Shown: one piece after another, positions 1 through 64,000 of the stretch
How the letters are laid out: the number at the start of each line of letters is the position of its first letter
Numbering within the stretch: the stretch's first letter is position 1
Assembly: GCF_000801105.2 (NCBI RefSeq)
Contig: NC_079519.1
Coordinates: forward strand, 3,842,668-3,906,667
Length of the DNA stretch: 64,000 bases
Source of the DNA: Raphanus sativus
Lineage: Eukaryota; Streptophyta; Magnoliopsida; Brassicales; Brassicaceae
Direction of reading: 5' to 3'
Notes under the pieces: generated by a model
Told to the model about the DNA's origin: nothing
Databases searched by the model: none
What the model saw: only the letters and a program-made list of their open reading frames with translations
Translations under genes and position numbers: made by a program

Positions 1-426
1 ATACTGAAGGCGAAAGGAAGTGATCGAAACCCTAACAAACGGAATCGTAACGACGACCTCTGCATCTCAGATTCTCTGATGGCAGAGATCCAAGATTGTG
101 ATGAACCCTAAATTCCAAAACAGTGCGGATGAAGTGTCTCAGTGTTTCACGGTAACGGGCTGGGTACTTGAAGACATTAGGGAGCCCTAACAACACACAA
201 CCAAGCCCACGTATATCACGGAAGTAAGTTAATGAAACGCAGCGTTCGTAAGATGATGGGACACGTGTAACAAGTTTCTTGATCTATTTGTTGTGCTGGC
301 AAGAGGAGAAGAGAGTTCCCTTTTCTTTATAGTAATAGATATGATCTTAAAGTATGTGTAACATCAATATAAATATTTTAAATAAAATGAGAGATGTAAA
401 CTAGAAAAATAAGGGTAAATATACAT
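1..426. other. Left edge, no gene recognised
   Basis: No convincing coding exon is visible. The first 240 bases are less AT-rich than what follows and might be untranslated or promoter sequence of a gene outside the window, but no motif supports this. From about 330 the sequence becomes ordinary AT-rich intergenic DNA. Confidence 0.4.
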
Positions 427-609
427 ATGTTCGGATATCTTCGGATATCGACTCGGGTTCGGGTATTACCCGTTTGGATTCGGATATCTTTTCTCTCCAA
501 ACTTAATATCTATTCGGGTATTTTGCTAATTCGGTTTGGATTTCGGTTCGGATTTCTCGGGTCGAGTTCGGGTGCCATTTCGGATATAGGGTACATTGCC
601 TACCCCTAG
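427..609. repeat. Degenerate CGGGT/CGGAT-rich repeat, possible hAT-like end
   Basis: The stretch is made of imperfect copies of short words such as TTCGGGT and TTCGGATAT. Its right edge, TGCCTACCCCTAG, resembles an hAT-type terminus read from the other strand. It abuts the start of the duplicated DUF2359 intron sequence at 610, so it probably marks where the left DUF2359 copy was cut. No left terminus or target duplication was found. Confidence 0.4.
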
Positions 610-676
610 CAGGTGAGGTCAGAGATGGAAAATACAGCTTACAAATCAGCAAGAAGAGTAAAGAGAGATGGATTAC

Positions 677-1215
677 CTTACGCCTGAAGCTCTCCATAGT
701 TTGATTGACAGTGAGAGTATCGCTTGGTGATTTTGATAGCCTGAGGAAAACCCTCCTTTGGCCTAGCAGCATTTTAAGAAGAGCAACACTAGCTTCTAGA
801 TTCTCCCTATAGACAATGTCCCAGTCCTCAAAGCAGTCCACGCTTTCCATCACACACCCACCAGACAGCGATTGATGTAGCTTCCTCGGCTAAAACAGGA
901 TGTCCTGTAACAATACCCTTTCTAGCTGATCTCAAGGCAAAAGTGAACATCTGTTTCACCAGGTCGCTTCCTCCTGGTGAAAGAGCCACGTCCTTCAGCA
1001 AGGGATATATAGCCTCAACCCTTTCTGTAGCAGTCATCATTTAAGGTTTAGTTTCTTTTTTTTTATAAATAAACTTTTACCTCTACTCTTGCAGATAGAG
1101 CGGGGAATGCGAGACGCACCAAGATCTCAAATGAAGTAAATGGAATCAGCGGATCTCGTTCTCTAAGAGCTCCATCTACAAGTATGGTCCGAGCCCTTGG
1201 GCGCGACAGAAGCCT
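677..1215 (-). pseudogene. DUF2359/TMEM214-like gene, truncated copy 1
   Basis: On the minus strand three exon remnants can be read: about 1215-1091 (motifs ARTILVDGAL and FEILVRLAFPAPSAR), 1036-905 (ERVEAIYPLLKDVALSPG) and 904-677 (NLEASVALLKMLL, SPSDTLTVNQTMESFRRK). They match, in order, exons of the better preserved copy at 2386-3833 and the Arabidopsis DUF2359 transmembrane family (AT1G70770-like, TMEM214 relatives, ER membrane proteins). The copy is dead: the 904-677 exon shifts frame after TSIAV and hits a TGA, and the intron before it has shrunk to about 14 bases. Both ends of the gene are missing. Sequence shared with the second copy continues into the intron at 610-676. Confidence 0.75.
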
Positions 1216-1316
1216 AATAAAGACAAGTGCATAGTTTTCATGCGCTTGTGACTAGTTTTACCTGCCATTCACTTGTACTTTCCATCTCTCTGCCATGTTA
1301 CATTTGTTGATGATAC

Positions 1317-1372
1317 TGAGGGAGAAGCTCATGTATCAAGGACATGACAAGCTTCTGGCTATAGTTTGATAA
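1317..1372 (+). pseudogene. DUF2359-like exon scrap in opposite orientation
   Basis: Read on the plus strand, this gives L-R-E-K-L-M-Y-Q-G-H-D-K-L-L-A-I-V then TGA. It lines up with the LRDKHMFQGPDKLPLIVW segment of the copy at 3696-3833. It is inverted relative to the neighbouring minus-strand copy 1, which indicates a local rearrangement. It is too short to say more. Confidence 0.45.
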
Positions 1373-1436
1373 AGCTTTTACAATATGTATAAATAATATG
1401 AAAATAAAAATCGTCGATCAGAAAAAAGCTTTTTCT

Positions 1437-1779
1437 TTAGGAATTATGTATTTGCAGAGTCCATGAAGAAGTAGAGAAGACACGGGTTTATGTTTTTAAT
1501 GATAGAGCAAACCGCACAGTTTAATTAACTAACGGAAGTTTAACATAAATTGACGTTTGTCATGTCCTTGACATGGTGAAGAGTATTTTTTGATACATGA
1601 AGTTCAACTTTTCTTGAAGTTGATCCCATGGTGAAAAGTATTTTTTTAGGAATTATGTATTTGCATAGTCCATGAAGAAGTAGAGAAAACTCGGATTTAT
1701 GTTTTTAATGATAGAGCAAAACGCACAGTTTAATTAACCAACCGAAGTTTAACATAAATTAACGTTTGACTTTTGACAT
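1437..1779. repeat. Imperfect direct duplication, about 130 bp
   Basis: Two copies, about 1437-1565 and 1649-1779, both begin TTAGGAATTATGTATTTGCA and run through GATAGAGCAAA and CAGTTTAATTAAC. They differ at several positions and are separated by about 85 bp. No coding potential is seen. The following stretch to 2385 is AT-rich without a recognisable gene. Confidence 0.75.
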
Positions 1780-2385
1780 GTTTAAAAAAGTACAGTCAAC
1801 ATAAGTTTGGGATTATTGTGAAATTTTTTTAAAAGTTTGGGATTATTTGGGCTTAACCGAAAGTTCAAGCTTTTTTGACTTATTTTGGTAAGTTTAAGAT
1901 TTAAATGGCGTTTTTCCAAATACATACACACATATTGTTATGAATATTGTAGTGATGCCATTATTGAAAGCTTTAGATGTTACCTATAATAATTTCTTTC
2001 CAAATAACTTTTTAAAAAATATAAAGACAGTTGTTTCTTAAAGTGTTATCAATACTTATATATCTGCCAATTTTTGAAGTCCCTTATTGATGGATTTACA
2101 TTTGCAGTAAAATTGGACTCTATGGAGGCTTTTTGTTTCCGAGTCTGGGTGTGTGAAGTACTAAACAAAATATGAATATCTCAAAAGCATTCATAAGATC
2201 TTGCCATCAGCACATCTTGCATGAGATATGTGGTTCTAAGTATTAGAAGAAGAACATCAAAAGATATCTACACGGACTCATGATGAAGATTCGCCGCAAA
2301 TTCATATTTGGTGCACCTCTGCCCGGCTAGCAAACTCTTTATAACTTTTTTTTTTTTGTGTGCGCACTGCAACTTTGTGACTACG

Positions 2386-3833
2386 CTAGTGGAATGATGC
2401 AATAAGAGCTCCGACAGCAGCAGCTCCGACAGTAGCGCCGAGAGCTCCGACAGCAACGCCTACAGCTCCGACAGTAGCAGCTCCGAAAGTAGCAGCTCCT
2501 ACAGCAGCTCCCACAGAAGCTCCGACAGCAGCTAGAACCAAAACATTAATGGGTGTCAATCTGAAGCCTCCATCATCTCCACGGGAGATTCTCCACGAGA
2601 TCAGTATGCAGTACTTGTCAGCTTCTTTGTAAAGAGAACGATTGGATCCTCCTTCAGCCATAGCTCTTTTGTTCTAAAGACATAACATGGGCAGGTGGTG
2701 AGGTCAGAGATGGAAAATACAGCTTACAAATCAGCAAGAAGAGTAAAGAGAGATGGATTTACCTTACGCCTGAAGCTCTCCATAGTTTGATGGACAGTGA
2801 GAGTATCACTTGGTGATGTTGTCAGCCTGAGGAACTGATTGTCGTCTACAAGCTTCTTGAGAAGCGCAACACTTGCTTCTGGATTATCCACATAAATTTT
2901 GTCCCAGTGGTCAAAGCAGTACACGTTTTCTGACAGGACCCTGATAGCGATTGAGGTGGCTTCCTTGGCTAAAACAACAGGATTCCCTGTAACATACGGG
3001 AACACATTAGAGATCAATTTGGAGGAGAAAAAAAAGAGGAGACAAGGATTGAAGAAGTTACCTTCTTCTCCAGCTAAGGTCAAAGCAAAGCTGAGTATAC
3101 GTTTCATGGCATATCTTCCTCTTCCTGCCCTCTCTGGTGCAAGAGCCACGTCCTTCAGCAAGGGATATATTGTTTCGAACCTCTCTGTAGTCGTCTGTGC
3201 GCATACATACCGGCGACCATGCTCAAGGTCAGAGTTGACAAACTCATCAAGGTTTAGTCGTGCAGATGGAGCAGGGAATGTGAGGCGCAGCAAGATCTCA
3301 AGTGAAGGAGGTGGAACCAGCCGCTGTCCTTCCATAACACCACCTCTGTTTACAAGTATAGCGAGAGCCTCCGGACGAGACAACATGCTGAAATGAAAAG
3401 TGAATGGTAAAACAAGATGAGAATATTTATTTACACAGCCGTGAAGAGGAGATCAATAGAGAAGAAAAACACTAAGTGACTCACTACTCAGCGAACTGAA
3501 GGACGAGATCCAATGACTGAGGGCAGCACTTGTTATTACTAAGTAGCGGTAGCAAGTTATGTGCCCATGAATACAAGCCAAGACATAGATCACCTCGGGA
3601 GGCCTGTCCACACATATTTAACAGTTCACAAAAAGAAAACAAAAAAAAAAACACAAACTTGGTGGGGGAAAGAGAATACACATAAGGAGACGAACCTGAG
3701 CCATCATCCAAACAATAAGGGGAAGCTTGTCGGGTCCTTGAAACATGTGCTTATCCCTCAGTGAGGGCAAAACCTCAACCAAAGAATCAGGTCTAGCACG
3801 CAATACCATAGCCAATGCAACAAAATGTCCCGC
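2386..3833 (-). pseudogene. DUF2359/TMEM214-like gene, 3' half still open (copy 2)
   Basis: Five minus-strand exons join in one frame: 3833-3696, 3603-3485, 3387-3062, 2986-2763 and 2673-2386 (stop). All internal borders are GT-AG and the sum is 1095 nt, 364 residues. Recognisable blocks are LRDKHMFQGPDKLPLIVW, GDLCLGLYSWAHNLLP, ERFETIYPLLKDVALAP and SLYKEADKYC, the order seen in Arabidopsis DUF2359 proteins (AT1G70770-like; ER membrane, TMEM214 relatives). The C-terminus is an unusually long Ala/Gly/Val-rich run built from a repeated GCTCCGACAG-like codon block (about 2405-2540). No 5' half or start codon is found between 3834 and the LTR element at 4290, so this is a truncated gene although what remains is uninterrupted. 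An extra in-frame segment (LNLDEFVNSDLEHGRRYVC) sits in the 3387-3062 exon, where copy 1 has an intron. Confidence 0.8.
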
Positions 3834-4289
3834 CTAACCAAACAGAGTAAGTAACTTAGAATCAGCACAAACACACACACAGAGAGATGCAAGCATTGAA
3901 GATGTTTTATTAATAACCTGAGATCTGGATGCATTGAGTTTTTCTTTATTTTATTTCAGTTGATGCATCAAACATTTGAAAACCTAACTAGATAGGTTTC
4001 TTGGTTCTGTTACTGAAACTCTAAAATATGGAACAATAACAAATCATTTGAACATTGAGAGCTTAAGCTCAAAGAACAAGAACTTAATGCATGAACCTAC
4101 TAGAATTAGAACCTAATGAAAAGTACGGAATTGAGTGGCTTCTAACGATGTTCCTTACTATTTGCATGACAGAGTAAAAAAATTAAGTCTTTCTTTACAA
4201 GCCTGACATACACTCTGCATTTCCAACCTTGAATCACTCAAGGTGTATCAGATTTTCTCTTAATTTCTAGAAAGTATTAAGTAGCTTAC
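3834..4289. other. Intergenic stretch upstream of the truncated DUF2359 copy
   Basis: No further DUF2359 exon could be identified with confidence. AT-rich sequence with short poly-purine runs leads up to the LTR element. A possible splice donor near 3918 is not supported by coding similarity. Confidence 0.4.
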
Positions 4290-5533
4290 TTTACAATAGA
4301 ATATGATATATTATTGTGGTGTTCAATAAAAGAATACAAGATGTATATATATATGGTTAACATTAACATAATGTTAATAATAGATAATGCTAACTTTCCT
4401 AAACACTTAATGTAAATATGCTAAGAATATCTTGAGATTAACTTGATCTTCAAGTCTTTCCTTTTACTCTTAAGAGTCTTCATGGGTTTCACGGGCTTCA
4501 CAGGCTTGGTCCGTAAGATACATATCTTCCGGTCCAACATATCTCTAATACTCCCCCGCACGATAAACGTGGGATGCAACACGCAAATCTGCAATCACAA
4601 AGCAGACCACGTATGTCGTGGACACTATGTCGAGGAACACAAGCCAGTAGGTTCCTCCGGGAATAGACTTCAACTTTAGACAAAGGAGATGAAAACTTCA
4701 ACTCTTCTTTGGTCTTGACAATGGGAATACATCTCGTGGATGCAACTGCAGCTCCACAAACAATCGTCCTTAACTTGGACAGTCCGTAACTTGGACTAAA
4801 ACAGACCTAAAAAACATGAGCGTTCAACTAGAACTCCCACGTAATGGTTAAACTATAACCAGAAATCCCAAACTATGGAAAAACAACTTGACATAAACTC
4901 TGAGAAATTCTAAATTTTAGAAAATCTCAAACCAAAAAAAATAAACAACCGTGAAAAGTGAAAACCCAATCTTTTGACCTAATAACTTTTTTTTTTCTTT
5001 CTCAAACATCTCTCAATAATCCCTAGACCAAACCATAAGAAAATAATCTGAAATAATATAAAAACCAAAAACAGAAACTTTAAGGTAAAAGTCAAACCCA
5101 AAAACAAAATAGAAAATTAAAGAAAAGAAAGATTTCATGACAGCTCCACGTCGTCGTCATCGTCATCTTGATCGTCTCCGTCTTCGTCAACACCACCGAT
5201 GATTACCATTATTAATGCAGAAGCTTTAATTTTGATCCAGAAAGATCGACTGCTCTGATACCATGTAAAGTATAATAAAATATGATATATTATTGTGTTG
5301 TGTTCAATAAAAGAATACAAGATGTATATATATATATGGTTAACATTAACATAATGTTAACAATAGATAATGCTAACTTTCCTAAACACTTAATGTAAAT
5401 ATGCTAAGAATATCTTGAAATTAACTTGATCTTCAAGTCTTTCCTTTTAGTCTTAAGAGTCTTCATGGGTTTCACGGGCTTCACAGACTTGGTCCGTAAG
5501 ATACATATCTTCCGGCCCAACATATCTCTAATA
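4290..5533 (-). mobile_element. Small non-coding LTR retroelement (TRIM-like)
   Basis: Two direct repeats of about 260-270 bp (4290-4550 and 5264-5533) flank a 713-bp non-coding interior. On the minus strand the 5' LTR is the right-hand copy. It is followed immediately by a tRNA-Met-type primer site (TGGTATCAGAGCA, complement of 5251-5263). The 3' LTR is preceded by a purine tract (GCGGGGGAG, complement of 4551-4559). A 5-bp direct repeat CTTAC lies at 4285-4289 and 5534-5538. No gag or pol reading frame is present, and the total length of 1.24 kb fits a terminal-repeat retrotransposon in miniature. The LTRs differ at several positions and the TG/CA termini are decayed. Confidence 0.8.
5251..5263 (-). 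other. Primer binding site of the TRIM-like element
   Basis: The complement reads TGGTATCAGAGCA, the usual initiator-tRNA-Met primer site of plant copia-type elements. It lies directly next to the right-hand LTR. Confidence 0.75.
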
Positions 5534-5538
5534 CTTAC

Positions 5539-5942
5539 AACACATTTTACAAAAAAAAAAGTTCGATTATATTTATAGTTTCGACAGTGTTAGCATACCT
5601 ATTTGTCCAGTTCCGTATCATCTCAAGGATATACAAACAAGATTCTGAGCTTATACCATAACAAAATGTTGGCTAACAAAGATATAGTTTTTTTTTTTCG
5701 AAAGGCACACAGATGTAGTTCCATTGACATAATTACCTGCACGTGTACAATGATACAACGTAAAAAGATACAATTCCACTGGTACATGATAAATTATGTA
5801 TACAATATTACAAGATCGAACTCCAGTGCCATAATAAGGTAGAAGCACACAAGAGGCATGAGATTACTAAGAGGAATGCACATAGAATAAAATATTGATA
5901 CACTTTGTAGCTTGATGATGATCAAAGAATATGTGGGAAGAC
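5539..5942. other. Intergenic, no gene seen
   Basis: AT-rich sequence; reading frames here are short and unlike any known family. It may hold the 3' flank of the aquaporin relic that follows on the minus strand. Confidence 0.35.
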
Positions 5943-6034
5943 TTATGTCTTGGACGTGCAAGGAATGGCTCTGATGACTATCTGATAGTACAGAGCAGCA
6001 CCAGTGAATGGACCGACCCGACCCAGAAGATCCA
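5943..6034 (-). pseudogene. PIP1-type aquaporin, last exon remnant
   Basis: After an acceptor (CTGCAG, complement of 6035-6040) the minus strand reads WIFWVG, then in another frame PFTGAALYYQIVIRAIPCTS and a TAA stop at 5945-5943. PIP1 plasma-membrane aquaporins end with a WIFWVGPFIGAAL...YHQIVIRAIPFKS pattern, so this is that C-terminus. A 5-bp duplication (GGGTC) in the middle shifts the frame, and the segment after GAAL is shortened. No other aquaporin exon was found upstream to about 7 kb, so only a fragment was inserted or survives. Confidence 0.7.
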
Positions 6035-7021
6035 CTGCAGATATAAAGAAAATTAACTGTTTATAAATAAAATTGAATATGGAAAATATAGAAAATAACG
6101 TGTCTTTTAAATCAGAGGTCTAATATTTTAAAGTCTGATCTGGACACGAAATTGGACAACTTTTCGAATCACTGGGTTATTAAATCGACCACGAATGAAC
6201 AACATGTTAATAAATAAATTAATTTACGTATATAATATATTACATATTAAAAATATATGATATATTTTATGTTTTTAAAATATATATAAAAATACTTAAA
6301 TTTGTTATCTTATTTTTATTTTCATTTCACATACAAAATATCAAAAAATTATTTAAAATATTTAAATTTTTTGTAACATTCAATAAAAAAATTCAAGACT
6401 TAAAATCCATAAGTAGTTAAATGTTTAATGTGAATAAAAAGCTTAAATTTAAATCCAAAACAACTTCTTATTTAGAACACAAATCATATTTTGATAAATT
6501 AATTAAATATACATTAAAAATAAATAAAAGTTATCTATTAGGTCAACCACAGGTTCAACGGCAAACCAGATTTCAGGTTTAAATTTTTTTAGGGGCCTTA
6601 CCAGATTTTTAAATAATGTTTTTTTTCTAAAATCTAAACCGGATTACATATTGGATCACCGGGTTTACCGGTTCGGCTGCGGATCTTGGTCGAGTTTCAA
6701 AACACTACATAGGTCCTTTAGTAAAAAAACTTCAAAGTATTTATGTAAGCAGTACAACTAAATTTTTATTTTTTCACATTATTTATATATCCTAATTAAA
6801 CCAACTATGTTTTTTTTTGGTCGAACTAGATGTTATGGCTGATCAGTATCGTCACAACGTTTATTACCGGTTTGTATGGTTTAATCAAAATCTGATTATT
6901 AGTTCAATTTGGATTCTAGTTAACTAAGAGAACAATTGTTCTGATCTGGCTAATCAGCTTCGTTTCGTTCTTCAAAATACTATTTAAAGTAACATTGCTA
7001 TATTATTTTCAAATCCAATTT
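6035..7021. other. AT-rich intergenic, no gene seen
   Basis: Low-complexity A/T runs and short degenerate repeats only. The stretch around 6545-6700 holds scattered CCGGTT/ACCGG words like those in the hAT-like element at 17246. Confidence 0.4.
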
Positions 7022-7040
7022 GGTAAAAGAAAAAATTCAA

Positions 7041-7068
7041 CGCTTTCAAAGCGCGAATCAACATCTAG
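7041..7068 (+). mobile_element. Helitron 3' terminus
   Basis: A 6-bp stem (CGCTTT / AAAGCG, 7041-7046 and 7048-7053) is followed 11 bases later by CTAG (7065-7068) and then T. This is the standard plant Helitron 3' end. The matching 5' end was not identified. Confidence 0.55.
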
Positions 7069-7169
7069 TAATCTACTAAACCTCAAGTAAAAAACATTAT
7101 TTACCTATATTCTAGTAATTTTTTACATTTCTTTTCTTTTTTTTAAACTAATTTAAACCATTATATTTA

Positions 7170-7646
7170 GAGAAATTCCCTAAGATAACACTAAAATTTT
7201 TTTTTGTCACAAATATAGCACACAAGAAAAAATGATCAGAATGTTTCATTAAAGAGATTAATTTACATTTTTACTCCTAGAGTTAATTAATCCAAACCTT
7301 AAGGTTAAGAGTTAAGTGGTGAAATTTTGGGAATAAAGTTTAAAATTTTATAAAATAAAAAATAAATACTAAAAAAATTGAAAATAATATTTGAAAATAG
7401 TTTCAAAAAGTATTTTCGAATTATAAAAAAAAGTTTCAAAAAAAAAATTTCCAAAAAAAATTATAATAAAATTTCGAATCTGAAAACATATAATCTGAAA
7501 CTATAAAAAATATATTTTCTTTTATTTTTATATATTTACGGTATAAAAGTCTTTTGCCCTCTTAAATGAATTATTTTGGTCATTTTCTTTCTTCTTTGCT
7601 ATTTTGTGACAAAAACATAGAAAATGTATATATAAGAGAATTGCCC
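7170..7646. mobile_element. Mutator-like MITE, 477 bp
   Basis: The two ends are inverted copies for roughly 100 bp. Left GAGAAATTCCCTAAGAT and inner TTTTGTCACAAATATAGCA pair with the complement of the right end, GGGCAATTCTCTTA and TTTTGTCACAAAATAGCA. Flanking 9-mers TTATATTTA (7161-7169) and TTATATTTT (7647-7655) differ at one base and fit the 9-bp target duplication of Mutator-like elements. The interior is non-coding. Confidence 0.65.
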
Positions 7647-7677
7647 TTATATTTTCTTTCCAAATAATTCGATCTCA

Positions 7678-7698
7678 TCTATTCTATTAAAATAGAGT
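7678..7698 (+). mobile_element. Helitron-like 5' terminus
   Basis: TCTATTCTATTAAAATAGAG preceded by A matches the TCTATA-TATTAAAA pattern with which crucifer Helitrons begin. The nearest downstream plus-strand 3' terminus with a hairpin is at 19847, so pairing is uncertain. Confidence 0.45.
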
Positions 7699-7959
7699 CC
7701 TAAATTTATGTACCATTGAAATTATCATTTAAGTTTAGGACGGTTTCAAATTTGTTATGGTGTTACATAATTTATGGACCATATTGAATTAATTACAATT
7801 AATTATATTACACAATTAAATTAAAAGCAGACAACTTAAATTAGACCAATAATCTACTCTACTATAAGTAAACCAAACAACTTATGTTCTATTAAACCAA
7901 TCTTCCGAAATTTTTAAATTAATCATAAAAGAAATTTAGACCCAAAAGATACTTGTAAA

Positions 7960-8040
7960 CTTTCGGGTCGGTTTCGGGTCGGGTATTTTTGGACCAGTTC
8001 TGGACCGGTCTTCGGGTCCAGGTTAAAATGCCCAGGCCTA
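7960..8040 (-). mobile_element. Fragment of the hAT-like CCGAACCCGA element
   Basis: The complement begins TAGGCCTGGGCATTTTAACC and continues with GGACCCGAAG, nearly identical to the left end of the element at 17246. The other terminus is not found, so this is a truncated copy. Confidence 0.6.
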
Positions 8041-8048
8041 GGAAAATC

Positions 8049-9935
8049 AATAGATATTCTAAATACTTTTGGCATTTTGGTATTGTTTAGCAATTTTTAT
8101 ATTTAATTTTGACTATTTGTATATATTTTAAAGTATTTTGGTCAATTTCAAAATATATTATATATTTTAAAATATTTTTGGATATTAGTTCTGAGAATAA
8201 CTAATATATTTAAGTATAAAAAATCTGATTCTGAACGATTCAGATATTCAAGATATTTCGGTTCAGATCGGAGTTTGATTCCAATTTTCTAGAAACCAAG
8301 TTTGAATCTTTAACAAGTTTCGGTTCAGATTCGTTACAATTTTTGGATCAGATTCGCTTTGATTTATCGGATTTGGGATTTCTTCCAAACCCTCTATATT
8401 TCATTGAATAGACTTGTGGTTTGCTGTTGGTAGCATTTGTTTGATTTAACTTTCAGTCACATTAAGATCATTCATAACAAAAAAAATCTAGGAGATTATA
8501 AATTTAAAAGAATATATCATTTCAAAGGGAAAATTCAAATGTTTCTTTCTCTCTCGAGAAATTTTCGTATTTTAAATATTTTTTTTAGCTTTTTAGTATA
8601 AATATAAATCACTTTCATAAGTTATATTTCTGTAGCTTATCAATTTTTATTTCTAGATTTTTTAAATTAAAATTATAAAAAGTAAAATTTGTTTATTTGT
8701 ATCATATTTATGATAATATTTATCTTATTTATTTATATCATATTTATGATAATGTTTATCTTAATATTTTTATATATACATATATATATATTTAAATGTA
8801 TAAATTTTAGTATGTAAAAATATATAAATTTTAGTTTAAAAAAAATAAAATGAAAATTAAGTTATTAACTAAATTGATAAAATATAAATTATATTTACAT
8901 TTAAGTGTTAGAAAGTAATTTTTTATTTATCTCAATAAGTCGACTAAAAATTATACAACAAACATATGTTATGGTGATTATATATGAATAAATTTACTAA
9001 TTTGATTAGTAAGTTTGTGTGTGTTTTTATTAACATATTTTCTTTTTAAAAATATCTAAACTATATAATAAAATAGCCTTAGTGATAATAGATGTTATTT
9101 TCAAAATACAGTCAGCGAGTTTCACTTAATTTTTGGAAACTAGAATAGTACCCACGCTTTTTTGTGTTCTTTTTTTCAAAAAAGGGTGCGGTATTTTTTT
9201 TTTGTCGACAAATTTATTAACATGTTTTTTTGTGTTCTAATTGCCAATAAGTTTATGCATGGGCGTTCAACTTTTGGTTCATTTCCAAATTGTATTTTTT
9301 AATTTTCCGTTTGATTCCTGTTTGATTACGGTTTTTGATTTTCGACTTAAAGTATAGGAACTATTCGGTTATTCTAATTCAATTCAAATGCGCGGATCTA
9401 AATAAGGATATGGAATTTCTGATCTTTATTATGATTTAGGTAGCTCTATTTTTAACAGTTTTGAGAAAATATTTACGCACTTATATGGGCAATATTTGGT
9501 TTTATTTTCTTGATATTTTGTCGGACTCAAGCAAAAGGGTTAATAGATTTGGTATGATAGTGTTATTAATTTATTATCTTGCTCAGACAAATAAGTTAAC
9601 TTTTGATCATTCTGATTTTTTTGTTCTTCATCCAATAACTAAAAAATGAGTTAAAAAAAAGTGACAAAAAACCAACTCATCATATTCTATAAATGCCATG
9701 AGTAACCAAACATGTAGTTGTAAACATATATCTTGATTTTTATGTTTATAAGTAAAAAATGAAAAAAGGTTCTTATGTTCTCTTAACTGGCGAGAAATCA
9801 AGATTTATAAAAATAGAGTTAGTTCAAATTCAAAAGATAATTTTCACTTCTGCTTACAAAGATTACCAAAAAATTGTCCGAAATCAATGACAACAACAAA
9901 ATGAAGTGTTCTTTTGGATTGAGAAAAGAAACTTA
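8049..9935. other. AT-rich intergenic, no gene seen
   Basis: Mostly A/T runs. A patch near 8220-8380 has GGTTCAGAT/TTCGGTT-type degenerate repeats of transposon origin. No reading frame resembles a known protein. Confidence 0.45.
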
Positions 9936-10622
9936 TGCGGTGGTTTCTTGACCACCACCTTGAGACCCGATGCTGTAGAAGATTCCGGCTGGCTTACCAG
10001 CAAGTTGTTGAGTCCTCTAGAGGCCACCAGTTGCATCCAAGAATGCCTTCAACTGAGAAGACATCATACCAAACCTTGTTGGGAAGCCAAAGACAAACCC
10101 ATCAGCCTCGGCAAGGTCGTCGGGGTGATAAGAGGAGCATCACTCTTTGGCAGTGCACTAATTTTAGAGAGCACATCTTCTTGGAGCGTGTCTGGTACCT
10201 GTCAAGAACAGACCCTTAGCTTGATGTCCAGTATGAATGTCTTTTTATTTCCTTGAGAGGATGCAAGTAAAATTTAAGGCTGCTCAAAGCATGCATCAGT
10301 GAGATAAATAGTGTTAAAAAACCTCAAAAGATTATCACATAGCTAAACAATGGTGGCAGATAAAAGACATTCACCACTAAATAAAAATATGGAAATGTAT
10401 TCCCTCTTTCAGTCAGACATAAGAACTTGTTTCTAACTTCGACTCCTATTCTGTTTCAAATATTTCATGGTCAGTTTTTGTGTCTCATTGTAACCTAGAA
10501 TTGTCAGATATGCTTCATGGAAAAACCAGTAAAGTGAGCACTTGCTAACCTGCCAGAGTTGGTATCGACACCATTAACAGAAGCAGCACATGTCCTAATC
10601 TCTTGTGCTAGTTTCAAAGTTA
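9936..10622 (-). pseudogene. FQR1-type NAD(P)H:quinone reductase fragment
   Basis: Two minus-strand exon remnants are seen. About 10622-10550 reads KLAQEIRTCAASVNGVD before a GT donor. 10198 to about 9936 starts after an AG and reads [20 protein letters not shown], then, after a frame change, fragments matching [27 protein letters not shown] and GKPAGIFYS. This is the flavodoxin-like quinone reductase family (Arabidopsis FQR1), FMN-binding cytosolic enzymes that reduce quinones. Several frameshifts, a TAA just after the QETTA position, and the missing first and last exons make it a pseudogene. Confidence 0.75.
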
Positions 10623-12080
10623 ATCATTAGAGACGCTTAGTAGCTCTTGCAACGACAATCAAAGAAGGCATAAATGGGAGAATCGTCTGCTTTTTGGATA
10701 TGAGCTTTTTTCATCTTCTTCCTAAATCCTAGCATGACCTGAGCAAACAACACTAATCATCAACTCAAAAATCATCAAACAATACAAAACCGGCTAGTGG
10801 TACCGGATACAACCACATTTGTCAACGAAACCTACTCTCATCAGATCCAACACTCCGCCTTCTTGGCCTGTCTTTCCTTCTGTTACTCATCGATTCATTC
10901 CTCTGATTTGGATTTGAGACCATCCTACTCTTAATCGACGCACTATATAAACTTTGGTCGCCATTGAAAGAAGTGTCCTTCTCCTTCAATCTTCTCGAGA
11001 CTCTTTAAAAAAATTTTGATTTTTGGTTTTGTTCCCAGCCATGATTTTACCATGAACCGTCATGTATTTGCAGGAGCTTCCAGCAGAATAGACTGCGATC
11101 TCTAGTTTGATCCAAGAATTGAGATATCTCTTCTTCTTTTTTGACTACACAACCCAGAAAGTGAAATTAGGGTTTCTGATTTCAAAATTAAGTTACGAAT
11201 AGTAAAAGAAGGAATCGAATGACTATGAATTAATGGATATTATCATATTGATACGGAATGCATCATTTTAAGATTAAATGTAAAGTGTGGTCTTATTTTT
11301 AATCATAACATTGTTCAATGAGTCCAAACTTAAAACATGCCATGGCAAAATTTAAATAGAACTATGTTTTAATAGATTAGTATAATTAAATGAAAATATA
11401 CCTCACTTTTATTTTATACTATATTTACATTATAATTATATAATATCTTCCCAGATTCATTATTTTAGAGTATTAATCAGAGATTTATTTTCAGTATATT
11501 ATTTAGTTTTTAAAATTTAAATCCTATATTACACTACCAAATCTAAACGATCTAAAATTATAAACCACCACCAGACCCATCAAGTACTATACTAAAAGGG
11601 AGATAACAAGCCTTCTTAGAGTGTTCACATCAGACTGGAAAATCAGCCACTAAGGAAGCAGCATCCGTCCACGTCAGTTTAATTTCATCGAACTGTTTGG
11701 GTTTGGGCTTTTCATTCTCGGCCCTTATGTTATGTTGATAACCAAATGTTATCTAAAAGCCCATTTCCGAATAAATTACACATTTTGGTTTTCATCTAAT
11801 TGTTTTGGTTTGCACGTTTCTCGGTTCATCCGTCATCGTCTCACGTTGTCGGCACATAACCCCTTCATCCTCTCTTCATCACCTTTCGTCTTCCATCTCT
11901 TCCATTTCTCTTCCGCCATATCCGTTTCCAGTTACTTCACCACTAATTTCTGTAATCAAACTTTCATAACTCTCATTTAATGGACCTCTTTCACCTTCTT
12001 CCCTATTTTTCTATTTATACATCTCCTTTCTTAGCACATCGACCCATCAAAACTGATAAAACTCTCTCAAACTTTTCTCG
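10623..12080. other. Non-coding stretch between FQR1 and RPA-like relics
   Basis: No exon was recognised. 11225-11570 is very AT-rich. 11720-12080 is less AT-rich and pyrimidine-rich, like a promoter and 5' leader, and leads into the RPA-like first exon. Confidence 0.4.
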
Positions 12081-12347
12081 ATGGACGGCTCCTCCAACTC
12101 TTCCGGCTTCGGCGACCGCACGAACAGTGGAAAGACTGTCGCCTCCTCTGCAACTGCGAACCCTAATGGCAACCCGTCGAACCCAAATGGCACTACCGAT
12201 CTCTCCTCGAGCAAGTGATGTTCTTCCGAGATGTTTCATTCGGGCCACGTGAAGCCGTGGTGAGTTCCGTCTGATTCACTTCTGAGACGTTCGGAATCCA
12301 AACACGAAAATTCTCATCGGACAAGAGATGCTCCTTATCGACGAAGA
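12081..12347 (+). pseudogene. RPA70/DUF223-like gene, first exon remnant
   Basis: From the ATG at 12081 the frame gives MDGSSNSSGFGDRTNSGK and an Asn/Pro/Ser-rich leader. In shifted frames it continues through FRDVSFGPREA, EFRLIHF, then a TGA at the expected Trp, and NPNTKILIGQEMLLIDEE, ending at a GT donor at 12348. These motifs belong to the large crucifer family of RPA70-like DUF223 OB-fold proteins (single-strand DNA-binding replication protein A subunits and relatives). A frameshift and stops interrupt it, and no later OB-fold exon was recognised. Such RPA-like genes are often carried by or located near plant Helitrons, which are abundant here; the link is an inference. Confidence 0.65.
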
Positions 12348-12937
12348 GGTTTGTCTACCTATTTTTTTCTTCTTCCATTTGATTTAATATATTGGTTGAT
12401 TGCATTAGCATTTATATTAATCGAGGATTTCAATTTGTCTATAAATTTTTCTTCTTCCTCTTGTTTTTTTCTGGATTTCCATTTGATGTTGCTTTATTAT
12501 AATTTTAGTATCTGACATTTTCTTAATAATTTCTTTTAGTATTATACTAATCGATGATTTGAATTTAATCACAGGGTGGAATGTTGTTTGAACTTTACAG
12601 CGCTGAAAGCTTTTCCCTTTGTACGTGTTTACAGTGACAGCTGGTTTCACTACTGATGATAACCTTGCTCCAATTATTCAGAATAATAGCTGCCGCCGAA
12701 GGGAACTGAAATCGACAAAAATATGTTTAGAACTAGAGACAGCAGAAGTTGTAGATCGCTTGAATCGTTGATCATTAATAACAATGAATTTGGTGACTTT
12801 TTTACACTGTCTATTTGATCTCCTGGGAATTGGTTAATTCACTTTCTTAGTTTTGATTCTCTGTCCTTGCGTTGGAGGGAACCTCTAGCATTAGATATTA
12901 CTCTATGATGTGAGTTCATATTTTTTACTTATGGTTA

Positions 12938-13085
12938 AAGCAAGAATCCCATCAACTTGAAACAGAATTTTCAAGACAAAGGGAGAAAGACAAGAAGATG
13001 GAACGCGATAAAGACAGAGACATGATCATGATCTACATCGTGAAAATGTGAAGAGCAGAGATAGAAACATGAAGAACAGTAAGGA
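12938..13085 (+). pseudogene. Exon-like stretch rich in Lys/Arg/Asp, unidentified
   Basis: One frame reads HQLETEFSRQREKDKKMER and then DKDRD before breaking, and a neighbouring frame continues with Arg/Asp dipeptides. This resembles the charged N-terminal arms of splicing factors, but nothing more specific can be said. The sequence on to about 13440 has short open pieces with no recognised family. Low-confidence relic. Confidence 0.25.
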
Positions 13086-13444
13086 TAGTAAATACGCAAC
13101 TGTTACGTACTGATAATGAGTTACAATTGTGTTTAAGATTGTTTCATTCTTAAGTTGATGGTATTATCATTTAATCATTTATCCACAGGAAGAGGTCTCA
13201 GGATCGACAAAGTGAGAAAATACACATGTGACGACCACACTCTCGAAGAGCTTGCTTAACTAAAGCTTTGAGTTCCATGGAAAGTTGCTTATATGTTTCA
13301 GTTGCATGGAGAAGCCAATTTCCAACGCCACACGTTTCATTTTCGAGGCCATTGCTCCTGACTGCAGATTCACAGTGGCTGAACCAACAAATTACTAATA
13401 GTGAAGATTAGGCTGCCCATTGTTGTGGAATCCCCGGGTTTAAG

Positions 13445-14672
13445 CGTTAAACGAGAGCAGAAAATATGGTAAATAATCGTACAGTCTTTAGATCGTGATA
13501 GTTGTTTATACTGAGAAAAGGATAAATATTACTGAATCTGAACTTGAAAGGCTAGAAATCAACAGTAAAAGTTGAAACATATATCAGTTCAATTTTCTGT
13601 GTGTTTGCCGCACTTCTCTAACACTTATGTATATATTACTGTGGAGAAACCAAATAGTACTCAAATACTTAGAATGGAGTAGGCACAAGTAGAACATTTA
13701 TATTTTACTAAAGAGTTTCTGATTTCTACATCTCTCTACACACATTACTAATTTCTTGACCTTTAGAACTCCGACTAGAACTTGGAGGCTGAACAAAGCA
13801 CCAACTGTGAAAAGAGACAAAAAAAGAACATGAAGAAGAGGTTAAAAGAAGATTGACAAAAACATTCCTTTAGAAAAAGGTTCTAAACAATCGTTGCGAG
13901 ATTGACTAAACTTCAGGCGCAAACAGCGTCTTGAGACACATTAAGTTAAAGAAATGAGGAAACCCATATATCCACGTTCAACCATATTTACTTTCACTTT
14001 AGAATCATTTATTCCCGTTTGCTTTCGAACATGGGTGAGTAGATATTACATACAAAAACTGAACCAATAGTTAGAGTGGTTTGATGGCTTTTAGGCACCA
14101 GTTCTGTGTTTTTTTTGTCTTGCATATATTTAAAATAAATTAAATATTAAAACATAATCAAACTCTAATCGAACACAACAAAATGCATCTGTTTGTTTAA
14201 GTTTATTTATTTTGAAGTCATATGACAGTAGTTCTCATACACATGTGAAATCAAACACAACCAAACACATGATGAGATTCCACCAACTACGGACAAGCAA
14301 TGTGATAGTAGTTTTTTTTTTTTTTTGCTAAAGCAATGTGACAGTAGTTCTCATACACATGTGAAATATCTTTAAGTCAAGCAAGATTAAGAGCATATAA
14401 GGTAATGTTACCAGCTTAAAATTCTCAGTTCTCTTGATGTTGTATGACTACTTTCCACCACAGTCCACGAGAATCATATTCATGTTGGCACAGTCCACAA
14501 AGACGATTGACTAGAAGTTAAGGCCATGATATTGCAATCAAAGAGTACATTACAAACTCAGCAACAACTATGCCAAATGATAAAACTTCCCCTTCTTATT
14601 AATCAAGGAGCATTTTTGAAGACTAACCTTAAATGTGTAAGTTATTTACATGTGTGTCATGCTGACGTGGCG
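13445..14672. other. Intergenic, no gene seen
   Basis: A 30-bp word (GACAGTAGTTCTCATACACA onward) occurs at 14224 and again at 14340, flanking a poly-T run, which marks a small local duplication. Nothing else stands out. Confidence 0.45.
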
Positions 14673-14826
14673 GCTCCATATTCCCTCTCAGCTCAAATAT
14701 ATAATCACCTTTAATTCACTAGAAAAATTACATTCAAATGCCATTGTGGGCTCCATATTCCCTCTCAGCTCAAATATATAATCACCTTTAATTCACTAGA
14801 AAAATTACATTCAAATGCCATTGTGG
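14673..14826. repeat. Perfect 77-bp tandem duplication
   Basis: 14673-14749 and 14750-14826 are identical end to end, starting GCTCCATATTCCCTCTCAGC and ending CAAATGCCATTGTGG. There is no mismatch, so it is either recent or an assembly artefact. Confidence 0.9.
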
Positions 14827-16250
14827 TAACACTCGAATTTTTTCATATACATTATAGTTCACATCGTTACATTGTACGATTTCGTATGAAAGGAAAGTTT
14901 TAGATTTCACAATGAATGATGGTTGCCATATATATATTTACACGGTTTGATTATTACGTAGACGTTATATTCAAAAAGGAAAGATGTAATATAACTATCA
15001 TTATGCCATTGCCATATATAATGTTACCAAATCAAAGATCATTGTCATATATCATATTATGAAATTAAGTAGTATAATGTTGCCATATATGAAATTTTGA
15101 TTTTTTAAAGAACTTATATCTCAAAAGAAAAACATTTTATAGGATCATACTTTGCTCCTGAATTTTTATTTATATATAGGTAGATATATAAAAAAATCTA
15201 TTTTTAATATTTGATTTTGGAATGGGCGGGTGAGTTTTTTGTGTGTATATTAAAATGTACTGGCCACAACAATATTTGATTTAGGAATGATATATTTAGA
15301 ATACAATCACGTATATATTAAAGTTAAAAAATATATATCACGTCTATATTTTTTTTATACACAATGATATTTGATTTATATGTGTTATAATTACTATACA
15401 ATCACGTAAACAAATTAAAGTTTGACTTACCTATATTAGTCTTTAACTTGAATAAATCTTGGATTCGTACAGAAACAGACTTTCCTAGATTAGCCATTTG
15501 ATTTCAATATTATTAGAAACGTCTATATTAAAACTTGACTTATTTAGATTTTTTGATTTGAATAAATCTTGGACTGGTGTAAAATATGACTTTCTTAGAT
15601 TAGAATTTGATTGAAATAAATGTGCATATTTACGGAGATATATAAGTGATGACCACGTAAGCTTAAATGCATATATACCATATAAATCACATGTAACATT
15701 AAATTGACAAACGAAAATGATATCTCCGTTATTAAATATATAGTAACAAATAATTTTTGGCATATTCAAACAACTAAGTTAATTTGTATTAAGCAAGCCT
15801 ATATTTAATCCTAGATATAAGATCATAATATATTTACAGTTTGGCAAATATATATTTTCGAATAATTAAAACCGAAATGGCGTAATGAAAACAAACTAAA
15901 TTGACTAAAATTTGCCCTTTGCAACGATTTATCAAAGTAATGTATGCATGAATCTAACCTACTTACTGGTGGTATATGAAAATTAAGTATGGAGGATGTG
16001 GTAATTGATATTTTAGAGTAGAATATACAGATAGTTTTGACTATATTAAATATTTTGAGCTCATCGTATATCTTATATATGGTAAAAAATATATAAGTTA
16101 TTCTGCCAGTAATTAGGACATTGACAAGGAAGTATATATGGTAAATTATACTGTGATTTGCGTTAATTAGAGAGAGATTGACAAGCTAAATCTGATCCAT
16201 GAATTATGTTAATATTTCGAAAATTTGCTCATCAATGCTCTGATTTTCTT
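14827..16250. other. AT-rich intergenic, no gene seen
   Basis: A/T-rich DNA with short dispersed words such as TTGACTTA-CTTAGATT repeated near 15420-15600. No coding evidence. Confidence 0.4.
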
Positions 16251-16260
16251 CTATATAAAG
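16251..16260 (+). promoter_or_regulatory. TATA box of RPA-like relic
   Basis: CTATATAAAG lies 88 bp upstream of the ATG at 16339, with CAT-rich leader sequence between. A paralogous promoter with the same upstream word (CTCATCA-TGCTCTG) recurs at 17013-17040. Confidence 0.5.
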
Positions 16261-16338
16261 CACCACAATGTTAACCATTTCATCATTCATCAAACCTTAA
16301 GCGTAATCTTTCATAGAGTCAAAAACAAACTTTTTTCT

Positions 16339-16413
16339 ATGGCTTCGAGGAACCTTATCTCTGATTTGAAGTCTTATACGGAGAAGAGGCTTATGTTTGC
16401 AATATTTCACTAA
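16339..16413 (+). pseudogene. RPA70-like (DUF223) gene, start of first exon
   Basis: The 24-residue frame begins MASRNLISDLKSYTEKR and ends at a TAA. Crucifer RPA70-like proteins commonly begin with an N-L-I-S-D-L-K-P-Y-K motif, so this looks like the amino end of such a gene, cut off after about 12 residues of similarity. A TATA box and leader precede it. The match is short, so the call is tentative. Confidence 0.45.
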
Positions 16414-17012
16414 GTTTTCGATTTGTTTTGATTTATGGATGTAAGTTTGTTTTTTTTTCTGGTCTTTTGAAGGTTGATTTACTTTGTTGTTTGGATTTTG
16501 TAATTAATTTGAAGCCTCTACTCTTTATCATTTCCAATTTTTGCAGCTAATCTTATATTTTCATGACTGAATACACATGAAGAGAAGCCTTTTGAATATT
16601 AGCTACAAGAAAGTATTTTACAATAAAGTCTTCGTTGAATTTTGAGTAAGTTGCTCGAGTTTCTTTTGATGAAAAGATTTGCTTCGTTGGGATGATTTGT
16701 AATTAATTTTAAGCTTAAATTTTTATATAGTTTGATTTTGCATTTTTTGCTATATTTTCATATGGCAATTGTTTACCGGCCCTATACTTAATTTAGACAC
16801 TCTGGTTTATCAGTCAAGTCTAACAAAAAAAGAACAGTGAAGAAGCTTTAATATGAAATCTGTTTGATTAGTGATGTTCATTTGAGTTGTAATTGACAAA
16901 ACGGTTAATGTGAACATACACGACGATTTTGGTTCATTTGCTCTCACCTGTAAAACCCATGATTAGCAAGATAAATATATTTCACTAATTTGCAAATATT
17001 ACAGAATATTTT

Positions 17013-17040
17013 CTCATCAGTGCTCTGTATCTATATAAAA
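17013..17040 (+). promoter_or_regulatory. Second copy of the RPA-like promoter
   Basis: CTCATCAGTGCTCTG followed by CTATATAAAA matches the arrangement at 16229-16260. No coding start survives downstream; a hAT-like element begins at 17246. Confidence 0.4.
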
Positions 17041-17245
17041 GAAAGGCATCTAAGTCATTGAGACATTCGTATAACGAGAGCTTTACCATTGCCAAAACTT
17101 AGAAACTCAGGTCAATACATATATGTCTGTTATATGAAAATTTTATTATATCACAAGACTATTGTATATTTCATCATTATTGTAAATTTTTTTTGCAATA
17201 TTCAATATTAGGTTACATTATATATGTTTTCTAGAATACAAAATC

Positions 17246-17888
17246 TAGGCCTGGGCATTTTACCCGGACCCGAAGACCCGACCCGAAACCGACCCGAAAA
17301 AACCTGGTCCGGGTAGGAACCGACCCGATCAAATTACCCTATCGGGTCTTGTTGTAGAGGACCCGCGGGTCTTGGACCCGACCCGACACGAATCCAAAAC
17401 CCGACGGGTACCCGAATTAATAATATAAATTAAATAAAATGAATCAATGGGGAGTCGAAGACGGGTTATTTGTCTACATAGCAAAGGGGTCAGCCACTAG
17501 GAGACAACCAACTATTGTTCTATCTCGCATAGTTTAGTATATATACACATTTTAATATAATAAAAACACAAATTTTAAATAAAATGTCAAATATTTTCGG
17601 ATATATTAATATTTTCAGATTTTTTTTTGTATTTTTAAGTATTTTTTAGGTTGAACCCGAACTGAATCCAACCCGAACCCGACCCAGAACCGAACCGATA
17701 AATTCTAGTTACCCGAATGGGTCCAACTATATAAGACCCGACTCGACCCGGACCCGGTATGACCCGAACCGATCCGGAACCGAAAATTTGAAATTACCCT
17801 ATCGGGTCCTAAACTCTTAGACCCGAAAAACCCGGACCCGAAAGGATCCAATCCGAACCCGACCCGACGACCCGAATGCCTAGGCCTA
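17246..17888. mobile_element. Non-autonomous hAT-like element, 643 bp
   Basis: Ends are inverted: left TAGGCCTGGGCATT, complement of right TAGGCCTAGGCATT. A perfect 8-bp direct repeat ACAAAATC flanks it (17238-17245 and 17889-17896), the hAT-size target duplication. The interior is almost entirely degenerate ACCCGACCCGAACC words around a short AT core, with no coding capacity. A related terminus occurs at 8040. Confidence 0.8.
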
Positions 17889-17896
17889 ACAAAATC

Positions 17897-19031
17897 TTTT
17901 TAAATAAAAACCAAATGTGGTGTTCTAAATTGAATTGTAATCTGAAATTTACCAAAAGTGTTGTTCTAATTGTTTCGCTGCACAAACATAATCATTTTTA
18001 TGCAATATGTTCAAAGTTTATATATTAATCAAACTTTAAATTATATAGTTACAAACACTTAATTTTAAGTCTATAATTTTTGCACACTCTGTCCATTAAT
18101 TAAAAATCTTTAACTATGGTCATTAACTCATTGTATGTCTTTAGTTTGATAAATTAATTATTTACTGCAATTGATAACTCAATTTATATTGTAGTAACAA
18201 ATTTATTTTTTTTGAATATATGTATTTAACAAAATAATTTAATAAGTCCAAAATCCAATTGTTAGAAAAACTTATATTAGTCCAAACATAAATGTTTACG
18301 ATATGATAAACTTAATACTCTGTGATCTCATTAAATTAATACTCGGCGGTCTTATTAAATGAGATTTTCTTTAAACGGCTCAAAATTGAATTTATATTGT
18401 GATCCAACATCTATTTAAATCAAGTGTAAGATTTAATTTTTTTTAAACAAGTGTAAGATATACTCTTAGTCCGTACTACTTTGACATCTATTTAAATCAA
18501 AGTTTGCTATATATTATGGCCTAAACATTGCATGCTTTTGGTATAAACAGAAAATAGTTAAAAGACGATTTGATATAAAAAATAGCAAAGAGACGCAGCT
18601 ATTCAAAATTATTTTGTTTATAAAAGGAAAAAAGAATATTGTTCAGTTCTGAGGCTTTCTTCACGTACATAAATTTATACAAAGAATAATACTGAAACTA
18701 AATTGTTTTGTTATTACCAAACGAACTTATACATCAAATATTATTCCTTACAACATAATTCTTAAGAACTTAGATTATGAAATTTATGTTTAATATTAAG
18801 AAAAATCTTTGGTACCTACCTAATTGTAGTATAGGAAAATATTAATAATGACCTTTCGTAGTAGTTAATGATAAATTATGTGTCTTCCTTCACCATGTGC
18901 AGTAATTTTTTTAAAATATAAATATAAGTAAAATGAAATTTTATTCTTTTCTTACAAATATTTTAATATAATTTGATTTAATTTAACATAAAATTAAGAT
19001 AAAATAGTTTTGTTTATTTAAAATTATATTT

Positions 19032-19077
<46 letters not shown>

Positions 19078-19819
19078 TAATAATCTTAGATAGATTTTCT
19101 ATCTATTTATTTTGGTTAAATATATTAAATCAATGGGTATAGAATCAATAAACTTAATAATTAAAATGTTTATAGAAAATTTAGATATATAAGAAACTAA
19201 TGATTTTACGATTAAAATTATTTTAAAAATTGTAGAATTTTTGGAAACTTTTAATAATAAAAATTGTATAACAATAAAAAAATATATTTTGAAAGTTTTA
19301 TTATCATATTTGAATATATTTAATAAAAATTGTAGAAATTTTTAGAAAACTTTAGTAATAAAATTTTAAATATTAATAATATTTACCAAAATGACTGTAT
19401 AACGCTAAAATAACATGTCAAATATGTTTGTGGTAGTTATTGAAAATTTACATAAATATTAGTTCACTATATAACGCTAAAATATGGTTTCTAGATAATT
19501 AATGCTAATTATTTTAAATTTCTAAAAAATCCGAAAATTCACTTATGCCTACTATATATATACAGTTGAGTTTTTCCTTAGAAATACCATCAATTTTTCA
19601 CAATTATTAATTTATGATTATAGGAGTATCAATGATATCACATTTAAATTGTTTGATTTGGGTTTCTATACTTTTAGGTGTATCAAATATTTATAGTTAG
19701 TTATTTTTATATATTGAAAACATAAATACCAAATATATTTTGATCACAAGAACACATGTTTTTCGAAATCATCAAATTTTACAAAATATGAAAACGTAAG
19801 TTTTTAATATATATTTCAC
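17897..19819. other. AT-rich intergenic, no gene seen
   Basis: Long A/T-rich stretch with an AT microsatellite at 19034-19073. It probably represents the body of the Helitron-type element ending at 19847. Confidence 0.4.
19034..19073. repeat. (AT)n microsatellite
   Basis: About 20 uninterrupted AT dinucleotides. Confidence 0.95.
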
Positions 19820-19847
19820 CCTGCGCAAGGCGCAGGTCTTATCCTAG
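19820..19847 (+). mobile_element. Helitron 3' terminus
   Basis: A perfect 7-bp stem CCTGCGC / GCGCAGG (19820-19826, 19830-19836) is followed by TCTTATC and CTAG (19844-19847), then T. This is a textbook plant Helitron 3' end. A possible 5' partner is at 7678. Confidence 0.75.
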
Positions 19848-20751
19848 TATAAGAGGTATATGCTTAAGTACGACCAGGACATTGTAGACGAGGTTGGAAA
19901 AGAAAGAAAGAAACAAAGTAAAATATAAAAACTGCAAAAAAATAATCAAAATAAAGATTCTTTATTGTAGTCCAAATATAACAAAAATAGAAAGTAAATA
20001 AGGCAAACCAAAAAGAGAAAGAAAAAATACTATTGCAATTTTGTTTACACCACTAAACAAAAATTATGAAAAACTTTCAAGTAATATTCAAAATTTATGC
20101 CAAGAAACAAAACATGATAAATGTGAAAATGTCAGTTTATAACTGATTAAAAACATTTAAAATATAATTAAAACTAAAAATAATAAATGAGTAACATTTA
20201 AATTATAACAAATTTTAAAAGTATTATCCGCGCGTAACGCAGAAAAGAACTTAGTTATAATAAAAACGTGATGGGCTGTATACCCATGACACAAAACAAA
20301 TATTTTTCCTTTTTCGTCAACATAACACAAAAGATATATATTAAAGCTAAAGAATTACTATAAAAACTCTAATTAAAAATATTCAATTTACTCAATAAAA
20401 CATGTACACTGTTTTTAATTAATTCATTTTTTGATTCTTTATAAAAAAGTATTTTATATTATTGGTTAAAATTTTCTCTATGTTGCAAGTAAATAAACAG
20501 AACAAAACGTGCCCGTGGAATTGTTGCCATATATATTTTCTTCGGTATACTAACATTTTTGAAACTAAATTGCTTTATTCATTTCATTTTCTAACTAAAA
20601 CACATCTCAAAGAAACACATTAAATCGACTTCGTATATACCAATTTTGTTTTTTTTACTAATAACGATTCCGTTTAGTTTAAATACGTTCATACACCTCA
20701 TATAACAAAAATTTATTTAAGAAATTATACTTTTTAACAGAGACAAACCGG

Positions 20752-20779
20752 CGCTTTTTAAGCGTGGGTCAAAATCTAG
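20752..20779 (+). mobile_element. Helitron 3' terminus
   Basis: Stem CGCTT / AAGCG (20752-20756, 20760-20764), then CTAG at 20776-20779 followed by T. The stem is weaker than the one at 19820. A more decayed candidate (CGCGCGTAACGC, then CTTAGT) lies at 20229-20255. Confidence 0.55.
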
Positions 20780-21070
20780 TATAATCTTAAAACCACACAA
20801 ACGAATTAAATTAAATATATAATAACTAATTTAATTTGAATATAAAAAGGAATATTCAAATGTATTAAACAATAATAACTAAAACTCTGAACTTCCATAT
20901 ATTTTTAAAAATTTCATTGGTGAGAACAACTCTATTTACTGTTTTACATAGAATTTTTTTTTTCAAAAACTTAATATAAATATATTTACATTCTTCAAAT
21001 TAAAATCAACATATTCAAACTAATTATTATACACATAAGTTTCACATGATATTATACACACAAGTTATCT

Positions 21071-21139
21071 TCCATTTCCGGCGAAATTCGCCAAAGAAAA
21101 TATGGACTACTTCTTTTGCCGAATTTCGCCGGAAATGGA
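21071..21139. repeat. 20-bp perfect inverted repeat (hairpin)
   Basis: TCCATTTCCGGCGAAATTCG at 21071-21090 is the exact complement of 21120-21139. The 29-base spacer adds further imperfect pairing. The arms are more GC-rich than their surroundings. It sits just upstream of the LINE relic. Confidence 0.8.
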
Positions 21140-21206
21140 GATTCATCAATTTGCGTGTATCTTATGGTATATCTAGAAAGGAAGAAATAATAAAGTTTTC
21201 AGCAAT

Positions 21207-21740
21207 TTGGATATTGAACCACGAGAAACTCTTAGAATGGCAGAAACAAAATCTTTACTTTGGACTGAGGCACAGAGTACCCTCACTCAAGGTTTACATC
21301 CTCCTCCACCACTCGCAGTAGCGACTGTTCCGTCTATATCTGGTAGATGGTGTTTCACGGATGGATCATGGAAAGATCATGAATTTTTTTTGGACAAGGA
21401 TGGTATAGCACACTAGAAGGTTTTGAGGGTTTAGTGGGTGCAAGGAATACATGGGCGAGTTCTTCACCTCTCCATTCGGAGATCGAAGCTCTCATCTGGG
21501 CAATTGAATGTATGAGGAATCTACGATAATTGTCTGTTACATTTGAACGGATTATTCTCAATTGGTGAAGATGATGTCGGAACCAGAAGAATGACCAGTG
21601 TTTGCAAATTACTTGGAAGATATCATGTTGTTGAGAAGCAGTTTCAACAACTCAGAACTCATCCATATCCCACATACACAGAATACAACAGACAGTCTAA
21701 CACTACATTAGTAACTCAAGTCCAAGCAACAAAATATTTA
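21207..21740 (+). mobile_element. LINE (L1-type) ORF2 3' fragment with RNase H domain
   Basis: The frame from 21207 leads into GRWCFTDGSWKDHEFF (first RNase H Asp). In shifted frames it continues through EGFEGLVGARNTWASSS, SEIEALIWAIECMR (Glu) and TDYSQLVKMMSEPEE (second Asp), then a TGA, and ends near a LIHIPHTQN motif. This is the RNase H tail typical of plant L1-type ORF2. Several frameshifts and stops make it dead. No poly(A) or target duplication was recognised. Confidence 0.75.
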
Positions 21741-22824
21741 ATCTAGCAGTTTAACATTCATAATAATTTAATTTACCAGTTTTATAAATCAAATAACAAA
21801 AAACATAATACGCGAGATAAATACCGGTAATTTACGCAGATCAGAATCCAGTTTATTACTTATTACGGAGTACAAAACGGAGCTTACATATTTTTAGTGT
21901 TTTCATTAAAAAAGTCTAATCTTTCTTTTCATTCCTTCTAATTATTTTATAGATTATATTCACCATAATAAGTAACTGACCATACGAAATAAATAACGGA
22001 AAAATGTCATTTAAAATTATCAACTTTCAAATTTGGTTGAAATAAAGTACCAAATTTTCGGTAAGCCTAAAAAACACTCAATTTTTATTAACTACCCATT
22101 TTAATCATAAACTTTCGTTGACCATATCATTTTAGGCATATCGTTAGTCAACAGTTATAATTGACTAACGTTATGTCTAAAATGATTTTTAAAACTGATG
22201 CTTTTTGGCACAAAAATAAATCAATAAATTTTTTCAAAATCTTAAATTTTAAATATTGAAAACATATATTTAATAACTATAACACTAATAATAAAATAAG
22301 AAATAATTCAAACCTAAAAAATATTTTGTTTTCATTTTATCAAAGTAAAAGTATTTTCATTTATATTATAAAATAATTATTTAACTTATGAGTAATTAAT
22401 AATTTAGTTTTAAAATAATTATCAAGAACTTTTATAATTATGTACGATAAATTTCCATAACTGTTTATATAATCTTATTGGGATTATAGTTTATAATATT
22501 GACGTCAAATGTTTTTAGTGAAGTGCTAGTTCAACTTTTTATTCTCAAACGAAAATAATTATCCAAAACAAATTTTATATAATTTCTATAAATGTGTTAC
22601 AATATTACTTCTGCATTTTAATTATAAATAAATTCCACCAAAAACTGATAAGATCCAAAATATAGCTACATAATTAGAATACCATTAATTTTTTATTTTT
22701 GTGAGAATAAAATATATTAATATTTTACAGATATAAAAAATTATGAATCATAGTCCAATTAGGACTATCTGAAATGTCAAAGTGATATAAATATAATAAA
22801 TAACTACAAAAGTTCTTTATAATC

Positions 22825-23645
22825 TTATATAATAAAGTTGGCATTTTTTTCTCTTTGGGGTTTTAATGCCATGTAGCACACTCTTTCTAATAATTTTTTT
22901 TCTTCTTAATTTATATTTAATAGGTTTTAATGTTAGTTATGAAAGACATTGGGTTTTTAAAATTTTCCTCATGAAAACCCAAGCATTTATAGCAGTGTTT
23001 GAACCCGAACCAGAGTCACTGTTGAATCGGTAAACTCTCCGACCCAATATAAATCGGATTTGAGTTTTGTGAAAAAGCCAAAATTTAAAACCCAAATTAA
23101 AACCTCCAAAAACTCACTGAAACCCAAAACCCGATACCGGTTGCATCACTGGTTGAATCAATAAATAATTTTTATTTTTTTTTAGTTTTAGTTATATTTT
23201 AAATTCTGTTTTATATTCTAAATTTCCAATTATGTTATATAATAAAGTTGAGTTTTTTTCCTCCCTAGAAGGAAACCCAATGTCATTTGGAACACTTTTA
23301 ATAATTAAAATCTTTTCTTAAATTATATTTAATCGGTTTTAATGTTAATTATGAAAGACATTGAGTTTTTAAACTTTTCCTCGTAAAAGCCCAAGCGTTT
23401 ATAACAGTGTTTTGAACCCGAACCGGAACCACTGTTGAACCGGTAAACTCCGCGATCCAATATAAATCTTGTTTGAGTTTTGTGAAAAAACCCAAAATTT
23501 AAAATCCCAATTTAAAACCTCAAATAAAACTCACTAAAACCCGAAATCCAATACCGCTTACACCACTGGTTGAATCAATAGATAATTTTTTTTAGTTTTT
23601 AGTTATGTTTTAAATTATGTTTTATATTATAAATTTCCAATTATA
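22825..23645. repeat. 410-bp imperfect tandem duplication
   Basis: 22825-23234 and 23235-23645 both start TTATATAATAAAGTTG and contain GAAAGACATTG, GAACCCGAACC and TGGTTGAATCAATA in the same order. They differ by many substitutions. Non-coding. Confidence 0.75.
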
Positions 23646-24692
23646 AAGTTATATGTTTTTTCAGTTTTATTACCGTCTTCCTATTCTTCTACACTACAAT
23701 TTACGTTTACAAGGAAGGTGAGTAAGCGTGATCGTGCTCGACCCGCACATCCGTAAAACAAACTCAAGGACGACCAAGCTTATTATTCCTCTACATTACA
23801 ATTTACGTTTGCAAGAAAAATGAGAAAGTTATTTTTTATTTAACTTAGTTTATAACAAGTCATTACATTTTTAATTTACAGATCAAAAAGAATAAGATCA
23901 TATGATCATGTGGATTACAAAACATGTTTTAAATTGTTGAAGAACAAGAACATGGCGAGTTGTTGGTAAGTTTTAAAATTTAGAGAAAATCAAAATTAGT
24001 TGATGTGATTTGGTGTTAATTTATTTTTGTTATTGCAAATTTACTGATATGATGTTTTAATTTTGGTTTATTTTGCATTGGAAGTTTAATTTATTATTCA
24101 CATTCGACATAAATATTTGTGAATTGTATGTCTTGATTTTTTTTAGATGTCATAACTCTTATGTTACAAATTTTTTAAATAGTCTAAACTATTTCTTAAT
24201 ATTTTATATCTCAAACGAAGATAAAAATACAGAAACCAAGGTTAAGTATTTTCTAAATGTTTTAAGCATAAAATAGATAAATATCCAAACTATTATTTTA
24301 TGTTTAGAAAACATTTCAAAATATTAACTATTATATAAAATTTTCATAGCTAATATATTATTATATAATAAAATTAATTCATTTATTAACATGTGGTTCA
24401 TCAACGGTTGGTCCAATAACTCATTGATCCGGTCAATTCAGTGACCCGGTCAATCGTCAGATTCAGTGTCTAGGTTGGGTTTCAAAATCACGGTTTATAG
24501 GTTTTCTTTATATTTGATGTTGATTATGGAGAATAGAGCCTCTATTATTCTCCATAGTCAACAATCTGTATCATTTTCATAAATTCGACCCACATGATCC
24601 GTATGACCAAAAATCTTAAACCCGCATCCGCCCCGCCAGAACCCGTGGATAAACCGTCTTACCAGCGGGTAATAATAATCATATTAAAAACT

Positions 24693-24790
24693 AATTATTT
24701 TAATTATGTATTAATATTTTAATTATATATTAATTATTTTAATTATATATTAATTATTTTAATTATATATTAATTATTTTCATTATATAA
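24693..24790. repeat. About five copies of a 20-bp AT repeat
   Basis: AATTATTTTAATTATATATT repeated with few changes. It is flanked by GC-rich CGGGT words at 24620-24660 and 24905-25050, probably the two ends of another degenerate hAT-like element. Confidence 0.75.
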
Positions 24791-25210
24791 TAATTATTAA
24801 AAATAATATTAAAATAATACATTATAACTAAAATTTTAAAAATATTTTATATGTTTATATATTTTTACGAAAAATAATAAAAAGTAAAAACTTTTTTTTT
24901 TGAATTTGCGGGTCGGCGGGTACCGCAACTCATATTTGGCTTATCCGCACCCGCCCCGCTTAAACTAATCTTAACCCACACCCGTACTCGCAGTTCGAAA
25001 ATTTTAAACCGATCGACCCGCACCCGCTCTACGGCGGGTCAAACGGGGCAGAACCCCAGGGATTTGAATTAAATTCTGAGCTCCACTAACCACTATCAAA
25101 AAGATCAAAAATATCATTTTTATACATATTTTCATTTCATATTTTTGGAATATTTTATTTACTAAGATCATATAATAAATTATAAATTCATGTAAGAATA
25201 CAACATATGA

Positions 25211-25240
25211 ACCCGGCGCGTAGCACCGAAATATCACTAG
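25211..25240 (+). mobile_element. Helitron 3' terminus
   Basis: CCGGCGCGTAGCACCG, an imperfect stem of the common CCCGCGCGTAGCGCGGG type, precedes CTAG at 25237-25240 followed by T. Confidence 0.6.
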
Positions 25241-25640
25241 TTATTTAATAAAATAAGTATTAAACTAATAATATGTTAACTAACTATTTTAGAATATAAA
25301 TAAAAAATTTTACATTTTATTTTGAAGAAAATAATGAAAAAAATATTTTATTTATTTAATATTTTTATGTATAATATTATATTGTTACTAAATAATTTAT
25401 TATATGTTTTCATTTTTTGAAAAAAATTGATTTATATTTGTGCCAAAAAAAATCAAATTTAAAAGTCATTTTAGGCATACTGTTAGTCAACTATAGTTGT
25501 TGATTAACGATATACCTAAAATGACATAGTCAAGAAAAATTCATGACTAAAATAGCTCGTCAATAAAAATTGAATATATTTTTTTGTAATAAATTGGTGT
25601 TTTTTTCAACTAAATTTGAAAGTTGATGATTTAAATGATA

Positions 25641-26030
25641 CTAGATCTTGACCCGCCTAACCGGGCGGGTATTTATTTTATGTTTTTAGTTTTTTTATTT
25701 ATAAATGATATATTTGCAATATTTAAACATAAATTTAGATTGAAATTTAACATTTGTAGTTATAATAAAAATTAAAAGTTAAAAAAAATATTTTGATATA
25801 AATTTTAAATTCCTAATTAAAATAATATAGAGATGAGTCATAATTTTTTCTAATTCCAAAATCTTAGCATTCTTAATAACAAATAAAATAATTTTTAAAT
25901 ATATAAACATATTTGAAAGTAAAATAAATTTGTTAAAAAAAATCTTACGCCATTGTTGTTTATTTCTATAGTTTGACCCGTGGCCGTATAAATATTTGCT
26001 TTCACTTCAATTTTTTTCTTTGTTCTAATG

Positions 26031-26074
<44 letters not shown>

Positions 26075-26590
26075 TATAAATTAATATGTATTACATAATT
26101 GTTAGTATAACATTTTAAAACAATTTTTTTATATATTACTTAAAATAATTATATTATGGGATTTTTAATCGTCTATTATATTATAGTGTATCATATAAAA
26201 ATATAATATTTATAACTAATTGGATTTATATTATAAAAGTGTTATACTAACAATTTATAAATAAAATATTTTATTTTTTATCTATATGATATATAAATTG
26301 ATTTTGATGTGTGATTTTTATTTTATTTTTTTATTGATAAATATTGAAAAATATTAAATGTTAACAAAAAATATATTAGAAAATATATTTTGGTTAAGTT
26401 TATTCTATTAAAGAAATCTATCATTTAAATCAGGAAAATACATTAAATACTTAAATCTATCATCTAAATAAGAAAAATACAAAATTCTCTATTATCTTTA
26501 TTACCAAACAAAATTGAATTTTTTCAAAGACTCTTACTAAACAAAAGTTAAAGTATCTATTTTATTTCCCAAATAAATAACCCGCGTCTT
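25641..26590 (-). mobile_element. Helitron, non-autonomous, related to the one at 34949
   Basis: On the minus strand the 3' end is clear: stem ACCCGCC / GGCGGGT (25664-25670 and 25651-25657) and CTAG (25644-25641) followed by T. The body matches the element at 34949-35965 in order, including TTTGACCCGTG-CCGTATAA. The 5' end is not recognisable, so the right limit is approximate. The insertion cuts the arm of the inverted-repeat element ending at 25640. Confidence 0.6.
26034..26071. repeat. (AT)n microsatellite
   Basis: About 19 AT dinucleotides inside the Helitron; the sister Helitron at 34949 has only a short AT run at the same place. Confidence 0.95.
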
Positions 26591-26611
26591 AGTATTATTT
26601 TACACGGACAA

Positions 26612-26670
26612 TGGGCCTTTTAGTTGTGCCTTGGTTGCGGCCCATATCGTTGACTTACAATGTGGGCCCA
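26612..26670 (+). promoter_or_regulatory. Site II (TGGGCC) cluster of the VPS52 promoter
   Basis: TGGGCC at 26612, GGCCCA at 26639 and TGGGCCCA at 26663 lie 140-200 bp upstream of the first VPS52 exon. Such site II elements are typical of promoters of constitutively expressed plant genes. They suggest that the original VPS52 promoter came along with the fragment. Confidence 0.5.
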
Positions 26671-26811
26671 CTGCAATTAATATCAGATTATTAGTGTAAG
26701 AAAGTAACACGAATCTGAAAAGCAGCAAACGCTGGAAAAATCTCCGATTTGTATGAGGTAGATCGGAGTTCAAAAAGATCTTTCGACGGAGATCAAGGCA
26801 TTCTTAATTTC

Positions 26812-29800
26812 GATGGCATCTCCATTGACGCATTGGTAGTCTTTCCACTTCGTTTTCGCTTTTTGATTTTTTCTGAGTTCTGAGTAATCCTGGATCTTTG
26901 AGTCTTGTTGATTCGTAGTTTATCATCCATGGATCTCTTATTTAAGTTTGTGTCTATTCTCATAGGGTCAAGCCGTGGGGGACTTCGGTGGCCATGAGAA
27001 ACTTGGATTTGATTTAGGAGCTTATGTTGGAGATTTGGCTTTTGAAGAGGATTCAGGCAGGTAACATTGTCCTCAAACACCTTTTTTATCTGTGTCCATT
27101 TTTCGAATCACAAACGAATTGGTTGTGTCAGCTCTTTCTCTTTGTTATTATTACAGTGAGGATATATCATTGGAGGGACTTCCTTCAGCAAGAACTAGAA
27201 GAATGTGAGAGTGATGAGGTTGAGCTTTTCACAGATCTTTGATCCAATCGTTATTATTAGGAGTTTTCCCCCGCTGCGCTGCCTCTTTCTAGCTGAAATT
27301 GATGTGCTTCAGTTGTCATTTTTTTACTCTCTTTTGAGTTTTGAGTTACTTTGTACATGGATTAGTCATAGACTTTTGGTTCCAAGTATATAATGTTCTC
27401 TCCCATGATCGTTTTTGTGTCAGCTCAGGTTGTTGCCAATTGCTAAACTTAGACAATATGCTAAAGGTGTAGAAAACAATCTACGGAAGGTCGAGTTGGA
27501 TTCCATCGAGGTTGTTAGTCTTACCCTGTGATACATCATGGCACTTTTTTATTCGATTTATCCTTTAGGCAGCTTTAATTTATTGCTTTACATGGATACT
27601 CAGGATTACATAAAAGAAAGTGATAACCTTGTCTCACTTCACGATCAGATTCATGACTGTGACAGAATCCTGTCACAAATGGAAACTCTCCTCAGTGGAT
27701 TTCAGGTATTTTGAAGATTAGCCATTTTGTATAGTTTGTTTTGCATGCGCTTCTTTCTTCGTATTCTGATTTTTTTTTGCATATTTAACCAAAAGGGATT
27801 TGCTTACTTTTGGTTGTACAGTTTCCTTGTAATCTAAGTGCGTTCTTTCCTTCTCTTCTTTTCTTTCAGGAAGAGATTGGTTCTGTAAGCTCCGACATAA
27901 AGATTCTTCAAGAAACATCGATGGAGGGTTTGGGATTGAAAAACCGCAGGGTATTTAGCCAATCAGAAACCACTACTAGTGTTGATCTCTTACTGCTTTC
28001 ACCACCCGTGACTCATCAAAATGAGCTTTCTATCTGAACAGGTGGCTGAATCAAAGCTAGCAAAATTTGTCGAAGACATTATAGTGCCACCAAAGATGAT
28101 AGACGTAATTGTGGATGGAGAGGTATTTTGCTAATCCCGCTTTTTCTATTTGTTTCTGGTGTTGTAAAAGAGTTACTAGTTTGGTTCATATGCTTTATTC
28201 CAACAAAAATTAGGGGTGGGGGGATTAAAATAATTGCTGGTTTAGCTGGGGGTAGATGCTGCCACTATGTGCAATAGCATAACATGGTATTCGAGTACGT
28301 GTTTTGTGTTATAGGATTGCATTTAGGCTTAGGATGAACTGCCGAGAAATAAATTTACTTTTAATCTGATAGTCGTGCTATTTTCCTTATTCTGAGAGTA
28401 TATTAGAACGCTTGAAATTCTGAGTAAGAAACTTAAATTTGTAGCAGCAGATCCTGCGGTGAAAAGTTCCAAAGCATTAAAAGATGTAGAGCCTGAGCTG
28501 GAGAAGCTCCGTCAACAAGCTATTTCCAAGGTAATTGATATACTTTCTGTGTGACATGATTCCTGCGGTTATATATTTCTGTTTTGTACTTCTTCTGCGA
28601 TGTCGCTGAAGGGAGTGTGATAGGTCCAAGCAATTATGTATGTGTTGACTCAAAACAGACACATGCATGTTTCCTAAACTTGTTAACTGTTTAATAAGTT
28701 CAGAAAGAGTTATGTTACTTGCATAACCTAATTCATTCTAACTCATTAAGACTAGGCTAACTATCAAGATTCAAAATCATTGTTCCTTCCCTCTAAGAGA
28801 GTTCATTCCTAGGACAAAGTTGTCATCTGGCATAAGTTCAGTGGATGTTTAGTACCGTATTAAGACCAAGTAGTTTGTGCTTGTCCTCTCCAAGGGCCTT
28901 CAATATGTTCTTACTGGTTTATTTCTGTTTACAGGTGTATGATTTTATTGTCCAGAAGCTTATAGCTCTGAGGAAACCCAAAACGAATATCCAGATTCTT
29001 CAACAGAGTGTGTTATTAAAGTACAAGTGAGTAATGTTCTCCAAGCCCCTTTCCTTTGTTGTGCGTAGTGGAACATTTGCTGCTGAGTTTTTTGTTCTGC
29101 ATAGATGTGTAAGACGTTGGTTGTCACCTCACGAACGAGTTAGTTAGTTGTTTTGCCTGCATGACATTGGCGAAGTTGCTTTACGCACATGTTACTGATA
29201 TCCAACTTGATATGTTTTCGCTTCTAGAGTACATTTATTTGTATCCATACTTCACTCACAAATTACAATTTAATGATAGGTATATTACCTCCTTCCTCAA
29301 AAGAACATGGAAAAGAAGTTTTTATGGATGTCCGTGCTGCATACATGATACATTGATACCATGAACAAGGTAATATTCTATGAATATCCTATGAGTATGG
29401 CGGGTTTTCATTATCCGGTAGCTTCCTTCGTGAAGCTGTTCTTTTTCCCAATATTTCCTCCTATGTGGAGTGAACTGGATGTTCAAGCGTCGCTAGTATG
29501 GCTGATGCTCTTCTCTGCATATGTTGCAGTGTTTGTAACTTCTCAAGTTACACTGTATGCTTCTATTCAAGAAGGTTATGAGGTCGTAGTTCGATTTCTT
29601 ATGGTCTTTTGTAATGTGGTGTATCGTCATTCTATCATCTGTTTGATCAATGTTTCAGTTTGTTTGGCTCTTAGTAGCTTTGATGTATCATCCCTTGGTG
29701 GAGTTAAACTCTTTTAAGTTCTAATGAAAGTGTGGTTTGAACATAAAAAAAAGAAAGTAATATTCTATATCTTGATTGTTTAGTGGCACCATGCTGCAAC

Positions 29801-30230
29801 TTCTTTTTATATTAGATACATTTGTCTTAGGTTAATCTCTGCGTATGTAAGGTAGTGAATAGAACATCGAATTGCACATTACATGCAAGTAGCTCTTCTA
29901 TTCTTGTTTTCATCTTATTCAAGCCTTTTTGTCTCGCTAGATCTGGACATGTTATTTATAGCTGTGCAGGTTAGACAAAAATATATGTATGTTAGTTTAG
30001 GCTTTCAATTATTGTTACACCTAATGAATTGTGAGATCTGGTTTCAGGTGTTAAGGGCACATTTTCGTGCTTATTTTCAAGCTGCTGAGAAACTACAATT
30101 AGATATAGCGACAGCATATGACTTGATTGGGGTGGAGACTAGAAGCACCGGCCTCTTCTCAAGAGCTAGGGAGCCACTAAAGAACCGTTCTGCCGTCTTC
30201 GCTCTGGGCGAGAGTATAAAAGTTATAAAG
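26812..30230 (+). pseudogene. VPS52: VPS52 (POK) 5' half, pseudogene
   Basis: Exons with GT-AG borders follow the family order: 26812-26835, 26966-27060 (VGDFGGHEKLGFDLGAYV), 27157-27219, about 27430-27510 (GVENNLRKVELDSIE), 27603-27705 (DNLVSLHDQI), 27871-27950, 28042-28122 (KFVEDIIVPPKMIDVIVDGE), about 28406-28530, 28936-29026 (VYDFIVQKLIALRKPKTN), about 29281-29370 and 30049-30230 (LDIATAYDLIGVETRSTG). VPS52 is a subunit of the GARP/EARP tethering complex that captures endosome-derived vesicles at the trans-Golgi. The C-terminal half is absent. The start codon is lost, CCTT is inserted in the third exon (shift), the fourth exon has stops, and the tenth shifts frame. UGGT sequence follows within about 30 bp of the last exon. 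Confidence 0.85.
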
Positions 30231-30261
30231 GTATTCGCATTTGGTGATTAGCATTGCTGGC

Positions 30262-31729
30262 TGATTTTTGTGAAGACGAAACGAGACCATGTGGTGCCAT
30301 TGGGGCAAGGGATAATGTTAGCTTAGCTGGTTATGGTGTGGAGCTTGCTTTGAAGAACATGGAGTACAAGGCAATTCATGATATTGCTATAAAGAAAGGT
30401 TAGTGTTAGCTTAATTTTGTTGCCACCGAAACTTTGAAAGGAAAAGCTTATTTTTATCAGCTACTTGTTCCGCATCTTCTTTCTGTTACCTGTGAATTTG
30501 CCACCCTTTAAGTATTATTGCTATGAGTTTCAGGTATCACTCTTGAAGATCCAAGGACTGAAGATCTTAGTCAAGATGTTAGGGGTTTATATTCTCTAAA
30601 ATCCTGGTATGTTTACTTTGCAACATTAGTAGAATAATTCTTTAAAACATTTTAAAAAATTTAGTCCCTTTGATTTCCATGGATGCCCGCACAAATAATT
30701 TTTTGTTTGTTTGTTAATGGATGTGAGATGGAATAAGATAAGAGATGAATGTAGGAAAAATAGCTCGTAGCAGTATTTCATTTTCTGTTGGATAATCATT
30801 TGGGTCAGCGATTCTTGTTTTGCAGGACAGGAAACCCGAGCTAAGATCAGAAGTCATGGCTTTTAGGGATTATCTCCTATCATCAACTGTATCAGACACG
30901 CTTGATGTTTGGGAGCTCAAAGGTATGCATTCTGTATGTTTTGGCTTTGGTGATAGTAGAAGTTAAGAAGTGTTTTCTAATTTTCCTTCATTCTACAGAT
31001 TTAGGACACCAAACAGTCCAGCAAATAGTCCATGCCTCTGATCCTTTGCAATCTATGCAAGAAATCAATCAAAACTTTCCAAGCGTTGCTTCTTCATTAT
31101 CTCGCATGAAGGTATGCCATTATTTATTGACGCTGTGGTAACCTTAATCTGTTGGTTGAATTGTTTCTTTTGGTTCTTCTGATTCTAACCATCTGGTTCT
31201 TCTGATTCTAACCGTCTGGCTGATAGAAGATTGTTTTTCTCTTTCGTCAGTAAATATTTTAGCGATGTCTTCATGCTTGTGTCATCTGCAATGGCAACAC
31301 GGGACCGTAGTTCTGAAAGTGCACGCTTTGAGGTGTTGAGTTCGGAAAACAGGTATGCAAATTGGGTCAGATGGTAGTTGCTTTCCTTTTTTTATTGTGT
31401 TGGGAATCTGAGACTGTACGACTAAGATGTCTATACGTTTTGTAGTGCGGTTATGCTGGGAAATGAAAATGCAACTATAAACGTTGATGCTGTTATCGAC
31501 CCTTTAAGCCCTACTGGTCAAAAATTAGCATCACTTCAAGTTTTACAGAAGCATGTTCAGACAAGCATGAGGATTGTTCTGAATCCCATGGTGAGTAAAA
31601 CGTATACGGTTATTTGGAAATCATGCAAATGTCAAACTTATTGTTGTGAGCCATGTAGATGTTCAAAGGGATTATTCTTATGGTCTTTAATTGGTTACTG
31701 TTACTCTTACTGAGATATATATATATATA

Positions 31730-31764
<35 letters not shown>

Positions 31765-33547
31765 CCTACTGATGCTGTTAGTTATGGAGATATTTTATGT
31801 AAATTCTGATTCAGTGGTCACTTATTCTTACGGGGAGAAACATAACATACGTATTTGTTCATGTGTCTGACCTAGAGTTCTTAATTCTTCTTGGCAGAGC
31901 TCCCTTGTGGACATTCCTATGAAGAATTACTACAGATATGTCTTACCCAATACGGTATGAAAGATCTTTAAATTACATGGCGAACCGGTTTTGTTCCACA
32001 TTCCCTGATCAAATACTTATTTTTTTTTCTCAGGACGATTACAGCAGTACAAACTTTGATATAGATGGGCCCTAGGCATTTTTGGCAAGTATGCCATTAT
32101 CCAAGACACTTACCATGAATCTTGACGTTCCAGAGCCATGGCTTGTTGAACCAGTAATTGCCATGTATGATTTTTCCCCTAAAAAGAAAATGAGATTATG
32201 TTGTTCTTTTTGCTCGAAGTTTTCTCAGTGTGCGTTAAATGAATTTTTGAGCCATCTTATTTTTGGCTTATTCATAACTTTCTACTTTCTTTCCTCTCTT
32301 CCGGATTTGTCCATGTCCAGTCACGATCTGGACAACATTTTGCTTGAGAACCTGGGAGATACCACTACACTGCAGGCAGTTTTTGAGGTTGAATCTCTTG
32401 TCCTTACAGGTTAGCTTTTCTAAACTTACTATTCTACGCTGGTAGGATACTGTTCATTTTATTTATTGACATAATCCTTGCGCAGGTCATTGCTCGGAAA
32501 AGGATCATGAGGCTCCTATTAAAAGAATTTTAAGTATATCGTGTGCACTAAGAGTTTTAAGTATATTATGCGAAGAGAAAACTTTGATATATAATATTTT
32601 GAACCATTCGGTTTCTGATGCCTAGACACTGCATATGACAGATATGAGCGTTTCCTTAAGATCATGATTCTTAGTGTCCTGAAGAACACTAATCGTCCTG
32701 TAAATTCTGGTTCATAAAGAATTATCTTTCTCCTCAATTTAAGGTTTGTTCCTTTTCTTCTTGGTATACACGTAAGTCTGGTGTTTGTGTCTATTTTTGT
32801 TAACCACATCAACTTAATGCTTATCGCATTCTACTCTTGCAGGATGTGATTCCACATATGGCACAAGAATATTATTTTGAGTACGAGCTGATTAGTGATT
32901 ACGTACAAATGGCCTTCCTGGTTGCATAAACAGAAAGAAAAAAGCAACGAATTATTTGGGCCTACAAAGTCCTTTTCCTTGATGTTATATTTCCTCTCTC
33001 ATTGGAAAAGGTACGGCTGATCATTTGATGTTTTCATTTGTTACCTGCGATTTTTATGCTTGGAATATGTCAGAATAAGACATTCAACACGCTGCTAGTG
33101 TAAGACATTCTACACGTATTCTGTATGTTATATTTGTCGACGCGGATCAAATTATAAGGACAGACATGGGCGAACTGTACGATATGGATATAAAAGGAAG
33201 ACCTCTCGCGTATACTCCTTTTTGTGACAACAACAAGGAAATGGATGGCTATCGGTTTTGGAGACAGGTAACCACTTATCTGTTCTTTTTGTAGGGCTAA
33301 TTGGTTTCCTTACTAACATTCTCATTTACTTGGGACAGGGTTTCTGGAGAGAACATTTACGTGGTAGGCCATACCATATCAGGTAGACCAACGAACTTCT
33401 CTTGAACCTTGATAAGTTTCTGCTATTTCCATTATTGATGTGTGTTGTTTTTGTAGTGCTCTGTACGTTGTTGACTTGGTTAAATTCCGAGAGACGGCGG
33501 CAGGAGACGCTTAGCAAGGATCCAAACAGTTTGTCCAATCTAGATCA
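30262..33547 (+). pseudogene. UGGT (EBS1-like) pseudogene, internally deleted
   Basis: Exon remnants match the ER folding sensor UDP-glucose:glycoprotein glucosyltransferase: about 30262-30401 ([15 protein letters not shown]), 30537-30607, 30826-30922, 30999-31111 ([20 protein letters not shown]), then a jump over several hundred residues to 31251-31352 ([11 protein letters not shown]), 31446-31590 ([20 protein letters not shown]), 31898-31954, 32034-32168, 32321-32409 ([20 protein letters not shown]), about 32637-32743, 32844-33010, about 33128-33268 (glucosyltransferase core: [20 protein letters not shown]), 33340-33383 and 33457-33547. A TAG follows GP at about 32072, and frameshifts lie at about 31540, 32690 and 33510. 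The N-terminus and part of the catalytic C-terminus are missing. Confidence 0.85.
31714..31761. repeat. Interrupted (AT)n microsatellite
   Basis: AT dinucleotides with one TAATAAAT interruption, in a UGGT intron. Confidence 0.9.
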
Positions 33548-34948
33548 GGCAAGTTGTTCAATATGGCTTCTACATTTGGTCTAGATAGCACCACCATTTG
33601 ATGTTCGACGTTTAACGTTAGGCGATTGGTGATTGGCTAAAGACCTTTGTGTTGAACCCAAAGAAAAAAAAGTGACATCTTTTTGCTTCCCCTTCGTCAC
33701 TAGGTCAAAAGCCAAGTAGCGACTCGAGAGTGAAAGCGACGGCAAGAGATGGCGGAGGAGGAGAAAGAGTGGGAGGACTGGTGCTTCATCTGCAAAGAGG
33801 GTGGGAACCTAATGCTCTGCGACTACAAGTCAGTCTCTACTCTCTCTCTTGACCTCTTGATAATCTGAGAAGATCTGCATTAAAAATCAAAACTTTCGTT
33901 ATAAATCAGACCATTGTTGTCACGTCTAGTGAAAAATGTATGCATCTATCCCAATCTCAATTGTTGCTCTGGTCATTTCAGGGACTGTCCGAAAGCTTAT
34001 CATGCCTCTTGCGTTGAAAATGATATTTCAGCTGGATAGAGTGACGATTCTTCTTATATCTGCGGTAAAAAAGTGCTAATCTTTCTCTATTTATATATAT
34101 ATTCATTGCAATATATTTACTATAATCATTTTGTAATTAGCACACGGTTCTTTGAGCTTCCGTCACTTGTCTCCTCTTGATTAGTTTAGTGTGTTTTATG
34201 TCGGGAAATGAGAGACATTGAAGGAGGATATAGCTTGAGATTCTTCTTATTTAATTATTATGCATATAAAGTTTATTTCTTTATGCTTGCAGAGAGCCTT
34301 CGCTATCTCAAAGTAATAACCTTTGGTTTCTTTTTTGTTCTGTCTCTTTAGCAAAAAATTATTGAACTGAGTCTACAATATTTGAAAATTAATATATTTC
34401 CTTGTTAGATTCTTGGGTCTGTTAGAGCTTACTGTATTTGTCAGACATGCTTTATGAACAGATTAGTGTTTCATTGTGAATTTGTTAATTGCAGAATGGC
34501 ACAGTTGCTACTTGTGTGGGAAGAAACCGAAGCTACTCTGTCTCTGTTGCCCAAATTCTGTATGTGAAGGCTGTGTCACTCATGCTGAGTTTATTCAACT
34601 TAGAGAGAATAAAGGGTTATGCAACCAGTGCCAGGAGTATGTGGTTGTTTTAGAAGAGATTCAAAAGTATGATGCTGCTGAGGTATGTTTCTAACCATAA
34701 CGTATCAAAGTTATTTCATTTTTTACCCAATTTTTTATACTAAGCCTCTCCTTATCTTAAAATATTGATAGCCATATGTTGCAGCTAATTAATGTGTTTA
34801 GGAAATGATAAGATGAATCTATTTACATTTTGGTTGTCTTGAATGGGATGAAATGTATATATTCATAAGGGTTAGCATATGTTTAAACTTGTAATGTGTA
34901 ATCAATTTTCCTTTACCTAAAGTGATAACAGAAATATTAATTACTTTA

Positions 34949-35965
34949 CTAGACCTTGATGAATTTGTTTATTTTCTATTTTTAAATTTTGTGTTTATAT
35001 TAAATGATGAATTTGTAATATTTGCACATAAATTCCGATTGAAAATTATTTTTTTCAGTTATAATAAAACTTAAAATTAAAAGCTTAATAAAATATTTTG
35101 ATACATAATTTAAATTTCTTAATAAAAATAATATAGAGGTGGGTTATATTTTTTTCCAATTTCAAAATCTTAGCATACCAATAAAATAAATTTATAAATA
35201 CATAAAATATATAAACCATATTTGGAACAATATTTCTATCAAAATAAATTTGTTAAAGAAAAATAATTTAGCGATGTTGTTGTTTATTTCTAGAGTTTGA
35301 CCCGTGACCGTATAATATTTGCTTTCATTTTAAATTTTTATTTGTACCAATGGTATAATATATATATTAAAATGTATTACATAATTATTAATGAAACATT
35401 TTAAAACATAACAATTTTATTTATTACGTTGAATAATTATATTTTGTGATTTTGATAGTCTATTATATCACCGTGTATTACATAAACAAATCCAACATTT
35501 ATAACTTATTATATTTATATTATGTAACCATTATACTAATAATATATGAATAAATTATTTATATTTTATTTATATATTATATAAATTGATTATGATGTGT
35601 GATTTTTATTTTATTATTTATACCAATAAATATTAAAAATATTTAACATGTTAAAACAAAGTATATTGGGAAATCTATTTTCGTAAATATTTGATTAAGA
35701 AAATCTATTATTTAAATTAGAAAAAGATAAGCATACTTAAATATAGGTTCAATAAAGACAAGTATACTTAAATATAGGAAAAGACAAGCATACTTAAATA
35801 TAGGTTCAATAAAGACAACTATAATTAAGGAAAATGCATTTATAAATCAGAAAAGACAACTATAATTAAGGAAAATTAATTTATTACTTCAGTGGCATTC
35901 TAATGTAAATAACTACAAAAACTTAGGGGTATTTTCAAAGTGTACTTCTATTTTAATAATATAGA
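34949..35965 (-). mobile_element. Non-autonomous Helitron, 1.0 kb
   Basis: On the minus strand it begins TCTATATTATTAAAATAGAA (from 35965), the classic crucifer Helitron start, preceded by A, and ends CTAG (34952-34949) followed by T. The terminal hairpin has been lost, unlike its relative at 25641. It lies within an intron of the PHD-SWIB pseudogene. No coding capacity. Confidence 0.75.
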
Positions 35966-36298
35966 TGTCTATGCCTAAGGCTTATTCTGACATTGAAAAT
36001 GTTATTTTCTCTGCTTAACATTTCCTTTACTGGTTTGTAGGATAAGCTCGACCTGACTGATACAAATACATTTGAGTGTTGGGAGATGGCAAAACAACAA
36101 GTCACAGAACATAGTCGCCAAGCTGAAGCACGCAGTTCACAAAGGAAAGTTGCCAAGTTAAAGCACAAAGATGATCGCAGATCTTCACTCAATGATGCAT
36201 GCACTTCAAAGTCACAGAACATAGTCGCCAAGCTGAAGCACGCAGTTGATAGTAAGCATCCACTATCTGACCACAAAGTTGATGATGCAGAAGATTGT

Positions 36299-36368
36299 AA
36301 AACGGTGGGCAAAAACAAGAACATGGTGTTTATCAAACGGTGGGCAAAAACAAGAACATGGTGTTTAT
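36299..36368 (+). repeat. 35-bp tandem duplication in coding sequence
   Basis: The unit starting AACGGTGGGCAAAAACAAGA and ending GTGTTTATCA occurs twice in succession. Since 35 is not a multiple of three, it shifts the SWIB reading frame of the PHD-SWIB pseudogene. Confidence 0.9.
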
Positions 36369-37126
36369 CAGATGGGGTTCAAAGCCCCTCATTGATTTCC
36401 TAACATCAATAGGGGAAGATACCAGACGTGCAATGTCACAGCGTAGATTGCACGTCTACGTTGTGATGAGAAGCTGTACTCTATCTTCGGGAAGAGGTCT
36501 GTGAAACAAAGAAAGATTCATAGACTTTTAGATGCTCACTTCACAGACAACCTTGAGCAGTTGGAATGTAACACACGTTCGGAACGTGGCTTCAGTGGAA
36601 AGAATGAAAGGGTTTCCCTGCCGTTCAAGAAGAAGCAGAGAGTAGAAAGGTCACATGAGAAGGAAGTGAAACCTCAAATCTGGCCAACCAGACCTGTGAA
36701 AATGAAGTGAAACCTGAAATGAAGCCAACGGACACTTGTGTAAAGGAAGCGAAACCTGAAATGCGGCCAACTGGTTACGCTGCAATCAATGCAGATAATG
36801 GAAAGCGTGTTTATCTGCGGAAGAGTTTAGTTCTAGAGTTATTGAAGAAGCATAAAGAGGGAAAAAGGTAGTGGGGAAAGTGAAGAATGCCCTAGGGACC
36901 GTATAGCGTACCAGATCTTGCAGGTTACAGGTAAACCAGGACTTGTGATTTATTATTAGATTGCTTTCTATACTAAGCTTTGCTGTTTCTTCTTTCTATC
37001 TTCTAGATTTTAGCTAATTGTTCTTTTCATCTGTTTCATGACCGTTCCATCACAATCACACTTCCAGTTACACCTTCCCTTTTTTGCGTTTTCTGTAGGC
37101 ATTAAAACTGCTGATGACCAAAGTCA

Positions 37127-37283
37127 GGGCCTGCTTCTCTGTCTCTGTTGCCCACATTCTGTATGTGAAGGTTGTGTTAGTCGTGCTGAGTTTATTCACC
37201 TGAAAGAGAATAAATGGTTATGCAATCAGTGCCAGGAGTATGTTGTTATTTTAGAAGAGATTCAAAAGTATGATGCTGCTGGG
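37127..37283 (+). pseudogene. Second zinc finger of PHD-SWIB gene, fused into the Plus3 exon
   Basis: The exon 37099-37283 begins with Plus3 sequence (GIKTADDQSQG) and switches without an intron to [20 protein letters not shown] and QECVV-like Cys-rich finger sequence, ending at a GT donor in the same place as the normal finger exon. So this exon is a hybrid of exon 5 and exon 3 of the same gene family, probably made by recombination between tandem copies. The reading frame is open through the junction. Confidence 0.7.
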
Positions 37284-37612
37284 GTATGTTTCAAACCATA
37301 ACGTATCAAAGTTATTTCCTTTTTGTACAAAGCCTCTTTTAGTCTTGAAATTTTGATAGCCATCTGTTGTAGACACACTAATGTGTTTAGGAATGATAAG
37401 ACGAATCTACTGCATATTTGGTGTCTTGAATGGGTTGATAATTGTCATCTTTTCTTTAATCAGAAATGTGATATATTAACTGTCTATACCTAAAACTTTT
37501 TTTTCCTGAAATTTAAAATGTTATTCTTCTCTGCTTAACCTTTCTGTTGATGTGTTTCAATAGTTAAATTCATTTTACCTTAACTCCTTCACCATCTTCA
37601 TATGTAGGTGGG

Positions 37613-38079
37613 AATGTTTGTTGCGTTAGCCATCGTTTTGCGTTCTAAACCTGAGGCTTTGACTACTGTCTTGCCGACTCTGAGAGTGAATCAGTCCTAA
37701 GTATCAGGGACACGACAAGCTTCCCTTTACTGTTTGGATGATGGCTCAGGCCTCCTCCCGAGGTGATCTATGTCTTGGCTTGTATTCATGGTCACATAAC
37801 TTGCTACGCTAGTCAGAGTCAGTAGTAAGAAGCGTTGATGTATCCCTCAGTCATTGGATCTCATCCTTCAATTCGTTGAGGAGTGAGTCAGTCGCATACT
37901 GTTTTCAGATTTGTCATCTCCTTTGCTTGTATTGTAGCAATTTATTTTGTTTGCACTTGTCTTTAATTAGGACTCGGTCGCGTCCAAGGGCTCGGACCAT
38001 ACTTGTAGATGGAGGTCTTACGGAAGGAGAGCCGCTGAATCCACTTACTTCGTTTGAGATCTTGGTGCGTCGCACATTC
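37613..38079 (+). pseudogene. DUF2359/TMEM214-like fragment, copy 3
   Basis: After an AG acceptor the plus strand reads VGMFVALAIVLRSKPEALTT, VLPTLR, then broken pieces of the DKLP-IVWMMAQ and GDLCLGLYSWSHNLL segments. After a real intron (about 37881-37969) it continues with RPRARTILVDGGL and FEILVRRTF. Stops follow LRVNQS and HNLLR. The intron that separates MMAQ from ASRGD in the copy at 3604-3695 is absent here. The fragment ends inside an exon, where UGGT sequence takes over. Confidence 0.75.
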
Positions 38080-39168
38080 CAGCTTCAGACGATGTGAAGT
38101 ATGTGACTCATCAAGGAATGGAATTGTTACATGAGGGAGTCCGTTACCTGGTTAGTTCTCGTACTAATAGCTTCCTGTGTCTTGTGAACTTGGGCTTGAA
38201 TCTGGTGCAAATGCAATCATTTCAAATGGAAGGGTAAGTAAACCACTTCTTATCTTTCTCTGGTCAATATATATTTTACTATATACCTACTCTTAGTAAC
38301 TGTTTCAATTGTATCATTGGTAGGTGAGTTTTCCTGTGGATGAGAGGACATTTATGAGTCATGATTTGCACCTTCTTGAGTCAATGGAGATCAATCGAAG
38401 GGTAAAAGCCCTGTTCAAGAAATTATTGAAGGGTGTGGATCCTGATTGACTGACTAGGTACCCGCTTTTCATGCTTTACTGACTAGTCTTGTGCTCTTAC
38501 TGCTTGTATTTTAATATTTGCTTTATCTCTTCTCATGTGCGTTTTGAAAATAGCTGGTAGATATAGTTCTTCTAGGAATAGTCCCCCTTTAACGGTTTGA
38601 AAAATGGCTGATAGAAGATTGTTTTTCTTGTTTGTCACACTTGCAGTACATATTTTAGCCATGTCTTCATGCTTGGGTCATCTGCAATGTTAACATGGGA
38701 CCGTAGTTCTGAAAGTGCACGATTTGAGGTGTTGAGTTCGGAATACAGGTATGCATACAGGGTTTCTGGAGAGAACATTTACGTGGTAGGCCATACTAGA
38801 CCAACTAACTTCACTGGAGAGACAGCGGCAGGAGATTATCTAAGAGACGCTTAGCAAGGATCCAAACAGTTTATCCAATCTAAGATCAGGCAAGTTGTTC
38901 AATATGGCTTCTACATTTGGTCTAGCACCACCATTTGATGTTCGCACTATACTCTGAAATCTTTATAACACTCTTGTGCTGGTTTCGGATTATCTTCTTG
39001 AGTTCTAGGCTCAAATTGATTGGCATGAGTTTATATCGTTTCAGGATCTTCCTAATTATGCTCAGCACACTGTTCCTATGTTTTCACTTCCCCAAGAGAG
39101 GTTGTGGTGTGGGAACGCCACCAAATCCATGGCCAGAACAATCGATTTATGCAATGATAATAGCTTCA
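38080..39168 (+). pseudogene. Second UGGT (EBS1-like) fragment
   Basis: It starts inside the exon shared with DUF2359 (SDDVKYVTHQGMELLHEGVR), then CELGLESGANAIISNGR before a GT at 38234, an exon at about 38323-38458 ([20 protein letters not shown]), 38646-38748 ([17 protein letters not shown]) and a block at 38758-39168 holding GFWREHLRGRPY, TLSKDPN and [18 protein letters not shown] remnants. Frameshifts are present in several exons, and the long central part is missing. Parts are near-identical to the first UGGT relic: 38644-38757 matches 31250-31365, and 38825-38941 matches 33486-33605. Large segments must therefore have been duplicated after both copies were already degraded. Confidence 0.8.
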
Positions 39169-39769
39169 GGTAAAATGGTGGCTTGTCTAATAACACACTA
39201 ATAATCTTAGATGCTTCCAAGTTTCCCTGTAAAAGTTAGTTTCCATATATAAAACATTGATAAAGCAGTTGTTAAATCTGGTGGTTGGTTCTTCTGCTGC
39301 TGCAGCTACATACAAAGCCTAATCCTTCTCCATCAAGTGACATCTCTGAACAAGACTAAAAGCTTAGCTGGGAGAGTGAATGAAGAATTATGTTGCAATC
39401 AATGTTCAACATTATCTGAACTAGATAAACCTTATGCAGGGGAATAATATATATCAGTATAATAGGGTTTAAGATTCACTACCTAAATAATACCAAAAGT
39501 TTATGATTAACAAGTAATGTATATTATGTTTGCAATATAGATCTCAAAGACTCACCACACAATACAAACTTTCGAAGATGTTACTAAAGAAAACATCTTA
39601 CACTCCACACCTTGCATTCTTATGAAAGCAGCGTCTGCTCTTCGCTTCCACAAAAGCTATTTCCATTCTCTGAGTGGAGGAATATGTTTAGCATACAAAA
39701 AGGCTCATGATACCGCCTTTCTTCTTTAAAACAAACATACCTTCACAAAATCCATCACATTATGGAACC
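39169..39769. other. No clear gene
   Basis: A short piece at 39302-39360 could be a C-terminal coding scrap (LHTKPNPSPSSDISEQD then TAA), but its family is not recognised. The rest is unremarkable. Confidence 0.35.
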
Positions 39770-40072
39770 TGTCGGCGTGTAAGTCCACGTACTTGGAACA
39801 CCCACCATAAACTGCAGTGTCAGGGCTCTGATATAGAATTCAGATCAATCGACTGGGTCAAAATCTGCACATACTTGTTGTACGCTGCGCGGTCTACCAT
39901 GACTACGGGAGCTCCTTCCTTCAGTGCAGCGTTTTACCTTACAATCACAAGAGTTTGAGCAGCAATCATCTCAGTGTAAGTAAAGCCAAGCGTGCTTTGT
40001 AATGATGCGAGCAAGGGTCCTGTAATGATTATTTGTCCACTTCATCATCGATGCAATGATGGGAGGAGTAAA
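39770..40072 (-). pseudogene. DusA-like tRNA-dihydrouridine synthase fragment
   Basis: On the minus strand, 40072 to about 39945 reads PPIIASMMKWTNNHYRTLAR and ITKHAWLY, then TEMIAAQTLV after a 4-bp insertion. This is the amino end of the DusA family (APMMDWTDNHYRTLAR-like). Directly after it, 39938-39858 reads ALKEGAPVVMVDRAAYNKY, which belongs near the carboxyl end, followed by traces of VPSSGLTRRQV. The whole centre, including the active-site Cys region, is deleted. DusA enzymes reduce uridine to dihydrouridine in tRNA. Non-functional. Confidence 0.7.
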
Positions 40073-40385
40073 AGAGAAGGCTCTAGTGAGGACAAGAATC
40101 AAGAAGTTAGCTGGGGAGCTGAGAGAAAGGAAACCTGAATAAAGGAGGGAGATGAGGAAGTGGTGGAGAATCTAGCAGAAAAATTTGGTTGTTTGAGCAT
40201 CCGAGAATGATAACGATGGAGAGAAGAAGAACACTTGAACATCCCCGAGACATAAGGTCAGAACAGTTTGGTAGGCACCACAATTTAGTCTCGTCGGAGA
40301 CTAAATGACTGTTGGCACAGTGGAAAAAGAACAAATGTCTAATCCTAGTGAAGATTGAAGAAGTTACTGTAACTTGATCTATAAG

Positions 40386-40879
40386 GCTGGGAGGTTGGAG
40401 AATGTTGTTGGATGGTATCACTCCCACCCGGGATACGGATGCTGGCTCTCTGGTATTGACGTTGACGTTTCTACGTAGAGGCTTAACCAACAGTATCAAG
40501 AACCATTTCTAGCTGTTGTTATTGATCCCACAAGGACTGTTCTGTTTCAGCGGGTAAGGTTGAGGAGATTGGAGCATTCACAAGGGTATAAGCCTCCAGA
40601 TGAGCCTGTTTATGAGTATCAGACTATTCCTCTTAATAAGACTGCAAACAGGTTACATATATACACACTTGAGTTTTCTCATTGGAAAGCAGTATTCTTA
40701 TGTCTGACTTTTTGATTTTCTGGCAGTACAACTATTCATTGGATATAACATACTCCAAGTCATCTCTTGATAGTCACCTTCTGGGTCTCCTGTGGAACAA
40801 GTACTGGGTGAACACTCTTTCTCCTTCCCCATTGCTGGGTAATGGAGACTATGTTGCTGGACAAATATCAGAGACTTGG
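40386..40879 (+). pseudogene. CSN5 (CSN5B-like) fragment with JAMM motif
   Basis: The first part, 40386-40651, contains [19 protein letters not shown] and LSGID, the JAMM metalloprotease motif of COP9 signalosome subunit 5 (two His and the Asp are kept), then the QRLNQQYQEPFLAVVIDPTR region. The second exon, 40727-40879, reads SLDSHLLGLLWNKYWVNTL and NGDYVAGQIS. The GYKPPDEP wording is closer to Arabidopsis CSN5B than to CSN5A as I recall them. A CAG to TAG change at 40476-40478, a 6-bp duplication before it and a 5-bp insertion in TRTV kill it, and both ends are missing. CSN5 removes NEDD8 from cullins. In Arabidopsis CSN5B is next to EBS1, so this fits the UGGT fragments nearby. Confidence 0.85.
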
Positions 40880-41117
40880 GTAAATATGGCCTAGAACAGA
40901 ACACGATAACAAGTCTGCTACTGAAAAGTTTTTTTTTGCTTAAATCTTAGAAAAACTCAGGTCTAATAATGTTATCTTAAATAAGATGAAAGCAATGCAA
41001 AATAACAAAGATCTGAGCATACTCAGAAGACTTGTTCAATAACAGACAAACTTGGAGCTAGGCTTGTTTGTGCTCTCTCCCCCCCACCAATTCCTCCACA
41101 TGTTCATCCGCTTTTCC
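40880..41117. other. 3' flank of the IRE1-like gene
   Basis: Short spacer between the CSN5 relic and the convergent IRE1-like gene. It holds the presumed 3' untranslated region of the latter. No clear poly(A) signal could be assigned. Confidence 0.35.
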
Positions 41118-43112
41118 TTAAGCTTTTTCAAAGAAGGTTTGGAAATCTTCATGCTTACTGAAGAGATTCCTGGTGATCATATGAACTTCCATCAGCAAGC
41201 ATGGGAATTTTCTTGCAAAATATTCCCCCACTTTCGTTCGGCTGCCTCCAACGATGGCCTAACACAACACAGACATTCATATTAGGTTTTGTAAAATGCT
41301 TTTGATATGTAGGTTGTAGAAGACAAACCTTGACATCGCCAGGAAATTTCTCTTCTTTTACGTGTACAAGAGTATTACGCACGAACCGTACCAAATCAAT
41401 CAAATGTCGACGGTTGTAGCGAGGACCGTTTTCCTCTGCTTCTTTCTCGTCCATGAAAGATACTAATTTCTCATCTAGTACCTCATCCCATTCATATTTT
41501 ATACCCTTGAAAACCTCTTTTTCGCTCTTATTCACCAACATTATTAAGCTTGCGTACTCCTTACTTTGGGTTTTCATTGTCCGAAAGCTTTCACTAGCTC
41601 GCTCTAAAAGAAGGTTCCTCTTATCTTGCGTCCAAAAGAACGGATGAGCAAGAGCTTCTTTTGCAGTCGGACTGCAAATAGTTAAACACTTGTGAGACAA
41701 AAGTTTAACTCAGTACTGGATAATAAGAAAAGGGAAGATGACACTACCGGAGCTCGTAGTTGAAATTAGCCAGCGCCTTCCAAAGATAATAAGCTTCTTG
41801 TGGTAGAAGTTTAAGTTGGTAAACAGTAGTCTGGTCCATCGTTCTTGTCTTGAAATCTGCTTCATCTTTGTACAAAGGTCTACGCGCTAGCATGTATACC
41901 ATAGTGAGACCAAGTGCGTAAACATCGTCTTCAATCCCTTGATAGGTTGTCTTCGACGACTTACGAGGAGTTTGCTCTGGGTCTGGCCAAATCCCTGTTA
42001 CACCTGAAAGTTTACAGAGAGAATAACACTTATTTGTTGTCAAATTCTTACATTAAATGTGTTGATAAAAAAAAAACTTACTCATGGATTTGTTAGTGCG
42101 ATGCCTGCTCAAGCTAAGATCACCGATCTTTGCAGCTACATGATCACCATTATCCTTAGATACTATAAGGACGGTCTCGGGGTTCAGATTGCCATGGATA
42201 TAACACATATCGTGCATATCCGCAACACCCTGAACCAAATCTCTGATGAGAGATACGAGGAGACTTGTTGGATACCCCGTTCCTTCTTCCCACAGCTTAT
42301 TCTTGCTCTTAAACTCCTTTAGAAAAGAGATCTGCTTGTCAGCTAGAGATTCTCTGGCCACTGCTACTTCACTTGAACAAAATCTAATCAGGTCTCCTAT
42401 GCTGCACTCCCATTTTTCAAAACACATGTACATGTAAGTAATGTCGCTTTCCCGCCCATAGAATCGGAGTATGTACTCGGTGTCACATGCATAATGGTTA
42501 GCCATCTCCATAAAAGCACTGGAAGCAACATCTGAACCCTCATCACGATCATCATCTTTTAGATGCTTCCTATTAACGGACACAATACGAGCATCATATT
42601 TACCCTCAAAGACTTGAATCCCGTCACTGTATGTAACATGTGAATCTAGCTCAACACCCAACTTGCCAATTTTCAAATTAGTCTTTTCTACTGGTTTTGG
42701 CACATCTTGAGTTCCTGAGAGAGCAGTCTCATCATCTTCAGCAGGATCATTCATATCCTTGTCATCTTCACCAGGATCATTCATATCCATATCCTTTGGA
42801 TCCTTGTTCTCTGGGTTCATTGTCTTCTTGTTCTTCTTCTTTTTATTTTGCTTCTTCTTTGCATTCTTTGCATCCTTCATTTTCTTGCACCAAATGAGAC
42901 CTTTAGCAGCGACACGTAAACAAACTCCAGAGAGAACACCCATTAAAAACACCCAGTAGTCTCGTTTTTCACTGCTAAGAAAAACAAAAACATACATATA
43001 AAGAGCTGCTTATAAACATTCATTCAATTTATTTTTTTTTTAAAAGAGGATAGAACACATACCGATTGTTAGTCTCTCGGGTATCATCTCCGTTGCAAAG
43101 AGAAAACGACAT
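41118..43112 (-). CDS. IRE1-like protein without luminal sensor (kinase-like plus KEN RNase domain)
   Basis: Five exons: 43112-43063, 42974-42082, 42003-41748, 41671-41329 and 41258-41118, all GT-AG in phase, give 560 residues. A short N-terminus leads to one membrane segment (about 24-45), a Lys-rich then Asp-rich cytosolic linker, a kinase-like domain (about 119-398) and a KEN-type RNase domain (about 400-560, LRPTAKEALAHPFFW at its border). IRE1 proteins sit in the ER membrane and splice or cut RNA in the unfolded protein response. Arabidopsis IRE1C likewise lacks the sensor. The kinase motifs are changed: the HRD position reads HGN (277-279), DFG/DMG reads DLS (302-304), and no clear VAIK Lys is seen (VSVN at 148-151). 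RNase residues Tyr485, Asn499 and His503 line up with the human catalytic set, but the Lys next to that Asn is Thr500. No stop or frameshift was found. An in-frame path continues upstream into the SWIB region, so the start at 43112 is a choice. Confidence 0.75.
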
Positions 43113-46100
43113 GAAGAGAGTGTAATAGATGATGCATCGAGGGAGTATGTGTCGGATCAGAGAAAAACACCTCCAATGGTCTAATGATGTCCCCACTACC
43201 TTCTCCCCAAAGTTCTCGTTATGCTTCTTCAATAACTCTAGAACTAAGCTCCTAAGCAGATAAACAAGCTTTATATTCTCCTCTGCGTTGATCGTAGCAA
43301 AACCGGTTTGATCAGGTTTCAGTTCCTTGTCATAAGTTTCGTCAGTTGAGCTTTCTATGCTCTGCTTCTTCTTGCACTTGCACGGCATGAAAACACTTTG
43401 ATTCTTTCCGCTGAAGCCACGTTCCAACTGCTCAAGGTTGTCTGTGAAGTGAGCATCTAAAAGTCTATGAATCTTTCTTTGTTTCACAGACCTCTTCCTG
43501 AAGATAGAGTACAGCTTCTCATCACAGCGAACTTTCTTCTTCTTTCTATGATCAAGCAGGTTTTCCTGACGAATGTATTTGTTGATAATAGACTCCACGC
43601 TACGTTCTGACATGGCATGTCTGGTATCTTCCCCTATTGATGTTAGGAAATCAATAAGGGACTTTGAACACCATCTGATAAGCACTGTATTCTTGTTTTT
43701 CTCCACCGTTTTACAATCTTCTGCATCATCATCAACTGTGTCCTTCAGCTTGGCGACTTGCTTCTGTGACTTTGAAGTGTGTGCAGCATTGAGTGAAGAA
43801 GATCTGCGGACATCTTTGTGCCTTAACTTGGTAACTTTCCTTTGTGAACTTTTGGCACCAAGGACATCCTCTTGTTGTTTTGCTAAGTTCGGTTGTGTGC
43901 CAAATACATTGTGATCATGTTTTGTGATATCTCCAGAAACGTTACAGGCCTCTCCTCCTGATTTCCCTTCTCCACAACAGCTCTCAGCCGAGCATGCGCA
44001 AGTCTCACACGTACTGACATCAGAGGTACATGACGGCTTTGTCTCCTCCTCTCGGACTTTTGTTGCTACATTTGTAGAGCTTAGTGTCTCGGTTATCCAT
44101 ATTCTCTCTTCTTTGCCCTCCATTCCCGTGTAAGGTGCAAAAGCCTCAAAGACACATGTTAGGTCACGGATTCGTTGCTTCGCTATCTTACTTTGTACCT
44201 TCTTCCTCTTTGCTGCTGGGGTCCCTATGTCAAAAATGGGCACATCCGAGAAACATTGTTTAAAAACCGATACAACACTTGCCAAATACATACATACATA
44301 CATACATGACCAAAATCCTTGAGCTTACCTGGTCTGGGGTAAAACTGAGGTTTCACTTCCTTCTCACAAGTCTTGGTTGCCCAGATTTGAGGTTTCACTT
44401 CCTTCTCATAAGTTTTCTCATGTGACCTTTCTATTCTCTGCTTCTTCTTCCACGGCTGGGAAACCCTTTCACTCATTCCAATGAAGCCACGGTCCGAACG
44501 TGTGTTACATTCTAACGGCTCAAGGTTGTCTTTGAAGTGAGCATCTAAAAGTCTATGAATCTTTCTTTGTTTCACAGACCCCTTCCCGAAGATAGAATAC
44601 AGCTTCTCATCCCAACGAACTTTCTTCTTCTTTATCTGAGGTATGTATTTGAGGATAACAGACTCCACGTTGTGCTGTGACATTGCACGTCTTGTATCTT
44701 CCCCTATTGATGTCAGGAAGTCAATGAGCGGCTTTGAACACCATCTGATAAACACCGTGTTCTTGTTTTTGCCCACCGGTTTATAATCTTCTGCATCATC
44801 ATCAACTGTGTGCTTCAGCTTGGCGACTTGCTTCTGTGACTTTGAAGTGTATGCATCGTTGAGTGGAGATCTGGGAGCATCTTTGTGGTCAGACAGCGAA
44901 TGCTTGCGATCAACTGTGTGCTTCAGCTTGGCGACTTGATTCCGTGACTTTGAAGTGTGTGCAGAATCATTGAGTGAAGATCTGGGAGCATATTTGTGCC
45001 TTAACTTGGTAACTTTCCTTTGTGAACTTTTGGCGCGAAGGACATCTTCAAAAGTGATGTCTTCTTGCTTTTTTGCTATCTCCCAACATTCGAGAAACAG
45101 GCACTCAAATGTAACTGTATCTGTCAGGTCGAGCTTATCCTGCAAACCAGTAGAGTAAGGTTGAGCAGAGAAGAATAACACTTCAAGTGTCATGAAAAAA
45201 GTAGTTAAACATTTGTGTAATCACACTTTTTTTTAAAGGAAAAAATGACTATATATAACAAGTTTTAACATATGCTAATCCTTGCGGATATATATTTCAT
45301 TCCATTCAAGACATCAGATTCATCTATCATTTCCTAAACACATTAAGTTATCAAAACTTCAAGATAAATAGAGGCTTAGGCGTCAAAATCAGGGTTAAAA
45401 TGAAATAATTTTGATATATATAATGGTTAGAAACATACCCCAGCAGTATCATACTTTTGAATCTCTTCCAAAACAACCACATACTCCTGGCACTGGTTGC
45501 ATAACCCTTTATTCGGTTTGAGGTGAACAAACTCAGCATGGGTAACACACCCTTCACATACGGAATGTGGGCAACAAAGACAGAGCAGCTTAGGTCTCTT
45601 CCCACACAAGTAGCAACTGTGCCATTCTGAAAATTAACAAATTCACAATCAAAACAATAATCCCTCCATAAAGCAAAGCATTACAAATACAGTAATATAT
45701 ACGGACGTTGTCAAATTTGTGTTTGTAAACCCTTAACAGACCCAAAAACACCTAACAAGGTAAGACATTATTAGTTTTCGAAGATTATAGACTTAATTCA
45801 ATCACCTTTGGCTAAAGAGACAGACAAAAGAAAATGACCCAAAGGTTGTTACTTTGAGTTAGAAATGGCTCTCTGCTAGCATAAAGAAAGAAACTTATAC
45901 GCAATGATTTTTTTTTTAAAGAAGAAGAAGCTTGAAAAAAAACAAAAAGAAACTTATATGTCTCTCATATCCCGACATAAAAACCATTAAACTAATCAAG
46001 AAGAGACATGTGACGGAAGCTCAAAGATGCGTGCCAATTACAAAATAATTAGGAATGAAGGTAAAAAGATTAGCAACTTTTACCGCAGATATAAGAATCA

Positions 46101-48064
46101 TCGCTCTCTTCTGCTGCGTTATTATAATTGTCAACACAAGAGGCATAAGGTTTCACTTCCTTCTCATGCGACCTTTCTATTCTCTGCTTCTTCTTGCACG
46201 GCTGGGAAACCCTTTCAGTCTTTCCACGGTCCGAACGTGTGATACATTCCAACTCCTCAGTGTTGTCTTTGAAGTGAGCATCTAAAAGTCTATGAATCTT
46301 TCTTTGTTTCACAGACCTCTTCCCGAAGATAGAATACAGCTTCTCATCGCAACGAACTTTCTTCTTCTTTCTATGATCAAGCAGGTTTTCCTGACGAATG
46401 TATTTGTTGATAATAGACTCCACGCTACGTTCTGACATCGCATCTCTGGTATCTTCCCCTATTGATGTTAGGAAATCAATGAGGGGCTTTGAACCCCATC
46501 TGATAAACACCATGTTCTTGTTTTTGCCCACCGTTTTATAATCTTCCGCATCATCAACTTTGTGGTCAGATAGTGGATACTTACGACCAACTGCGTGGTT
46601 CAGCTTGGCGACTCGATTATGTGACTTTGAAGTGTGTGCTGCATCATTGAGTGAAGAAGATCTGGGAGCATCTTTGTGCTTTAACTTGGTAACTTTCCTT
46701 TGTGAACTTTTGGCGCAAAGGACATCTTCAAAAGTGATATCTTCTTGCTTTTTTGCTATCTCCCAACACTCGAGAAACAGGCACTCAAATGTATTCGTAT
46801 CTGTCAGGTCGAGTTTATCCTGCAAATTAACCAGCAGAGTAAGGTTAAGCAGAGAAGAATAACACTTCAAAAATGTCATGAAAAAAAGTATCAGGTGTAG
46901 ACATAAAGTAGTTAACATTTGTGTTATCGCTTTTATTTAAAGAAAAAATGACTATAAATAACAAGTTTTAACATATGCTACATTTCATTCCATTCAAGAC
47001 ATCAGATTCATCTATCATTCCCTAAAACACATTAAGTAACTGCAACAGACGGGCTATCAAAACTTTCAATACAAGAAGAGGCTTAGTATCAAAAAATCAG
47101 GGGTTAAAATGAAATAATTTTGATATATATATAATGGTTAGAAACATACCCCAGCAGCATCATACTTTTGAATCTCTTCCAAAACAACCACATACTCCTG
47201 GCACTGATTGCATAACCCTCTATTCGGTTTGAGGTGAATAAACTCAGCATGGTTAACACAGCCTTCACATACAGAACGTGGGCAACAAAGACAGAGCAGC
47301 TTCGGTCTCTTCCCACACAAGTAGCAACTGTGCCATTCTGCAATTAACAAAATTCACAATCAAACACTAATCCCTCCATAGAGCAAGTATGACAAATACA
47401 GTAATCTATACGAACAGTTGTCAAATTTGTGTTTGTAAACTCTTAACAGACCCAAGAACACCTAACAAGGTAAGACATTATTAGTTTACGAAGATTATAG
47501 ACTCGATTCAATTACCTTTGGCTAAAGAGACAGACAAAAAAAAAAATGACCCAAAAGGTTGTTACTTTGAGTTAGGAATGGCTCTCTGCTAGCATAAAGA
47601 AAGAAACTTATACGTATAATGGATTTTTAGAGGCTATCGAGGGGTGGGGTATACATCACACGGTCTTAGAGTGCAACTCTGATGCATTTTCAATAGCTGA
47701 CTGGACCTCTACCTAATGGTTCCCTTAGGGCTTCTCTATATCTATCTAGCTCTCATGAAGGTAAAAAGATTAGCAATTTTTACCGCAGATATAGGAATCG
47801 TCACTCTCTTCTGCTGAGTTATTATAATTGTCAACACAAGAGGCATGATAAGCTTTCGGACAGTCCCTGAAACGAAAGCACAGTGAGGTTGAGTTAGATG
47901 CATACATTTAAATTAGACGTGACAACAATGTTCACATTTATTACGGAAAATTTTTGATTTTTAAGATTATCAAGAGAGACTGACTTGTAGTCACAGAGCA
48001 TTAAGCTACCACCGTCTTTGCAGACGAAGCACCAGTCTTCCCACAATTTCTCCTTCTTCGCCAT
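43063..48064 (-). CDS. Tandemly duplicated PHD-SWIB gene, open and in frame with the IRE1-like gene
   Basis: Exons 48064-47985, 47866-47784, 47337-47150, 46819-46084, 45626-45439, 45139-44329 and 44224-43063 are all GT-AG and in compatible phase. Order: PHD finger (about residues 9-54), Cys-rich finger (55-117), linker, SWIB 1 (about 220-305), half of a PHD finger, Cys-rich finger 2 (363-425), SWIB 2 (about 555-635), an unrecognised segment with a Cys cluster (696-810), SWIB 3 (about 880-960) and the first about 30 residues of Plus3 ([15 protein letters not shown]). SWIB domains ([20 protein letters not shown]) are p53-binding-like folds of chromatin proteins; relatives are plant PHD/SWIB/Plus3/GYF proteins. 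Plus3 is cut after KVVG, and about 80 bp later the IRE1-like ATG follows in the same frame. Joined, the product would be 1626 residues. It may be one chimeric gene, or two neighbours of which the first lost its end. Confidence 0.6.
43860..44224 (-). other. Unrecognised Cys-rich coding segment in the third SWIB module
   Basis: This part of exon 44224-43063 replaces the zinc-finger exon found in the other two modules. It starts [18 protein letters not shown] (basic, possible nuclear signal), passes [17 protein letters not shown] and then a cluster of seven Cys within about 35 residues ([20 protein letters not shown]). I do not recognise a family. It is open and in frame on both sides. Confidence 0.5.
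47620..47756. other. Foreign insertion in intron 2 of the PHD-SWIB gene
   Basis: The corresponding intron copies at 45900-46055 (minus) and 34130-34260 (plus) share sequence that is missing here; instead there is about 135 bp of unrelated DNA. One frame reads [20 protein letters not shown], which has the look of a LINE RNase H relic, but the match is weak. Confidence 0.4.
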
Positions 48065-48455
48065 CTATTGCCGTCGTTCACTCTCGAGTCGCTACTTGGC
48101 GACCTAGCGACGACCGGGAAGCGAAAAATGTCACCTTTTTTTTATTTACTTGTCGTATTTGTTTAATCAATTACCAAGCGTCCAACGTTAGAAGTCGAAA
48201 CGCGACTTCTGGTTTGCTTTCTCTATTATATCCTTGTCACGAATCTGGGGACACGCACAACTTCAAAGGGTAATATCGTAAAATGAAATACCTTTTTTTA
48301 GCAAGTTCTAACGTATTATTTTCATGTGATCCTATTACAAGGAATTTGTTTCTTCTTTATATCCGTTTGGGAAATGTAGCGGTTGCGTTTTATTAACATT
48401 TTTGCCATAAATTATTACACAACAAAACAAAACGACACGAAGTAGAAATGAAAAC
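48065..48455 (-). promoter_or_regulatory. Leader and promoter region of the PHD-SWIB gene
   Basis: The complement of 48065-48160 matches 33650-33748 upstream of the plus-strand copy (CAAGTAGCGACTCGAGAGTG just before the ATG), so the 5' leader was part of the duplicated unit. Beyond about 48200 the two copies diverge. A copia LTR begins at 48461, which leaves under 400 bp of original promoter. Confidence 0.5.
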
Positions 48456-48460
48456 GACAG

Positions 48461-49118
48461 TGTTGAGAAATTAGCAAAGAAGATCAAGACTAAGTTTGAG
48501 ACTAAGCTAGGAAAGTAACTGATGACGAGGCACAACTCACGTGACTTATTGGGATTGAAGGACCACAAGACTAGCTGTTGAGGTTCAGTCTGTTAAAGCA
48601 TATTTTGTCGGCTTCTCTGCAGGAAGTTAACGTTATGCGTCTTTAATGGGTCGTACGGATAGAGCATAGCCAGCTGGAGCATCCGAAGCGCATTAGGTCA
48701 AGTGTGAGTGAGTATATATATGTGTTTTAATTCAGAGAGATAGATAAGAGCAGAAAGAGAGCATTTATCAAAGTGTAAGCTTGTAAGTGTTTTTTTGAGT
48801 TTGTAAGCTACGTTCAAACCGAGACAGATACTGCAAAGGCCTTGAGGTTTAAATACACTTGTAAACTATGATCTAGTGGATTCTAGGAGACAGTTCCCGG
48901 CCCAGACTAACACCCTCGTTAACGGATGTAACTGGGTTAACAATCGCTTGAGTCTTGCTTTGTTTTCTTCTTCTTCACTCTGTTTTATTACTCTGTTCTC
49001 GAACTCTACTTTATAAATTCTGCTTCTTCATCGTAAGCGAGTAAAGTTGGAGTCTTGGTGAGTGTGTGTTGCAACAGGAAGGCTAAAGGAGACACCTTTA
49101 GGTGGGAGTTTCTTCACA
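48461..49118 (+). repeat. 5' LTR of the copia element
   Basis: Starts TGTTGAGAAATTAGC, ends TTTCTTCACA. Compared with the 3' LTR it lacks about 9 bp near 48512. Confidence 0.95.
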
Positions 49119-49119
49119 T

Positions 49120-49134
49120 ATTGGTATTAGAGCT
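49120..49134 (+). other. Primer binding site
   Basis: ATTGGTATTAGAGCT, a one-base variant of the tRNA-Met primer site TGGTATCAGAGC, begins two bases after the 5' LTR. Confidence 0.8.
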
Positions 49135-49166
49135 CAGGTTCTGAGTTTTGGTCTCTGTACGAGATC

Positions 49167-49990
49167 ATGTTGTCACCAAGAATCGAGATCGAGAAGTTCG
49201 ATGGCCATGGAGATTACATGTTATGGAAAGACAAACTCTTGGCACATATGGATCTTCAAGGGTTGAGCAAAGCCTTAGAAGAGTCTGATAAAGTCAAGGA
49301 GAAGGTTCGAGATCCAGATGAAACACCGGAAGAGAAGAAGGTAGCTGAAGAAAAGGAAGAAGCTTTAGCTGAGAAAATCAAAAAGGCCAGAAGTACCATC
49401 ATCCTGAGCGTCATTAACAGAGTTCTGAGGAAGACAAGAAAGGAAGAAATCGCTGCAGGGATGCTTAAAGCGTTAGACATGTTGTATCTCGCCAAAGCTC
49501 TCCCAAATCATTTTTATCTTAAGTAGAAGCTCTATGGGTTCAAGATGTCTGACAGTCTATCCATTGAAAGCAACATTGGTGAATTTCTACATCTTATAAC
49601 AGATCTTGAGAACATTGATGTTCAAGTACCCGACGAAGACCAAGCGATATTGCTTCTCATGTCTCTACCAAGACAGTTTGATCAACTGAGAGACACGTTG
49701 AGATACAGCACAGGGAGAACGACACTCACTCTGGATGAAGTAGTTGCTGCAATATACGCAAAGGAGCTTGAAAATGGTTCAAACTCAAAGGGGTCTAAAG
49801 GTGAAGCAGAAAGTCTATATGCTAAAGATAAAGGGGAATAGCGTGGAAGGTCAGACAATCGAGACAGAAACTCAAGGTCCAAGTGTTGGTCGTGTGGTGA
49901 AGAAGGACACTTCAAGGGATCTTGTCCAAACAAAGGCAAGTCCCAAAACAAACCAAAACACCAAGGGAGCGACAACAGAGGAGAGGCTGC
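49167..49990 (+). pseudogene. copia gag with zinc knuckle, interrupted
   Basis: From ATG 49167 the frame gives a copia Gag start (FDGHGDYMLWKDKLLAHMD). A TAG interrupts it at 49524. It continues in the same frame as a UBN2-type Gag region (LLMSLPRQFDQLRDTLRY), meets a second TAG at 49839, and then shows one CCHC zinc knuckle, CWSCGEEGHFKGSC, at 49884-49925. Gag would form the virus-like particle and bind the RNA. Part of the middle is shortened relative to usual copia Gag. Confidence 0.85.
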
Positions 49991-49991
49991 A

Positions 49992-52900
49992 ATGGTGAAA
50001 GGTAACAAGAACGAAGCTGCAGGTTTATATGTTCTGGAGGCTCTTTATTCAACAGACATAAATCTTGAGAATGAATGGGTTTTAGACACATGTTGCAGTT
50101 ATCATATGACGTACAAGGAGTGGTTTGAAACTCTAAGGGACGTCAGTGGAGGGCCAGTACGCATGGGGAACAAGACAACTTCAAAGGTCAGAGGTATATG
50201 AACTGTAAGGATCAAAAACGAAGACGGCTCAGTGTTTATGTTAATTGAAGTCAGATACATTCCAGAGATGGATCGGAATCTGCTGTTAGTGGGAACAATG
50301 GAAGAGCTTGGATACAGTTTTGAATCAAAAGAAGGCATCTTGAGTATCCATAAAGATAACAAAATTGTCTTAAAGGGAAAGAGACATGACAAACTGTATC
50401 TGCTACAAGGAAAACCTGAAGTTTGTCAGTCATATGCTGCTGAGAAGAAGGATGATGACACTATCTTGTGGCATCGGAGGCTAGGACACATGAGCCAGAA
50501 AAATCTCAGTTTATTGGTAAAGAAGCGACTACTGGATAGGAAGAAGGTTTCAGTGTTTGATATGTGTGAAGACTGCGTGTATGGGAAAGCAAAAAGGGTC
50601 AGTTTCTCAGTTGCAACTCATGATACTAAAGATAAGCTTGATTATGCCCACTCAGACTTGTGGGGAGCACTAGGTGTTCCATTCTCTCTTGGAAAGTGCC
50701 AGTACTTCATCTCTTTTATAGATGACTTCACGAGGAAGACATGGGTTTATTTCTTGAAACATAAGGATGAAGCATTTAACACTTTTGTAGAGTGGTGCAA
50801 CATGATTGAGAACCAAGCGGATAAAAAGCTGAAATTACTAAGAACCAACAACGGTCTTGAGTTTTGCAACACAAGATTTGATAACTTCTGCAAGGAGAAA
50901 GGCATTGTAAGGCACATGACTTGTGCTTACACTCCCCAGCAAAACGGAGTAGCTGAAAGGATGAACCGCACTATTCTAGAGAAAGTCAAAAGCATGTTAA
51001 GTGACTCAGGCTTACCTAGAATGTTTTGGGCAGAAGCTACACAGACTGCAGTTACACTGATCAATAAGACACCCTCTTCCGCAATCAAGTTTGAAATTCC
51101 AGACAAGAAGTGGACTGGAAGAGCACCAGTATACAGCTATTTGAGAAGAGTCGGCTGTGTCTGTTTTATTCATACAAGTGATGGGAAACTTAGTCCAAGG
51201 GCCAAGAAAGCAGTCCTACTGGGTTATCCTCCAGGAGTAAAAGGTTACAAAGTCTGGTTACTAGAAGAGAAGAAGTGTCAGATAAGCAGAAACGTAATCT
51301 TCCAAGAGAATATTGTCTATAAAGATGTCATTCAGAGAGGGAAACAAAAGGAAGGAGAACATTATGAGTCTGCAGAAGCAACATTTGACATAGATCTCGG
51401 AGAAGCAGGTGATATCAGTTCAGGTGGAGATATACAGAGTGATACAGAGGTCGCAGAACAGGGTCAGCAGGATGTTGAAAATCAAGAAAATGATGAACAT
51501 AATGTGGAGAATGATCACGACTCAGAACATGATCATGATTAGGAAGATGAGACCAGCGACTCACCTGAGAGCTATCACCTAGTCAGAGACAGAGAACGCA
51601 GAAAAGTTAGAGCCACTAGGAGGTTTGACATTGAAGGTTATTACAATGAAGACACTGATGATGAAGAAGATTGTTTTGATGCTGATTCCCTGATCACCAC
51701 AGTGGATGGTGACTTCAAAGAACCAACCAGTTACCAAGAAGCTAGAGAGGATAAAGACTGGAAATTCTGGAGTGGAGGTATGGATGAAGAGATGGAATCT
51801 CACAAAACAAACCACACATGGGATGTAGTTGACATACCGAAGGGACAACGCGTGATTGGTTGTAAGTGGGTGTACAAGAGGAAGAGTGGAATTCCAGGAG
51901 TTGAAAGACCAAGACACAAATCACGCCTTGTTGCAAAAGGTTATGCTCAAAGAGAGGGAATAGACTACACAGAGATCTTCTCACCAGTAGTAAGACACGT
52001 ATCTATAAGGATTCTTCTTACTATTGTTGTTGAGGAAGATCTAGAACTGGAGCAGCTTGATGTAAAAACAGCTTTCCTACACGGAGAGTTAGATGAAAAT
52101 ATCTACATGGAGATACCTGAAGGTTATGAAGGTCAGTTCAAGAAAGGTCAAGTCTGCTTACTGAGGAAAACTTTATACGGTTTAAAACAGGCACCAAGAA
52201 GATGGAATCAGAAGTTTGATGGGTTCATGGCTGAACTTAACTTTGTAAGAAGTTACATAGACAGTTGTGTGTACGTCAAGACATGTGAAGATGGCGCGAA
52301 AGTCTATCTACTGATTTATGTCGACGAGATGTTGGTGGCTGCAAAGGACAAGAAGTTAGTTCTGGAGTTGAAGAAGCAACTCAGTATGAAGTTTGAGATG
52401 AAGGATCTCGGCCCTGCCAAGAAAATTCTTGGGATTGAGATCAGGAGAGACAGAGCAAATGGGAAGCTATGGCTATCACATGAAGGTTACATGGAGAAAG
52501 TCTTAGAGACTTACAAGATGGAGCAATCCAAAGATGTTGTGACACCATTGGGTGCCCATATGAAGTTTCGCTCTGCTACAAAGGAACAGCTGCAAAAGGA
52601 TGAAGAGTACATGAGAACAGTTCCATATGCAAATGCAGTTGGAAGCTTGATGTACTCCATGATCTGTACAAGACCAGACTTGGCATATCCTGTGGGTATT
52701 ATCAGTAGATTCATGGGAAATCCTATCAAAGATCATTGGTTAGGAGTTAAATGGATCTTGAGGTACGTCAGAGGCTCTATGAAGATAAAACTCTGTTACA
52801 GGAAAGGATCTGATTTTGTGTTAAAAGGTTACTGCGATTCAGACTATGCAGCTGATCGTGATAAGAGAAGGTCAATCAGTGGAGTAGTATTTACTCTTGG

Positions 52901-53285
52901 TGGAAACACCATCAGTTGGAGATCAAGGCTACAGAAAGTGGTGACTCTTTCCACTACTGAAGCGGAATACTTGGCGATGAATGATGCATGAAAAGAAGCT
53001 ATGTGGCTTAAAGGTCTGCTAATGGATTTTGGATATGAACAGAAGTGTGTGGAGATCTTCTGTGACTCTCAGAGTGCGATTGCTCTATCCAAAAACAACG
53101 TGTATCATGAAAAAACAAAACACGTTGATACCAAGTATCACAAGATCAGAGAGATCATTGAGAAGGGTTTCTTGAAGGTGACGAAGATATCTACACTGAT
53201 CAACCCTGCAGATACCTTTACGAATATTGTACCAGTCAGTAAGTTCAAAGCTGCAATGGACTTGCTGATGGTCAAAACTGAGTAA
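49992..53285 (+). pseudogene. copia pol (protease, integrase, reverse transcriptase, RNase H), interrupted
   Basis: Protease: VLDTCCSYHM at about 50079-50109, where the Gly of the DTG/DSG triad is Cys. Integrase: HHCC-like HRRLGHMS and CEDCVYGK, then the DDE core with HSDLWGAL, RTNNGLEF (second Asp changed to Asn at 50847-50849) and NGVAERMNRT. Reverse transcriptase: GCKWVYKRK, LDVKTAFLHGELDENIYM, LYGLKQAPRRWNQKF and YVDEMLVA (second Asp of YVDD changed to Glu at 52326-52328). RNase H: GYCDSDYAAD, LSTTEAEY and KHVDTKYHKIRE. Stops at 50199, 51540 and 52989 break the frame. Three catalytic sites plus several stops are lost, so it cannot act on its own. Confidence 0.9.
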
Positions 53286-53390
53286 TCAAACTCAGGCTCC
53301 GGAAACTGGAATCCAAGAAACTAGATACTAAGAATCTATCTCTAACTCTCGGGTATAATCGTCTGCTTCAGTCTTGTTGATCTGTCTTTA

Positions 53391-53403
53391 CTAGGTGGAG
53401 ATT
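53391..53403 (+). other. Polypurine tract
   Basis: TAGGTGGAGATT directly before the 3' LTR, a typical copia tract for plus-strand priming. Confidence 0.65.
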
Positions 53404-54069
53404 TGTTGAGAAATTAGCAAAGAAGATCAAGACAAGTTTGAGACTAAGCTAGGCGTGAGGAGGAAGCAACTGATGACGAGGCACAACTCACGTGACTTAT
53501 TGGAATTGAAGGACCACAAGACCAGTTGTTGAGGCTCAATCTGTTAAAGCATATTTTGTCGGCTTCTCTGCAGGAAGTTAAAGTTATGCGTTTTTAATGG
53601 GTCGTATGGATGGAGCGTGGCCAGCTGGAGCATCTGAAGCGCATTAGGTCAATTGTGAGTGAGTATATATATGTGTCTTAGTTCAGAGAGATAGATAAGA
53701 GTAGAAAGAGAGTATTTATTAAAGTGTAAGCTTGTAAGTGTTTTTTTGAATTTGTAAGCTACGTTCAAATCGAGACAGGTACTGCAAAGGCCTTAAGGTT
53801 TAAATACACTTGTAAACTCTGATCTAGTGGATTTTGGGAGACAGTTCCCGGCCCAGACTAACATCCTCGTTAACGGGTATAACTGGGTTAACAATCGCTT
53901 GAGTCTTGCTCTGTTTTCTTTTTCTTCACTTTGTTTTATTACTCTGTTCTCGTACTCTGCTTTATAAACTCTGTTTTTTCATCGTAAGCGAATAAAATTG
54001 GAGTCTTGGTGAGTGTGTGTTGCAACATGAAGGCTAAAGGAGACACCTTTAGGTGGGAGTTTCTTCACA
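53404..54069 (+). repeat. 3' LTR of the copia element
   Basis: Starts TGTTGAGAAATTAGC and ends TTTCTTCACA, followed by the GACAG target duplication. Confidence 0.95.
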
Positions 54070-54074
54070 GACAG

Positions 54075-55149
54075 CTTAGCCATAGGCTCTTGAGAGTTGG
54101 TGGGAGATTTGTTGGACTCAGATATGTACTGAGTTGAATAATACGTCTTTGATAACCTACAACCTCATTTATAGTTAAGACTTAAGACCATGATCCTTCA
54201 CCATGAACCCTAAGGGAAGATGATGAACAACCATTTATTTTTTCCAAGTGTGGTATTTTATTCGATATATGATATGTGTGATCTTATGTGACAAAAAAAA
54301 AGATATGCGTGATCTAATGATATAGATATTTTGTATTGAAAAACATTGTGTTTTCATTATTAAAATATAGTAACGATATGAATTGTCTATTTTAAATTGA
54401 AAATGAATTTCTTTTTTCCTCATATATTTGTGTATCAGATACTTCTAAACACCAAGCTATACTATTTTTTGTCCTGTTCGAAGTAATCAACTCCGTTGTG
54501 CGGCAAGTCTGATCATATCTTCGGTGTCTTCTTCCCCTTTGTCCTCTTTCTTTAAGTGGATTTAAATATAAAATCTATTTCACGAAAATCTTTCCATATG
54601 TAGACGCTTTTAGGTAAGTAGTTACTAATATTTAATGTTGTAGTCAAATTTATAATATTATATATAGCTTTGTAAATATTTTCCCTATAATCAAATTGGA
54701 TTCAAAATTGTGTTTCTGTTTTGATAGTATTGATAACATATTACATATCTTCTTATTAAGAAGAAAATGCAAAAAATAATTAACAAAAAAAATTAGAGTT
54801 TTGTTCATGGACCTCCGAGCAAATCAATTCACATTGTATTTTTTAATCTATATGTTCAAGATAATACTCATTTGAAATAGAAATTAAACCATATTATATG
54901 AATTTATAATGTAGTATAGATTTTAAATTTTGATTTTTCAAAATTTAGAGAAATATATATGTGTTTTAAAGTTTCCAAAACATATCATAAACATAAAATA
55001 TGTGTGTTTTAAGTAATTTATAAATTTGAATGAGTATATTTTTAAGAAATTATAAGTAATTAAAACAAAAGAAGAAAAACATGGTAGAAAAAAACATTAA
55101 AGTTTAAAATCCACCAGATAAATTGTGTCTTTTGTTTTAATTGTATCTA
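54075..55149. other. Intergenic, no gene seen
   Basis: The first 150 bp continue the sequence upstream of the PHD-SWIB gene beyond the retroelement; the rest is AT-rich without features. Confidence 0.4.
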
Positions 55150-56291
55150 CTAGATTCTGACCCGCCCTTGGAGAGGGCGGGTATGTTTTGGTTTAGATTG
55201 TTTTTGACAATTTTAATTTTTATATTGATGTTTTTGTTGTAATTATATTTGTGTTTAATATTAATTTAATTTAATATAATTTTTGTCAATTATATTAAAT
55301 ATGTCATATTGCATAACTATATCTATGTGCCATATGTATTTAGAAATTATTTTTAAACTTTATTTCTAAAGTTTGTAACATATAATATTTTCTTATTAGT
55401 TACCTAACATAATTACTTAAGAATATTCATACCCAAAAAATTGACTCGTATTCAAGCCAAAAATCAAAGTCTCATACTCTATTAGACCTGGCTGATATAC
55501 TCGAACTATTCTTAAAGTGTTATATCTGAAAACCAATATCAGATTCAGTCTTCAGTCCGCACCGAAAATCGAATAATTTTTTTTGAAATTCTTTTAAAAA
55601 TTAATATTTAATATATATTGGTTAATATGGTCTGCTGACAAAAAATAAAATGATCTTCACTAACTTTAAGTAAAAAATCACATTAATAGATTTTTTTAAT
55701 CGAATAACCTATTTAAAACCCGTTAAACTAAATGTTCGTGTGTTTACTAATAATTGTATGTTCTTATGCAATATTATAATTATTTTCAATTTATTAATTA
55801 TAAAATAGTTTTTCCTAAAATATTTTTTTTTGTTGTTTATTTTTTTCCGAATCACTCTCAATTAATTATTATTCTTACTTTCTTTTGTTTTTGTGTCGAG
55901 GTTGGTCAACGGAGTCCTTAAACATGGATACAAATGACAAAAACTTATCATTAAACAATAATGTCTGAGATAAAAACTTGTCAGATATTTTGTTAATTAT
56001 TAATTAACAATTCTATTTGGTTATAGTATACATTGTATTGTCACTTATTTACAATTGTGATATATTGTATAATGTGTCCTCTGTAATATAGAAAAATAAA
56101 TGATTTTTATATTTTGTTTAGCCTCAGAAATTACCAAGTTTGTTGTCTAGGAAGTGAAATACAACCAAACTGACATAAGATAAGTGTACTTTGCTCAATA
56201 ACATGTAAAATATAGTATCCATTTTTTTGGTATCCTTAGAAACAAATTGAAAACTTTTTACTACGTCGTTATATATGGTTTTTTTGGTCCA

Positions 56292-56695
56292 AGCTTTTGA
56301 TGCTCAGCTATTTAATAAATTTTTATTTTATATGGTTATACAATATGATACAGCCAAATTGGTGTATACAATAAGATATACCCCAACGTTGTCCATAAAC
56401 TAAACATCTCTTCAGAATGATCTCAAAAGCTCATAATTTCACAAAACATGAAAAGACATTCGTCTCTTCTCGATTGTTCCAGTTGACATATACTATAAGA
56501 TTTCCTTATACTGTCTTAATTAATAAAATCCTAATCCAACATTGCAGATCATCGCACATCATCTTGAATAGAGATTTACATCAAATTTTCTACTCAAATC
56601 GAACATGTATATAATGGAACGAACCTTGATCCTTGACGTATTAAGAGAGTGACTGTGAATTCAGTTTGATTATTAAATAGCTGAGCATCAAAGCT
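56292..56695. mobile_element. MITE, about 400 bp with 27-bp inverted ends
   Basis: AGCTTTTGATGCTCAGCTAT at the left is the near-exact complement of ATAGCTGAGCATCAAAGCT at the right, continuing through TTAATAA. The interior is non-coding. No target duplication was clear. Confidence 0.65.
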
Positions 56696-57624
56696 AGAAC
56701 ACATACATTTTATTTGGGTATCGAAGATATACAGTATATGTGTATCTAATGGAATTCAGTTTCCATCGCAAAATATTTTTTTTCTATGAGATTGATGATG
56801 ATATATTAAATTATTAGATGTTCGTTGACAAAATTAAATTATATAGTTATTTAGTAAATGCGCAAGGAGATCTCGTTCCTAATTTTATTTGGGTGAAATA
56901 TTAAAGATTACAGATCGAATTGATTTCAGACCTGTGAACATGTTCCTCACATGCTGAGCGTGAGCACACACCCATATGGTGTGAAAGAAAACACAGGTGT
57001 GTGAAAATAGTATCAATACAAAAAAAAACATATTCATAGATTTTGAAAAATCTCTTTGCAGACAACATTTTTGGTTTGTTTCTGAGGCTTTTCATTTTCC
57101 AGCACGACATTCATCCCCCAAAGACATGAAGTAGCTCTTTTCTACATGTAGCTTGACCTTTGAAGTCCTGAAAAAGATAGACACAACATAACATTTTTCA
57201 TTTTATGATCATCAGCTAAGAAAAACGTTGAATTTTTTATGATCTGTCTTTGACATATACAGTAACGAAACAATAATCTACTTGAATAATGAATAATATT
57301 AACCTTCTTGTCTGTAAATATGATTTCCAAAGTCACCAAAACCTGTGTTTGATGGTTTCCAGGTGTGTATCACTTTGACTTGGATCAACCACGTTGTCTT
57401 CCATGGCTAAACCTGTTCAAGGTAAGCGATCATTTGCTTGGAAGACATTGTATTTGATTTTCTAAGAAATGAACGTGCCATTTTAAGACTTGGAAAACCT
57501 GGGTTAGGCGTATATATAAGAAAAGTTAAGGCGTGAGTTTCTATTTTCTGTTATTGAATATATTATTATAACCACATATCTTGCGAATCAAGCCAATTTA
57601 ATTTACGGAAATTAGATTTTCTGA

Positions 57625-57900
57625 TTTAGTATATCTATAGTATTAATGATAAAACTTCCGTTTTTATTGGAGCTATTTTCTGTTATTGTTACATGAAAAA
57701 TTTTGAACTATAATGATTGGCTGGATGGATATTATGTGAAAAAAAATCCTAATTTAAGTTGTAGATTAAATTGTTTCTTAGATCTAGTATATCGCTACTA
57801 ATAATAAAACTTCCGATTTTATTTTTTCAATTTTCTGTTACTGATATGTGGAAGATATTCAACTATAATAATTGGCTGGATATTTTATGAAAGAGTATAT
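57625..57900. repeat. About 150-bp tandem duplication containing Helitron-like starts
   Basis: Two successive units carry TAGTATATC, then TAATAAAACTTCCG, then AACTATAATGATTGGCTGGA or close variants. The TATCTATAGTATTAATGATA start resembles Helitron 5' ends in plus orientation. Confidence 0.6.
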
Positions 57901-58691
57901 TCCACATTAAAGATTCTAAAACTTTCGTATATTTCTTCTTTCTAATTTGTTTTTAACTATTTTCAAAAAATGTGCAAATATAACGTTTGGTCGTGTAATA
58001 CGTATTGTTACTAAAGACTTTGGTAGTTATACATATTTGTTGGTTGTTAGTTTATTTATAATAGATGACTGAAATTGTTAATAAAAATGATTTGAGGTTT
58101 AGGGTTTTGAAAATTAAGGGTTATTGAGTTATGATCATGCTTGTTGATCACAGACGATGAACAAAACTCACGTTGTAATGTAAAATTTTCATAAGAAAAT
58201 GATCTATTCATACCATACATAAAAAAATGTGAAGCTTCCAAATATATAAGTACGATTCCGTTCATACATGTTACAATTTAATAATTTGGAATAGTGCATA
58301 AAGTAGAACATATTACTTCTATGCTGGTACAATACAATAGTTTGTCAATTCTGAAACAATGAAATGCTGAATCATGAGTCATATGATATTATTAAGATTT
58401 TCGTGATGGTACACAATAGGTTAGATGGTAGTATATATATTTCAAGGGATTGTAGGTTACGTTAGGGATGGGATAGTCTGAAAAATATTTGGTTAATTGA
58501 TTTTGTTTTTGGAATAATCCTTATCGTAACTGATTCACAATATATTTGTTCAAAAATTTTTATTTCTATAGATAAATAAAAAACATTTAATTAAAATCAT
58601 AGCTTAAAAATATGTCAGTGGCAGAATCTTGTAAATATTGTTGAAACAGAAGGTCACTTCAAAAAAGGGCCTTCTGTTTTAATAGTATAGA

Positions 58692-60982
58692 TATTGTTAA
58701 AACAAAATGTCATTGTCTGAGGTATCTTTCTGTTTTACAATTATTTATCTAACTATGCCATCATGGTTTATTTATTATCTAACAACTTTACAACCAACAT
58801 ATAAAATCTGCATTACCTCACATATTTTCCTCTTTTGTACTAGGCGTTAAATACTAATTAGTTTTTTCACAATACTATTAGGTAGTAATCTGTGCCATAC
58901 GCGGAGTGAAATAACTAATTAGATTATTTATTTTAAGTTGTAATAAGAGATATGTCGTATATTTTTTTAAGAGATGATCATTCAAATATCTGTTTGGATT
59001 TACTTGATATATTCATATTTCGGATTTAGATTTATAGAGTTAAAAATTTAAATATAATTCAAATATTTACAATTTTTGGTTTGAATGTGGTTTGAATTTG
59101 GTTCGAAGCATTACAAGTTCAGTTCGGGTTCGAGTTTGTGTACCTTTTTTAATTATGTAATTTTTTAAAAAAAAATCCAAATATACTTAATCCTTAAAAT
59201 CCAAAAAATAAAAATATTATAAAATTTAAACAATATAAGATTAAATACTTAAATTTACATAAAATAGTTTAATTTTAATATTTAAATGGAGAAAATAATA
59301 TATTTTCAGTATTTTGAACATATTTTAGTATTTTAGGTATTTTCATATTAATATCTGATAGATATAAATTTAAAAGAACTAATATATTTAAGTATATAAT
59401 TGTGTTTTAGATATTGTTTGTATCCAAAATGTTTTAGTTTGGATTGGATTCGCATATGGTTATCCGAATATTAAACTTTTGATCCATTTGAGTACTTTTT
59501 ATGTTTTAATTTGTGTTAGTATTACTTTCAAATCAAGTTCAATTTGGTTCTTCGGATCCAAATATTTTATACAGAATTATTTTTTTCTAATGATATAAAG
59601 AAAAATAAATAAATGTAAAACTAATATGTTAGACTTATTTTATATACATAATTATTGGACCACACTTTGAGAATACCAATAAAATGGTCGGGATGGTGTC
59701 AATAGTGTTGGGTAAGATGTAGTCTATAACCAATAACGTGTATTTTTATAAAAATATTTGGTAAATATAATAAAAACACAATAAAATCAAGTGAAATGGG
59801 TTAGAGTTGCCTCGGAAATAATGTGATCTCTTCACTCTATACATGAATTCTGTTTTTCAATCAATTTCAAGAATTTTGTTCTTTTTTCTACTTTTCAGAT
59901 TTCTGATTTTTTCTACAATCTGATTATGTTTATAATTCTTGGTTTGATATGAAATTTCTGTAAATAAAAACAACATTTTGCTAAACTAAGATCTAACTAT
60001 GTGTGGTGTTTTCACCTAAAGTTTCTTAATTCATAACCAATCATAATTTTTTTTGAATGCATAAACCTCAACCATGGTAAAGTTTGGCAAAATACGTACA
60101 ATTTTAAAAAACATTCTCATTCTGACATTTTAGTTGATGTGGATCTTACTGATTTTGTAGTTTATTTCTTTCAATAATGATATTATTTAGTACTAGTCTG
60201 GAGAGAACTTGAATTCACTAATACAAAAATTAATAATACGAAAGTAAAAAAAAATAATTAAAAAAATCATTGTGTGAACACATTAAATTGTCTGCGAAAA
60301 AAATTAAGAAATTAATGTGTGAACGCATTAATTGCTAAATGAATGTGAGACTCACACATAAATATTTTTGTGTCAATGTGTGAACGCATTTTTGCAATTG
60401 CTTTTCCTTTAATATATAAGAGATATATACATTATAGTTTTTATTCAACATTGTAATTGGTATGAATCTATGTAATACACATAGATAAAACGCTTAGCGG
60501 TACATATAATTCAATACTAAAATACAATTATTTGTTAAATGATAACTATAGTATATCAAAAATATTATTATTGTTTAGTTTCAAATGTAGTCATTACCGA
60601 TAGGATTGGAAATGATTAGTTCATACAATGATTATCAATAGGGTTCAAACACATTATCTCTAACGTGTATTAGAATTTAGAGTTCTTCAAAGCTTAATAA
60701 ACCAGAAATTTCATATGTAATATATTAAATCATCTATGATTTTATTCAAAAGTATCTAGCAAATCAAAACCACCATTTAAAAAAAATCATATGTATTTCA
60801 ACAACATTACTAAATCATACATATTTAACAACTCTTTAATAACTATTCATGATCATATCATTTTCAAAATTATAGGAATAAATGTTTTCTAAAACCATAG
60901 GTTTTTAATATTTTTTAAAATCAAACATATTTTTAACATCTCTTCCTATAGTTTTAGTTCATATTTTGATAAGTTCAATGTG

Positions 60983-60988
<6 letters not shown>
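58692..60988. other. AT-rich intergenic, no gene seen
   Basis: Degenerate GGTTCGGAT-type words at 59000-59600 point to a decayed hAT-like element. Three copies of TGTGTGAAC(A/G)CATT lie near 60272, 60317 and 60378. No coding evidence. Confidence 0.4.

Positions 60989-61037
<49 letters not shown>
60989..61037. repeat. (AT)n microsatellite
   Basis: About 24 AT dinucleotides. Confidence 0.95.
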
Positions 61038-61046
<9 letters not shown>

Positions 61047-61510
61047 CATTTACACTTTTTTCAATATATAGACCAAATGGCTCTGCTCTATTTATGTTTC
61101 TAACAGATTTTTCATCCACCGGTGACTATTTTTTTCTTTTGTTATTTACATTTTTTAATATTTGCCAAAATCAGAAATCTCCTAAAATCTCTGCATTTTA
61201 AGATTACTCCCTAAACAAATCTTACATTTAAAATGATCTGGATTTATAATCATTTTCTGAAAATATTTAATTTTTCTAAAATTAGTATCTCTACAAAGAA
61301 AATCTATATTATTAAAAGGAAAACATTCTGAAAAAATTACTTATGCAAGTTGCACCTACTCATTTATTTAATTAAAACATAATTTTATTTTGTCATACCC
61401 TCTAACATTCGGAATCGGTGGTACAATATAGATATAGAATAGGTTGTTGGTTAAAATAATTCTTCTGAAAGTCTAATAAAACCAGCAATCAACTCGAAAT
61501 CGGTTATGCA

Positions 61511-61742
61511 TGGCCAACCTTCTCAACTGAATTGGAGATGATTCAAACGATCAAAATGTGCTATTCGGACTTCAAGATCTGCTACGTACCAAGAACACAA
61601 AATATGATAGCTGATTCATTAGCTAGAAATGCTCGTACTTTCCATAGATCGTTATGCTAATTTGGTTGTTTTATTCCGGTCTGGTTACCCAGACCGCCTC
61701 AAATTTTAGTAATAGAATAGCCTTTTGATGTCAAAAAAAAAA
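61511..61742 (+). mobile_element. 5'-truncated LINE with poly(A) and target duplication
   Basis: The insert reads the end of an L1-type ORF2 RNase H domain (FSTELEMIQTIKMCYSDFKI, CYVPRTQN, IADSLARNAR) up to TAA, then a short 3' trailer and a run of A from 61733. It is flanked by a 20-bp direct repeat, AACTCGAAATCGGTTATGCA at 61491-61510 and the same with one change at 61743-61762. Only about 230 bp of the element were copied. Confidence 0.9.
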
Positions 61743-61762
61743 AACTCAAAATCGGTTATGCA

Positions 61763-62739
61763 AGAGTTGTCGGAGTCAACCGAAATTGACAATTAATCAA
61801 TAATTTCTTGATTGTGGTAATGCCAAGAACAACTGAATTTGGTGATATCAATTAATATTTTTCAAGAAAACAGAATATTAAAATTAGTAAAAATATCAAT
61901 AGATTATCTTATGATCAGATTACGGTTCATATTTATATGATTTCAGTTATATGAGTTGTTCAATTAAACATGCAAAATTTAGATCACATGGAGATGTATT
62001 ATATGAATATGTTAGTGCATTTTAATTATGTACAGTAAAAACTCTATAAATTAATAATATTGGGACTATGTATTTTATTAATCTATAGAGTTAGTAATTT
62101 ACAAAAAAAAAAATCCTTTTTAGATTTTTTTTAAAATATTTCATTTATAAAATAAGAAAATAGTTGATTTTACTGTCTATCTCTTAATCAAATTTTAGAA
62201 ATTCGACTTCCATATAGTTTAGTTATATTGTTTGGTGTATATTTTTATGTTTCATATAATTTAATGTGATTTTAGATATATCAAAATATATTGAATTGTT
62301 ATTGAGAAATAGAGATAATTTTTCTGAATATAAAACCAACAATATAATGTTTAGTTTACATTTATATAAAAAAATATATAGATATATTATCAATTTATGA
62401 TTTTAATGAATTATTTTATTATTTTATCGATTTGTGTCATATTTTGAATCGACCCAACTCAAGAGCGAAGAATGTTTTTAGATATAACACACATATTAAA
62501 AACTTTTATAACTATAGAGAACAATTCCAAAATATTCATCTATTCCATTTTTGTTTATATATCAAAGATTTTATTTTAAATCATGTGTCATATCTTAATT
62601 ACTTACTCTAGATATCAACCTCATCTATCTAGCTCTCTTAAGATGCCTACTGGCATCATCTCTTTTCCATTTTCTTTGGCCTTGAGTGGGAAACAAAAAC
62701 GTCGTATGTGGTGCATTATAACACAACTTGTGTTACCAC
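61763..62739. other. AT-rich intergenic, no gene seen
   Basis: No recognisable gene or repeat structure. Confidence 0.4.
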
Positions 62740-62749
62740 TCAAACAAAA

Positions 62750-63805
62750 GGGAAAATCGCATTTTAAACCCTGAGAGTGTCACATTCTAACACTTTAAAC
62801 ACTTAAGTTTTTTCACTAGCATTTTAAACCTTGAAAGTGTCACTTTTAGCATAACAAACCTCTAACAAAGTTACTTGTTCTTCACGATAACTAGGTGACC
62901 GGTATTGTTCATTTGAAGGTGATGAGATGTTAGTTTTTCTTAAATAATAATAACGAAATAAATAAAAAAATCAAAAAAAAATCGAAAATAAATAAAAATC
63001 ACAAAAAAATTGAAAATTAAAAGAATCCAAAATTTCAAAAAATCGATAAATTAAATTTCAAAATTAAAAATTAAAAATTAAACAATTTTTTTTCTGAAAA
63101 ATATGTTAATTTTACATAAAATATATTTTTTCTATATATTAGGTTTTGGTGTGAGTGGAGCTTCTTAGATAAAAGACATACATTTTAAAAATATATAAAA
63201 GAAAAAATAATAATTATTATATTATGTAAATTTTACAAAGTTGTTAAGATATCTATTAGTATTATTTATAAAAAATAGTAAATTTAAGTTTGTTTTAAAA
63301 GAAATTAATTTATTAGTAAAGTTCTTAAAAACAGTAAATAACTTTAAAATTAAATAAATTACTGTCAAACTTTAGAGAAACTAAAATGAATGTCACTTAT
63401 CTAAAAAGCTTCACTCACACCAAAACCTAACATATAGAAAATTAAAAAAATATATATTTATGCAAAATTAACATATTTAAAAGAAATCATTTTATATATA
63501 TTTTTAATATGAATTTTTAATTTTACAATTTTTGAAATTTTAATTTTATTTTTTTGAAATTTTAGATTTTTTGAACTTCCAACTATTTGAATTTTTTCCA
63601 ATTTTCATGTATTTTATTATTTTTATTATTAAAAAACAAAAAAAAACTGACACCTCATCACAAAATAACAGTACTAGTCACTTATTTGGTTTGGAGGTTT
63701 GTTATGCTAAAAATATCACTTTCAAAGTTTAAAATGCTAGTGAAAAACTTTAGTATTTAAAGTGCTATAAAGTGACACTCCGAGAATTTAAAATGCGATT
63801 TTCCA
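62750..63805. mobile_element. Mutator-like foldback element, 1056 bp
   Basis: The left arm (62750 to about 63215) and the right arm (about 63370-63805) are imperfect inverted copies of roughly 430 bp, sharing GGAAAATCGCATTTTAAA, TTTTTCACTAGCATTTTAAA, TTTAGCATAACAAACCTC and TAGGTTTTGGTGTGAGTG. A 10-bp direct repeat TCAAACAAAA flanks it (62740-62749, 63806-63815). Size, arm length and target duplication fit a non-autonomous Mutator-like element. No coding capacity. Confidence 0.85.
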
Positions 63806-63815
63806 TCAAACAAAA

Positions 63816-64000
63816 TTTGTCCCGCATGTAATTATTTAGTCAAAGCAAAAAATAATAATAAAGTAATTAAAGTGTTACTGTGGCGGTTATGTTCGAAGAA
63901 CAAAAATAGAACCCGCACTATCTTTTTGTCACGCATCATTTTTGATGCGGTTGAGGTAAAATTTTACTGTTTTCTTCACAGTTCATTTTTTTTACAAATA
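63816..64000. other. Right edge, nothing recognised
   Basis: No gene or repeat could be supported. Confidence 0.35.

Follow-up and report, generated by a model that had tools for sequence, protein, structure and literature searches.

A single open reading frame spans 11 exons on the minus strand of the window (the whole 64,000-nucleotide stretch of Raphanus sativus DNA analyzed here), and it joins modules of an At5g08430-like PHD/SWIB gene, a fragment of a tRNA methylthiotransferase gene and a sensorless IRE1-like gene. The open chimeric frame between positions 41118 and 48064 is real, and so is its three-family make-up; the chimeric gene is already annotated in public databases as LOC130499804. 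We consider, with moderate confidence, that the locus is a young chimeric gene that is probably transcribed.

Three gene families in one reading frame

The coding sequence is 4881 nt long (1626 codons), with a single terminal TAA and no internal stops, and all ten introns are GT-AG. The first-pass annotation had proposed this same structure, and it was confirmed both by recomputing the model and by a database record of the protein. Openness by itself cannot settle the exon model, because of 41472 ways of combining neighboring GT and AG sites, 1024 keep the chimeric frame open; the model is fixed because it matches homologous proteins and the database record. An alternative splice combination of 4881 nt was dropped because it was in the wrong frame. 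The features of the locus and its surroundings are collected in the table.

Features of the chimeric locus and its neighborhood (positions are those of the window)
Feature	Position	Strand	Remarks
Whole chimeric gene, LOC130499804	41118..48064	minus	11 exons, 1626 codons; splice model and database record
Exons 1-4	48064-47985, 47866-47784, 47337-47150, 46819-46084	minus	
Exons 5-8	45626-45439, 45139-44329, 44224-43063, 42974-42082	minus	
Exons 9-11	42003-41748, 41671-41329, 41258-41118	minus	
Module A, At5g08430-like PHD + SWIB	46148..48064	minus	Exons 1-3, most of exon 4; aa 1-341
Module B, second At5g08430-like copy	44348..46147	minus	aa 342 to about 690
tRNA methylthiotransferase gene piece	43911..44347	minus	Exon 6 end (QFYPRPG), intron 44328-44225, exon 7 start
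Module C, third SWIB + truncated Plus3	43194..43886	minus	About aa 805 to 1041; ends at KVV
Fusion point GTG GGG	43191..43196	minus	GTG where IRE1-like P0006 has Met1
Former signal-peptide-like N-terminus of IRE1-like gene, now internal	43063..43193	minus	P0006 alignment, hydropathy
NAGNAG acceptor	42972..42975	minus	AGs at 42975/42972; P0001 (isoform X2) takes distal AG
IRE1-like TM segment, degenerate kinase, KEN (Ribonuc_2-5A)	41118..42974	minus	Exons 8-11
Inverted broken copy of At5g08430-like PHD/SWIB gene	33740..37440	plus	Control for decay and for Plus3 past KVV
LTR retroelement	48461..54069	.	TG...CA ends; LTRs 92.5% identical

The database record (P0001, Raphanus sativus “uncharacterized protein LOC130499804 isoform X2”, 1625 aa) matches the predicted product at 100% identity over 100% of its length, possibly through annotation on the same assembly and hence not as independent sequence. 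The record places the window in radish rather than in Brassica, to which the first-pass annotation had pointed. It is one codon shorter than the model, reading NNR-EK against NNR-SEK, which corresponds to use of the distal rather than the proximal AG of the NAGNAG acceptor. Judging by the label “isoform X2”, transcript reads across this intron were probably available to the annotators. Because it is an intron of the IRE1-like part, the label is no proof of a fused transcript.

The order that had been proposed for the product, with PHD, three SWIB, a truncated Plus3, a membrane segment, a kinase-like domain and KEN in one frame, was supported. In Pfam, SWIB was matched three times (2e-25), Pkinase at aa 1204-1478 (3.3e-19) and Ribonuc_2-5A/KEN at aa 1488-1623 (1.4e-16), and PHD scored 23 bits, slightly under the cut-off of 24. 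Residues 1-359 of P0014, an intact At5g08430-like radish paralog, align to module A with 75% identity (81% for P0012). Module B starts in the middle of a PHD (YASCVDNY), its join to module A lying inside exon 4, and is 83% identical to P0014; module C is 49% identical. P0014 likewise has PHD and SWIB, and its PHD also falls just under the cut-off, but its Plus-3 domain is complete, whereas the chimera has three SWIB domains and a Plus-3 that is cut at KVV and has no Pfam match. The proposed truncation of Plus3 was upheld.

The first-pass annotation had described two partners, and the parent alignments revealed a third. From aa 690 to about 800 the product matches the C-terminal part of six proteins of the threonylcarbamoyladenosine tRNA methylthiotransferase type, with 52-62% identity; there is a gap at ITE|TLSS, and the TRAM region is absent. 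None of the three Pfam domains sought there (UPF0004, Radical SAM and TRAM) was matched in the chimera, the piece consisting of inter-domain and C-terminal stretches only. The parents occur separately elsewhere and form one continuous frame here, the IRE1-like parent having been seen only as the partial protein P0006.

The LTR retroelement lies about 400 bp upstream of the chimeric ATG and is not part of the product; it is flanked by a 5-bp duplication, GACAG, at 48456-48460 and 54070-54074.

The join between Plus3 and the IRE1-like part

P0006, an IRE1-like protein without SWIB, starts MGTSSDHW, MGTSSDHWTCLSLFRQILPSRCIIYLTLFFLLLSLCNGDDAGE, and its Met1 aligns to the radish GTG at 43196-43194. 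A partial Brassica napus protein, P0002, likewise has Met opposite the radish GTG at 43196. The P0006 model was predicted on contigs no longer than 2757 bases and ends before KEN (only the kinase was matched in Pfam); it also seems to read through its first intron. On the other side of the join, the inverted broken copy has AAGGTAGTGGGGA in common with the chimera and departs from it directly afterward, running on as Plus-3. The shared AAGGTAGTGGGGA and the alignment of the P0006 and P0002 methionines together indicate that a short overlap served as the junction of Plus-3 with the IRE1-like gene and that the A of the ATG was lost there. We infer that this overlap was at least TGGG, the IRE1 side coming from the Met-Gly codons; the overlaps on the IRE1-like and methylthiotransferase sides were read from protein rather than from DNA.

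By this alignment, the start codon of the IRE1-like gene is lost and the Plus3 codons run straight into IRE1-like codon 2, with a spacer of zero bases, which makes an intervening polyadenylation site impossible in this sequence. The stretch of about 80 bp that had been taken for a 5' leader of the IRE1-like gene is, according to the P0006 alignment, its signal-peptide-like coding start. M43112 is an internal position, opposite a Leu of what was once the signal peptide.

Constraint on the modules and relatives of the chimera

When the SWIB exons of modules A, B and C are compared with one another, every internal insertion or deletion has a length divisible by three, apart from a single 17-nt gap close to the module end (B-C). 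Against broken copy D there are additional gaps of 35, 40, 58, 7 and 1 nt, and gaps in the introns of A and B are of 1, 2, 4 and 20 nt. dN/dS (NG86) was 0.44 for A-B (bootstrap 0.26-0.80, 279 codons), 0.59 for B-C (0.38-0.93, 196 codons) and 0.74 for A-C (0.44-1.51, an interval that includes 1; 178 codons). When neutral evolution of the coding sequence was simulated with substitutions only and no indels (300 replicates per level), none of the 300 stayed stop-free at 7% or at 3.5% change per site, 5 did so at 2% and 26 at 1%. The in-frame indels, the dN/dS values and the simulation together suggest that the modules were probably coding during most of their history. This constraint may predate the fusion, from the time that the modules spent in separate genes, and may possibly have ended recently.

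The first-pass annotation had taken the architecture to be unmatched by any known protein. In addition to the radish record P0001, a B. napus protein (P0002, “unnamed protein product, partial”) has SWIB, kinase and KEN. P0002 contains a radical-SAM part, a methylthiotransferase/SWIB join and a Plus-3 end at KVV; beyond KVV it continues with a second methylthiotransferase tail, MGTSSHHW, and an IRE1-like TM segment, kinase and KEN. The methylthiotransferase/SWIB join, VFGT(Q/E), is common to it and the radish chimera. P0002 differs from the chimera in having one SWIB and no PHD match, and its IRE1-like part is 49% identical. It is a partial prediction whose model may chain exons; if the model is right, a mosaic of the same order looks older than the Raphanus/Brassica split. 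The last deletion, from KVV to IRE1-like codon 2, is known from radish only.

Trees of the SWIB region grouped module B with P0014 (support 99/96 in both trees) and module C with P0002 (97/98 with 9 rows, 91/71 with 23 rows). The larger tree held 20 of the 44 proteins from one homology search plus modules A, B and C, and the smaller left out 11 of 17 chosen proteins. The homology searches were word-limited and gave 5 matches from 4504 candidates, 5 from 5788, and at least 44 among 7988 scored. Among the matches listed (5, 5 and 44; precomputed Pfam), SWIB and Ribonuc_2-5A occurred together in P0001 and P0002 only, which is weak evidence for the absence of further SWIB/IRE1 fusions. No ordinary plant IRE1 was found among the 5 matches from 5788 candidates in the word-limited search.

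The IRE1-like tail, the likely origin of the locus and its meaning

The tail contains a kinase followed by KEN, and its best-scoring solved structures are of IRE1. This half of the chimera looks degenerate. In an alignment to yeast IRE1, the kinase HRD is replaced by HGN and DFG by DLS; by eye, the Lys of VAVK is replaced by Asn (VSVN in radish vs VSVK in P0002 and P0006). For the KEN domain the same alignment shows Tyr, Arg-Asn and His conserved and Thr in place of the Lys that follows Arg-Asn; by eye, this Lys-to-Thr change is also present in P0002. We take this position to be the same as human K907 and Arabidopsis IRE1B K821. The human IRE1 mutants Y892A and K907A are said to lack RNase activity, with the qualification that K907A protein was undetected in those cells, so that its inactivity may reflect missing protein (PMC4694804); K907A is elsewhere given as an RNase active-site mutation (PMC8203841). 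For the Arabidopsis IRE1B RNase mutant K821A, mRNA decay is described as not restored (PMC6788458). The kinase/KEN tail would be expected to be catalytically weak. Loss of RNase activity is not certain, given that the Tyr, Arg-Asn and His of KEN are unchanged. A gene in decay could also show such active-site changes.

In both hydrophobic segments hydropathy falls short of that in the relatives, which suggests relaxed selection: the TM segment has a hydropathy of 1.72 (aa 1092) vs 2.37 in P0006 and 2.13 in P0002, and the former signal peptide 1.22 (aa 1054) vs 2.03 and 2.16, respectively. The lumenal sensor had no Pfam match in the chimera, where about 20 residues lie between the former signal peptide and the TM segment. 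A Lys-rich stretch after the TM segment favors a cytosolic position for kinase and KEN. The N-terminal half would be cytosolic only if the weak segment is inserted too, or if nothing is inserted. Sensorless IRE1 proteins have been described in Arabidopsis (IRE1C) and A. lyrata (IRE1C-like) (PMC6883098, PMC6788458); by that description they combine a TM segment, kinase and KEN with no lumenal sensor, as does the radish tail with its one TM-like segment. They are free-standing, whereas the radish tail follows about 1040 aa of other sequence and is degenerate at kinase and KEN residues.

The origin that we favor, at the strength given above, is that gene pieces arrayed on one strand were repeatedly duplicated and trimmed by deletions at short overlaps to give the chimeric locus, part of the mosaic having formed prior to the Raphanus/Brassica split. 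The radish-specific step would have been the loss of whatever separated KVV from IRE1-like codon 2, a stretch whose counterpart in P0002 is the methylthiotransferase tail, and this deletion would have brought the IRE1-like exons under control of the PHD/SWIB promoter. The protein most likely made would carry, behind its PHD/SWIB part, a kinase/KEN tail that is directed to membranes and catalytically weakened. If it acts at all, it would do so as a non-catalytic binding or dimerizing protein and not as a signaling RNase. The presence of several intron-bearing gene pieces on one strand raised the idea of a Helitron or Pack-MULE origin, which is not claimed.

A less probable but still credible reading is that the locus is a recent pseudogene, i.e., formed by recombination in a decaying region and without function, with a frame open by chance and exons chained by the predictor. 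The neighboring PHD/SWIB copy is broken, the kinase Lys, the HRD Asp and the KEN Lys are lost, the hydrophobic segments are weakened, the A-C dN/dS interval includes 1 and an LTR element lies 400 bp upstream. An open frame would also be unsurprising if the last join were very recent, with a divergence of 1% or less, as 26 of 300 neutral runs stayed open at 1% change. However, the gene runs for 1626 codons without a stop, the indels between its modules are nearly all in frame, and no neutral run of 300 stayed open at 3.5% change.

More ambitious, and improbable, is an expressed and selected protein in which the PHD/SWIB chromatin module is physically coupled with KEN at the ER membrane, the IRE1-like start codon having been absorbed and the signal peptide having become an internal hydrophobic segment. 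Such a protein could form a hairpin with both halves cytosolic, or signal peptidase could cleave it at the old site to yield two proteins from one frame. Improbable too are two transcription units, a PHD/SWIB gene and an IRE1-like part transcribed from an internal promoter and starting at ATG 43112. This ATG is in frame and is followed by the TM segment and kinase/KEN, but it aligns to a Leu within the former signal peptide, the Met1 codon of the IRE1-like gene is gone, and a SWIB/Plus3 coding exon lies directly upstream, so that the former IRE1-like promoter is not adjacent. An assembly artefact fusing two loci is highly improbable, as the join is in frame and within an exon and B. napus P0002 has the same SWIB-then-IRE1-like order, even though the region is rich in repeats and P0001 is listed on one contig only.

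Among the papers listed in searches of the open-licence literature, none gave an account of LOC130499804 or of any SWIB-IRE1 fusion. The locus offers a stepwise fusion of three gene families that is separable into its steps, namely four in-frame joins and one in-frame internal deletion; one of the four joins passes through a start codon, and a differently arranged relative exists in B. napus. If expressed, it would test membrane insertion or cleavage by a signal peptide located inside a protein, and the tethering of a nuclear-type module to an IRE1-like tail.

Repeats within and upstream of the chimera

The 108-bp tandem repeat unit in module B, the second At5g08430-like copy within the PHD/SWIB–IRE1-like chimera, is a multiple of 3 in length. 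Upstream, 400 bp from the ATG of the chimera, lies an LTR retroelement bounded by a 5-bp target duplication (GACAG), with LTRs that are 92.5% identical to each other.

Repeat features and neighbouring elements (window positions)
Feature	Position	Strand	Details
Tandem repeat, 108 bp	44801-44998		1.8 copies; SWIB exon, module B
Tandem repeat, 30 bp	42732-42788		1.9 copies; acidic linker, IRE1-like part of chimera
Dispersed repeat	25672-26456; 34968-35742		two copies; 77% identity
Direct repeat pair	33504-33607; 38844-38944		94% identity
Broken At5g08430-like copy	33740-37440	+	inverted
LTR retroelement	48456-54074		TG...CA ends; includes target duplication
Long ORFs of retroelement	50202-51539; 51543-52988	+

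The inverted, broken PHD/SWIB copy

In the disrupted neighbour of the chimera, the Plus-3 region is followed by a fused second partial copy of the PHD exon (37133-37442), and an intron holds one of the two dispersed-repeat copies. The direct repeats, one on each side of this gene, are possibly the trace of a duplication or insertion.
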